From NCBI GenBank assembly GCA_019308925.1, contig JAFDHG010000036.1, positions 1-40,754 on the forward strand: a stretch of DNA of 40,754 nt, given 5' to 3'. Of the stretch, positions 1 through 40,754 are shown in pieces (positions within the stretch are counted from its first letter, which is position 1; every line of letters begins with the position of its first letter). A model generated the notes under the pieces. It searched no databases and had not been told where the DNA came from. It worked only from the letters and a program-made list of their open reading frames with translations. Position numbers and translations under genes: made by a program. The DNA comes from Deltaproteobacteria bacterium. Lineage in GTDB: Bacteria > Desulfobacterota > B13-G15 > RBG-16-54-18.

Positions 1-2402
1 GCTATGATGTCAAAATTACCCACCCTGAATACTGCTCTATTATTTGAAGTATCTACATCCTCTTTCGCATAGACATCTACTACCACTTTCACATGTTTAC
101 TGAACATGAACTCTTTATTGGTTAATTTTTTATAATAAAGTCTTACCAATTTTGTGCTCCCCGCATGGATTGACTCATCTTTGGTGGAAAGAATCTTGGT
201 GATTGCTTCTTTTTTCCCATCTGGACCTGTCTTTATCCATGAAGCGGAAAATCTAATCTTGAAACTAGTATTTTTGTCTCCCCTGTTGTGTACTTTTGCA
301 CCGAGATAGTCGCTTGCTATAAAGCTTTTTTTATTTAAAAAAAGGTCCTTATTTCCAATTACTAAATCAACACCTTTAACCGTTGCCCCTCCTGCAATTG
401 GTTGCTCTTGAGGTATCCCCCTTTCCTTTACCTGAATTCCGATCATCGCGTTATGAAAATCTGTGCTCTCATCCGCCTCCTTTATTTTATTTTCAGGATC
501 AACAATACAATATATATCTGTATAGATATAAGGGGATTTGTGGACAGGCCAAATAATGGATGTTTTTTTGCTTCCTCTTTTTTCAAAATTCATTTTTTTA
601 ATGGCAATTTTTTCGAGTTTTGGCGGTCCTGCCCATTGGCCTGTGTTGTAGTAAAAACCTACTTCTACATCCTTAATAGGTTTGCTGCCCCAGTATTCTA
701 CCTCAGCTTTAATGGTGATACTCTGACCCTCCACATATGAAGTTTGCCGTGGGGAAATAGATAAATTCCTCAAGCTCAACTGGGGAAGCCTCGGCGGGTT
801 TACTTGTATATAGGATGTATTTCGGTTGTTGTTCTCGTTTGTCTCTGTGATTTTATTATTTGGGTCTATTACCTGTTGTACTTCCACCACCCATACGCTG
901 GCCGCAGGCAAGTGATAGGGCCTATTTATGGGAGGGGTGTTGAAGGACAGCTTTTTAGTTTCTCCGCTTTTAAGAGTTGGTATTATTTTCGTTTCTCCCC
1001 ATCCTAATGAGGTTATTTCCACCCTGACTGCCACATTCTCTGCTGTCTGCCTGCGGTTGTATTGCCCTGTTCCCCCTTTGTTTATTACCTTGAAAGAAAT
1101 CTGTGCTGATTCCCCATCTTCTATTTCCATGGAGATAGGCAGTCCGTCAAAAGCAAGATCAGGTGGTGGCGGAGTGTAGGACTTTACCCCGTAAGCTCTG
1201 TATTTTAAAAGATTTCCCCCCTTTTCCAGTCTAACATCTTGAGAGCCTTCCGGTATCCCCATTTGTTGGTAATGTTCCCTCAAATCCTCACCCCAGTCAT
1301 GGTCAAATTCGTAAACTTGGTCATCCGGATCGACATGGACTGTTACATCAACTCTTTCCTGGGGGAAGATAAAATCAATCTCATAATGCCTTCTCTCATT
1401 GGGTTTTAAAGGGGGAACCGATCTATCAAACCTCTGATTAGCTATATCGATTTTTACAGTGCTATTTTGACTTTCAAGTGTTCCTCTATTTTCTATATCA
1501 AATTCTAGTCTTGCCAGTTTTCCAACCTCAGGTTTTGGCGCCTGCCAGGATCGGTCAGAGGTGACCGAACAGTTGCTTATAATGAAATCTGGATATCCAA
1601 GTCCATCTATAAGAAGACTCTCAAGATAGGCAATTATGGCATACATTGCAGAGCCCGTAACAGCACCGCTTGCACCTCCCTGGATATAAATCTTTATCTC
1701 ATTCCACCCCTTTTTGGCATTAAAACCAAAAGAGAGTTTTTCTGTTTTTACGTTTTCAAAAGAGTTTTCTATCTGGTCTACAACTGTTAAAAACTCGTTA
1801 ACCTCTTTAAAGTAATCAAGGAAATCCATAAGTTCAGTAATGGCTTTTATAGTCCTGTATGCTTCTGGCACTTCGACCATAGAAGAGGAGAGTTCCGCTA
1901 TTTCATACGTTTTTTCTGCAATCCACCCGGGTGTTATACCACCTTCCATTTTTTTCTCATGGACTTTTTCGTTATTTACCCGCCATTTGAAAACAAACCC
2001 TGAGCACTCACCTATACCAAAACCGTGTATCCCCCCCATATATCTAATTTTTGCTGTTACTTTAAGGTACATTTTTTTAGGAACATAGAACTTAAACCAT
2101 AGGCCTGCCTGTGATGTAGCCCCCCCAATCCATCCCGTCCCATAAACACCCATAAAGCCTGTGAAAGCGTTTGCCCTAGCAGTGGACTGAGCTATTAGTA
2201 CATCAGCATGGAACTCGCTTGCTCCTCCCATTTCATTATAAGGGGGTTTGAATATCATATGCGGGGATGAAGGGGTTTGCGCTTGTAAAAGGGAAGGGCA
2301 GAAGAAGGAGAAAAATACCTGTATGATTATAATTTCCCTGAAAATTTTTTTACGCCATACATTTATAAACGCCATACCTCTTTCACATAATTTACTTAAC
2401 AT
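1..2402 (-). CDS. Large secreted CARDB-repeat protein, partial (C-terminus beyond window)
   Basis: An open frame of 800 codons runs without a stop from ATG at 2402 to the left edge, so the C-terminus is missing. An alternative ATG at 2375 gives an N-terminus with basic residues (WRKK), a hydrophobic stretch (IIIIQVFFSFF) and a likely signal peptidase I site (LLQA/Q). Residues about 70-200 form a region I do not recognise. About residues 230-800 hold four repeats of roughly 110-130 residues in the style of CARDB (cell-adhesion-related domain in bacteria): each begins with PDL/PDF-like residues and most end near an acidic D-P-x-N-K-I-x-E-x-x-E-x-N-N type motif. The product is probably exported to the surface or periplasm for adhesion or structure. 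It starts 1 nt after the stop of the upstream secreted gene, so it belongs to an operon. Base composition looks AT-richer than the rest of the window. Confidence 0.82.
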   Translation of the reverse strand, partial: MLSKLCERGMAFINVWRKKIFREIIIIQVFFSFFCPSLLQAQTPSSPHMIFKPPYNEMGGASEFHADVLIAQSTARANAFTGFMGVYGTGWIGGATSQAGLWFKFYVPKKMYLKVTAKIRYMGGIHGFGIGECSGFVFKWRVNNEKVHEKKMEGGITPGWIAEKTYEIAELSSSMVEVPEAYRTIKAITELMDFLDYFKEVNEFLTVVDQIENSFENVKTEKLSFGFNAKKGWNEIKIYIQGGASGAVTGSAMYAIIAYLESLLIDGLGYPDFIISNCSVTSDRSWQAPKPEVGKLARLEFDIENRGTLESQNSTVKIDIANQRFDRSVPPLKPNERRHYEIDFIFPQERVDVTVHVDPDDQVYEFDHDWGEDLREHYQQMGIPEGSQDVRLEKGGNLLKYRAYGVKSYTPPPPDLAFDGLPISMEIEDGESAQISFKVINKGGTGQYNRRQTAENVAVRVEITSLGWGETKIIPTLKSGETKKLSFNTPPINRPYHLPAASVWVVEVQQVIDPNNKITETNENNNRNTSYIQVNPPRLPQLSLRNLSISPRQTSYVEGQSITIKAEVEYWGSKPIKDVEVGFYYNTGQWAGPPKLEKIAIKKMNFEKRGSKKTSIIWPVHKSPYIYTDIYCIVDPENKIKEADESTDFHNAMIGIQVKERGIPQEQPIAGGATVKGVDLVIGNKDLFLNKKSFIASDYLGAKVHNRGDKNTSFKIRFSASWIKTGPDGKKEAITKILSTKDESIHAGSTKLVRLYYKKLTNKEFMFSKHVKVVVDVYAKEDVDTSNNRAVFRVGNFDII

Positions 2403-2403
2403 A

Positions 2404-3327
2404 CTAAGGCCCCGTCCCGATACCTAAGATACGGATTTTGTTGTCAATTCCTTTTACTACAGCTACAAAGAAGGTATGTTGTCCTGACCTCATAATTCGT
2501 CTTTCCTCGTGGAGTTTTACTATAAGCCTTACCATATAAGTACGAATTCCCAATGTTTCTTCAGCATCTCCCTTGTTAGCGTCCCCTCTAGCTTCAAGCC
2601 TCCTTACATCAATTATGGTTAAGGTGTCAATATTCTCCTGCGCTTTCACCCATGAGTTATAATCTCTTCTTGGCAGGAATGCGACACCTGATCCGTCAGC
2701 ATCGTAGAGAACGATTTTGCATTGCCCCAACATTTCATAGGCCTTACGGTATTGCTTATTGGCAATAGCTTTATAATATTGGATAATAGCTTCCCTATAC
2801 TCATCTTGTCCTTCATATATTACAAGGTCACTCAGTGCTGATGTCCCTTTTATAGTAAAGTAATTATCGCTTACGTCAAAAATATCTCTATTTTGCGCAT
2901 CATGGATCACTATTCTCATGTTTTCAGCTTTAAGTATACCAAAACCTGTTACGAAGCCAACGGGAATTGTCCAAGAGAACCTTCCCCTTTTGGCATCTAT
3001 TTTACCCCCCTCTCCCAAGTGTCCCTTGTCTTTCCCTCCCATAGCAACTGAAATATATACTTTATCTACTCCACGTGATTTCCACTTTATTTCATATGTT
3101 TTCCCTTCTATCCAAATTTCTCCACCATTTGGGGTGATAAGTTTGATAAAAGGCTTTGCCTCCTTTCTTTCTAATGTCTTGTAATTTTCGATGAAGCTCT
3201 CACTACAGAAGGTTTTCTCTTTGTAGATTTGCCACCTTAAATTGCACCAATTAGTTGATGCCCAAAGGGGTCCACCAATGAGGAAAAATAAGGTGATATT
3301 TATTGTAATTGCTGAAAAAATTTTCAT
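2404..3327 (-). CDS. Secreted protein with Kre9/Knh1-like NGGE domain and C-terminal NTF2-like region
   Basis: 307 residues. Residues 1-24 are a signal peptide (hydrophobic ITLFFLIGGPLWA). Residues about 61-160 match the Ser-Thr-rich GPI-anchor / Kre9-Knh1 type beta-sandwich found in many bacterial surface proteins: the ITPNGGEIW motif is followed by a YEIKWKS strand and ends in a DNYFTIKG strand. Residues about 175-307 start with a YYKAIANKQYRKAYEML helix followed by strands, which suggests an NTF2-like or lipoprotein-type alpha+beta domain; this second assignment is weaker. The start lies 2 nt after the stop of the DUF72 gene, and the stop lies 1 nt before the CARDB gene, so the three genes are probably co-transcribed. 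It may act on the cell surface together with the CARDB protein, but the function is unknown. Confidence 0.75.
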   Translation of the reverse strand: MKIFSAITINITLFFLIGGPLWASTNWCNLRWQIYKEKTFCSESFIENYKTLERKEAKPFIKLITPNGGEIWIEGKTYEIKWKSRGVDKVYISVAMGGKDKGHLGEGGKIDAKRGRFSWTIPVGFVTGFGILKAENMRIVIHDAQNRDIFDVSDNYFTIKGTSALSDLVIYEGQDEYREAIIQYYKAIANKQYRKAYEMLGQCKIVLYDADGSGVAFLPRRDYNSWVKAQENIDTLTIIDVRRLEARGDANKGDAEETLGIRTYMVRLIVKLHEERRIMRSGQHTFFVAVVKGIDNKIRILGIGTGP

Positions 3328-3329
3328 CT

Positions 3330-4061
3330 CTAAAAGTTAATGTAATCCCTTAGCTTTTTAGCGTTATCTATGGCAAATCCAAAGGCATCGTTGTTGAAAT
3401 AGATATAGAGACCCCTTTCCTCCAGCCATCCCCTGATTTTGGATGCCCATTGCCTTAGCTCCTCGTCGGTATAACAGGAGTTTCCCAGGACCTCGCCGCT
3501 GTGGAATCGGAGGTACGTAAAGGGGGCTGTCATATGCTCCCCTCTTGGATAGGCAGGGGAGAGGGGGATGCAAAGAGCAAAACCATGAGAGGTAAGGATG
3601 TCGTAACAATCCTCCTGTAACCAGCTCTCGTGCCTGAACTCAAAGGCATGTCTTGTTTCGGGGTATTCGTCTTTTAACAGGTCGCAGAATTCCACAAGCC
3701 TGCCTTTATTGTACTTGAGATTAGGGGGAAGCTGCCAGAGGACAATGGCCAACTTCTCTCCGAGGCCCGAGGCGTTTTCTTTGTACACCCTTACAGGCTG
3801 GCGGCACTCCCTCATCCTCTTGATATGGGTGATAAACCTGCTCCCCTTGGCAGCAAAGACAAAATCAGCAGGGGTCTTCTTGTACCACCCTTCAAAGGTC
3901 TTCCTGGCGGGGAGGCGATAGAAGGTGACGTTTAACTCCACTGTGTCGAAGTGCTGGCAGTAAAACTCCAGCCAACGAGACTGAGGGAGGTCTGGAGGAT
4001 AGAAGACGCCAGGCCAATGTTTGTAACTATATCCGCTGGTCCCTATAAACAACCTGCCCAT
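3330..4061 (-). CDS. DUF72 (YecE-like) family protein
   Basis: 243 residues, normal length for DUF72. The N-terminus reads IGTSGYSYKHWPGVFYP, followed by WLEFYCQHFDTVELNVTFYRLP. Later come the conserved VLWQLPPNLKYN and FEFRHESW segments, and the C-terminal YIYFNNDAFGFA segment. The fold is a TIM-barrel-like structure; the biochemical role of the family is not settled, although links to nucleic-acid metabolism have been proposed. It is the first gene of a three-gene minus-strand operon with two secreted proteins, an unexpected setting for a cytoplasmic protein. The ATG is preceded by a weak GAGGG about 13 nt upstream. Confidence 0.9.
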   Translation of the reverse strand: MGRLFIGTSGYSYKHWPGVFYPPDLPQSRWLEFYCQHFDTVELNVTFYRLPARKTFEGWYKKTPADFVFAAKGSRFITHIKRMRECRQPVRVYKENASGLGEKLAIVLWQLPPNLKYNKGRLVEFCDLLKDEYPETRHAFEFRHESWLQEDCYDILTSHGFALCIPLSPAYPRGEHMTAPFTYLRFHSGEVLGNSCYTDEELRQWASKIRGWLEERGLYIYFNNDAFGFAIDNAKKLRDYINF

Positions 4062-4147
4062 TCTTATTTCTTACCCTCATATCTCCTCAAGGTCTTATTT
4101 GAACTTTACCAGAAAGGGGAAAAGATGTCACCCTTGCCCGGTTTCTC

Positions 4148-4177
4148 TTGACTTTATGGTGGTTAAGAATTTATACT
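4148..4177 (+). promoter_or_regulatory. Candidate sigma70 promoter for the metallohydrolase-hpt run
   Basis: TTGACT at 4148-4153 and TATACT at 4172-4177 are separated by 18 bp. Each matches consensus at 5 of 6 positions. The first downstream gene starts at 4232 behind a strong AAGGAGGAGAGG ribosome binding site. Confidence 0.55.
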
Positions 4178-4231
4178 TTTTACGGAGAATAGGGCTACAT
4201 TTTTTAACTGCCTTTTTAAGGAGGAGAGGCT

Positions 4232-4888
4232 ATGGAAGTAAAATGGTATGGACATTCCTCTTTTTTAATCACCACGGAGCAAGGGATAAAGATCATTACG
4301 GACCCTTATGAACCTGGTGCCTATGGAGGGGGCATCTCCTACGGACCTATCTCCGATGAGGCGGATATCGTCACGGTAAGCCATGATCATGCCGATCACA
4401 ATTATGTGAAAGGTCTTCCTGGAAAGCCACAGGTGATCAAGGGGGGGGGTAGGCATGCGGCCAAGGGGATCACCTTCGAGGGATTTCCCACCTACCATGA
4501 CGCCTCCAAGGGGTCCGAGAGGGGGGAGAATACCATCTTTACCTTTGTCGCGGACGGTATTAAGGTCTGCCATTTGGGAGACCTAGGGCATATCCTCAGC
4601 GATAAGGAGGTAAAGGAGATAGGGCAAGTGGATGTCCTCTTTATCCCCGTGGGGGGTTTCTATACCATCGACCCGGAGGAGGCGACCAAGGTAGCCGATC
4701 AGTTGAGGCCCAAGCTGATCATCCCCATGCACTTTAAGACGGAAAAGTGCAACTTCCCCATCGAGCCGATTGATACATTCCTCCAGGGAAAGAAGGAGGT
4801 AAGGAGGATATATAGTAGTGCCCTCTCCTTCAACAGGAAGGAGTTGAAAGATGGATTGGGCCTCGTGGTCTTAATCCCAGCCTTGTGA
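4232..4888 (+). CDS. UlaG-like MBL-fold metal-dependent hydrolase
   Basis: 218 residues. The N-terminus MEVKWYGHSSFLI and the metal-binding SHDHADHN motif (H51, H53, D55, H56) are typical of the small UPF0173/UlaG branch of the metallo-beta-lactamase fold. Further His ligands lie in CHLGDLGH and IPMHFKT. The reaction cannot be told from sequence; family members include lactonases and uncharacterised hydrolases, and the protein should be cytoplasmic because no signal peptide is present. A strong AAGGAGGAGAGG ribosome binding site fixes the start. hpt follows after 7 nt, so the two are co-transcribed. Confidence 0.9.
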   Translation: MEVKWYGHSSFLITTEQGIKIITDPYEPGAYGGGISYGPISDEADIVTVSHDHADHNYVKGLPGKPQVIKGGGRHAAKGITFEGFPTYHDASKGSERGENTIFTFVADGIKVCHLGDLGHILSDKEVKEIGQVDVLFIPVGGFYTIDPEEATKVADQLRPKLIIPMHFKTEKCNFPIEPIDTFLQGKKEVRRIYSSALSFNRKELKDGLGLVVLIPAL

Positions 4889-4895
4889 TACCACC

Positions 4896-5414
4896 ATGGG
4901 AGAAGAGCTAAAAATCCTCTTTTCTCAAAAAGAGATAGCGCAGACAGTGGCCCGGTTGGCCAGGGAGATATCTGCGGATTATGCGAATAAAAGAGTGGTG
5001 CTCATCGGGGTGTTAAAAGGGGCCTTCGTCTTTTTGGCCGATCTGGTCAGACAGTTGACCATACCTGTGGAGATCGACTTCATGAGGATAGCCAGCTACG
5101 GTTCGCAAAAGGAGTCCTCGGGTGAGATCAAAGTGACGAAAGAGGTGGAGGTCCCTCTGGAGGGAAAGGATGTCCTCATCATCGAGGACATCGTTGATAC
5201 AGGGTTGAGCCTCAAATTCCTTGTGGATCATATCTATGCGCAAGGTCCATCCTCGCTGAAGATTTGTGCCTTAATAGACAAGAAGTCCAGGCGGGAGGTA
5301 GAGATTCAGGTGGACTATATCGGGTTTGAGATGGAAGAGGGATTCATCGTGGGCTATGGCATAGACTTTGATGAAAGGTATAGGTATTTGCCCGAGATAT
5401 TTGTCGTAAATTAA
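4896..5414 (+). CDS. hpt: Hypoxanthine phosphoribosyltransferase
   Basis: 172 residues, a normal length. The PRPP-binding loop is visible as VLIIEDIVDTGLSL (residues 93-106), the flexible-loop SYGS segment lies at about 67-70, and the purine-contact region contains DYIGFEM. The enzyme salvages hypoxanthine or guanine to IMP or GMP using PRPP in the cytoplasm. It begins 7 nt after the MBL-fold gene. In many bacteria hpt sits with tilS-ftsH; that neighbourhood is not seen here. Confidence 0.95.
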   Translation: MGEELKILFSQKEIAQTVARLAREISADYANKRVVLIGVLKGAFVFLADLVRQLTIPVEIDFMRIASYGSQKESSGEIKVTKEVEVPLEGKDVLIIEDIVDTGLSLKFLVDHIYAQGPSSLKICALIDKKSRREVEIQVDYIGFEMEEGFIVGYGIDFDERYRYLPEIFVVN

Positions 5415-5458
5415 AACCCTTCCTTTTCGACCAGGAGGACCAGGAGGTAATTTAATTC

Positions 5459-7366
5459 GTGTTGCGCAGGGTGGCTATATTATTTCTCCCCCTTTTCTTG
5501 CTCCCGCTCCTGTGGTCAGGGTGTGCGCCTAGGCCAAGTATAAGAGAAGATAGAGTGCGAGAGGAGGTCCCCGCCCTAGATACCACCAAAAGACTGTATG
5601 AAACTGCCCTGGATGAATACAAAAGAGGGGAGCGGGAAAAGGCGGCCAGGCACTTTCAGGAATTCATCATCCAACACCCCCGCACCTCCCTTACCGATGA
5701 TGCCTTTTATTACATAGGGGAGACTTACCTCCAAACGGGAGAATACAGCGCCGCTGCCGCCCAGTTTGAAAGCCTCTTACGTAACTTCCCCTCCAGTCCT
5801 AAATATCAAGAGGCCCAATGGTCATTGGCCAACTGCTATTTCAAAATGGGCAGGTACAAAGAGGCCCTCAAGACCGCCCGTCGTCTCCTTCCATCTGTAG
5901 AAGATCGACCCCTTTGGAGGGGTCGACTCTTCATCTTCTTCGCAGATTGCCATGCTGCCATGCATGACCCTATGGCCGCCCTTTCATGGTACGCTCGCGC
6001 CTGGAGAGAACTACCACCTGCAGAGAGAAAGGGGGTAAGGGAACGGACAGTCACCCTCCTGGATCAAGATCTCCCTCCTGATAGATACAGGGAGATCGAC
6101 ATCATCTATCGTGGCACCTTTATATCTACCTATGCCAGATATAGGCTGGCCCAATTACATTTCCGTGATGGAGGGGTGGAAGAGGCCGCAGACGTGCTAC
6201 GGGGGGCCTTAGAGGAGGCCTCTGGGGAGGAGTTTTATCCCTTATTGGAGGATCTTTGGAGGAAGATTCAAAGGGGCGTCAAGGAAGAGGTCGTCCTTGG
6301 CTGTATACTCCCCTTGCAAGGGAGAGCCAAGCCCTTCGGTATTAAGGCACTACAAGGGATACAATTAGCCATAGGGGCCTTTCAGACTCAGCAGTGGCCC
6401 TTTAAGGTAAGGTTGCTCATCTGGGACTCCCAAGGTGATCCGTCCCGGGCCAAAGAAGGGGTGAGGGCCTTGGCAAAGGAGGGGGTAATAGCTATTATCG
6501 GCCCCCTGCTCAGCAACACGGCCCTGGCCGCAGTTGAGGAGGCAGATACTCAAGGGGTACCCTTGATAACCTTGAGTCCCCTAAAGGGGATTGCGCAAAA
6601 GGGGAGGTATATTTTTCAGAATTCCCTCACCCATGCATCTCAGGTTAAGGCCTTAGTCAAATATGCCTTTGAGGAGCTTGGTATAGTTGCCTATGCTATC
6701 CTTTATCCAAGGAACCCCTATGGCCTTACCTTCAGGAAGCTCTTTCAGCAAGAGGTGGAAAGGTATGGGGGGGAGTTGGTCGTGGCAGCCTCCTATACCA
6801 ATAAGCAAACGGATTTTGGCGATGTGATAAAGGGGATGGTAGAGTACCAACCAACGAAAGATCCGAAGGAAAAGCCAAGGCCCATTATCAACTTCGGGGC
6901 CATTTTTATACCGGATGATTTCAAAAAGATAAACCTTCTTGCACCTCAACTGGCCTACTATGATATAATGGATGTCCAACTATTGGGGACCAATGGATGG
7001 GATTCGCCCGAACTCGTACGCGGCAGTGGGAAATTTGTCGAAGGAGCCGTCTTTGTGGACGGCTTCTTTAAGGATAGTCCTCTTCCCTGGGTAAGGTATT
7101 TTGTGAGGGAGTTTGAGGGGATTTTTAACTTCTCTCCCACCCTGCTGGACGCCTTAGGTTTTGATTCCACCGAGGTTATTCTGAAGACCATCAGCAACAA
7201 GGAACTCTGGAGCCGCGAGGCCCTCCGCGAGGCCCTTTTGTCTTTAAGAGAATATGTCGGCGTATCTGGGCTCAAGGGCTTTAATCCAGATGGTGAAGGT
7301 ACAGGAAGGCTCTTTCTCCTGACGGTGTCCCATGGGAGGATCCGTCAGATCTTATCAGCGGAATGA
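5459..7366 (+). CDS. Lipoprotein with TPR region and periplasmic-binding (LpoA / branched-chain amino acid receptor-like) domain
   Basis: 635 residues, GTG start behind GGAGGT. A lipobox (LWSGC, Cys22) follows a hydrophobic signal segment. Residues about 45-260 contain tetratricopeptide repeats (YKRGEREKAARHFQEFI, YLQTGEYSAAAAQFESLL, YFKMGRYKEALKTARRLL). From about residue 278 (VVLGCILPLQGRAKPFG) to the end is a type I periplasmic-binding fold of the Peripla_BP_6 class. This TPR plus binding-protein architecture is like LpoA, the outer-membrane lipoprotein activator of penicillin-binding protein 1A, although similar lipoproteins in delta-proteobacteria have no proven role. No ABC permease lies nearby, which favours an envelope-scaffold role over transport. 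nfi overlaps its stop by 4 nt. Confidence 0.85.
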   Translation: MLRRVAILFLPLFLLPLLWSGCAPRPSIREDRVREEVPALDTTKRLYETALDEYKRGEREKAARHFQEFIIQHPRTSLTDDAFYYIGETYLQTGEYSAAAAQFESLLRNFPSSPKYQEAQWSLANCYFKMGRYKEALKTARRLLPSVEDRPLWRGRLFIFFADCHAAMHDPMAALSWYARAWRELPPAERKGVRERTVTLLDQDLPPDRYREIDIIYRGTFISTYARYRLAQLHFRDGGVEEAADVLRGALEEASGEEFYPLLEDLWRKIQRGVKEEVVLGCILPLQGRAKPFGIKALQGIQLAIGAFQTQQWPFKVRLLIWDSQGDPSRAKEGVRALAKEGVIAIIGPLLSNTALAAVEEADTQGVPLITLSPLKGIAQKGRYIFQNSLTHASQVKALVKYAFEELGIVAYAILYPRNPYGLTFRKLFQQEVERYGGELVVAASYTNKQTDFGDVIKGMVEYQPTKDPKEKPRPIINFGAIFIPDDFKKINLLAPQLAYYDIMDVQLLGTNGWDSPELVRGSGKFVEGAVFVDGFFKDSPLPWVRYFVREFEGIFNFSPTLLDALGFDSTEVILKTISNKELWSREALREALLSLREYVGVSGLKGFNPDGEGTGRLFLLTVSHGRIRQILSAE

Positions 7367-8046
7367 AGGACTTTCCCTCCCCCCACCCCTGGGATGTTAC
7401 CCTTAAAGAGGCCGTTGAAATCCAAAACAAGCTCCGGGAATTATTGCACTTAAAATGGGATGATCCCCCTATCAGGCGGGTGGGGGGGATAGATGTCTCC
7501 TATGCCAGAAGAAGTAAGGAGGGGTATGCAGCGGTGGTGGTCATGAATTGGCCAAATTTAGAAGAGATAGATATGGTCTGGACGAGGAAGAATATCTCCT
7601 TTCCCTATATCCCGGGGCTTTTGACCTTCAGGGAGGCCCCTTTGTTATTACAGGCCTGGAAGAAATTGAAGTATTATCCTGACCTCATCTATGTAGATGG
7701 ACAAGGGATAGCCCATCCCCGATCCATGGGCCTGGCTGCCCACTTGGGGGTACTCCTCAACATCCCCTCTATTGGTTGTGCCAAGACCCCCCTGGTGGGA
7801 GGATATCCAGTTGTGGGGGGCAAAAAGGGGGATTACGCCCCCCTTTTATATCAGGAAAAGAAAATAGGGGTGGCCTTAAGGACGCGGGTGGGGGTAAAGC
7901 CCCTCTATGTCTCCCCAGGTCATCGGATAGACCTAAGGACCTCTATCCATTGGGTGTTGCAGGCTTGCCGGGCTTATCGACTCCCCGAACCCCTGAGACA
8001 AGCCCATATCAGAGCAAACCAAGTCAGATTGACCATGGATCGTTAG
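7363..8046 (+). CDS. nfi: Endonuclease V
   Basis: 227 residues. Catalytic acidic residues are present as D44 in RVGGIDVSYA, E91 in TFREAPLL and D112 in LIYVDGQGIAHPR, matching D43, E89 and D110 of the Thermotoga enzyme. The enzyme nicks DNA one nucleotide 3' of deaminated bases such as hypoxanthine. The ATGA overlap with the lipoprotein gene indicates translational coupling. An hpt gene two genes upstream makes a loose purine theme, which may be accidental. Confidence 0.95.
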   Translation: MKDFPSPHPWDVTLKEAVEIQNKLRELLHLKWDDPPIRRVGGIDVSYARRSKEGYAAVVVMNWPNLEEIDMVWTRKNISFPYIPGLLTFREAPLLLQAWKKLKYYPDLIYVDGQGIAHPRSMGLAAHLGVLLNIPSIGCAKTPLVGGYPVVGGKKGDYAPLLYQEKKIGVALRTRVGVKPLYVSPGHRIDLRTSIHWVLQACRAYRLPEPLRQAHIRANQVRLTMDR

Positions 8047-8195
8047 GTCTTTCTTTCTCTTTTGGGTAGAAAGAGGACTCCCAGGATGATCCCGGTGATG
8101 ATGATTAGGACGCAAAGGAGGGAGGTTAGTCGGCTATTCGCTTGTGCAGGTTACTCAGGGTGACCACGGGAGCACAACTCCGAGAGCTTTTGAGG

Positions 8196-8223
8196 TTGAC
8201 AAAAGGGCTTCGATATATTAAAT
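8196..8223 (+). promoter_or_regulatory. Candidate sigma70 promoter for rplM-rpsI
   Basis: A perfect TTGACA at 8196-8201 is followed after 16 bp by TTAAAT at 8218-8223 (4 of 6). The region lies in the 213-bp gap after nfi, and rplM starts at 8260. Confidence 0.5.
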
Positions 8224-8259
8224 ATTACATCTCCATATCCTAAAAGAGGGAATAAACAG

Positions 8260-8688
8260 ATGAAGACCTTTCATGTGAGGAAAGGGGATGTCGGGAAAAG
8301 CTGGTATCTGATCGATGCTGAAGGCAAGGTCTTAGGGAGATTGGCCGCTGAAGTAGCGAAGATCTTACGTGGGAAACACAAACCGATATTCAGCCCCCAT
8401 GTGGACACAGGGGATTTTATCATAGTGGTGAATGCTGAAAAGATTAAGCTTACAGGCAATAAACTGAAAGGGAAGATTTATTACCGCCACTCTGGCTATC
8501 CAGGGGGCATTAAGGCCATCACCGCCGAGAAGCTGCTGGCCAAAAAACCGGAGGAATTGATAAGAAAGGCGGTGAAGGGGATGTTGCCGAAGAATAGATT
8601 GGGGAGGAAGATCTTCAAAAAACTAAAGGTCTATCCTGGTCCTGATCATCCCCACGAGGCCCAGCAACCAGAACCCCTTGAGGTCTAA
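8260..8688 (+). CDS. rplM: 50S ribosomal protein L13
   Basis: 142 residues, the usual length. Conserved stretches include [43 protein letters not shown] and the [10 protein letters not shown] loop. It is an early-assembly protein of the large subunit that binds 23S rRNA. It has its own upstream promoter candidate and forms the universal rplM-rpsI pair with the next gene, 22 nt downstream. Confidence 0.98.
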
Positions 8689-8710
8689 ATAGTTATCTTA
8701 AGGAGAAGAA

Positions 8711-9103
8711 ATGGATGAGGAGAGGTTTTACGCTACGGGAAAGAGGAAGACAGCAGTGGCCCGGGTTTGGTTGAGGCCTGGGGAGGGAAAGATTGAGGTA
8801 AATAAGAAGGCGTTGGATGATTATTTCCCCAGAGAGACCTTAAGAATAATCGTCTTGCAGCCTTTTGAATTGACCAATACCTTGGGGCAGTTCGATGTCT
8901 ATGCCAATGTAAGGGGAGGGGGTGTCTCTGGACAGGCAGGGGCTGTCAGGCATGGTATCTCCAAGGCCCTGTTGTCATATAATGAGGATCTTAGGGATAT
9001 ATTGAAAGGGGCCGGTTTTATCACCCGCGATCCGCGGGTAAAAGAGAGGAAGAAATATGGGCAGAGGGGAGCCAGGGCCAGGTTCCAGTACTCCAAGAGA
9101 TAG
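8711..9103 (+). CDS. rpsI: 30S ribosomal protein S9
   Basis: 130 residues, the usual length. The N-terminal [15 protein letters not shown], the central [21 protein letters not shown] and the basic C-terminal tail ending QYSKR are diagnostic; the tail reaches the P-site tRNA in the ribosome. An AGGAGAAG ribosome binding site precedes the ATG. A strong intrinsic terminator follows at 9116. Confidence 0.98.
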
Positions 9104-9115
9104 GTTGATCCTTTT

Positions 9116-9143
9116 AGGGGAGGTCAGCCTCCCCTTTTTAATT
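9116..9143 (+). terminator. Intrinsic terminator after rpsI
   Basis: AGGGGAGG at 9116-9123 pairs perfectly with CCTCCCCT at 9128-9135 around a four-base loop and is followed by a T-rich tract. Confidence 0.9.
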
Positions 9144-9163
9144 TTTTTGTTAAAGGGGGAACG

Positions 9164-10198
9164 GTGAAGGTAGGGATAGTAGGGGCTAGTGGCTATACAG
9201 GCCTGGAACTGGTGAGGATCTTGGCTGGACATCCAAAGGTCGAGATTTCCTCTTTGACCTCCGAAAGGTTCGCAGGTTTAGCCATAGATGAAGTATTCCC
9301 TTCCTTAAAGGGGTTTATTGATCTTCGACTTAGTGAGCTATCGGTCCAGGGGATAGCCCAAGAGGCGGACTTTCTCTTTACAGCCTTGCCCCATGGGACA
9401 TCTATGGGGGTGGTGGAGGAATTTATCAAAAAGGGAAAGAGGGTTGTAGACCTAAGTGCCGATTTCAGGTTGAGGGATCAAGGTCTTTATGAAAGATGGT
9501 ATGGGAAACACTCCTGTCCATATCTATTGCAGGAGGCAGTGTATGGACTGCCAGAGATCTACCGGGAGGAGATAAAAGGTGGGAGGCTGGTGGCCAATCC
9601 CGGGTGTTATCCAACAGGGGCAATCCTCGCCTTGGCCCCCCTCCTGGAGAAAGGGGCGATATCCACCTCAGGCATTGTGGTAGATGCCAAGTCAGGGGTG
9701 AGTGGGGCGGGGAGAAAACCCTCTTTGACAAATCTCTTTTGTGAGGTGGGGGAGGGATTGAAGGCCTACAGCGTGACCAAACATCGCCATACCCCAGAAA
9801 TGGAGCAGGAGATCAGCCTCCGTGCAGGCGGAGCGGTCAATATCCTTTTTGTCCCCCATCTTATCCCCATAAATAGGGGGATACTTTCCACTATTTACGC
9901 CCGAGTGAAGGAAGGGCTTTCGACTGAGAAGGTCTGCGATTTGTATAGTAGGCGATATCAAAACGAACCCTTTATACGCCTATGTCCCCCAGCTACCTTT
10001 CCCTCCACCGTAGGTGTCAGGGGGTCCAATTATTGTGACCTGGGGGTGATGGTAGATGAGGACTCGGGTCAACTTATCGTTATCTCTGCAATAGACAACT
10101 TGGTAAAGGGTGCCTCTGGGCAGGCCGTACAAAACATGAACATTATGTGTGGATTCCCCGAGACCATGGGTTTGGAGCAGATCCCCATTTTCCCTTAA
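9164..10198 (+). CDS. argC: N-acetyl-gamma-glutamyl-phosphate reductase
   Basis: 344 residues, GTG start behind AAAGGGGGA. The N-terminal NADP-binding GASGYTGLELVRIL motif and the active-site Cys148 in NPGCYPTG identify ArgC; the KHRHTPE substrate-binding segment is also present. It carries out the third step of arginine biosynthesis, the NADPH-dependent reduction of N-acetylglutamyl phosphate. No other arg genes lie in the window, so the pathway must be dispersed. It sits directly behind the rpsI terminator, and its own promoter is not obvious in the 20-bp gap. Confidence 0.96.
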   Translation: MKVGIVGASGYTGLELVRILAGHPKVEISSLTSERFAGLAIDEVFPSLKGFIDLRLSELSVQGIAQEADFLFTALPHGTSMGVVEEFIKKGKRVVDLSADFRLRDQGLYERWYGKHSCPYLLQEAVYGLPEIYREEIKGGRLVANPGCYPTGAILALAPLLEKGAISTSGIVVDAKSGVSGAGRKPSLTNLFCEVGEGLKAYSVTKHRHTPEMEQEISLRAGGAVNILFVPHLIPINRGILSTIYARVKEGLSTEKVCDLYSRRYQNEPFIRLCPPATFPSTVGVRGSNYCDLGVMVDEDSGQLIVISAIDNLVKGASGQAVQNMNIMCGFPETMGLEQIPIFP

Positions 10199-10226
10199 GG
10201 TTTCTCTGCGAAACCACTCATCCCAG

Positions 10227-11681
10227 CTATAAGGTTTTAGGAAGGAGGGGCTTTATCTTGATCAGCATTCCCACTGGTGGGCCTTTCAACTCGTCCATCC
10301 CATTAAATCGCTTTATATCCTCAGCATACTTGGCTGTCCGGTAGAATTTCCTAGAGATAGAGGCGAAGGTATCCCCCCTCCTTACCATATACACCTTCAA
10401 CCTGTGCAGGGGTATCTTCGCCGCCTCCTGAGGGGAAAGGGAACGAAAGCTGAAGATCACTTTATTAAACGTCCTCCGTACCCTGGCAAATTCATGCAAA
10501 CGGGATATATTGGCCATAACAAATCCCATTTTCCCCCTGGTCAGATAGGCGATACGCAGTCCCAGCCAGTCCCCCCCTTCTGATTGGGCCCTGTAATCGA
10601 CAAGATAGGCCCTTTTCCCATCGATGGTGATCCGTGTCACGTCCAAGCGTTGCAGGCCTGAATCCTTTTCCACCATGGCGGCCAATTGGGAGGGGGTGAG
10701 TTCCTCTTTCAACTCTATGGGTATGGCCTGAGAGAGGTATCTTTTGGAAGGATCCTGTGCCAATACTGAGCCCGCTGTATCCCCCCTTTGGACCCTCCAC
10801 CCTATCGGCATCTTTACCCGAAATCGAAAATATCTGTTCTTATAAACAACCCCCTCTATTGCGCCATCCCTTTCCCCAGGGCCAAAGACGAGTCCCCCAA
10901 GATGAGAGATGTAGCGGTTATGGTCCACTATCAGGTCTGCAGTCTTTCCCTTTGTCAGCTCCTGGGCATAGGCCTTGGTCTTCTCTATCCGATTGGGGGT
11001 GGGAGGGTGGGAGGCGAACAGCTGCTCTATAAGGTTAGGGGTGTTCTTTTCCATCCTCTCTAAGATTTTGAAGAACTCCGCTATCTCCATGGGGTTGTAC
11101 CCTGCATTGTACATATATAATGTCCCCAGTTGATCCGCTTGATATTCATCCTTTCTGCTGTAGCCCTGAAGGATGGTGGTAAGGAGGAGATTGGTTCCCA
11201 ATATCAGACCTCTTGATTCTGTGGCCACTGCCACCCCCAGGATGATGAACTGGGCCCCAATGGCCTTCTGGTATCTCTTGACCCCATGTCTTGCGGCCAC
11301 ATGACCGGACTCATGACCCAAGATTCCGGCAAGTTGGGCCTCGTTATTGAGATAGGCCAGCAATCCCCTGTTTATGTAGATGTATCCCCCAGGCAAGGCG
11401 AAGGCGTTGATAACGGCGGAATCCACCACCATATAATGATGTGGCATATTGTTCCTGTGAGAGACTCTTGCTATTTTTTGTCCCACCTGATCGATATATC
11501 TCTGTAGAGATGGGTCTTCATATCTACCAAACTGTATCAGAACGGCTTCGTGGCCATCCTTCCCCATTTTGATCTCATCTTGATCGCTGAAGAGCATAAT
11601 CTCCCTCTTTTGGGTAACTGGGTTGACGGCACAGCCGATCATAAAGAGGAAGATAATTATAAAACTGCAAGTCTTTTTCAT
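10227..11681 (-). CDS. M48-family metalloprotease lipoprotein with C-terminal LysM-like domain
   Basis: 484 residues from the ATG at 11681. An upstream in-frame start at 11726 would add 15 residues ahead of the signal peptide and is rejected. The lipobox is FMIGC (Cys17), followed by CAVNPVTQKREIM, typical of BepA/LoiP-type outer-membrane-facing proteases. The zinc motif HESGH lies at about residues 123-127, followed by AARHG and a downstream YQADQLG glutamate region. The C-terminal 50 residues (YMVRRGDTFASISRKFY) look like a LysM peptidoglycan-binding domain. The likely role is quality control of outer-membrane proteins, anchored near the cell wall. It converges with argC. Confidence 0.92.
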   Translation of the reverse strand: MKKTCSFIIIFLFMIGCAVNPVTQKREIMLFSDQDEIKMGKDGHEAVLIQFGRYEDPSLQRYIDQVGQKIARVSHRNNMPHHYMVVDSAVINAFALPGGYIYINRGLLAYLNNEAQLAGILGHESGHVAARHGVKRYQKAIGAQFIILGVAVATESRGLILGTNLLLTTILQGYSRKDEYQADQLGTLYMYNAGYNPMEIAEFFKILERMEKNTPNLIEQLFASHPPTPNRIEKTKAYAQELTKGKTADLIVDHNRYISHLGGLVFGPGERDGAIEGVVYKNRYFRFRVKMPIGWRVQRGDTAGSVLAQDPSKRYLSQAIPIELKEELTPSQLAAMVEKDSGLQRLDVTRITIDGKRAYLVDYRAQSEGGDWLGLRIAYLTRGKMGFVMANISRLHEFARVRRTFNKVIFSFRSLSPQEAAKIPLHRLKVYMVRRGDTFASISRKFYRTAKYAEDIKRFNGMDELKGPPVGMLIKIKPLLPKTL

Positions 11682-11736
11682 GGCAAAGACATCCCCTTCA
11701 TTTGTCAATTTATTAGACCCCTGCAAGCCCTTATTT

Positions 11737-11766
11737 TTTATATCATAAAGTTCATGAGATTGTCCA
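11737..11766 (-). promoter_or_regulatory. Candidate promoter for the M48 protease gene
   Basis: On the minus strand TGGACA (plus 11761-11766) and TATAAA (plus 11737-11742) are separated by 18 bp. Both match consensus at 5 of 6 positions, about 55 bp upstream of the chosen start. Confidence 0.5.
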
Positions 11767-11813
11767 ATTCTCCTCGGCTAGATCTCGAACGTTTTTGTTT
11801 TGGTAGAAATTTG

Positions 11814-11841
11814 TTGACATATCCACTAATTTTGTTATTTT
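11814..11841 (+). promoter_or_regulatory. Candidate promoter for the PDEII-accD-folC-lptD run
   Basis: A perfect TTGACA at 11814-11819 is followed after 16 bp by TATTTT at 11836-11841 (4 of 6). The surrounding AT-rich gap separates two divergent genes. Confidence 0.4.
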
Positions 11842-11884
11842 TTATTTTCATCAAGAAGTAAAGGCCCTTAAAGGGAGAAATTTT

Positions 11885-12652
11885 ATGCGAATAAAAGTCT
11901 TAGGTTGTTATGGTACTGAATTCCTTCAATATAAAAGCTGTGGTTTCTTGATAGACAATTCTGTTATGTTAGATGCAGGCACCATTGTATCTCCCTTGAA
12001 CTTGGAAGGGCAAAGGGGGATTAGGGATATATTCATTACCCATTCCCATCTCGATCATATAAAGGATATCTTCTTTTTGGCCAACAACCTCTTTGAAGAA
12101 AAGGGAAGAAGGATAAAGATATATAGCACGGAAGGGATACTGAATGAGCTTAGGAGACACTTCATAAATGGGGTCATATGCCCTGATTTTACCTCCATTT
12201 CCCCAAAAGGGGGCCTTGTTCTCAGCTTTGAGGCGATAAGGGAGGGGAAACTCTGTCCCTTGCCCCAGGGGCTAAGCTTCAGGGCGGAAAGGGTCGATCA
12301 TAAAGTAGAGGCAGTCGGCTATATAATAAGATGTGATCATGGTCACGTCGTCTACACCGGGGACACAGGGCCAACAGAGCATATATGGAAGGTCTGTAAT
12401 AAATTAGGAAACTTGTTGGCCATCTTCATAGAATGTTCCTTCCCGAATGAGCTCCAGGAGTTGGCAAACCTCTCTGGTCATCTCACCCCCCAGACCATGG
12501 CCAAGGAGCTGGAGAAGCTGAAGGAGAAGGATTACCCCGTTTTTGTCTTCCACATGAAGCCCCAATACCTTGAGACCATCAAGGAGGAGATCAGCGCCCT
12601 GCATGATGGGAGGATCTCTATCCTGACACAGGAAGAGGAAATCGACCTCTGA
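11885..12652 (+). CDS. MBL-fold hydrolase of the class II cyclic-nucleotide phosphodiesterase type
   Basis: 255 residues. The N-terminus MRIKVLGCYG and the metal motif ITHSHLDHIKD (H53, H55, D57, H58) are those of the PDEII/MBL group, with downstream YTGDTGPTEHIW and a late HMKP histidine. Relatives hydrolyse 3',5'-cyclic nucleotides, but the exact substrate here cannot be read from sequence. It is cytoplasmic, with no signal peptide. It starts a long plus-strand run, and accD begins 12 nt after its stop. The AGGGAGAAATTTT ribosome binding site supports the ATG. Confidence 0.82.
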   Translation: MRIKVLGCYGTEFLQYKSCGFLIDNSVMLDAGTIVSPLNLEGQRGIRDIFITHSHLDHIKDIFFLANNLFEEKGRRIKIYSTEGILNELRRHFINGVICPDFTSISPKGGLVLSFEAIREGKLCPLPQGLSFRAERVDHKVEAVGYIIRCDHGHVVYTGDTGPTEHIWKVCNKLGNLLAIFIECSFPNELQELANLSGHLTPQTMAKELEKLKEKDYPVFVFHMKPQYLETIKEEISALHDGRISILTQEEEIDL

Positions 12653-12664
12653 AGGGGAGGGTAA

Positions 12665-13495
12665 ATGGCGTGGTTTAAGAAGAAGGAGGCCGCTCCTGAG
12701 GAGGGGAAGGCAGTAGATGCCTTATGGTCTAAGTGCAATGTCTGCAATGAAATTATCTACAAGAAGGAGCTTGAGCGCAACCTCAACGTTTGTCCCAAAT
12801 GCAGCTATCACTTTCCCATCTCTGCACAGAAGAGGCTCGCCATCGTGGCTGACAAGGGTAGTTTCAGGGAGTTGGACCGAGGGTTGGCCCCGATAGATCC
12901 CATTCACTTCCGAGACCGAAAGAGATATTCTGAAAGGCTGAAGGATGCACAGAGACAAACGGGTTTGAAGGATGCCTTCATCACCGGGAGAGTGAAGATC
13001 AATGAGTCCCCAGCAATGATAGGGGTCTTTGACTTTGGCTTTTTGGGGGGAAGCCTGGGCTCAGTGGCAGGGGAGAAGATTGCCAGGATGGTTGAGAAGG
13101 CCGTGGAGGAAAGGGTAGGGGTGGTAATTTTCACCTCCTCTGGAGGGGCGAGGATGCAGGAGGGGATCCTTTCCCTCATGCAGATGGCCAAGACCAGTGC
13201 CGCCCTATCCCTATTAAGAAAGGAGAGATTGCCATATATCTCTATCCTAACAGATCCCACCACTGGCGGAGTTACCGCTAGCTTTGGGATGTTGGGGGAT
13301 ATAATTGTGGCCGAGCCAGGGGCCTTGATAGGATTCGCCGGTCCTCGTGTCATCAAGGAGACCATCAAAACCGACCTCCCACCTGGGTTTCAAAGGGCGG
13401 AGTACCTCCTCAAACATGGGATGATAGATCTCATTGTAGAGCGAGGGAAGTTAAAAGAGGTATTAGGAAAGTTATTAAAACTCTTTTACCACTGA
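12665..13495 (+). CDS. accD: Acetyl-CoA carboxylase carboxyltransferase subunit beta
   Basis: 276 residues. The N-terminal zinc ribbon is complete (C24, C27, C43, C46), followed by the crotonase-like carboxyltransferase domain with SSGGARMQEG and TDPTTGGVTASF. Together with AccA it transfers the carboxyl group from biotin to acetyl-CoA to make malonyl-CoA. accA is not in the window. The biotin ligase birA lies 13 kb downstream. Co-directional with folC, 27 nt apart. Confidence 0.97.
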   Translation: MAWFKKKEAAPEEGKAVDALWSKCNVCNEIIYKKELERNLNVCPKCSYHFPISAQKRLAIVADKGSFRELDRGLAPIDPIHFRDRKRYSERLKDAQRQTGLKDAFITGRVKINESPAMIGVFDFGFLGGSLGSVAGEKIARMVEKAVEERVGVVIFTSSGGARMQEGILSLMQMAKTSAALSLLRKERLPYISILTDPTTGGVTASFGMLGDIIVAEPGALIGFAGPRVIKETIKTDLPPGFQRAEYLLKHGMIDLIVERGKLKEVLGKLLKLFYH

Positions 13496-13522
13496 GGATA
13501 GCCACCCCTAATCCAACCCTCC

Positions 13523-14806
13523 ATGAATTATCAGGAGACACTGGCATATCTTTATGGCCTGGAGAGATTCGGGATGGTCTTCGGCTTGGAGAACATCTCC
13601 AGTCTCTTACAGGCCCTGGGGGATCCCCACAGAGGTTTGAAGGTAATCCATGTTGGGGGGACCAATGGAAAGGGGTCGGTAAGCGCCATGATGGCCTCTA
13701 TCTTACAGGAGGAGGGATACAAGGTGGGTCTTTATACCTCCCCTCACCTTGTAGACTTTACCGAAAGGATCCAAATAAACAGAGCCGAGATATCCTGGGA
13801 AGAGGTGGTGAGGCTAACGGATTTGCTGCGCAGCAGGGTCGAAGAGGAGGGCATCCCCCAACGATTTACCTTCTTTGATTTCACCACCGCCTTGGCCATC
13901 TATTACTTTTCCCAACAGGAGGTAGATTTGTGCATCTTGGAGGTAGGGCTGGGGGGGAGATTGGACTCCACCAATATAGCTAACCCCCTTATCGCGGTGA
14001 TCACCAATGTGGAGAGAGATCATTTTCAAATCCTTGGGGAGAGGATTGAGGATATCGCGAGAGAGAAGGCAGGGATTGTGAAAAATGGGGTTCCCCTGAT
14101 AAGTGGGGCCACCCAGCCAGAGGTCATACAGGTCCTGGAGGAGGAATGCAAGAAGAAAAAGGCCCCAATGAGATTGGCAAGCAGGGATTTTTTGGGGGAA
14201 AGGGTTGCTCCCAGGACCCTCAACTTCCGCGGTCGCAGATGGAGATCAGAGGGAGTAAAGTTAGGGGTAGCAGGCTCTTATCAGATCGACAACGCCACAG
14301 TGGCCCTGGGTGCCTTAGAGGTGTTAGAAAAGATGGGATATGGGGTACGTAAGAAATCAGTCTATGAAGGTCTGGGAAAGATCCGTTGGCCAGGGAGGTT
14401 GGAACTCGTCCAAAGGTCACCCCAGATCCTCCTCGATGGTGCTCACAACTCTGCCGCAGCCAGGTCGTTGCGGAAGGCCCTGCAGGAAGAGTTTGACTAT
14501 GGCCACCTCTTTATGGTAGTGGGGATCATGGAGGACAAAGAAGTTCCCACCATCTTGGCGGAATTGGCCCCTTTAGCAGATCTGCTGGTTGCCTCTAGGC
14601 CCCACAATCCCCGTGCGATGTCCCCCCAAAGGATAGCCGAAATTGCCCAAACCTATTGTAAGGAGGTAAAGGTGATTGAGGAGGTAGAGGAGGCAGTGGG
14701 GTATTTGCGAGAGGTGGCCCAGAAGGATGACTTGATCTTGGCTACTGGCTCCTTATTTACGGTGGGGGAGGCGAGAAACTACCTTGCGAGCAAGGGACAG
14801 ACATGA
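13523..14806 (+). CDS. folC: Folylpolyglutamate synthase / dihydrofolate synthase
   Basis: 427 residues. The ATP loop GGTNGKGSVSAMM (residues 45-57), the YTSPHLVDFTERI segment and the Mur-ligase-like IAVITNVERDHF and LLDGAHNSAAARSL segments identify FolC. It adds glutamate to (dihydro)pteroate and folates in the cytoplasm. accD-folC adjacency is common in bacteria. Its stop overlaps the lptD start by 4 nt (ATGA), linking it in translation to an outer-membrane assembly gene. Confidence 0.95.
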   Translation: MNYQETLAYLYGLERFGMVFGLENISSLLQALGDPHRGLKVIHVGGTNGKGSVSAMMASILQEEGYKVGLYTSPHLVDFTERIQINRAEISWEEVVRLTDLLRSRVEEEGIPQRFTFFDFTTALAIYYFSQQEVDLCILEVGLGGRLDSTNIANPLIAVITNVERDHFQILGERIEDIAREKAGIVKNGVPLISGATQPEVIQVLEEECKKKKAPMRLASRDFLGERVAPRTLNFRGRRWRSEGVKLGVAGSYQIDNATVALGALEVLEKMGYGVRKKSVYEGLGKIRWPGRLELVQRSPQILLDGAHNSAAARSLRKALQEEFDYGHLFMVVGIMEDKEVPTILAELAPLADLLVASRPHNPRAMSPQRIAEIAQTYCKEVKVIEEVEEAVGYLREVAQKDDLILATGSLFTVGEARNYLASKGQT

Positions 14807-16917
14807 AAGAGTTCCCCTTTCACCCCTTTGTCTTGCTGGCCTTCATCCTCATCATCTTCTCCTTTTCTCTGGTACCTCAGAAGACCATCGGATTCGAACC
14901 CCGCTTTAGGGCTGAGGGACCCATCCAAATGGAGGCGGACAGGCTCACGTACGATCAAAAGGGGGGCTTTATCTCTATGGAGGGGGAGGTGGAGATAGTT
15001 CACAAGGGTGCCTCGGTGCGGGCCGATAAGGTAATATTTTATACTGAGACTAAAGATGTGGTGGCTGAGGGAAGGGTGGTCTTGAAGGAAGGGGAGGACG
15101 TCCTGCGCTGCGATCGACTGGAGTTTAATATAGAAACGAAGAAGGGAATGGTATATGAGGGCAGGATCTTCCTCAAGAAAAAGAACTTTCACATCACCGG
15201 TAGCAGGGCCGAGAAGTTAGGGGAGATGCAATATCGAGTATATGATGCTACCCTGACCTCCTGTGATGAGAAGGTACCCTCCTGGAAGTTCTCGGCAAAG
15301 CGATTGGATGTGGAGGTCGAGGGTTGGGCCAAAGGGTGGTGGCCCGGTTTCCACGTGAAGAATGTCCCCGTCCTCTATTTCCCCTGGGCCATCTTTCCGG
15401 TAAAGAGGGAGAGGCAGAGTGGTTTCCTTTTTCCCGAATTTAGCAACTCAAGCAAATGGGGACCTGAGATCACAATCCCTTTTTACTGGGCCATCGCACC
15501 CAACCAAGATGCCACCTTTTATCTACAGCGCATCGGAGATTCCAGGGGGAGGGGCTTTAAAGAGGGGGCCGAGTACAGATATGCCCTAAGCAGGAGGACC
15601 CAAGGCAAGATAAAGGGTTTTTACATCTGGGATGAACGGGAGGATGATTCCCGCTGGTCCATCTTCTTTGACCATGACCAGAGATCTCCCGAGGGATATT
15701 ACCTGAAGGCGGATGTAAACTGGGTAAGCGACAAGGAATATCCTGTCGATTTCGATGAGGACATCCCGGGTGAGGCCCTGATAGATGTCAGGTCGAGCAA
15801 CCAATTGGAATCCAACCTCTCCCTCGGCAAAAATTGGAAATGGGGGACGCTGGGGGCGGAATTCTCCTACTTCCGGGACCTCACAGTACACAGTAACCGC
15901 TCTACCATGCAGAGGCTTCCCCAGGCAACCTTTCAGATCTTCCAAGACCAGTTTCCTCGCACCCCCCTCTTCTATGAGTTGGAGGCCCAAGGTACCCATT
16001 TCTGGCGCCAGGAAGGGATAAGGGGGGGGAGGATAGATATCTATCCTAAGATCTCAGTTCCTTTAAGGCCCTTTGATATCTTGCGGTTTGAGCCATGGGT
16101 AGGCTACAGGGAGACCATCTACTTTCCCGATAATGACCCGGAAGGGAGGAAAGACGAGGTCACCAGCCGTGAGATATACGATGTAGGGGCAACACTTGCC
16201 ACCACCATCAGTAAGCTATATTCATTAAAAGGGCGAAGAGTCAAAAAGCTGAGGCATCTCATAGAGCCTGAAATAGTTTACACCTATATTCCTAAGGTGG
16301 ATCAGACGGACAACCCCTATTTTGACGACCTGGACTATATCCCCCGTGAAAATACGGTTACCTGGAACCTTACCAACCGCCTGATAGGCAAGGTGGTGGA
16401 TGAAAAGGGGGGGGTTACTTACCCTGAGTACCTCTACTTGAAGTTTTATCAAAGCTATGATTTTTTCCCCCATCTTACTTCTGAGGAACGCCTCTCTAAT
16501 CTGGGGGCAGAAATGAGATTTGCACCCTTTACGTGGTTATCTGGAACGATGGATGCAGAGTACAACCACCATCATAGCCGTCTGGACCTCTTCAATGCGG
16601 GTGTCAACATCGCCGATAAAAGGGGAGATTGTCTAGGGGTGGAGTACAGGTTCAGCAAAGACGAGGTGGAAGAACTCAATGCGGAGCTCTTGGTTCATGT
16701 CATAAAACCCCTTGATCTTTTCTTCTCGTATCGGCATAATCTCCTCGATGATGTCAGGATAGAGACGGTCTATGGCCTTGATTACCATCACCAATGTTGG
16801 GAGATATCCCTTAGACTGTGTGATATAAACCGTTCTCCTGATGAATTGAGGGACAACGAGCTGAAGGTGATGGTCTATGTCACCCTATCGGGGATAGGGA
16901 GGACTAAGATCCAATAA
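14803..16917 (+). CDS. lptD: LPS-assembly protein LptD (OstA/Imp)
   Basis: 704 residues. An N-terminal hydrophobic signal segment (VLLAFILIIFSFSL) precedes the OstA/LptA-like jellyroll at about residues 35-150 (GPIQMEADRLTYDQKGG, GEVEIVHKGASVRADKV). The rest is the beta-barrel region with alternating aromatic strands and a C-terminal HHQCWEISLRLCD segment in the place of the family's conserved Cys-Trp motif. LptD inserts lipopolysaccharide into the outer leaflet of the outer membrane. This gene shows that the host is diderm with LPS or a related lipid. It is coupled to folC and followed after 6 nt by nucleotide-sugar genes. Confidence 0.95.
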   Translation: MKEFPFHPFVLLAFILIIFSFSLVPQKTIGFEPRFRAEGPIQMEADRLTYDQKGGFISMEGEVEIVHKGASVRADKVIFYTETKDVVAEGRVVLKEGEDVLRCDRLEFNIETKKGMVYEGRIFLKKKNFHITGSRAEKLGEMQYRVYDATLTSCDEKVPSWKFSAKRLDVEVEGWAKGWWPGFHVKNVPVLYFPWAIFPVKRERQSGFLFPEFSNSSKWGPEITIPFYWAIAPNQDATFYLQRIGDSRGRGFKEGAEYRYALSRRTQGKIKGFYIWDEREDDSRWSIFFDHDQRSPEGYYLKADVNWVSDKEYPVDFDEDIPGEALIDVRSSNQLESNLSLGKNWKWGTLGAEFSYFRDLTVHSNRSTMQRLPQATFQIFQDQFPRTPLFYELEAQGTHFWRQEGIRGGRIDIYPKISVPLRPFDILRFEPWVGYRETIYFPDNDPEGRKDEVTSREIYDVGATLATTISKLYSLKGRRVKKLRHLIEPEIVYTYIPKVDQTDNPYFDDLDYIPRENTVTWNLTNRLIGKVVDEKGGVTYPEYLYLKFYQSYDFFPHLTSEERLSNLGAEMRFAPFTWLSGTMDAEYNHHHSRLDLFNAGVNIADKRGDCLGVEYRFSKDEVEELNAELLVHVIKPLDLFFSYRHNLLDDVRIETVYGLDYHHQCWEISLRLCDINRSPDELRDNELKVMVYVTLSGIGRTKIQ

Positions 16918-16923
16918 GGAGGT

Positions 16924-17661
16924 TTGGGGATGAAGGGGGTCATTTTGGCCGGTGGTTTGGGTACGCGCATGTATCCCTTGACCAAGATCACCAACAAACA
17001 CCTCTTGCCAGTATACAACAAACCGATGATCTACTATCCCCTGCAGACCCTCATCAATGCCGGTATAGAGGACATCCTCATTGTCACTGGAGGAAACAAT
17101 GCCGGGGACTTCCTGAGGCTTTTGGGCAATGGGAATGAATTCGGGCTCAAACATATCAACTATACCTATCAGGAGGGAGAAGGGGGGATCGCGGCAGCCC
17201 TCAGCCTAGCTGAGTTCTTTGCGGCTAAGGATAAGATCTGCGTTATCCTGGGGGACAACGTCATTGAAAAAAACATCAGGAGGGCTGTAGAGATCTTTGG
17301 GCGACAAAAGGAGGGGGCCAAGATCATGATAAAGGAGGTCCTTGATCCCCAGAGGTTTGGCGTACCTGTCTTAGAGGGGGATAAGATAGTCAAAATAGAA
17401 GAAAAGCCCAAGGTCCCCAAGTCAAAATACTCGGTAACGGGGATCTACATGTACGACAATACAGTATTTGACATCATCAAGACCCTTAAGCCCTCGGGTA
17501 GGGGGGAGCTGGAGATAACCGACGTGAACAACGCCTATATCGAGAGGGGCCAGTTGACCTGGGAGATCTTGGATGGTTGGTGGACGGATGCGGGGACCTT
17601 CGACTCCCTGCTGAGGGCCAGCCAACTGGTGGCCGAGACAGGGGCCAACAAATTGGATTGA
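16924..17661 (+). CDS. rfbA: Glucose-1-phosphate thymidylyltransferase, short form
   Basis: 245 residues, shorter than the about 290 of classical RmlA, so it lacks the C-terminal tail. The nucleotide-binding GGLGTRMYPLT motif, the KPMIYYPL segment and the GDNVIEKNI metal site are present. It should join dTTP and glucose-1-phosphate into dTDP-glucose, although short forms can accept other sugars. AGGAGGTTTGGGG precedes the ATG. The rmlC-like and rmlB-like genes follow immediately, so the three probably make a dTDP-4-keto-6-deoxy sugar for surface glycans. Confidence 0.9.
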   Translation: MGMKGVILAGGLGTRMYPLTKITNKHLLPVYNKPMIYYPLQTLINAGIEDILIVTGGNNAGDFLRLLGNGNEFGLKHINYTYQEGEGGIAAALSLAEFFAAKDKICVILGDNVIEKNIRRAVEIFGRQKEGAKIMIKEVLDPQRFGVPVLEGDKIVKIEEKPKVPKSKYSVTGIYMYDNTVFDIIKTLKPSGRGELEITDVNNAYIERGQLTWEILDGWWTDAGTFDSLLRASQLVAETGANKLD

Positions 17662-17669
17662 GGATGGTC

Positions 17670-18125
17670 ATGATCGCCGGGGTAAAGGTTGAGAGGCTTA
17701 AGGTCATCCCTGACGAGAGGGGTAGACTGATGGAGATCTTGCGCAGTGATGACGAGATCTTTAATAAATTTGGCCAGGTCTATATGACCACCACCTATCC
17801 CAATGTGGTCAAGGCATGGCACTACCATAAGATCCAAACCGATAATGTGGCGGTGGTGAAGGGGATGCTTAAACTGGTCCTCTATGATCAGCGGGAGGGC
17901 TCACCCACCAAAGGGGAGATAAACGAGTTCTTTATTGGCGAGCACAACCCCATCCTGGTGCAGATCCCCAAAGAGGTCTATCATGGGTGGATGTGCATCA
18001 GTGAGACAGAGGCAATAGTGATCAACATCCCCACCGAGGTCTACAACAGGGAAGAACCTGACGAGCACCGCATCCATCCCCACGACAATGACATCCCTTA
18101 TGAGTGGGCGAGAAAAGATGGCTGA
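17670..18125 (+). CDS. dTDP-4-dehydrorhamnose 3,5-epimerase family protein (RmlC-like cupin)
   Basis: 151 residues from ATG 17670, chosen because GAGG lies 6 nt before it; the ATG at 17664 would abut the ribosome binding site. The protein opens with PDERGRLMEILR, then has AWHYHKIQTDNVAVVKG carrying the likely catalytic His, and VYHGWM near the C-terminal half, as in RmlC cupins. It is shorter than classical RmlC (about 180). It may epimerise or isomerise the product of the neighbouring dehydratase. Its stop lies 8 nt inside the next gene. No rmlD-like reductase follows, so dTDP-L-rhamnose as end product is not assured. Confidence 0.82.
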   Translation: MIAGVKVERLKVIPDERGRLMEILRSDDEIFNKFGQVYMTTTYPNVVKAWHYHKIQTDNVAVVKGMLKLVLYDQREGSPTKGEINEFFIGEHNPILVQIPKEVYHGWMCISETEAIVINIPTEVYNREEPDEHRIHPHDNDIPYEWARKDG

Positions 18126-19140
18126 GGAAAAGACCATCCTGGTAACCGGTGGATGTGGCTTTATCGGAAGCAATTTCATCCACTACATGGTAGAGAAATA
18201 TCAGAGCTATCGAATCATCAATCTGGACAAATTGACCTATTGTGGCAACTTGGACAACCTCTGCGAACTAATCCATCATCCCCATTATACCTTTATCAAA
18301 GGAGACATCGCGGACAGGGAGAAGGTGAGGAGGATCCTCCAGAAGGAGAGGGTCGATGTTATAGTAAACTTTGCCGCTGAATCCCATGTGGACAGGAGCA
18401 TCGAGGACCCCGATCTGTTTTTGCGGACCAATATCTTGGGAACGCAGGTCTTATTGGAGGGGGCGCAGGAGATGGAAGTCCCCCTCTTTATCCAGATATC
18501 CACGGACGAGGTATATGGCTCCCTGGGGCCCACCGGTCTTTTTCGCGAGACAACCTACCTGAGGCCCAACAGCCCCTATGCGGCGAGCAAGGCCGCTGCC
18601 GATCTCTTGGTCAGGGCCTATATTAAGACCTACGGTATGGCTGCCATCATCACCCGTTGCTCAAACAACTACGGGCCATATCAATTTCCGGAAAAGCTGA
18701 TCCCTCTGATGATCAGCAATGCCCTGGAGGACAAAGAACTCCCGATCTACGGTGATGGGTTAAACGTCAGGGACTGGATATATGTAGAGGATCACTGCCG
18801 GGCCATAGACCTCATACTCCATAACGGCAGCAGCGGCGAGATATACAATATCGGCGCAGCCTGCGAGCGGACCAATCTACAAGTTATTAGGACCATTTTG
18901 GAGACATTGAACAAACCAGAGTCCTTGATCCGCTTTGTCAAAGACCGGCCCGGGCATGACCGAAGGTACGCCATGAACTCCTCCAAATTGCAGGAGGAGC
19001 TGGGTTGGCAGCCGGAGGTAAGGTTTGAGGAGGGAATAAAACAAACTATAAATTGGTACATAGATCACCAAGATTGGTGGCAGAGGATAAAGACAGGGGA
19101 ATATATGGAATATTATGAACGGATGTATGGGAATAGGTGA
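18118..19140 (+). CDS. rfbB: dTDP-glucose 4,6-dehydratase
   Basis: 340 residues from ATG 18118; in-frame ATGs at 18088 and 18100 lie within the upstream gene and would add residues before the Rossmann strand. The NAD-binding GGCGFIGSN motif, the STDEVYG segment and the YAASKAAAD catalytic YxxxK motif identify an RmlB-type extended SDR. It converts dTDP-glucose to dTDP-4-keto-6-deoxyglucose. It overlaps the RmlC-like gene by 8 nt and ends the envelope gene run, with a weak hairpin downstream at 19153-19172. Confidence 0.94.
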   Translation: MAEEKTILVTGGCGFIGSNFIHYMVEKYQSYRIINLDKLTYCGNLDNLCELIHHPHYTFIKGDIADREKVRRILQKERVDVIVNFAAESHVDRSIEDPDLFLRTNILGTQVLLEGAQEMEVPLFIQISTDEVYGSLGPTGLFRETTYLRPNSPYAASKAAADLLVRAYIKTYGMAAIITRCSNNYGPYQFPEKLIPLMISNALEDKELPIYGDGLNVRDWIYVEDHCRAIDLILHNGSSGEIYNIGAACERTNLQVIRTILETLNKPESLIRFVKDRPGHDRRYAMNSSKLQEELGWQPEVRFEEGIKQTINWYIDHQDWWQRIKTGEYMEYYERMYGNR

Positions 19141-19152
19141 GATGAACCACTG

Positions 19153-19172
19153 AGCCTTTTTGCCGAAAGGCT
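19153..19172. terminator. Weak hairpin between convergent rfbB and small membrane protein gene
   Basis: AGCCTTT (19153-19159) and AAAGGCT (19166-19172) form a 7-bp stem with a six-base loop. No clear T tract follows in either direction, so it may only contribute to termination. Confidence 0.35.
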
Positions 19173-19250
19173 GTCTCTTGGAAGGGTAGTCTATCCTATA
19201 GAACCTGATTCTTTCAGCCTTATCTCCGTGCACATCCCATGTTTACCCTG

Positions 19251-19517
19251 TCAATTCTGTTTGCTGAGTTTACTCTTTTTTACCCGTTTTTTTACTTCTG
19301 AACCTTTAAGTGCAAAAAAGAGTAATACCGTCACCCCTATAACGCCAATTGAACGTATTAGGGCAGTCCAAGGAGCTATTATGGGCTGTAACTGAGCAAG
19401 ATCCGCAGTAGGCTTTGCGTGCGTACCTTGCACGATTACTAATTGGGGGGTTGTCAAAATAGCTATGACTAAGGCAATAGCCCCTAATACAAGAATGATC
19501 CTTTGGTAAATACTCAT
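19251..19517 (-). CDS. Small two-helix membrane protein, unknown function
   Basis: 88 residues from ATG 19517, which has AAGGAGG ending 6 nt upstream; the GTG at 19523 abuts the ribosome binding site. Two hydrophobic segments are visible (about residues 8-26, LVLGAIALVIAILTTP; and about 55-75, GVIGVTVLLFFAL), followed by a very basic tail (KKRVKKSKLSK). The 25-residue stretch between them probably faces the periplasm. I do not recognise a family. It stands alone between the convergent rfbB and the tRNA gene. Confidence 0.6.
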   Translation of the reverse strand: MSIYQRIILVLGAIALVIAILTTPQLVIVQGTHAKPTADLAQLQPIIAPWTALIRSIGVIGVTVLLFFALKGSEVKKRVKKSKLSKQN

Positions 19518-19832
19518 AAACACCCTCCTTTTTATCTATTTGTTTCGTAATAAGGTTAGAGTTATGTTGTTTGTTAGTTCTAGTTACGCCTAGAAGAATA
19601 CGTATATCAAGCATTAGTTCAAAATGTAGCCATTGTCAAGCAAAACCTTGGGCAGCTATCCCTGATATTAGACCCCTTCCTTGGTTTATATGCCTCAAAA
19701 ATCCTCCACATTTGCCATGAGAGGGCCTATATCGTTGGGGTCTAACCAACAAACTTGTGAAGAAATTGAGGAAAAATGGGGGGAAAGTTGATGATACGCG
19801 TACCTCATTCATACCCCAAATGTTGAATGAAT
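19518..19832. other. Gene-free gap upstream of the small membrane protein gene
   Basis: No coding frame is convincing. A perfect minus-strand TTGACA lies at 19634-19639 with no good -10 box. TAGACCCC near 19668 and GGGGTCTA near 19737 form an inverted repeat about 60 bp apart of unknown meaning. Confidence 0.4.
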
Positions 19833-19860
19833 AAGGCTTAGGATCTTATTCCTAAGCCTT
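19833..19860 (-). terminator. Hairpin downstream of tRNA-Gly
   Basis: A perfect 11-bp stem (AAGGCTTAGGA at 19833-19843, TCCTAAGCCTT at 19850-19860) with a six-base loop lies about 30 bp beyond the tRNA 3' end. The T tract on the minus strand is weak. Confidence 0.55.
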
Positions 19861-19891
19861 TAAAAATGTTGATTTTATTTTTTGGCAAAAT

Positions 19892-19967
19892 TGGAGCGGG
19901 CAACGGGATTCGAACCCGCGACCCCAAGCTTGGGAAGCTTGTGCTCTACCTACTGAGCTATGCCCGC
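19892..19967 (-). tRNA. tRNA-Gly (anticodon CCC)
   Basis: The minus strand folds as a full cloverleaf: acceptor GCGGGCA/TGCCCGC, D-arm GCTCAGTAGGTAGAGC, anticodon stem CAAGC/GCTTG with loop TTCCCAA (anticodon CCC), T-arm GCGGG-TTCGAAT-CCCGT, and an encoded CCA end (76 nt with CCA). It reads GGG glycine codons. It is a possible integration target, but no integrase or attachment-site duplication is visible nearby. Confidence 0.97.
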
Positions 19968-20010
19968 TTATAAATAAAATAAATTATTCCCTCCTCCTTT
20001 GTCAATACCC

Positions 20011-20235
20011 AAACCCTCATGAGGGTTTGCCCTCAGCCAGCCATAAAAATACGCCTTCCCCAAACTTTTGTCTTCCTTTGAGGGGGTAAACCCCCTCAAT
20101 CACCCCCAAAAAGAGGTATATTCTTTGTTTTGTGGGTTTCAGGGGGCATTGCCCCCTGAAGTAAGGCCGAAAAATACCGCAGGGTCGAGGCATTTTTAAG
20201 CTTTTCACCGTACCTTGACATTTTCACGGTGAAAA
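20011..20235 (+). repeat. Modular intergenic repeat, copy 1 (diverged)
   Basis: It starts with a perfect 18-bp palindrome (AAACCCTCA|TGAGGGTTT, 20011-20028). A segment resembling the left part of the other copies follows (AGCCATAAAAATACGCCTTCC). Next come hairpins TTGAGGGGG-TAAA-CCCCCTCAA (20078-20099) and TTCAGGGGGC-ATT-GCCCCCTGAA (20138-20160), and finally TTTTCACCGT/ACGGTGAAAA (20202-20235). The TTCAGGGGG module recurs in copy 3, and the end motifs recur in copies 2 and 3. The 63-codon minus frame across it is a by-product. Confidence 0.7.
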
Positions 20236-20239
20236 TAAT

Positions 20240-20263
20240 GGGGATCATCAGCTGATGATCCCC
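20240..20263 (-). terminator. Perfect 24-bp palindrome, likely terminator of the PxxKW gene
   Basis: GGGGATCATCAG is followed directly by its exact reverse complement. On the minus strand it is followed by CATTATTTT, 33 bp after the PxxKW gene stop. It directly abuts repeat copy 1. Confidence 0.5.
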
Positions 20264-20295
20264 GCCTCTTCCCTTTGCATAGCCCCTCCTTTATG

Positions 20296-20583
20296 TTATC
20301 TGTGGATGTTATTCCTCTTGGAGGCCTTCAAGGGGTTGATCTTCCTTTCATTGTTCTTGTTCTGTTCCTTCTTAACATGGGTGGCTAGGGAGCAGGGGCT
20401 GTTGAGCCACTTCAGCCGAGGCTCGCTATAGGTATTGCAATAGAGACCAGTGGGATATTCAACCACGCGATCGCACCCTCGGCATTCCTCTACAATGGGA
20501 TAGCATTTCCCTCCGTTGTAGGTACACCCATTCTTCCCCATGAAGATACACTCCGTCCCTGCCTTTACTGTTTGACAAACCAT
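20296..20583 (-). CDS. PxxKW-type small cysteine-rich protein
   Basis: 95 residues from ATG 20583, fixed by GGGAGGTGATAACC just upstream; longer in-frame starts run back through a palindrome. Eight cysteines are spaced as C3, C12, C20, C27, C34, C37, C49 and C64, and PRLKW (residues 55-59) matches the PxxKW signature of a small Cys-rich family common in sulfate-reducing delta-proteobacteria. The Cys pattern suggests metal or Fe-S binding, but no function is known to me. The C-terminal 30 residues are basic and low in complexity (KKEQNKNNERK). Divergent from the brkB-like gene. Confidence 0.8.
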   Translation of the reverse strand: MVCQTVKAGTECIFMGKNGCTYNGGKCYPIVEECRGCDRVVEYPTGLYCNTYSEPRLKWLNSPCSLATHVKKEQNKNNERKINPLKASKRNNIHR

Positions 20584-20617
20584 GGTTATCACCTCCCTTC
20601 CTTTGAGGATTAATTTT

Positions 20618-20641
20618 GGGGTCAGATCAAGGTCTGGCCCC
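20618..20641. repeat. REP-like palindrome upstream of PxxKW gene
   Basis: GGGGTCAGA (20618-20626) and TCTGGCCCC (20633-20641) pair with one G-T wobble around a six-base loop. The sequence resembles REP-type palindromes with GGGGTCAGA cores. It would sit in the 5' leader of the PxxKW mRNA. Confidence 0.45.
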
Positions 20642-20736
20642 ATTTCCCACAAGCGAAAAAGGAAGAGTTTATGTAACAACTTTGGCTTTGATTGTCAAGG
20701 GAGATTTTGCGGCAGAGGCAAATTTATACTTTGGTG

Positions 20737-20765
20737 TTGACAATAGGGATAAAATGATCTATTTT
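20737..20765 (+). promoter_or_regulatory. Candidate promoter for the brkB-like gene
   Basis: A perfect TTGACA (20737-20742) and TATTTT (20760-20765, 4 of 6) are separated by 17 bp. The start codon lies 22 nt downstream of the -10 box. Confidence 0.5.
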
Positions 20766-20786
20766 TGGTTTTGTTTGAGAGGACTT

Positions 20787-22037
20787 ATGAAAGTACCAAC
20801 TCTCCAAGGGATTAAAAAGTCATTCAGATCTTTGGCCATATTGATATATGCCGTTCGTGAATTCATCAAGGACAACTGCCCTCGAGTGGCAGCGGCCTTG
20901 ACCTATATCACCCTCCTTTCTTTCGTTCCCGTGGTGGCCATCTCCCTCTCCATGCTGTCCCGGTTTAAGACCTCTCAAGAGGCATTTTTGGGCTTTATCT
21001 TTCAATATCTCATCCCCACCCCTTCCTTACAGGAGACCATTATCACAAACATAAAAACATTTGCCCAGCAGACCACTACGTTGAGCATCTTCGGCGGTCT
21101 CTTTCTCATCATCACCGCCGTTTCTCTCTTGTATACCATAGAGGGGACCTTTAACCAGGTATGGGGGGTTACTGTGAGGCGCCCCTTCGTGAGCAAATTT
21201 ACCGCTTTTTGGAGCGTGATCACCCTTTCCCCCATCTTGATCGCTGTAGCCTTGCTCCTATCCTTGAAGTTAAGCAAGGCCCCCTTAGTGGGGAGCATCT
21301 TAAAGATTGCTGTAATAAAGGGATCCATCCATTATTTTCTCCCCTTCTTTTTGACCTTTTTGGCCATCTTCATCATCTATCGCATCCTTCCTTATACGCG
21401 AGTAAAGGTAAGACCTGCCATAATAGGATCCCTGATAGCTACCTTCCTCTTTCAGGTGGCCCGCTGGGGGTTTGAGGTCTACATTACTGAGTTCGCCCAC
21501 TTTGACAAGATATACGGGATGTTAGGGGTCCTGCCCATGTTCTTTATCTGGATCTATATATGTTGGCTGGTGATCCTCTTAGGCGGGGAGGTCACTTACA
21601 GCGTGCAAAACATAAGGTTAGAGACAAAGAGTGAAAAATTCACTGAGGACAATTACGATGCTTACCATGCCCTAAGGGTGATGATGGCCATCGGCCGCAG
21701 CTTCCTGAAGGGAGATGGAGCCACATCACTGGACGCGCTAGCTGAGAGATTGGGGATACCTTACAGTCTTTTGGTAGGCATTCTTAATCGTCTCAGAGAA
21801 AAAGGGGTTGTGCGCTCAGTGGATGAGGGCAAGGTGGTATACCTTCCGGCCAGGTCTCTGGACAGGATAACTATCCAAGAGGTGGTGGAGGGCGTCCAAG
21901 GCGACCCCTTCCGTTTCCCACCTCCTCCTTATCGTGGTCAGGATGAAAAGGCCATCCACCGCTTCTTCCAAGAGGCCCAAAAGGGGGTCCAGGATATTCT
22001 TAAGGGGATCACCATTGAGGTCTTGCTGACTTGCTGA
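20787..22037 (+). CDS. YihY/BrkB-type membrane protein with C-terminal winged-helix region
   Basis: 416 residues from ATG 20787, behind GAGAGGACTT; the longer frame from 20616 includes a REP-like palindrome and the promoter. Six or so hydrophobic segments occupy about residues 30-280, with the family signature near the first (NCPRVAAALTYITLLSFVPV) and the late motif LGVLPMFFIWIYICWLVILLGGEVTY. Residues about 290-400 are soluble and look like a winged-helix (LDALAERLGIPYSLLVGILNRLREKGVV). The family was once called ribonuclease BN but is an inner-membrane protein of unsettled function. The C-terminal extension is common in delta-proteobacterial members. Confidence 0.88.
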   Translation: MKVPTLQGIKKSFRSLAILIYAVREFIKDNCPRVAAALTYITLLSFVPVVAISLSMLSRFKTSQEAFLGFIFQYLIPTPSLQETIITNIKTFAQQTTTLSIFGGLFLIITAVSLLYTIEGTFNQVWGVTVRRPFVSKFTAFWSVITLSPILIAVALLLSLKLSKAPLVGSILKIAVIKGSIHYFLPFFLTFLAIFIIYRILPYTRVKVRPAIIGSLIATFLFQVARWGFEVYITEFAHFDKIYGMLGVLPMFFIWIYICWLVILLGGEVTYSVQNIRLETKSEKFTEDNYDAYHALRVMMAIGRSFLKGDGATSLDALAERLGIPYSLLVGILNRLREKGVVRSVDEGKVVYLPARSLDRITIQEVVEGVQGDPFRFPPPPYRGQDEKAIHRFFQEAQKGVQDILKGITIEVLLTC

Positions 22038-22042
22038 AGGGA

Positions 22043-22285
22043 TCAAAGGGATAGATGCCCCAGCAAGACCCTCCTCGGTTTCAAATCCTTCAGGAGGTTG
22101 AAAAGGGTCCTCTGCCGGGCCAAGAGATGCTTCCACCCTCCGATATGGACTGTATTACCTCTTGGATATTGCGTCAGGACCCTTTTTATCCTCTTTGCCA
22201 TGATCCTATCCCTCTTTTTCCTTTCCTCGTCCATGGGGATAAACTGTTGACAGGGAGATCCCCTTCCATCGAGCAATAGATTCAC
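22043..22285 (-). pseudogene. Truncated remnant of a larger gene (C-terminal fragment)
   Basis: An 80-codon frame from GTG 22285 carries a coherent-looking C-terminus: a charged helix (MDEERKKRDRIMAKRIKRVL), then GNTVHIGGWKHLL, TLFNLLKDLKPRRVLL. The same frame reads on upstream through a TAG into GEKLYLFGAV and then another stop, which suggests a decayed longer gene. The pattern of MA-x2-I followed by VHxGGWxHL recalls the C-terminal part of Tiki/ChaN- or TraB-like proteins, but I cannot assign it firmly. There is no proper ribosome binding site. It is tail-to-tail with the brkB-like gene. Confidence 0.4.
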
Positions 22286-22419
22286 AGCTCCAAACAGATA
22301 TAACTTTTCACCCTAGTCAAGATGTCCATCTCAAGGGTATAATTGAAGAAGACCGGCTTTGGGAGGTAAAGGCATGGAGGTAAAGAGGTCTGGCTGGTGG
22401 ACCACGGGAGAGAGCAAAG

Positions 22420-23139
22420 GTGCAACTTGAGAACATCAGGATAGTTTTGGTCCATCCTCAAGGCATGATGAATATCGGCTCTGTCGCTAGGGCAATAAAG
22501 AATATGGGCCTAAAGGAGTTGGCCTTGGTGGATCCGGCTGGTTCTCCGCTGCACCCTGATGCCCGCGTGATGGCCGTGCGGGCGCAGGATATCCTAGAAG
22601 ATGCCCTAATCTTTTCCCATTTGGCGGATGCCATTGCCGATTGTACCTGGGTGATCGGGACCACTAGGCGGAGAGGAAAAGGAAGGGAGGGATTGATTGA
22701 TCCGAGGCAGATGGCGGGGGAGATAATAGAAATAGCCCCACAGAACAGGGTGGCCGTGGTCTTCGGCCCAGAGGACAAGGGTCTCTCCAACAGGGATCTT
22801 GATCTATGTCAGCGTTTGGTGACCATCCCTGCCCATGAGGAGTTTGGTTCCCTGAACTTGGCCCAGGCCGTTGTGGTCACCTGTTATGAGATCTACATGG
22901 CCGCCCATCACAAGGAGGCCTTCCCACGGCCCCACAGGCTGGCTACCTCCGAGGAACTAGAGGGGATGTACGGGCATATGGAGGAGGCCCTTCTGCGCAT
23001 AGGTTTTCTAGATGAGAAAAACCCCAAACGGATGATGGCGGTGCTGAGGAGGATCTTCAGCAGGGCAAAGCTCAACTCCAGAGAGGTCAAGATCCTCCGA
23101 GGGATCTGCCGGCAGGTAAACTGGTATAGCAGACGCTAA
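22420..23139 (+). CDS. trmJ: tRNA (cytidine/uridine-2'-O-)-methyltransferase TrmJ-like (SPOUT family)
   Basis: 239 residues, GTG start behind GGGAGAGAGC. SPOUT motifs are present: motif 1 HPQGMMNIGSVARAIKNMG, motif 2 VAVVFGPEDKGLSNRDLDLC and motif 3 IPAHEEFGSLNLAQAVVVTCYE. The C-terminal extension (residues about 160-239) is as in TrmJ. The expected reaction is SAM-dependent 2'-O-methylation of tRNA position 32; the substrate choice is by family only. It forms a lone transcription unit. Confidence 0.9.
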   Translation: MQLENIRIVLVHPQGMMNIGSVARAIKNMGLKELALVDPAGSPLHPDARVMAVRAQDILEDALIFSHLADAIADCTWVIGTTRRRGKGREGLIDPRQMAGEIIEIAPQNRVAVVFGPEDKGLSNRDLDLCQRLVTIPAHEEFGSLNLAQAVVVTCYEIYMAAHHKEAFPRPHRLATSEELEGMYGHMEEALLRIGFLDEKNPKRMMAVLRRIFSRAKLNSREVKILRGICRQVNWYSRR

Positions 23140-23395
23140 TCCCCACCCTCCAGGAAGATAGAGGCGGTCAGTGGATAGCTATTCAGTGCGCATGCTCGTG
23201 TATCTCTTGCTCATGATCGGGATGATCGTGCTCATGGGTCGGCAACCCTCCCTCAGGATGGGGTTTATCATGTTACCATTTTTTTAAATTATCTTTTTAA
23301 GGGAAATGGCGCCTACTTTAAATTTAAGGGAAAATAAAGGGGCTGTCAATCTTTTATGCTGGCTTGCCCATTAACCTGTTGTCAACCTTTGTCCC

Positions 23396-23965
23396 TTAAA
23401 GCCTCACCACCACCTGCACCATCCCGATGATCCCCCCCAGGATGCCACCGAAGTAGGTGATATATTTCAACTCCTTCTTGGAGACCTTGAGGATCACCTC
23501 CTCTACCTTTCGGGGGTGGAAGTCATTGAGGATCCGCTTATAGATGAACTCCTCCATCTTCCCCCCCACTGCCTCGGCCTCCAGTCGCTTGATGATCCGT
23601 TCCACGGCCTTGTTTACGCTTCTCTGGAGATATTCATTGTCCAAGAGGGTGGTCAGCGGCCTGAGGACCAGTGACCTCTGTACCCTCTTTTTGACCTCCT
23701 CGGTCAGCACCTCTCCAAGCTTCATCTCCTTCAAAATATTTTTGATATCGGCCCCGCTTAGAAAGTGGTCTCTGATGGCCCTGGAGACCTCCTGGGCCAA
23801 CCTTTCGATGCGGGCGGGGATCAGGCCCGGAGTGAAGGGGATCCTAAAACGCCAAATCCGCTTCTCTTCATAAGGGTGAAAGAGCATCCAGATGGCGATG
23901 GTGTTGGTGAGCCAACCGATCAAGGCGCCGATAAAGGGATAAAAGAGGATGTAGAAGGACTTCAT
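23396..23965 (-). CDS. DUF445 family membrane-associated protein
   Basis: 189 residues from ATG 23965, with AAGAGAG upstream; the start at 24031 would lie inside the upstream gene and precede the membrane segment. The family signature FIGALIGWLTNTIAIWMLFHPY, then FTPGLIPARIERLA, opens the protein. A C-terminal GGILGGIIGMVQVVV hydrophobic segment closes it. Such short DUF445 proteins (YheB-like) are membrane-bound and of unknown function. The upstream gene overlaps only at the longer start. It is convergent with trmJ across a 256-bp gap. Confidence 0.85.
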   Translation of the reverse strand: MKSFYILFYPFIGALIGWLTNTIAIWMLFHPYEEKRIWRFRIPFTPGLIPARIERLAQEVSRAIRDHFLSGADIKNILKEMKLGEVLTEEVKKRVQRSLVLRPLTTLLDNEYLQRSVNKAVERIIKRLEAEAVGGKMEEFIYKRILNDFHPRKVEEVILKVSKKELKYITYFGGILGGIIGMVQVVVRL

Positions 23966-24014
23966 GAAACTCTCTTGAGGATATGGATGAGGTATAAGGA
24001 AAGTATAGAGCTCA

Positions 24015-24494
24015 TCAGAGCATCCAGTCAAAGTGCTTTATAAATCTGTTGGTGAGGATGAAGTACCTTTCCACGATGACCTCAGCCAGGAAACGGCGCA
24101 ACCTATGGAGATAGGCCTTGGTGGACTCCACCTCCTCTTCATCCTCCAAAAACTCCGGCCTAAAACCTCCGATAAAGATACTTCCGGGTTCAGGCGTGGC
24201 TTCCATTCTCTTCGTTTCCCCTTCCTTAATCCGGATGAACCTCTCCAGCTCTTCCACCGAAGCGAAAAATGGCTCCCACAAGCCTGCCCGTTTCACCACC
24301 CTCCCCAACTCCCTAACCAGGGCCTCTTCTTCCTCTGGAAAGCCCTCTAGTTCCCACCCGAGCCTCTTTCTCAGGGGGAGACTTTGACGGACGGGCGGCC
24401 ATTCTAAGATCCGTCTTATGATGGCGGACAGAGGGACCCCTTCACCTTGAAGGTCTCGCAATACCGCTGCACCAAAGGAGATTTCCTCCCGCAT
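24015..24494 (-). CDS. Hypothetical protein paired with DUF445 gene
   Basis: 159 residues, acidic and helical, with no membrane segments. Visible features are a Trp/Pro segment (ILEWPPVRQSLPLRKRLGWELEG), a Glu-rich middle (PEEEEALVRELGRVV) and a C-terminal helix (LHRLRRFLAEVIVERYFI). I do not recognise a family. It is followed 49 nt later by the DUF445 gene on the same strand, so they probably form an operon. Codon use resembles the neighbours, which supports a real gene. The weak AAAGGG lies about 10 nt before the ATG. Confidence 0.6.
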   Translation of the reverse strand: MREEISFGAAVLRDLQGEGVPLSAIIRRILEWPPVRQSLPLRKRLGWELEGFPEEEEALVRELGRVVKRAGLWEPFFASVEELERFIRIKEGETKRMEATPEPGSIFIGGFRPEFLEDEEEVESTKAYLHRLRRFLAEVIVERYFILTNRFIKHFDWML

Positions 24495-24523
24495 CTTCTA
24501 TCCCTTTCGCACCTATTGCTTAC

Positions 24524-24707
24524 TAAACCTCATAAGGGTTTAATCTTACCCAGCCCATGAAAATACCATTTCCCAAAGAGGGATTCAAGGATTCGAGGAT
24601 TCAAGGGTTCAAGTGTTTGTTGTTCACTAGAACCCAAGACCCCTAGGTTCCTAGAATCCTGCCTTAGCTTGGAAGCTCACTTTTACCGTGAAATCTTCAC
24701 GGTAAAA
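24524..24707 (+). repeat. Modular intergenic repeat, copy 2
   Basis: The element starts with TAAACC/GGTTTA around CATAA (24524-24542). The core (24553-24666) contains AAATACCATTTCCC, four tandem octamers related to GGATTCAA, then an ACTAGAACCC and CCTAGGTTCCTAG stretch. By eye it matches copy 3 in reverse complement across about 114 bp, apart from a 20-bp duplication there. The end is a perfect 12-bp hairpin, TTTTACCGTGAA-ATC-TTCACGGTAAAA (24681-24707). It fills most of the gap between the hypothetical gene and fusA. Confidence 0.85.
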
Positions 24708-24745
24708 ATAGCACAAAAGGCGAAGGGGGTAAAGGGAGGGTGTAA

Positions 24746-24774
24746 TTGACCCTAACGATTCTTTGTGATAAAAA
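24746..24774 (+). promoter_or_regulatory. Candidate promoter for fusA
   Basis: TTGACC (24746-24751, 5 of 6) and TAAAAA (24769-24774, 4 of 6) are separated by 17 bp, just beyond the end of repeat copy 2. Confidence 0.45.
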
Positions 24775-24810
24775 ATAGTAATTTCCCCCAAACATTCGAT
24801 TTCTTCCGGG

Positions 24811-26856
24811 GTGCTGATGGTAGGCGAAAAACAACTACGCAAGACCAGAAACATAGGGTTCATGGCCCACATCGATGCGGGAAAGACCACCGTCACCGAG
24901 AGGATCCTCTACTATACGGGGCGCACCTATAAGATCGGTGAGGTGCACGAGGGGACCACGGTGATGGATTGGATGTCCCAAGAACAGGAGAGGGGGATTA
25001 CCATTACTTCAGCAGTGACCACCTGCCAATGGCGCGATCACATCATCCATATTATTGACACCCCAGGTCATGTAGATTTCACCATTGAGGTGGAGAGGTC
25101 TTTACGGGTGCTTGACGGGGCCATTGCCGTGTTCTGTGGGGTAGGGGGGGTGGAACCTCAGTCGGAGACCGTATGGCACCAGGCCGATAAGTACCGGGTC
25201 CCCAAGATCGCTTTTGTCAACAAAATGGATCGGGTAGGAGCTGATTTCTTCGGCACGGTGGAGATGATGACCGAAAAACTCGGGGCCGATCCGTTGGTAG
25301 TCCAGATCCCTTGGGGGGTAGAGGATTCCTTTGGTGGGGTAATAGACCTGATCAAGATGAAAGGGATCATCTGGGAAGAGGATACTCTGGGGGCGGTCTA
25401 TCAGGAGATCGGGATCCCCGAAGGCATTCTCCCCCAGGCCCAGGAGTACCGGGAGCGCCTCTTGGAGAAGGTGGCAGAGACCGACGACCTCCTGATAGAA
25501 AAGTATTTAAGCGCGGAGGCAATCTCTGAGGGGGAATTAAAGAGGGCCATCAGAAAGGCGACTGTTGAGGTTAAAGTGGTGCCGGTGCTATGTGGGGCCG
25601 CCTTAAGGAACAAGGGGGTTCAACCCCTCCTGGACGCCATCGTAGATTACCTCCCCTCACCCCTGGATGTCCCTCCGGTGGAGGGAGTAAACCCACGCAC
25701 CAAAGAGATCGAACAGCGAAGAAGCGATGAGGATGAACCCCTCTGCGCCCTGGCCTTCAAGATCATGATGGACCAGGGGAGGAAGCTCACCTACCTCAGG
25801 GTCTATTCAGGGGTCATGGAGACGGGTAAGATCGTCTATAACGCCAATTTGGACGAAGAGGAACGCGTGGCGAGGATCTTTGAGATGCACGCCAACCACC
25901 GCAGGAGGCTCGATCGGGCGAAGGCGGGGGAGATCGTGGCTGTAATGGGGTTAAAGGAGACCTCGACCGGGAACACCCTCTGCGATCGTGCCCACCCTAT
26001 CCTGCTGGAGCCGATAGAGTTCTACAAGCCGGTCATCTCCGTGGCAGTGGAACCCAAGACCAATCAGGACCAGGATAAGCTCCCCTTTGCCCTGGAGAAA
26101 CTGAGCGAAGAAGACCCCACTTTTAAGGTGAGATATGACGATGACACCGGGCAGACAATTATCTCGGGGATGGGAGAACTCCACCTTGATGTCCTCATCA
26201 AGAGGTTGGTGGAGGAGTACAATTTGGCGGTTAATGTCGGCAGACCCCAGGTGGTCTATCGTGAGACCATCGTGAAACCAGCGGAGGTGGAAGGAAGATT
26301 CTCCAAGGTGATCGAAGAAGTCCCTCACAGTGCTGAGATCAACTTGGAGATCATCCCCAATGAGAGGGGAAAAGGGATTGAGTTCATCTCCCTGGTACCT
26401 GCGGAAGAGATACCTCAGGAATATCTCGAGGCTATACAGGCCGGCGTGGAGGATTCTTCCACTGTGGGTGCACTCATGGGTTACCCCCTCACCGATATAA
26501 AGGTCCTGTTCAAGGGTGCCCGCTACACTCAAGATGAGTTCACTACCATGGTCCTTAAGGTGGCAGCATCTCAAGCCCTGCGCGAGGCCTGCCAGAAGGG
26601 TGGCCCACTACTCTTGGAGCCCATGATGGAATTGGACGTCATGGTCCCTGAGGAGTTCATGGGTGAGGTGATCGGCGACATACAGTCGAGAAAGGGATCC
26701 ATTGAGTCCATCAGTACAAAGGGGAAGATGGCGATGATTAAGGCCCTCACCCCCTTGACCAGCATGTTTGGGTATTCCACTGATCTAAGGTCCATGACCC
26801 AGGGGAGGGGGACCTTTTCCATGCGTTTTTCTCATTACGACAAGGTGGTAGATTGA
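24811..26856 (+). CDS. fusA: Elongation factor G
   Basis: 681 residues from GTG 24811; ATG 24817 is an equal or better start and would remove two residues. GTPase motifs are AHIDAGKTT (P-loop), DTPGHVDF and NKMD. Domains II-V follow, with [11 protein letters not shown] near the C-terminus. It catalyses ribosomal translocation. It is slightly shorter than the about 692 of classical EF-G and stands outside a str operon (no rpsL, rpsG or tuf here), so it could be a second copy (EF-G2 type). birA overlaps its stop by 4 nt. Confidence 0.95.
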
Positions 26857-27839
26857 GAGGCGCGGAGATAGCCGGTAGGATATTGGAGATGTTGAGGGGC
26901 AGCAAGGGTTATCTTTCTGGAGTAGAGATGAGCAAGGTCTTGGGGATAAGCAGGAGCGCCATCTGGAAACACATCAGATCCCTGCGCAGGGAAGGTTATA
27001 AGATTGAGGCCAAGCCTGCCAGTGGGTATAGATTGGTCGCCGTCCCCTCACATCTCACCACCTGGGAGATCCAAGCTGGCCTTGGGACCCAGGTATTTGG
27101 ACACAGGATTCATGCATTCTCTCAGGTGGACTCCACCAATGAGGTCGCCTTTCGCCTCGCCATGGAGGGGGCAAAAGAAGGGGAGGTGGTTGTGGCAGAG
27201 GCACAGACCAGGGGTAAAGGGAGGATGAGGCGCAGTTGGGAGTCTCCGTTGGGTTTTAACATCTACCTATCCCTTATCCTCAGACCAAAGATCCCACCGA
27301 GCAGGATACCCTTGATTACCCTGATGGCGGCGGTGGCCAGCGCCGAGGCCATAGAAGAGGTCACTGCACTTGCCCCCACCATAAAGTGGCCAAACGACCT
27401 GCTGACAAGGAGGAGGAAGTTAGGGGGTATCCTCACGGAGGCGGATATGGAGATGGATAGGATAAATTTCGTCATCTTAGGGATAGGGATCAACGTCAAT
27501 ATGCCCCGCAACTTCTTCCCCCTCCCCCTAAAGGATAGGGCCACCTCCTTAAGAGAGGAGTTGGGAAGGGAGATTTCAAGGGCCGTTCTCATCCAAGCAC
27601 TCCTGCGGAAGATGGAGGTTTGGTACAGGAGGCTCAGCGAAAATAAGGGGGGGGAGCTCAGACAGAGATGGGAGGATCTCTCTCAGGTAAAGGGAAGAGA
27701 GGTAGAGGTTAGCTTTATGGGAGAGATGATTAAGGGAAAGGCCTTGGGGATAGATGAAGATGGGGCCTTGCTGGTGCAAGAGGCCGGGGGAAGGGTGAAG
27801 AGGATAGTAGCTGGTGATGTAAGGGTAGCGGGATGGTGA
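26853..27839 (+). CDS. birA: Biotin operon repressor / biotin-[acetyl-CoA-carboxylase] ligase
   Basis: 328 residues with a TTG start overlapping the fusA stop, supported by AAGGTGG 5 nt upstream. The N-terminal winged helix ([22 protein letters not shown]) can bind DNA. The ligase core carries [21 protein letters not shown] and KWPNDL, followed by a BPL C-terminal SH3-like region. It attaches biotin to the carboxyl carrier protein of acetyl-CoA carboxylase, whose accD lies in the same window. Presence of the HTH suggests it also controls biotin genes. Followed by coaX after 3 nt. Confidence 0.95.
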
Positions 27840-27842
27840 AAG

Positions 27843-28619
27843 ATGCTGCTTGTCATTGATGTGGGCAATACCCATACGGTATTGGGGGTCTTTGTGGGAG
27901 ATAAACTCCGTCATCACTGGCGGGTGGCAACTGAACCAGAGAGGACGGTCGATGAGTTTGGCATTCTCCTCGGTAACCTCTTCAGCTTTCACGGTATCAG
28001 GCCCGAGGGGATTAAAGGGATGGTCATCTCATGTGTGGTTCCTCCGATGCTTCCGATCTTGGAAGAGGTGGCGGAGGGGTATTTTCATATCAAGCCGTTG
28101 GTGATAGGTCCAGGGATCAAGACAGGGATGCCCATCTTCTATGATAATCCCGTTGAGGTAGGTGCAGACAGGATCGTCAACTCCGTGGCTGCATATGAAC
28201 AGTATCACCAAGAGCTGATCGTGGTTGATTTTGGTACCTCCACTACCTTTGATTTTATATCCGCCAAAGGGGAATACATGGGAGGGGCTATTGCCCCTGG
28301 GATAGGGATCTCCATGGAAGCCCTATTTCAACGGGCCTCCAAACTGCCCCGGGTGGAGTTGCTCAAACCCAAGGGGGTAATAGGCAAAAACACAGTACAC
28401 AGCATGCAAGCCGGAATCTTCTATGGTTATGTGGGGTTAGTAGATGGCATGGTCAGGAGGATACAAGAGGAGACCAACTCCAATCCCAAGGTGGTGGCCA
28501 CAGGGGGTTGGGCCCGTTTAATCGCCTCTGAGTCCAAGACCATCCATGAGGTGGACGAACTCCTCACCCTCAAGGGGTTAAGGATCATCTACCTGCGCAA
28601 CATCACCAGGAAAAAGTAA
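27843..28619 (+). CDS. coaX: Type III pantothenate kinase
   Basis: 258 residues. The N-terminal phosphate-binding [16 protein letters not shown], the substrate segment [12 protein letters not shown] and [13 protein letters not shown], and the [13 protein letters not shown] loop are diagnostic of CoaX. It phosphorylates pantothenate at the start of coenzyme A synthesis and is insensitive to CoA feedback in characterised members. The birA-coaX pair is widespread in bacteria. A GC-rich hairpin follows the stop at 28654. Confidence 0.95.
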
Positions 28620-28653
28620 ACCCAAATACTGCGTTAAGAAGCCAGAGTGAATT

Positions 28654-28680
28654 GCCCCGCCCACAGGGCAGGGCTTCTCC
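28654..28680 (+). terminator. Hairpin after coaX
   Basis: GCCCCGCCC (28654-28662) pairs with GGGCAGGGC (28666-28674) with one wobble, followed by TTCTCCTTT. The sequence also resembles the subterminal hairpins of IS200/IS605-type elements, but no element is present. Confidence 0.5.
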
Positions 28681-28699
28681 TTTGGTTTCAAAACAATTT

Positions 28700-28720
28700 C
28701 CTCCCCCTTGATGGGGGAGG
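28700..28720. repeat. CCTCCCCC/GGGGGAGG dispersed-type hairpin
   Basis: A perfect 8-bp stem with loop TTGAT is followed by ATAAAGG. Its form resembles GC-rich intergenic repeats seen in many bacterial genomes; only one copy is in this window. Confidence 0.4.
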
Positions 28721-28812
28721 ATAAAGGTATCAATTGACCGCTATTGATTCCATCCCAAAGACATCAACCTTTGTTGCAGCATCGCCCCTCATCTATAGGG
28801 ATGTCATTTCTA

Positions 28813-28841
28813 TTGCAAGCCATTGAGTGTTAAGATAGTAT
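28813..28841 (+). promoter_or_regulatory. Candidate promoter for the DUF433/DUF5615 pair
   Basis: TTGCAA (28813-28818) and TAGTAT (28836-28841) are separated by 17 bp, each 4 of 6. The start codon follows at 28879 behind a strong AAGGAGG. Confidence 0.4.
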
Positions 28842-28878
28842 AAGGTTTAAATCTTACCCAACAAGGAGGATAACGTTT

Positions 28879-29130
28879 ATGAATGAAGAGAGGAAAGACC
28901 TTAAAAGATTTATCCAATCTGACCCTGATATTATGATGGGAAAACCTGTGATTGTTGGTACCAGGATCACGGTGGAATTGATTTTAGAAAAACTTGCCGC
29001 AGGTGAAACTATTGAACAGATACTCAAAGCTCACCCCCGTTTAACAGAAGAAGCTGTCAGAGCGGCTTTGGCCTTTGCATCAGAAGCCTTAAGGGCAGAT
29101 GTAGTTTACCCTATCCGTAAGACAATATAG
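28879..29130 (+). CDS. DUF433 family protein, probable antitoxin
   Basis: 83 residues behind a strong AAGGAGGATAACGTTT ribosome binding site. The signature DPDIMMGKPVIVGTRITVELILEKLAAGET, then HPRLTEEAVRAALAFA, identifies DUF433, a small winged-helix-like family often paired with PIN-like toxins. The protein probably binds and neutralises the product of the next gene and may repress its own promoter; both are inferences from the family. The next gene starts with no spacer. Similar end motifs of the intergenic repeat family flank the pair. Confidence 0.88.
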   Translation: MNEERKDLKRFIQSDPDIMMGKPVIVGTRITVELILEKLAAGETIEQILKAHPRLTEEAVRAALAFASEALRADVVYPIRKTI

Positions 29131-29484
29131 ATGAAATTCTTAGCTGACGAAAATATAGAAAGGGAAATCGTAAACTGCCTTCGGGAGGAGGGACACGTAG
29201 TTTTTTATGTAGCTGAGATGGAGCCAGGCATATCAGATGAAGCGGTACTTAACTTAGCAAACAAAGAAAAGGCGATCTTAATGACCTCAGATAAGGATTT
29301 TGGGGAGTTAGTGTTTAGATTAAATCGTATACACCAAGGGGTGGTACTTGTGCGATTGGCGGGTTTATACCCTGAGGAAAAAGAAGGGATTATATTAGGG
29401 GTTATCAAAGAGCATAAAGACGAACTTCTGTCCGCCTTTACTGTTATCAGTCCAAACAGTGTCCGCATAAGAAAAAAGAAATGA
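29131..29484 (+). CDS. DUF5615 PIN-like protein, probable toxin nuclease
   Basis: 117 residues. The N-terminus MKFLADENIEREIVNCLREEGH and the acidic TSDKDFGELVF motif are those of the DUF5615 (Mut7-C/PIN-like) family. D6, E7, D54 and D56-type residues could coordinate metal for RNA cleavage. It begins directly at the DUF433 stop codon and has no good ribosome binding site of its own, so it is probably translated by coupling, as for many toxin genes. Toxin activity is inferred, not shown. Confidence 0.87.
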   Translation: MKFLADENIEREIVNCLREEGHVVFYVAEMEPGISDEAVLNLANKEKAILMTSDKDFGELVFRLNRIHQGVVLVRLAGLYPEEKEGIILGVIKEHKDELLSAFTVISPNSVRIRKKK

Positions 29485-29526
29485 GAGGATTAAAGGAAGT
29501 ACAGGTATCTTGTTTTTAACTCGACT

Positions 29527-29551
29527 TTCCCGTGAAGCACCTTCACGGGAA
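29527..29551. repeat. CGTGAA hairpin between convergent genes
   Basis: TTCCCGTGAAG (29527-29537) and CTTCACGGGAA (29541-29551) form a perfect 11-bp stem with a three-base loop. It matches the end hairpin of repeat copies 2 and 3 at the CGTGAA/TTCACG core. It may also terminate transcription in both directions. Confidence 0.7.
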
Positions 29552-29554
29552 GAC

Positions 29555-30471
29555 TTACGACATAAATCTTTCATAAAAGAGCCCGTATCGTAGGCCATGG
29601 CAACTGATGTGGATCTTCTCTTTTTGTAACCTCTCCATAGAGAAAAGGATGATCATGGCCCCAGCCAGGATGATATCGGCCCGCTTGTGGGGGAGACCTT
29701 TGATCTTTTTTCTCGTCGCAAGATCCTTTCCTTGCAGATCTTTTATCTGGGCCCTGAGCTCGCCGATGGAGAGCTGCAGCCCATGGACCTTCTCCCTTGC
29801 AAACCCCTCCTGGCACAGATGGATGGAACCCAGGGTTACGGCAGTGCCCCCTATTCCCACTAATTCACCCACCATGGCTGAAGGGAGGCAGTAGAGGGTT
29901 TCTTTGATCTCCTTTTGAAGCCTTATGACATCATCCTGAGAAGGGGGGTCAATGGTCAAGAACTCCTCTGTTAGTTGTACAGCCCCCAGGGGGAGGGTGA
30001 TGGTCTGCACTTGATGCGAGGAGCTTCCTCCTTGAGGTAAGATATACTCGGTGCTTCCCCCTCCTACGTCTATCACCAAGGCCTCCTGGGGCATAAGGGG
30101 GTCTCTCTGTACCGCCAAAAAGGAGAGATAGGCCTCCTCTTCCCCCTTGATGACCTGGGGGGATATGCCGCACTCCTTTTGGACTAGTTGGATAAATTCC
30201 TCGGCGCCCCCTGCCATGCGCAGGGGATTGGTCCCCACAGCAGCGATCTCCTTTACCCCCTTCTGATGACAAAAGGAGACAAATCTCTTCAATGCAGAGA
30301 TGCTTTCTTGGACGCTGCGTTGGTCCAGCCCCCCCCTCTTTGCAGTCCTCTCCCCAGGCGGGTGGTCTCTGCTATGTCCATGACCACCTCGAGGGAACCC
30401 TGGGGGGTTATCTGCCCTATTAACAGCAGGATGGTGTTAGAGCCTATATCAATGGTGGCGTAACAATTCAA
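29555..30471 (-). pseudogene. ppx: Ppx/GppA phosphatase family gene with a frameshift
   Basis: The N-terminal 40 residues start at ATG 30471 (MNCYATIDIGSNTILLLIG, then ETTRLGRGLQ) and lie in one frame, which runs into a stop at 30289. The rest (VGTNPLRMAGG, VIDVGGGSTEYI, GIGGTAVTLG, LPHKRADIILAG) lies in the -1 frame to a stop at 29555. The frames meet at a run of eight G on the coding strand (plus 30329-30336); nine or six G would restore one protein of about 305 residues. The family hydrolyses polyphosphate or pppGpp. The change may be a sequencing error, a true mutation or a slippage site. The start lies 10 nt after the DUF6485 gene. Confidence 0.9.
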
Positions 30472-30481
30472 GGAAGATATC

Positions 30482-30676
30482 CTATTGATAGCAGGCGATA
30501 AACCTCTCTATAGAGCGGTCAAAGGTCCTTTCAACCTCAGGGGGAAAAAGGCACCCTGGTAGCTCCCCTCGACTCCAATGATATCTGATACACTCACAGC
30601 ACTTTCCCTTTTTATCACATGGTTCATAGGTACAGGGACACTGCTTTTTGTTTTCCTCCAGATTACATTGTATCAT
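30482..30676 (-). CDS. DUF6485-type small cysteine-rich protein
   Basis: 64 residues behind AGAAGGAGAAAAAG. Nine cysteines are present (C4, C13, C15, C20, C26, C27, C29, C42, C62) in the pattern [38 protein letters not shown], which I associate with DUF6485. The spacing suggests metal or Fe-S binding; function is unknown. It lies 10 nt upstream of the Ppx gene and is probably co-transcribed with it. Confidence 0.82.
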
Positions 30677-30727
30677 CTTTTTCTCCTTCTGTTTTTGGGC
30701 TAAATTTATCGGAACCCCTGAGAACTG

Positions 30728-31786
30728 TCAATATAGAGGGACGGAGAGGGTCTTTATCCATCTCAATTTCAGAATCAAGTAGACCTCCCTGCCTATTTGC
30801 AAGTCCATTCCTTCCCCTACTTCAGTGGGTATCTCGGCCATAAGGGTATGGTCGCCTACCTTCAACTTTATCTTGGTCAGAGATGATGAAGGGGTCATCT
30901 CCATGATCATCCCCTTGAACCTGTTCAGGTCCGGTCCAGGGGGTTTGTCTGTTGAGATGTAGATGTCCCGGGGGGAGATGGCAATCTTCTTTATCTCAAC
31001 CCCCTCATGGGGCACCACTATGGTGAGACCCCCGGTGCCGATCTCCATTAGGCCCAGGCCTAGCTCCCGGCAATATTCACAGGGCAAGATGTTTGGGGAA
31101 CCGATGAACTCTGAGATGCGTTCGTTTTGGGGGTTAAAGAAGATTTCCTCTGGAGTCCCCACCTGCTCCAGCGACCCTTGGTGGATGACGGCTATCCTAT
31201 CCCCTATCTCCTCTGCCTCCCTTTGGTTATGGGTCACATAGATGGTGGTTATTCCTAACTCCTTCTGCAGAAGTTGCAGTTCTATCCGAAGATATTTTGA
31301 TGTCCTGAAGTCAAGGTTGCTCAAGGGTTCATCGAAGAGCAGGACTTGAGGAGAGGGGGCGAGGGTTCGGGCCAAGGCCACCCTCTGTTTCTCACCTCCA
31401 CTTAGATGCCTGGGGTAGCGAGACGACAGGTGCTTTATCTTCATCATCTGGAGTAGTTCCCCGACTCTGGCTTCCACTCCACTCTGAGATTGCTTTTGGG
31501 CTCTTAAACCATAAGCTATATTGGAGGCAACATCGAGGTGAGGAAATAAGGCTAATTCTTGAAACAGGTAGCCTACTTTCCTTTTACTGGTAGCCAGTTT
31601 GTCTACCGGCTCGCCATCAAAAAGGACTGATCCTTCATAATCAATTAGTCCGGCAATGATATTCAGCAGAGTGCTTTTCCCAGCACCATTTGGCCCCAAC
31701 AATACTAGTAATTCTTTATCGAATACCTCCAGGTTGACATTTTGACAGACGTATTTAGATATATTTTTAAGTTGGATAGATGGCAT
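30728..31786 (-). CDS. ABC transporter ATP-binding protein
   Basis: 352 residues. Walker A GPNGAGKST (31-39), Q-loop FQELALFP, signature LSGGEKQRVALA (128-139) and Walker B LLFDEPLSNLD (149-159) are intact. The C-terminal 110 residues form a TOBE-like domain (PRDIYISTDKPPG, LKVGDHTLMAEIP), as in molybdate, spermidine or maltose-type importers. SsuB/TauB-type partners of NitT/TauT permeases usually lack this extension, so the domain may sense substrate or a metal oxyanion. It energises the permease encoded 1 nt upstream. Third gene of the ABC operon. Confidence 0.93.
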   Translation of the reverse strand: MPSIQLKNISKYVCQNVNLEVFDKELLVLLGPNGAGKSTLLNIIAGLIDYEGSVLFDGEPVDKLATSKRKVGYLFQELALFPHLDVASNIAYGLRAQKQSQSGVEARVGELLQMMKIKHLSSRYPRHLSGGEKQRVALARTLAPSPQVLLFDEPLSNLDFRTSKYLRIELQLLQKELGITTIYVTHNQREAEEIGDRIAVIHQGSLEQVGTPEEIFFNPQNERISEFIGSPNILPCEYCRELGLGLMEIGTGGLTIVVPHEGVEIKKIAISPRDIYISTDKPPGPDLNRFKGMIMEMTPSSSLTKIKLKVGDHTLMAEIPTEVGEGMDLQIGREVYLILKLRWIKTLSVPLY

Positions 31787-31787
31787 A

Positions 31788-32555
31788 TTACCTCCACTGG
31801 CTGGTCAACCTCGTTTCCAAATAGGCAAAGAACTTCTCGAAGGTGAGACACATCACGGATAATACTATCAGGCAAACGATGATGATGTCTATGCGGATGA
31901 GGCTTTCCGCTTTCATCATCAGGGCTCCGATTCCGGTAGGGATAGCTACCATTTCAGCAGCTATTATCACCCGCCATGCCATCCCCGCTTCTAACCTCAG
32001 CCCAGTGAAGATATTAGGTAGGGCTAAGGGCATAACCACTGTGATCAGAATCCTAATATCTGAAGCGCCCAGCGTTCTAGCCACCTGGATGTAATCCTCG
32101 TCTACATTTTTGATACCGGTGACGGTATTATAGAGGACGGGAAAGAAGGAGCAGATAAATATTATAGTGATCGGCAGTGCTTCACCTATTCCAAGCCATA
32201 GCATCAATAGTGGTAGCCAGCCGAGGGCGGGGATGGGGTAGAGGAGGCTGATTATGGGGTTCAGTGCCTTATGTACAAAATCCCTCCACCCCATTATGAT
32301 TCCTATAGTTATGCCAGCTATAGAACCGGCGCAGAAGCCAATCAAGACCCGGACCAGGCTAGCAAGAAAATTATCCCCCAGCACTCCATTGGTTGTCAGG
32401 GTATAAAACTCTTGTATTACGGCGGAGAACGGGGGGAAGAAGAACTGCCCTGGGATCAGGTTCAGTCGAGCGACTATTTCCCATATAGCCAGGAATATGG
32501 CCACAGGTAGTATCCCCCAACCTGGTCTAATTTTCTTTAGCCTATTCACCTTCAA
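31788..32555 (-). CDS. ABC transporter permease (NitT/TauT type)
   Basis: 255 residues with about six membrane segments. The EAA-type coupling loop is visible (ARTLGASDIRILITVVMPLALPNIFTGLRL without a break across the helix turn). The N-terminus WGILPVAIFLAIWEIVARLNLIPGQFFFPP is typical of SsuC/TauC/NrtB permeases. It overlaps the binding-protein gene by 14 nt and stops 1 nt before the ATPase gene, so the three are translationally linked. Substrate unknown; sulfonates, nitrate, thiamine precursors and metal oxyanions are among family substrates. Confidence 0.93.
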   Translation of the reverse strand: MKVNRLKKIRPGWGILPVAIFLAIWEIVARLNLIPGQFFFPPFSAVIQEFYTLTTNGVLGDNFLASLVRVLIGFCAGSIAGITIGIIMGWRDFVHKALNPIISLLYPIPALGWLPLLMLWLGIGEALPITIIFICSFFPVLYNTVTGIKNVDEDYIQVARTLGASDIRILITVVMPLALPNIFTGLRLEAGMAWRVIIAAEMVAIPTGIGALMMKAESLIRIDIIIVCLIVLSVMCLTFEKFFAYLETRLTSQWR

Positions 32556-33558
32556 GGAAGCTCAAATCCAGAATATCCTCAGCTTTGAAGCTGCTCTTTA
32601 TATAGCCTAGCTCTGCCAGATAATCTATCTCTTCCTGAACCATTTTAGGGTCAATATCGGTAGTACACTTCATTCTGATAGTCAAGGACCTCAATATAGC
32701 CTCTGGAGTAATTTCCAATTTGGCGGCGACCTTTCCTACCCTTAGAGGGAAAACCTCTTTGCCGGCAACCGTCAACTCACCAGCGACGATTCGAGCCGCA
32801 TCTTCCGGATGTTTATTAATGTATTGGACCCCTCGCCGAGTTATCTTTACCAGCTTTCTAACTACCTCAGGATGGTCTCTTATGAGGTCATCCCTTGCTA
32901 CTAGAACGCTCCCTTGCATATCAGACCAGACGTCCTGTGCCGTCAGGAGCACCTTGAATCCTAATTCCTCGCCCATTGTGGGGAACTGCTCACAACAAAA
33001 ACCCGCATCTATTTGCCCCATCTTGAGGGCGAGGAGCACCTTGGGCGGAGGCATGCGCCGGACTTTCTTCAGTATCTTCTCTTTATCAAGCCGATACTTT
33101 TCCATCATCTTATGCATGACTGCGTCTGTAGGACTTCCCTCCCGTTGGCAAGCCAGGCGGATATCGGGCCTTTCTAAATCCTTAACGGTTTTTACCTTGT
33201 TGGGATCAACGAGTAATCCGTAGCCATACTTATGCGTTCCGGCAACAACCTTTATCGGCACTTTGCCATTGGCATAAGCACTTATGGCCGGTATCAGGCA
33301 GACGTAGGCCACATTGATATCGCCCCGGCCTAGAGCTGCAGCCAGGGCCATGCCGGTTATATAGTTATCAAAAGCGGTGACGTCTAAACCTTCGGCTTGA
33401 AACCAACCTTGTTTTTTTGCTATGTGGGCACTGGCTGCGTGGTCAACGAACTCCACCGCCATATGGATGGGGACAGCCGCCTTCTCCATTGGAACAACTC
33501 CTCCAAGAGGAATGAAAATCACTAATCCTGCCAAGAGTAAAACGAGTAGCCTTTTCAT
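32542..33558 (-). CDS. ABC transporter substrate-binding protein (NMT1/SsuA-like)
   Basis: 338 residues from ATG 33558, fixed by GAAAGGAGGAATAAATCA; the longer start at 33582 precedes this site. A signal peptide (MKRLLVLLLAGLVIFIPL) leads into IHMAVEFVDHAASAHIAKKQGWFQAEGLDV, the standard opening of NitT/TauT binding proteins, and GRGDINVAYVC, QREGSPTDAV follow. The binding protein should be periplasmic and deliver a small organic or oxyanion ligand to the permease. The substrate cannot be told. It probably follows the padR-like gene in the same transcript. Confidence 0.93.
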   Translation of the reverse strand: MKRLLVLLLAGLVIFIPLGGVVPMEKAAVPIHMAVEFVDHAASAHIAKKQGWFQAEGLDVTAFDNYITGMALAAALGRGDINVAYVCLIPAISAYANGKVPIKVVAGTHKYGYGLLVDPNKVKTVKDLERPDIRLACQREGSPTDAVMHKMMEKYRLDKEKILKKVRRMPPPKVLLALKMGQIDAGFCCEQFPTMGEELGFKVLLTAQDVWSDMQGSVLVARDDLIRDHPEVVRKLVKITRRGVQYINKHPEDAARIVAGELTVAGKEVFPLRVGKVAAKLEITPEAILRSLTIRMKCTTDIDPKMVQEEIDYLAELGYIKSSFKAEDILDLSFLEGE

Positions 33559-33663
33559 TGATTTATTCCTCCTTTCGTTCAACCATTTTTATTTTCGCAG
33601 AGCCTTATCCTTCTTAGCTTTAGTATCACGAAGACCTCTTTGCTGACCTCCAAATCCATGGCT

Positions 33664-33693
33664 TTAAAAACAACAAAGCAGGATCTTTTTCAT
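33664..33693 (-). CDS. Possible nine-residue leader peptide upstream of the ABC operon
   Basis: ATG 33693 follows a near-perfect AAAGGAGGTATTCAG site and encodes MKKILLCCF before TAA. A second short frame (MDLEVSKEV..., 26 codons, 33575-33655) follows in the same leader without a ribosome binding site. Such a short, strongly initiated frame 100 nt before the binding-protein gene could be a leader peptide or the broken start of a small gene. Confidence 0.3.
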   Translation of the reverse strand: MKKILLCCF

Positions 33694-33744
33694 CTGAATA
33701 CCTCCTTTTCTAGCTTTTGCTTTTAAGAAATTGCTTACCAGCCT

Positions 33745-34263
33745 TTAATGGTTGAAGTATCCTTCGCAATCTTTAAGCCACCTTATAATCGCCTCGATCT
33801 GGCAGATCCTGAATTGAAAGACCAGGCCGTCAAATTCACCGCAGCAGACATCATCCTGTTGTTTTATGCCTTCCAAATGTCCCTGGCATACCTTGATCTG
33901 TTTTTCCATTAGTTCACCGATGCCGGACAACTTCAACTCCCTCATAAAAAAGAGTTTGGCCAGGAACTGGAGCCTCAGATCACGAATCCTCTCGACCGGC
34001 CTTTGAACCCAGTTCAGAAAGGCCTCACGGCCTTCAGGGGTAATCGAATAGATCTTCTTGGCTGGCCGGTTGTCCTGAATTTCTAGTTTCGAGATCACTT
34101 CTCCCATCATTTCAAGGTGTTTGAGAAGGGCATAGATCTGGCTCATTCCGGCATACCACACACGCCCCAATCCAGAGGAGAGAAGGTGGTGGATTTCATA
34201 ACCATGTCTATCCTCTTTCATCAACAATCCCAAGATTACATATTCTTGAGGATGTCTGGTCAT
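33745..34263 (-). CDS. PadR family transcriptional regulator
   Basis: 172 residues from ATG 34263; ATGs at 34272 and 34302 are alternatives, but the PadR core begins right after MTRHPQEYVILGLL. The winged-helix part (KEDRHGYEIHHLLSSGL, YALLKHLEMMGEVISKLEIQDNRPAKKIYSITPEGREAF) is followed by a C-terminal helical dimerisation region. PadR proteins repress transport or detoxification genes and release DNA on ligand binding. It lies upstream of and co-directional with the ABC genes, so it probably controls them. An inverted repeat overlaps its own promoter. Confidence 0.92.
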   Translation of the reverse strand: MTRHPQEYVILGLLMKEDRHGYEIHHLLSSGLGRVWYAGMSQIYALLKHLEMMGEVISKLEIQDNRPAKKIYSITPEGREAFLNWVQRPVERIRDLRLQFLAKLFFMRELKLSGIGELMEKQIKVCQGHLEGIKQQDDVCCGEFDGLVFQFRICQIEAIIRWLKDCEGYFNH

Positions 34264-34293
34264 TATCACCATTTTAAGGATATTTATAATATG

Positions 34294-34314
34294 AATATTC
34301 AATATATGAATATT
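34294..34314. promoter_or_regulatory. Candidate PadR operator
   Basis: AATATTC (34294-34300) and GAATATT (34308-34314) form a perfect inverted repeat with a 7-bp spacer, and ATATGAATATT occurs twice in tandem. It covers the -10 box of the padR promoter, as expected for autorepression. Confidence 0.5.
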
Positions 34315-34330
34315 TAGATGCCATAGTCAA
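34301..34330 (-). promoter_or_regulatory. Candidate promoter for the padR-ABC operon
   Basis: On the minus strand TTGACT (plus 34325-34330) and TATATT (plus 34301-34306) are separated by 18 bp, each 5 of 6. The candidate PadR operator overlaps it. Confidence 0.55.
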
Positions 34331-34359
34331 GCAGAAATTTAGATCTTCTCTGATAATCC

Positions 34360-34387
34360 TTGACAAATCTACTTTCTGATATATAGT
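34360..34387 (+). promoter_or_regulatory. Candidate promoter for the dodecin gene
   Basis: A perfect TTGACA (34360-34365) and TATAGT (34382-34387, 5 of 6) are separated by 16 bp. It diverges from the padR promoter. Confidence 0.6.
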
Positions 34388-34461
34388 TACAACCTAGTTC
34401 TTCTCCTTATCGATTCTTATAGAAAGAGAGGAGTAAAAAAGAGAGAAAGGGGGTGAAACAG

Positions 34462-34674
34462 ATGCCTGATGGTAGGGTAGCCAGGGTAACAGAGGTGATC
34501 TCAGGATCACCCAAGGGCTTCGATGATGCCATCCAACTGGGGTTCAAAAGGGCTGTAAAGACCTTAAGGGGGATCACGGGTATGCGCATCATAGAGTTTA
34601 GGGTGGCGGTGGAGAACGAAAAGATAGTGGAGTACAGGGTAAGGATGGAGGTCATTTTCGTCCTGGAGGACTAA
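34462..34674 (+). CDS. Dodecin family flavin-binding protein
   Basis: 70 residues from ATG 34462, which has GGGGGTG spaced 6 nt upstream; the GTG at 34453 lies inside that site. The small fold VARVTEVISGSPKGFDDAIQLGFKRA, then ITGMRIIEFRVAVENEKIVEYRVRMEVIFVLE, matches dodecins, which form dodecamers that store flavin. The residue at the usual stacking Trp position appears to be Ile or Phe (RIIEFRV), so the ligand may differ; this is by eye. It has its own promoter and terminator. Confidence 0.9.
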   Translation: MPDGRVARVTEVISGSPKGFDDAIQLGFKRAVKTLRGITGMRIIEFRVAVENEKIVEYRVRMEVIFVLED

Positions 34675-34702
34675 TAGGGAGAATAGACTGAAGGAAGCGG
34701 AG

Positions 34703-34733
34703 GGGACAGCTCGGTGAGAAGCTGTCCCTTTTT
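34703..34733 (+). terminator. Intrinsic terminator after the dodecin gene
   Basis: GGGACAGCT (34703-34711) pairs perfectly with AGCTGTCCC (34720-34728) and is followed by TTTTT. Confidence 0.9.
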
Positions 34734-34741
34734 GCTGGATC

Positions 34742-35011
34742 TTTACCGTGAAACTCATTCACGGTAAATTGAATCTGAAGGAGATTTCGTCCCTTAAGGG
34801 TTTTTAACCTAACTTCAGGGGGCTGCTCCCCCTGAAACCCCTAATAAGGCAGGATTCTAGGAACCTAGGGGTCTTGGGTTCTAGTGAACAACAAACACTT
34901 GAACCCTTGAATCCTCGAATCCTTGAATCCCTCTTTGGGAACTTGAATCCCTCTTTGGGAAATGGTATTTTCATGGGCAGAGGTGAAGGTAAGCCCTTAT
35001 GAGGGGTTAAG
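34742..35011 (-). repeat. Modular intergenic repeat, copy 3 (inverted)
   Basis: Read on the minus strand it opens with the CCCCTCATAAGGG-like palindrome (near 34993-35007) and contains the shared core (34845-34978) with a 20-bp tandem duplication (two copies of TTGAATCCCTCTTTGGGAAC on the plus strand, 34922-34961). Next come the TTCAGGGGG-CTGCT-CCCCCTGAA hairpin (34814-34836) and the end hairpin TTTACCGTGAA-ACTCA-TTCACGGTAAA (34742-34768). It fills the gap between the dodecin terminator and the next gene. Confidence 0.85.
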
Positions 35012-35015
35012 AATT

Positions 35016-36092
35016 ATGTCAAAGATGCGCTGGATTTTTGTCCTTTTACTATCTCTTTTCATCTTTACCTCTTGCGCTAAGGGGCTGTATATAGGGAAGC
35101 TCGCCTGGGGAGAGGCAAAGATATTATGGGGGAGCATACCAGTTCAGGAGGCCTTAAGGGATGAGGGGATGGCACAAGGGGCAAAGGAGAGGCTCAGGCT
35201 TGTTCAGGAAGTGAAAGAATTCGCCCAGGAGAAGATAGGTTTGAGCCTTGACGGCTGCTATGAGGCCTTTTATCGGGTAAAGGGGGATACCCTTATCTAT
35301 CTGGTGAGTGCCTGTCCCAAAGATAGCCTGGAGCCCTATCCATGGCGTTTCCCTATAGTTGGAGAGGTATCATATAAGGGTTTTTTTGACAAAAAGGATG
35401 CCTTAGAGGAGCTGAAGAGTTTAGAAGAAAGGGGGTTGGATACCTGCCTTCAGAGGGCCATGGCCTTCAGCACCCTGGGTTGGCTGAATGATCCTATCTA
35501 TTCCACCATCTTGGATCGACACCCGGTGGTTATCATCAATACCATCATCCATGAACTCGTCCATAACACCATCTTTCTCAAAGGGGAGACGGAATTTAAC
35601 GAACAAATAGCATCTTTTGTCGGCGGAAAAGGCGCCCTCATGTTTATCGAGGAGAGGTTTGGATCATCTTCCCCCTATTATCAGCTAGCACTGGATCTCG
35701 CCAGGGATGAGGAGCTAGTTGCTGGGTTTATCCAGAAGATTTATGATGAGTTGAAGGGGGTCTATGCCCAGGAGATGTCATGGGATGAGAAGATGAGGAG
35801 GAGGGAGGAGATATTTGCCCAAGGGAAGAGGAGGTTCGCCGACCTCAGGGGGATGTTAAAGACGGGTTATTTATTGGATCTCGATAAGGAGAAATTTAAC
35901 AACGCCTTGATCGTGGCCTATAAGCGTTATCTCAACCCTCCGGATAGCCTTCTCCATCAGGTATATGAAACATTAGGGTGCGATTTAAGGAATTTTATCG
36001 AACTTCTTAAAGGTCTAAAGAAGACTAGGGAATCGCCCTACCTCTACCTGGAGAAATGGCTTTGGGAAAGGTCTAAACCCCCTTCTGATTGA
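35016..36092 (+). CDS. Putative zinc aminopeptidase lipoprotein (PF10023 type)
   Basis: 358 residues from ATG 35016, with GAGGGG 9 nt upstream; an earlier start at 34962 lies within repeat copy 3 and is rejected. A hydrophobic segment ends in a lipobox-like FTSC (Cys20). The zinc motif HELVHNT (about 179-185) is followed by GETEFNEQIASFVG, as in the predicted aminopeptidase family COG4324/PF10023. It is probably anchored in the envelope. Its ribosome binding site is supplied by the end of the repeat. It overlaps the convergent thioesterase gene by 20 nt. Confidence 0.87.
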   Translation: MSKMRWIFVLLLSLFIFTSCAKGLYIGKLAWGEAKILWGSIPVQEALRDEGMAQGAKERLRLVQEVKEFAQEKIGLSLDGCYEAFYRVKGDTLIYLVSACPKDSLEPYPWRFPIVGEVSYKGFFDKKDALEELKSLEERGLDTCLQRAMAFSTLGWLNDPIYSTILDRHPVVIINTIIHELVHNTIFLKGETEFNEQIASFVGGKGALMFIEERFGSSSPYYQLALDLARDEELVAGFIQKIYDELKGVYAQEMSWDEKMRRREEIFAQGKRRFADLRGMLKTGYLLDLDKEKFNNALIVAYKRYLNPPDSLLHQVYETLGCDLRNFIELLKGLKKTRESPYLYLEKWLWERSKPPSD

Positions 36093-36480
36093 TGATCACC
36101 ATCTTACCCCTTCCCTCAGCTGCCAGAGACCCATCTTCCAAATAGGCAACGGTCTTTATCTCTAATAGCCCTTTGGTCTCTTTTTCTAAGGTCCCTTTAA
36201 AGATTACCCGGCTACCCAAGGGAATGGGCTTGCGGTACCTCACCTCCATCCTTGCGGTCATCGCATCATAACCCAAGTAGAAGGAGTTCCATCCCAAGAG
36301 CTCATCAAAGATAAGGCTCACAACACCACCGTGAAGGTATGTGGACCAACCCCGGTAACGATCGTGGGCGACGAACTCCGCCTTCACCCCTTTATCTCCA
36401 TCCCTAAGGACCCGGAGTTTTAGACCATCACGATTCTCCTCACCACAGACAAAACAGCGCTTGTCCTTGACAAGCTCCAT
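36073..36480 (-). CDS. PaaI-type hotdog-fold thioesterase
   Basis: 135 residues. An N-terminal CFVCGEENRDGLKL segment (a CxxC often seen in this branch) precedes the hotdog core with TYLHGGVVSLIFDELLGW, where His-Gly-Gly and the following Asp/Glu are the usual catalytic features, and ARMEVRYRKPIPLGS. It should hydrolyse acyl-CoA thioesters; the substrate is unknown. It starts 2 nt after the stop of the TIM-barrel gene, so it is the last gene of a three-gene minus-strand operon. Confidence 0.9.
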   Translation of the reverse strand: MELVKDKRCFVCGEENRDGLKLRVLRDGDKGVKAEFVAHDRYRGWSTYLHGGVVSLIFDELLGWNSFYLGYDAMTARMEVRYRKPIPLGSRVIFKGTLEKETKGLLEIKTVAYLEDGSLAAEGRGKMVIINQKGV

Positions 36481-36482
36481 CT

Positions 36483-37268
36483 TTAATTCTTTGCCCTCCC
36501 CTGATCCTCTAGGTATTCCCTCACCGTCTCAAAACTCCTTGCCAATTCCTCCTCTCGATGGACCTCAAGGGTGTAGATGGGGAAAAGCTGCTGCTCCCAA
36601 ATATGGTGAAAAAACCCATGGAAATCGAATTTCCCATCTCCTGGAGGGAGGTGTTGGTCCTCTTTCCCATTATTGTCGTGGATATGTACCTCGATCATCC
36701 TCTTGCCAAGCCTCTTTATCCACTCCTTCCAACCTATTTTGCTGAAGACAAGCCAATGGCCGGTGTCAAAGCAAAAGCCAAAGTGAGGGGAGTTGATCGC
36801 TTCTATAAGCCTCTCTATGGTCTCTGGTCTTTCCTCAAAGACGTTTTCCAGCGCCAACGTTACCCCTAGCTTCTGTGCCTTCTTCACCAAGGGGTCCCAC
36901 ATATCCAGGCTCTCCTTTAGCCAGAGATCTTGAAACTCACCGTAGCGCCATTTATCGTATCCAGGATGACAGACCACAACCTTGGGTTGGGTCAAGGCCG
37001 CCAGATGAAGGACGTGCTCCAATCTCTCTCTAGTAGCCTTTCTGATCTTGCTGTCCACCCCTCCAGGGGCCAGGTCCATGTAAGGGGCGTGAAAGGTATA
37101 GGAGATGCCACTCCTTTTTAATGCCTCGCCTAAACGCCGCACATCCTCGTCCTGACACCTATCCAGGGCAAAGGAGTCAAAGTATATCTCCGGGTGTATC
37201 CTCCTCCTGATGGCCTCATCTTGACGTTCCAGGATCATCTCATAGGGGACAGTGGTTTGGATGATCAT
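36483..37268 (-). CDS. Sugar phosphate isomerase/epimerase family TIM-barrel protein
   Basis: 261 residues from ATG 37268, 1 nt after the channel gene stop, with GAAAGGG upstream; the TTG at 37286 is an alternative. Motifs of the AP-endonuclease-2/xylose-isomerase-like barrel are visible: YTFHAPYMDLAPGG, VVCHPGYD, LALENVFEERPE, FGFCFDTGHW, MIEVHIHDNNG and HLPPGDGKFDF, giving the His, Glu and Asp metal ligands. The substrate is unknown. It is co-transcribed with a K+ channel and a thioesterase; this grouping does not suggest a single pathway. Confidence 0.9.
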   Translation of the reverse strand: MIIQTTVPYEMILERQDEAIRRRIHPEIYFDSFALDRCQDEDVRRLGEALKRSGISYTFHAPYMDLAPGGVDSKIRKATRERLEHVLHLAALTQPKVVVCHPGYDKWRYGEFQDLWLKESLDMWDPLVKKAQKLGVTLALENVFEERPETIERLIEAINSPHFGFCFDTGHWLVFSKIGWKEWIKRLGKRMIEVHIHDNNGKEDQHLPPGDGKFDFHGFFHHIWEQQLFPIYTLEVHREEELARSFETVREYLEDQGRAKN

Positions 37269-37269
37269 C

Positions 37270-38307
37270 CTAAACCCTTTCGCCAAACATCTCTGCGGAC
37301 TTTACTAATTGTTCCAGCATCTCCAAGTGCTTCTTTTCGCCGAGGACAATGAGAATATCCCCCTTTTCGATCAGGGTCTCCGAAGAGGGATTAAAGATCA
37401 TCTTCCCCAATTGCTTTTTGATGGCCACCACTATCAATCCCAGGTCTCGCCTGATCCCCGACTCACCCAAGGGCTTTCCCTTGAACCTGGCATCATCTTC
37501 AACGGTGATCTCCTCTAATTGGAGCTCGAGGTGTCTCCTCCGGACTACCAGGTCGACAAATTCTACAATATTCGGTCTAAGTACAGCATTGACCATCCTG
37601 GCGGCACCCATCAGATAAGGTGATACTACCCGATTTGCCCCAGCACTCAAAAGTTTCCTGTCCGCCCCCTCCTCATTGGCCCTGCTGAGGATATAGAGAT
37701 TGGGGTTCAATGACCGGGCGGAGAGGGTGATGTAGAGGTTGTCTGCGTCAGAGCGAACGGCGGCAATCAGTCCCCTGGCCCTTTCTATTCCGGCCCTGAC
37801 GAGGATTTCGTCCTCGTCGGCATCTCCTTCCACATAGGGGAACTCATCCTCCTCGATCAGTTTTATCCTTTCGGGGTCATTCTCCACTATCACAAAGGGG
37901 ACATCTTCACGTTTAAATTCCCTGGCGATAAAGGAGCCGATGCGACCATAGCCACATAAGATAAAGTGATCTTTTTGCCTTTTGATCCGCTTTTCCAATT
38001 TTCTCCTCCCTAATATCTTTCGGAGTTGGCCGGCGATAATGGTTTGGGTTATGCTCCCCACAATATAGGCCATCACCCCGAAGCTGGACATGATGAGAAA
38101 TACTGTAAATATTCTCCCTTCCCTCGAGAGTTGATGGACCTCTCCATAGCCGACAGTAGTGATGGTGATGACGGTCATATATAAGGATTCTAATAGAGGC
38201 CACCCCTCGATAAACCTGTATCCCAGGGTTCCCCCTAGAAGGAGGGTCTGGGTGATTAGGATGGCTATGAACAAGCGCCGCAAAAGGTTCAAGATGACCT
38301 CCTTCAT
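37270..38307 (-). CDS. Potassium channel protein with RCK (TrkA-N/TrkA-C) domains
   Basis: 345 residues from ATG 38307; the longer start at 38352 adds 15 polar residues and is less likely. Two membrane helices flank a pore loop with the selectivity filter TVGYGE (51-56). A Rossmann-type TrkA-N domain follows (FILCGYGRIGSFIAREF, GxGxxG), then VVSPYLMGAARM and a TrkA-C domain near 265-345 ending ILIVLGEKKHLEMLEQL. The architecture is that of MthK/Kch-type ligand-gated K+ channels. First gene of a minus-strand operon. Confidence 0.93.
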   Translation of the reverse strand: MKEVILNLLRRLFIAILITQTLLLGGTLGYRFIEGWPLLESLYMTVITITTVGYGEVHQLSREGRIFTVFLIMSSFGVMAYIVGSITQTIIAGQLRKILGRRKLEKRIKRQKDHFILCGYGRIGSFIAREFKREDVPFVIVENDPERIKLIEEDEFPYVEGDADEDEILVRAGIERARGLIAAVRSDADNLYITLSARSLNPNLYILSRANEEGADRKLLSAGANRVVSPYLMGAARMVNAVLRPNIVEFVDLVVRRRHLELQLEEITVEDDARFKGKPLGESGIRRDLGLIVVAIKKQLGKMIFNPSSETLIEKGDILIVLGEKKHLEMLEQLVKSAEMFGERV

Positions 38308-38586
38308 CTCTGAACACTTCAAGATATTATAACTTCTCCCGGATGGCAACATAAAGTTGGCGAGATATGTAATACCTCAGTCTTGGGGGGATGAGCTTCA
38401 AAGGGCCTCTTGTCCCCTGATAACTGAGGCATTATCGAGATATTCCCCTTGAGAAAGAAGCTTCTTTTATGACAGAATGAGACAATTGAGAAGCTCCAGC
38501 CCTTTTAATGGGTGCGGGGGAAATAGATCACCAAATAGATGCTCGCATAATTTCTGAGCTATTTATGTTATAGGAGAGGACTTTTA

Positions 38587-39027
38587 ATGGGAGAAACGCT
38601 AAGAACCCTGATTCTTTCCGGACTTAGACGGGGGATCTATACCTTTTTTGACCTCCTCAAATTCCTTATCCCGGTTTATACAATTATCTTTTTCCTGCAG
38701 AAGGGGGGGCTTCTGGAGGGTTGGGCTGCCCTCTTTAAACCCTACATGTCTATCCTCGGACTACCTGGAGAGGCGGCCTTTGCTTTGATCCTAGGTAATG
38801 TACTCAATATCTACGCTGCCTTGGGTGCCTTGGCTGGCCTACACCTGAACGGGGCAGAGATAACTATTGTCTCCCTTATGCTCCTGATATCCCATAGTCA
38901 GATTATGGAAGGGGCGATCCTGTTCAAGGTACGGCCGGTCTTCGTCCTTCTGGCACCCTTGAGACTGCTGCTGTCCATTTTGGTGGCAGCGGCCATGAAC
39001 CCCATGATACACAGGATACTATGCTGA
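38587..39027 (+). CDS. Nucleoside-recognition (Gate) domain membrane protein, first half
   Basis: 146 residues, ATG behind TATAGGAGAGGACTTTTA. About four hydrophobic helices include LLKFLIPVYTIIFFLQ and the Gate-like SILGLPGEAAFALILGNVLNIYAALGAL and LMLLISHSQIMEGAI. It resembles half of a SpmA/nucleoside-recognition protein. It overlaps the next gene by 7 nt; the two half-size proteins probably form a heterodimeric membrane complex. Substrate unknown. Confidence 0.82.
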   Translation: MGETLRTLILSGLRRGIYTFFDLLKFLIPVYTIIFFLQKGGLLEGWAALFKPYMSILGLPGEAAFALILGNVLNIYAALGALAGLHLNGAEITIVSLMLLISHSQIMEGAILFKVRPVFVLLAPLRLLLSILVAAAMNPMIHRILC

Positions 39028-39437
39028 GAGAATATCTGACGGCCCTTTTTTCTTTCTCCCTAAAGATGGCCTTAATCCTTATTCCCCTCTTTATTATCCT
39101 CGAGGTCCTGGAGGGAAAGTGGCTGCGAAGGACCTCTTGGGCACGCCCATTCAAGGCACTAGGATTATCCGCTGAGGCCTGCATCCCACTCCTTTCGGGC
39201 CTTACCTTCGGGCTCCTATATGGGGCTGGGCTAATTATCGATTCCCTGAAGAATTCAAGGTTAAGCACGAGGGAGACCCTAGCCATCTTGCTATTTCTAT
39301 CCATCTTCCACAGCGTCTTCGAAGATACCCTCCTCTTTCTCGCCGTAGGGGCCGATTTTTTTATCATCACCATCCCCAGGGTGATCATGGCCCTTTTAAG
39401 TCTCCTTATCTTGAAATATATCCGCATCGGTGAATAG
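39021..39437 (+). CDS. Nucleoside-recognition (Gate) domain membrane protein, second half
   Basis: 138 residues, overlapping the previous gene by 7 nt. Hydrophobic helices (MALILIPLFIILEVL, FGLLYGAGLIIDSL, TLAILLFLSIFHSVFEDTLLFLAVGADFFII) and the ACIPLLSGLTFGLLYGAG stretch are like the second Gate half. Together with the partner it gives the length of one full-size protein, but the genes are cleanly separate with their own starts. Function inferred only from the fold family. Confidence 0.8.
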   Translation: MLREYLTALFSFSLKMALILIPLFIILEVLEGKWLRRTSWARPFKALGLSAEACIPLLSGLTFGLLYGAGLIIDSLKNSRLSTRETLAILLFLSIFHSVFEDTLLFLAVGADFFIITIPRVIMALLSLLILKYIRIGE

Positions 39438-39585
39438 GCCCTTGATATATCATCATGTGCTAATCATTTTCCTTTCAGATTTTTCTTAACAACTAGGGAC
39501 CTTTTGTTATAGAAATAGATCGATGTTTTGAGGGTAATGATTTTCAAAGCAGTATATCTGGCAGAAAGGGGGTGAGATCAAAATC

Positions 39586-40363
39586 ATGATGACGGGCTAC
39601 ATCCTGGCCTGCTCCCCGCCGGTGAGGTGGTTGTTGAACGGCCTGGCCAGTTGGACCAATGAGGACAAACCGTGGCAGGCGATCTTCTTGATGGCCTTCT
39701 TCTCCATGATCATCGCCTGGTTAAACTGGGGTCTGAGCCTGATCGGCAGCGCCATGTTCGCTCTGTTTATCGTCCGGAAAAACCCAAGGTTGACTACCGT
39801 TTGTTGGTGGCAGCAGCCTATCTCGGTTTGGGCTGCACTTGGCACTCAGGGCTCTCGGCCTCTGCTCCCCTGTTGGTGAACACCCCGGGCAACTTCCTCA
39901 TCAAGGCGGGATACCTAAACAGCACCATCTCCACCACACACACACACCATCTTCACACCCTTTAACATCATTCTGGTGATCATCGTTGTCCTGGTAATCG
40001 CCTTTTTGATGAGGGCGATGCACCCCTCGCCGGAGAAGACCTTCAAGGTCAAGCCAGAGCTGGCAGAGCGCATCAAGCTGTACGAGGCCCCCGAGAGGCC
40101 CAAGGGCAAGCGGACCGCCTCGCAGTTCATGAACTGGTGGCCGGGATGGAACATCATCGCAGCTGGCCCTCCCCGCATGGAAGGTGGTCGTCACTTACGC
40201 CTGGGGCGATATGCTCACCGACATGATCCAACCCTTCTGGGCCATTGCCATGCTGGCCGTGGTGAAACTGGAGTTTAGGGAGATCATGGGGTGGCTGTTT
40301 CTGGCCTTCTTTGTCTACGCCATCATCACCTCTGCTGCCTTCCTCTTGCTGGGGTTCATATAG
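39586..40363 (+). pseudogene. atoE: Decayed short-chain fatty acid transporter gene (AtoE family)
   Basis: Four pieces in shifting frames read as AtoE. First is TGYILACSPPVRWLLNGLAS to about 39780. Next is KPKVDYRLLVAAAYLGLGCTWHSGLSASAPLLVNTPGNF to about 39934. Then comes IFTPFNIILVIIVVLVIAFLMRAMHPSPEKTF to about 40155. Last is PAWKVVVTYAWGDMLTDMIQPFWAIAML to TAG 40363. The N-terminal about 85 codons and a large middle block are missing, leaving about 260 of about 440 codons. One frame change falls in a (CA)6 tract. A ribosome-binding-like AAAGGGGGTGAG still precedes the first ATG. The intact family imports short-chain fatty acids such as acetoacetate or butyrate. Confidence 0.88.
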
Positions 40364-40382
40364 CCTAGATGAGAGGTGTAAA

Positions 40383-40417
40383 AGGCCTGGGTGGGTTTTC
40401 CACCCGGGCCTTTTTTT
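40383..40417 (+). terminator. Intrinsic terminator after the atoE pseudogene
   Basis: AGGCCTGGGTGG (40383-40394) pairs with CCACCCGGGCCT (40400-40411) with one wobble, followed by seven T. It is well preserved despite decay of the gene. Confidence 0.9.
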
Positions 40418-40443
40418 ATACCCCTGACCTCTTGAGGAGAAAC

Positions 40444-40560
40444 TTACGGGTAGATCCCCCTGATCCTGAGGCCATTGGCCACCCTCTTTATACCTAATAC
40501 CTACCATGAGGGCAGCGGTCCTCATGGGGACCTTCTCCGCTGCTCCTCCCAGGAAAAAAT
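40444..40560 (-). pseudogene. gdhA: 3' remnant of a glutamate dehydrogenase gene
   Basis: The minus strand reads GGAAEKVPMRTAALMVGI in one frame, then KRVANGLRIRGIYP and a TAA at 40444 in another. Together this is the C-terminal end of Glu/Leu/Phe dehydrogenases (MRTAAxxxGxxRVAxxxRxRGxYP). The shift is caused by a 7-bp near-tandem duplication (TTATACC / TAATACC, plus 40488-40501); removing one unit restores a single frame. Upstream sequence past about 40560 is AT-rich and not dehydrogenase-like, so only about 35 codons remain. Confidence 0.8.
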
Positions 40561-40565
40561 TGCTG

Positions 40566-40754
40566 GAGTTTCCTGAGTTTTTCATGATTATAGGAGTTTC
40601 TATATGTTTTTGAGGAAAGAAACTTTCCTAAGTATTTGAAATGTTTAGATCACTATTTTAAAACTCAAAAAGGGGGGATTCCAGATATCTCTATCTTCAA
40701 CATATTGATATTATTACACAATAACAATTTCTATATTAAAAAGTCAGGAAACTC
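40566..40754. repeat. 11-bp inverted repeat bounding an AT-rich segment at the window edge
   Basis: GAGTTTCCTGA (40566-40576) and TCAGGAAACTC (40744-40754) are exact reverse complements, 167 bp apart. The segment between is AT-rich without a gene. The right arm ends at the window edge, so the repeat may be longer. Confidence 0.45.

Follow-up and report, generated by a model that had tools for sequence, protein, structure and literature searches.

Three closely spaced genes at the left end of a contig from a deltaproteobacterium raise the question of whether they form one system, and of what kind: a DUF72 gene, a gene for a small protein resembling Kre9 and a large gene with CARDB repeats. The window, meaning the whole stretch of 40,754 nucleotides that was analysed, is the entire contig (C36), one of 120 contigs in a 2.4-Mb genome (G000). 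All three genes lie on the minus strand and are read leftwards (Table 1). The reading favored here, which is given a little less than an even chance, is that the Kre9-like and CARDB genes encode a secreted binding module of two proteins, and that this module undergoes recombination in place. The DUF72 gene is provisionally regarded as a co-transcribed neighbour of this secreted pair.

An earlier note on this DNA described three minus-strand genes 1 to 2 nt apart, and the measured gaps (2 nt between the DUF72 and Kre9-like genes, 1 nt between the Kre9-like and CARDB genes) bear this out. Where the large gene begins is ambiguous: the ATG at 2402 gives the 1-nt gap and an in-frame ATG nine codons on gives a gap of 28 nt. 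Scans returned 10 promoter-like sites (9.0 expected) and 3 terminator-like sites (6.4 expected). Such sites give no support to an operon, so the claim of one comes down to gene spacing. The large gene runs out of the window with 800 codons, as had been stated, and it also leaves the assembly, the window being the whole contig.

Table 1. Features at the left end of the contig, with positions in the window
Feature	Position	Strand	Remarks
DUF72 protein	3330..4061	-	243 aa; Pfam PF01904
Tract near-identical to contig C218 of G143	2414..3359	.	approximately the Kre9-like gene alone
Ig-like + NTF2-like (Kre9-like) protein	2404..3327	-	307 aa; N-terminal signal-like hydrophobic stretch
Kre9/KNH-like Ig domain	2839..3159	-	approx. 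aa 57-163; under Pfam cut-off
NTF2-like domain (predicted)	2410..2817	-	approx. aa 171-306; DUF4829 below cut-off, Foldseek, VIA
Large CARDB-repeat protein	3..2402	-	first 800 aa; PF07705; open at contig start
N-terminal module, jelly-roll-like	1593..2261	-	approx. aa 48-270; no match in G010 or G143
CARDB repeat 1	1302..1592	-	40.7 bits
CARDB repeat 2	816..1133	-	42.0 bits
CARDB repeat 3	465..755	-	27.5 bits
Presumed fourth Ig-like repeat	3..440	-	unrecognised by Pfam; alignable to the corresponding part of the G010 protein

Gene Order in Related Genomes

Eight genomes of the family were searched (G000, G010, G143, G084, G048, G169, G114 and G239). The assemblies used are 80-99% complete (98.97 for G000 and 80-93% for most relatives), with contig ends falling inside the locus. 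When gene order was compared, as the earlier note had proposed, the DUF72, Kre9-like and CARDB genes were found together in three of the eight genomes. The note had also considered that the three might never be adjacent in homologues; they are directly adjacent in two of the eight.

In G010, which represents another genus of the family, a single contig carries the DUF72 gene, then a pair of small genes, then the Kre9-like gene and a CARDB gene of 1,116 aa. Next come a flavodoxin-like gene, one of 153 aa and a series named by eye as MoxR, DUF58 and transglutaminase. The stretch between the DUF72 and Kre9-like genes (L035 9626-11239) holds a gene for a ParE-like toxin and a very AT-rich ORF of 218 aa (GC 0.257). 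A 59-codon fragment of a conserved CARDB repeat (L035 3644-3844), 64% identical to the main copy, lies displaced downstream, flanked by the 153-aa and flavodoxin-like genes. G010 has other Ig-like genes on contigs C9 and C22, which were considered and set aside as separate loci. In G143, which represents a third genus, the DUF72, Kre9-like and CARDB genes follow one another in that order on a contig of 3,278 bases. Genomes G048, G169, G114 and G239 have other genes beside the MoxR-like gene, and G048 has other genes beside the hydrolase gene as well.

Among the four genomes with a DUF72 gene of the window's type, only G010 spans the locus unbroken. Contig ends or runs of N interrupt it in G000, G143 and G084 (window position 1; L038 7411; both ends of L036; L048 near 6895), and these breaks may reflect strain variation or chance.

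The remainder of the large gene was sought elsewhere in G000, where a genome search gave five CARDB matches, confined to C36 and a second contig, C67. On C67 a frame of 371 aa (G000:C67:11298-12410) enters from the contig end on the matching strand, contains two CARDB repeats and then reaches a stop codon. In an alignment with the G010 protein, C36 covers it as far as residue 728 and C67 takes over from residue 740. No exact overlap of 6 to 200 nt was found between the ends of C67 and C36, so the link between the two contigs depends on the gene order of G010. C67 has the same right-hand series as G010 without the flavodoxin-like gene, namely a 156-aa gene and MoxR-, DUF58- and transglutaminase-like genes (named by eye), and it very probably carries the end of the large gene. 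From this gene order and the alignment of C36 and C67, the full large protein is taken to be about 1,180 aa long across the two contigs. Two TRAP-transporter-like genes (named by eye) lie between the MoxR-like and 156-aa genes of C67 (L038 2599-5646) and are absent from G010.

The DUF72 Gene

The DUF72 protein is a clear member of its family (PF01904; 236.7 bits against a cut-off of 25.3, residues 21-239, profile positions 1-216 of 217) and has a solved relative in TM1631 (1vpq, E 2.5e-28). A DUF72 gene of this type is present in G000, G143, G010 and G084 among the eight family genomes; in G084 the gene is broken by an N run and the secreted module is not visible. It is absent from G169, G114 and G239 and, apart from one weak match to a paralogue, from G048. 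No DUF72 gene of this type lies beside the hydrolase gene in the stretches covered in G048 and G169, where one would be expected. This absence from genomes that lack the secreted module counts against reading the gene as plain chromosomal flank.

The earlier note had placed the DUF72 gene in one set with the other two, and the evidence on that membership is divided. The gene co-occurs with the module in all three family genomes that bear it and is missing from four without it (G084 left out), which fits a three-gene unit better than a two-gene reading. The 2- and 1-nt gaps on a single strand point the same way, as does the 2-nt gap between the DUF72 and Kre9-like genes, which recurs in G143. 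Against this, the GC3 of the DUF72 gene (0.627) is core-like and its divergence between G000 and G143 is ordinary (508 of 619 nt identical; 126 of 206 at third positions), two genes part it from the secreted pair in G010, and the promoter scans are unsupportive. A unit in which the DUF72 protein helps to produce or modify a surface adhesin is considered unlikely.

Base Composition and Apparent Exchange Between Genera

The large gene had been described as AT-richer than its surroundings and therefore as possibly transferred. Measured against a chosen set of 33 window genes (mean GC3 0.616, s.d. 0.051), the 800 codons on C36 are indeed low, with a GC3 of 0.375 (z -4.7), as is the Kre9-like gene (0.364, z -4.9). 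On C67 the GC3 of the large gene is 0.26-0.40 in the first 150 codons and 0.54-0.80 over codons 151-350. The Kre9-like gene of G143 is as low as that of G000 (0.359). The Kre9-like gene of G010 is not AT-rich (0.539, with flanking genes at 0.481). The CARDB gene of G010 has a GC3 of 0.24-0.38 over codons 351-550 versus about 0.60 at its end, so a share of the low GC3 may be intrinsic to the gene and not come from a donor.

Further evidence for transfer comes from the comparison with G143. The Kre9-like genes of G000 and G143 are identical at 915 of 927 nt, and at 297 of 300 third positions in the last 900 nt, with an exact run of 499 nt at 2414-2912; elsewhere, within a stretch of 3,809 nt, the two principal matches between the genomes are 81 and 82% identical. 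The near-identical tract starts near the end of the DUF72 gene (3359) and stops at the stop codon of the Kre9-like gene (2414), and the DNA beyond cannot be aligned. Given the assemblies, these sequence comparisons show a very recent, gene-sized exchange of the Kre9-like gene between genera. The suggestion of gene transfer is thereby upheld, by low GC3 together with a near-identical Kre9-like gene in another genus.

The large gene behaves differently. Its start is non-homologous in G000 and G143, and local alignment of the two proteins finds one 65-aa stretch at 37%. A search of 59 relatives with the whole G000 protein gave no match to the G143 protein; it matched three genomes, namely G000 itself, G010 and, weakly, G034. 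The G143 and G010 proteins agree at 0.70-0.80 per 30-aa block over the first 330 aa and at 0.20-0.50 thereafter. The G000 protein is 0.43 identical to that of G010 over aa 424-800, and its N-terminal part is different. The part on C67 agrees with G010 at 0.37-0.63 over its first 150 aa, at 0.87-0.93 over the next 120 and at 0.67-0.83 over the last 100, and the closing two CARDB repeats are conserved between G000 and G010, the only genomes in which they are visible. The possibility that a second tract was exchanged between these genomes within the closing repeats was considered and rejected: third-position identity is just 0.40-0.67 despite protein identity of 0.87-0.93, so slow evolution suffices. 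At the sequence level these alignments show the large protein to be a patchwork whose N-terminal and middle parts differ between relatives.

The same patchwork would result if reads of two co-occurring relatives had been joined via a shared stretch during assembly. The assemblies are of the metagenome type, the 499-nt exact run is common to G000 and G143, contigs end inside the locus in both genomes and a run of N interrupts the DUF72 gene of G084; one false join could still have exchanged two large genes between bins. Swapping the Kre9-like gene alone, however, needs two false joins, one of them without shared homology. The reading frames are intact and the low GC3 spans the Kre9-like gene and extends into the next gene, and an assembly artefact is accordingly thought improbable. 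The set occurs in only three genomes, which leaves few events behind the case for recombination in place.

Domains of the Two Putatively Secreted Proteins

Both proteins carry N-terminal hydrophobic, export-like segments, in agreement with the earlier proposal that the two products are secreted, which they putatively are. For the small protein, the description as a Kre9-like secreted protein survives with a weakened name. With the Kre9_KNH profile (PF10342) the whole protein scores 15.0 bits and the isolated domain 17.9, both below the cut-off of 24.6, and the counterparts in G010 and G143 score 15.8 and 13.4 bits. Membership of the Kre9 family was therefore dropped, and the protein is Kre9-like at best. 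Over the Ig domain it can be aligned with a G205 protein at 43%.

The C-terminal half of the small protein is predicted to have an NTF2-like fold. The isolated domain scores 16.6 bits with DUF4829 (PF16111), under the cut-off of 25.5. The predicted model of the whole protein is poor (mean pLDDT 39.8), with the C-terminal domain as its one usable part; at that whole-model confidence, the domain matches 3hx8 in Foldseek (E 5e-4). In VIA it matches 7sjy_B, the S1C-NTF2 part of RsgI9, with a Z of 11.7 (rmsd 2.9, 107 residues aligned), matches within 1 Z being tied.

A protein search found the combination of the two domains in 3 of 297 genomes drawn from the phylum, with any match at all in 15; in the other 12 the match is confined to residues 19-173. 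A profile search likewise found the two-domain protein in 3 of 395 genomes (any match in 14). All three carriers are among the eight family genomes searched. A search of the species-genome collection gave one record. A gene borne by viruses or plasmids was considered and discarded, with no Kre9-like relative in viral contigs (57 pattern-matching stretches, none confirmed), plasmids or phages.

The large protein had been credited with four CARDB-like repeats. Three stretches on C36 score above the CARDB cut-off of 22.7 bits (PF07705; 102.7 bits in total); the presumed fourth, at 3-440 in the window, had no Pfam match even with E allowed up to 10. Ahead of the repeats is a module that no Pfam family matches above its cut-off and that went unmatched in the other genomes of the family. 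In G206 and G157 (2 of 394 other genomes), PLAT-domain proteins have a similar region, 21-22% identical, behind the PLAT domain. These two proteins sit in another family of the phylum (L080 916-2151; L081 1012-2955). The module was modelled from a three-row alignment (A3), a broader alignment (A2) having mixed unrelated parts and been set aside. In VIA and Foldseek searches the model, with a mean pLDDT of 62.8, showed similarity to the MAM part of meprin (Z 9.8), to carbohydrate-binding modules 15 and 35 (9.2 and 8.9), to Eph ligand-binding domains and to the adhesin domains of gingipains. The VIA scores span Z 8.2-9.8 among the 50 matches listed, and a list so flat suggests the general fold alone. 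The model thus suggests a jelly-roll-like fold, jelly roll being used here as a name for what the listed folds share.

The earlier idea of a surface adhesion or matrix system is in keeping with the export-like N-termini and the CARDB repeats. An adhesion role is plausible. At the C-terminus on C67, no hydrophobic segment was found and no sorting domain or anchor was recognised by eye. With no surface anchor found, the NTF2-like and CARDB proteins might instead be periplasmic ligand sensors or assembly factors and not adhesins, and the top structural match of the NTF2-like domain is a part of RsgI9 (within the tie noted above). A similar fold says nothing of function, though; there is no transmembrane segment past the N-terminal one and no signalling partner was seen in the locus. 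A role in envelope sensing is given a small chance.

Proposed Mechanism

In the favored reading, a two-gene module would lie between a hydrolase/phosphoribosyltransferase side (C36) and a side with the 156-aa, MoxR-, DUF58- and transglutaminase-like genes (C67). Its small protein would consist of Ig-like and NTF2-like domains and its large protein of an N-terminal jelly-roll-like module followed by CARDB Ig-like repeats, and both would be exported. The N-terminal module might form a tip for binding a ligand outside the cell, perhaps a glycan. The CARDB repeats would then act as a stalk, with the conserved last two of them perhaps attaching it to the cell or a partner, and the small protein may help in binding or assembly. 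If the exchange is real, this is a defined spot with swappable extracellular modules, and it leads to the question of what selects new binding specificities in uncultured bacteria. If not, it is one more secreted CARDB protein without a known partner.

Relation to Known Systems

A recombining Ig/CARDB module has been described in archaea, in the VARTIG loci of Thermococcales (PMC8416519). In the available text of that source, these loci are defined by a large arCOG07710 protein whose C-terminal Ig domain is hypervariable, together with smaller Ig genes. The present locus is similar in having a large secreted CARDB-like Ig protein beside a smaller Ig protein at a spot shaped by inter-species exchange. 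It differs in being bacterial, in varying on the N-terminal side with a constant end, in lacking a shuffled downstream gene set, going by the same text, and in being known from three examples. The last two repeats, where that definition places hypervariability, are the conserved part here (in two genomes). That the locus is a bacterial VARTIG counterpart of opposite polarity is doubtful. In such a counterpart, a constant C-terminal pair of CARDB repeats would acquire N-terminal binding modules and an exchangeable NTF2-Ig partner by recombination between genera, giving lineage-specific recognition.

A conflict or self/non-self recognition module diversified by recombination, as at VARTIG loci, could be seen in the CARDB Ig repeats, the replaced modules, the near-identical exchange across genera and the displaced CARDB fragment of G010, but is very unlikely: no toxin or immunity domain was seen, the constant end is opposite to the variable C-terminal Ig domain of VARTIG as described in the available text, and there are three examples only. 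A defence system was also rejected, the three proteins having no PADLOC match at E up to 0.01.

CARDB proteins are among the putative adhesins of syntrophic sulfate reducers of the phylum Desulfobacterota (PMC10553843); a comparable gene pair or mosaic was not found in the available text of that source. The earlier note knew of no described system with this set of genes, and a narrow literature search agrees in that no publication was found naming both Kre9 and CARDB. The parts themselves are familiar and no categorically new system was seen. The large protein is like other CARDB-repeat proteins (PF07705) in its three above-cut-off repeats on C36 and two on C67; it differs in an unnamed N-terminal module that varies between relatives and in one presumed repeat that is not recognised. 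The small protein is like the NTF2-like domains of DUF4829 (PF16111) and of the S1C-NTF2 part of RsgI9 (7sjy) in its predicted fold. It differs from them in scoring under the DUF4829 cut-off and in having its NTF2-like part joined to a Kre9-like Ig domain.
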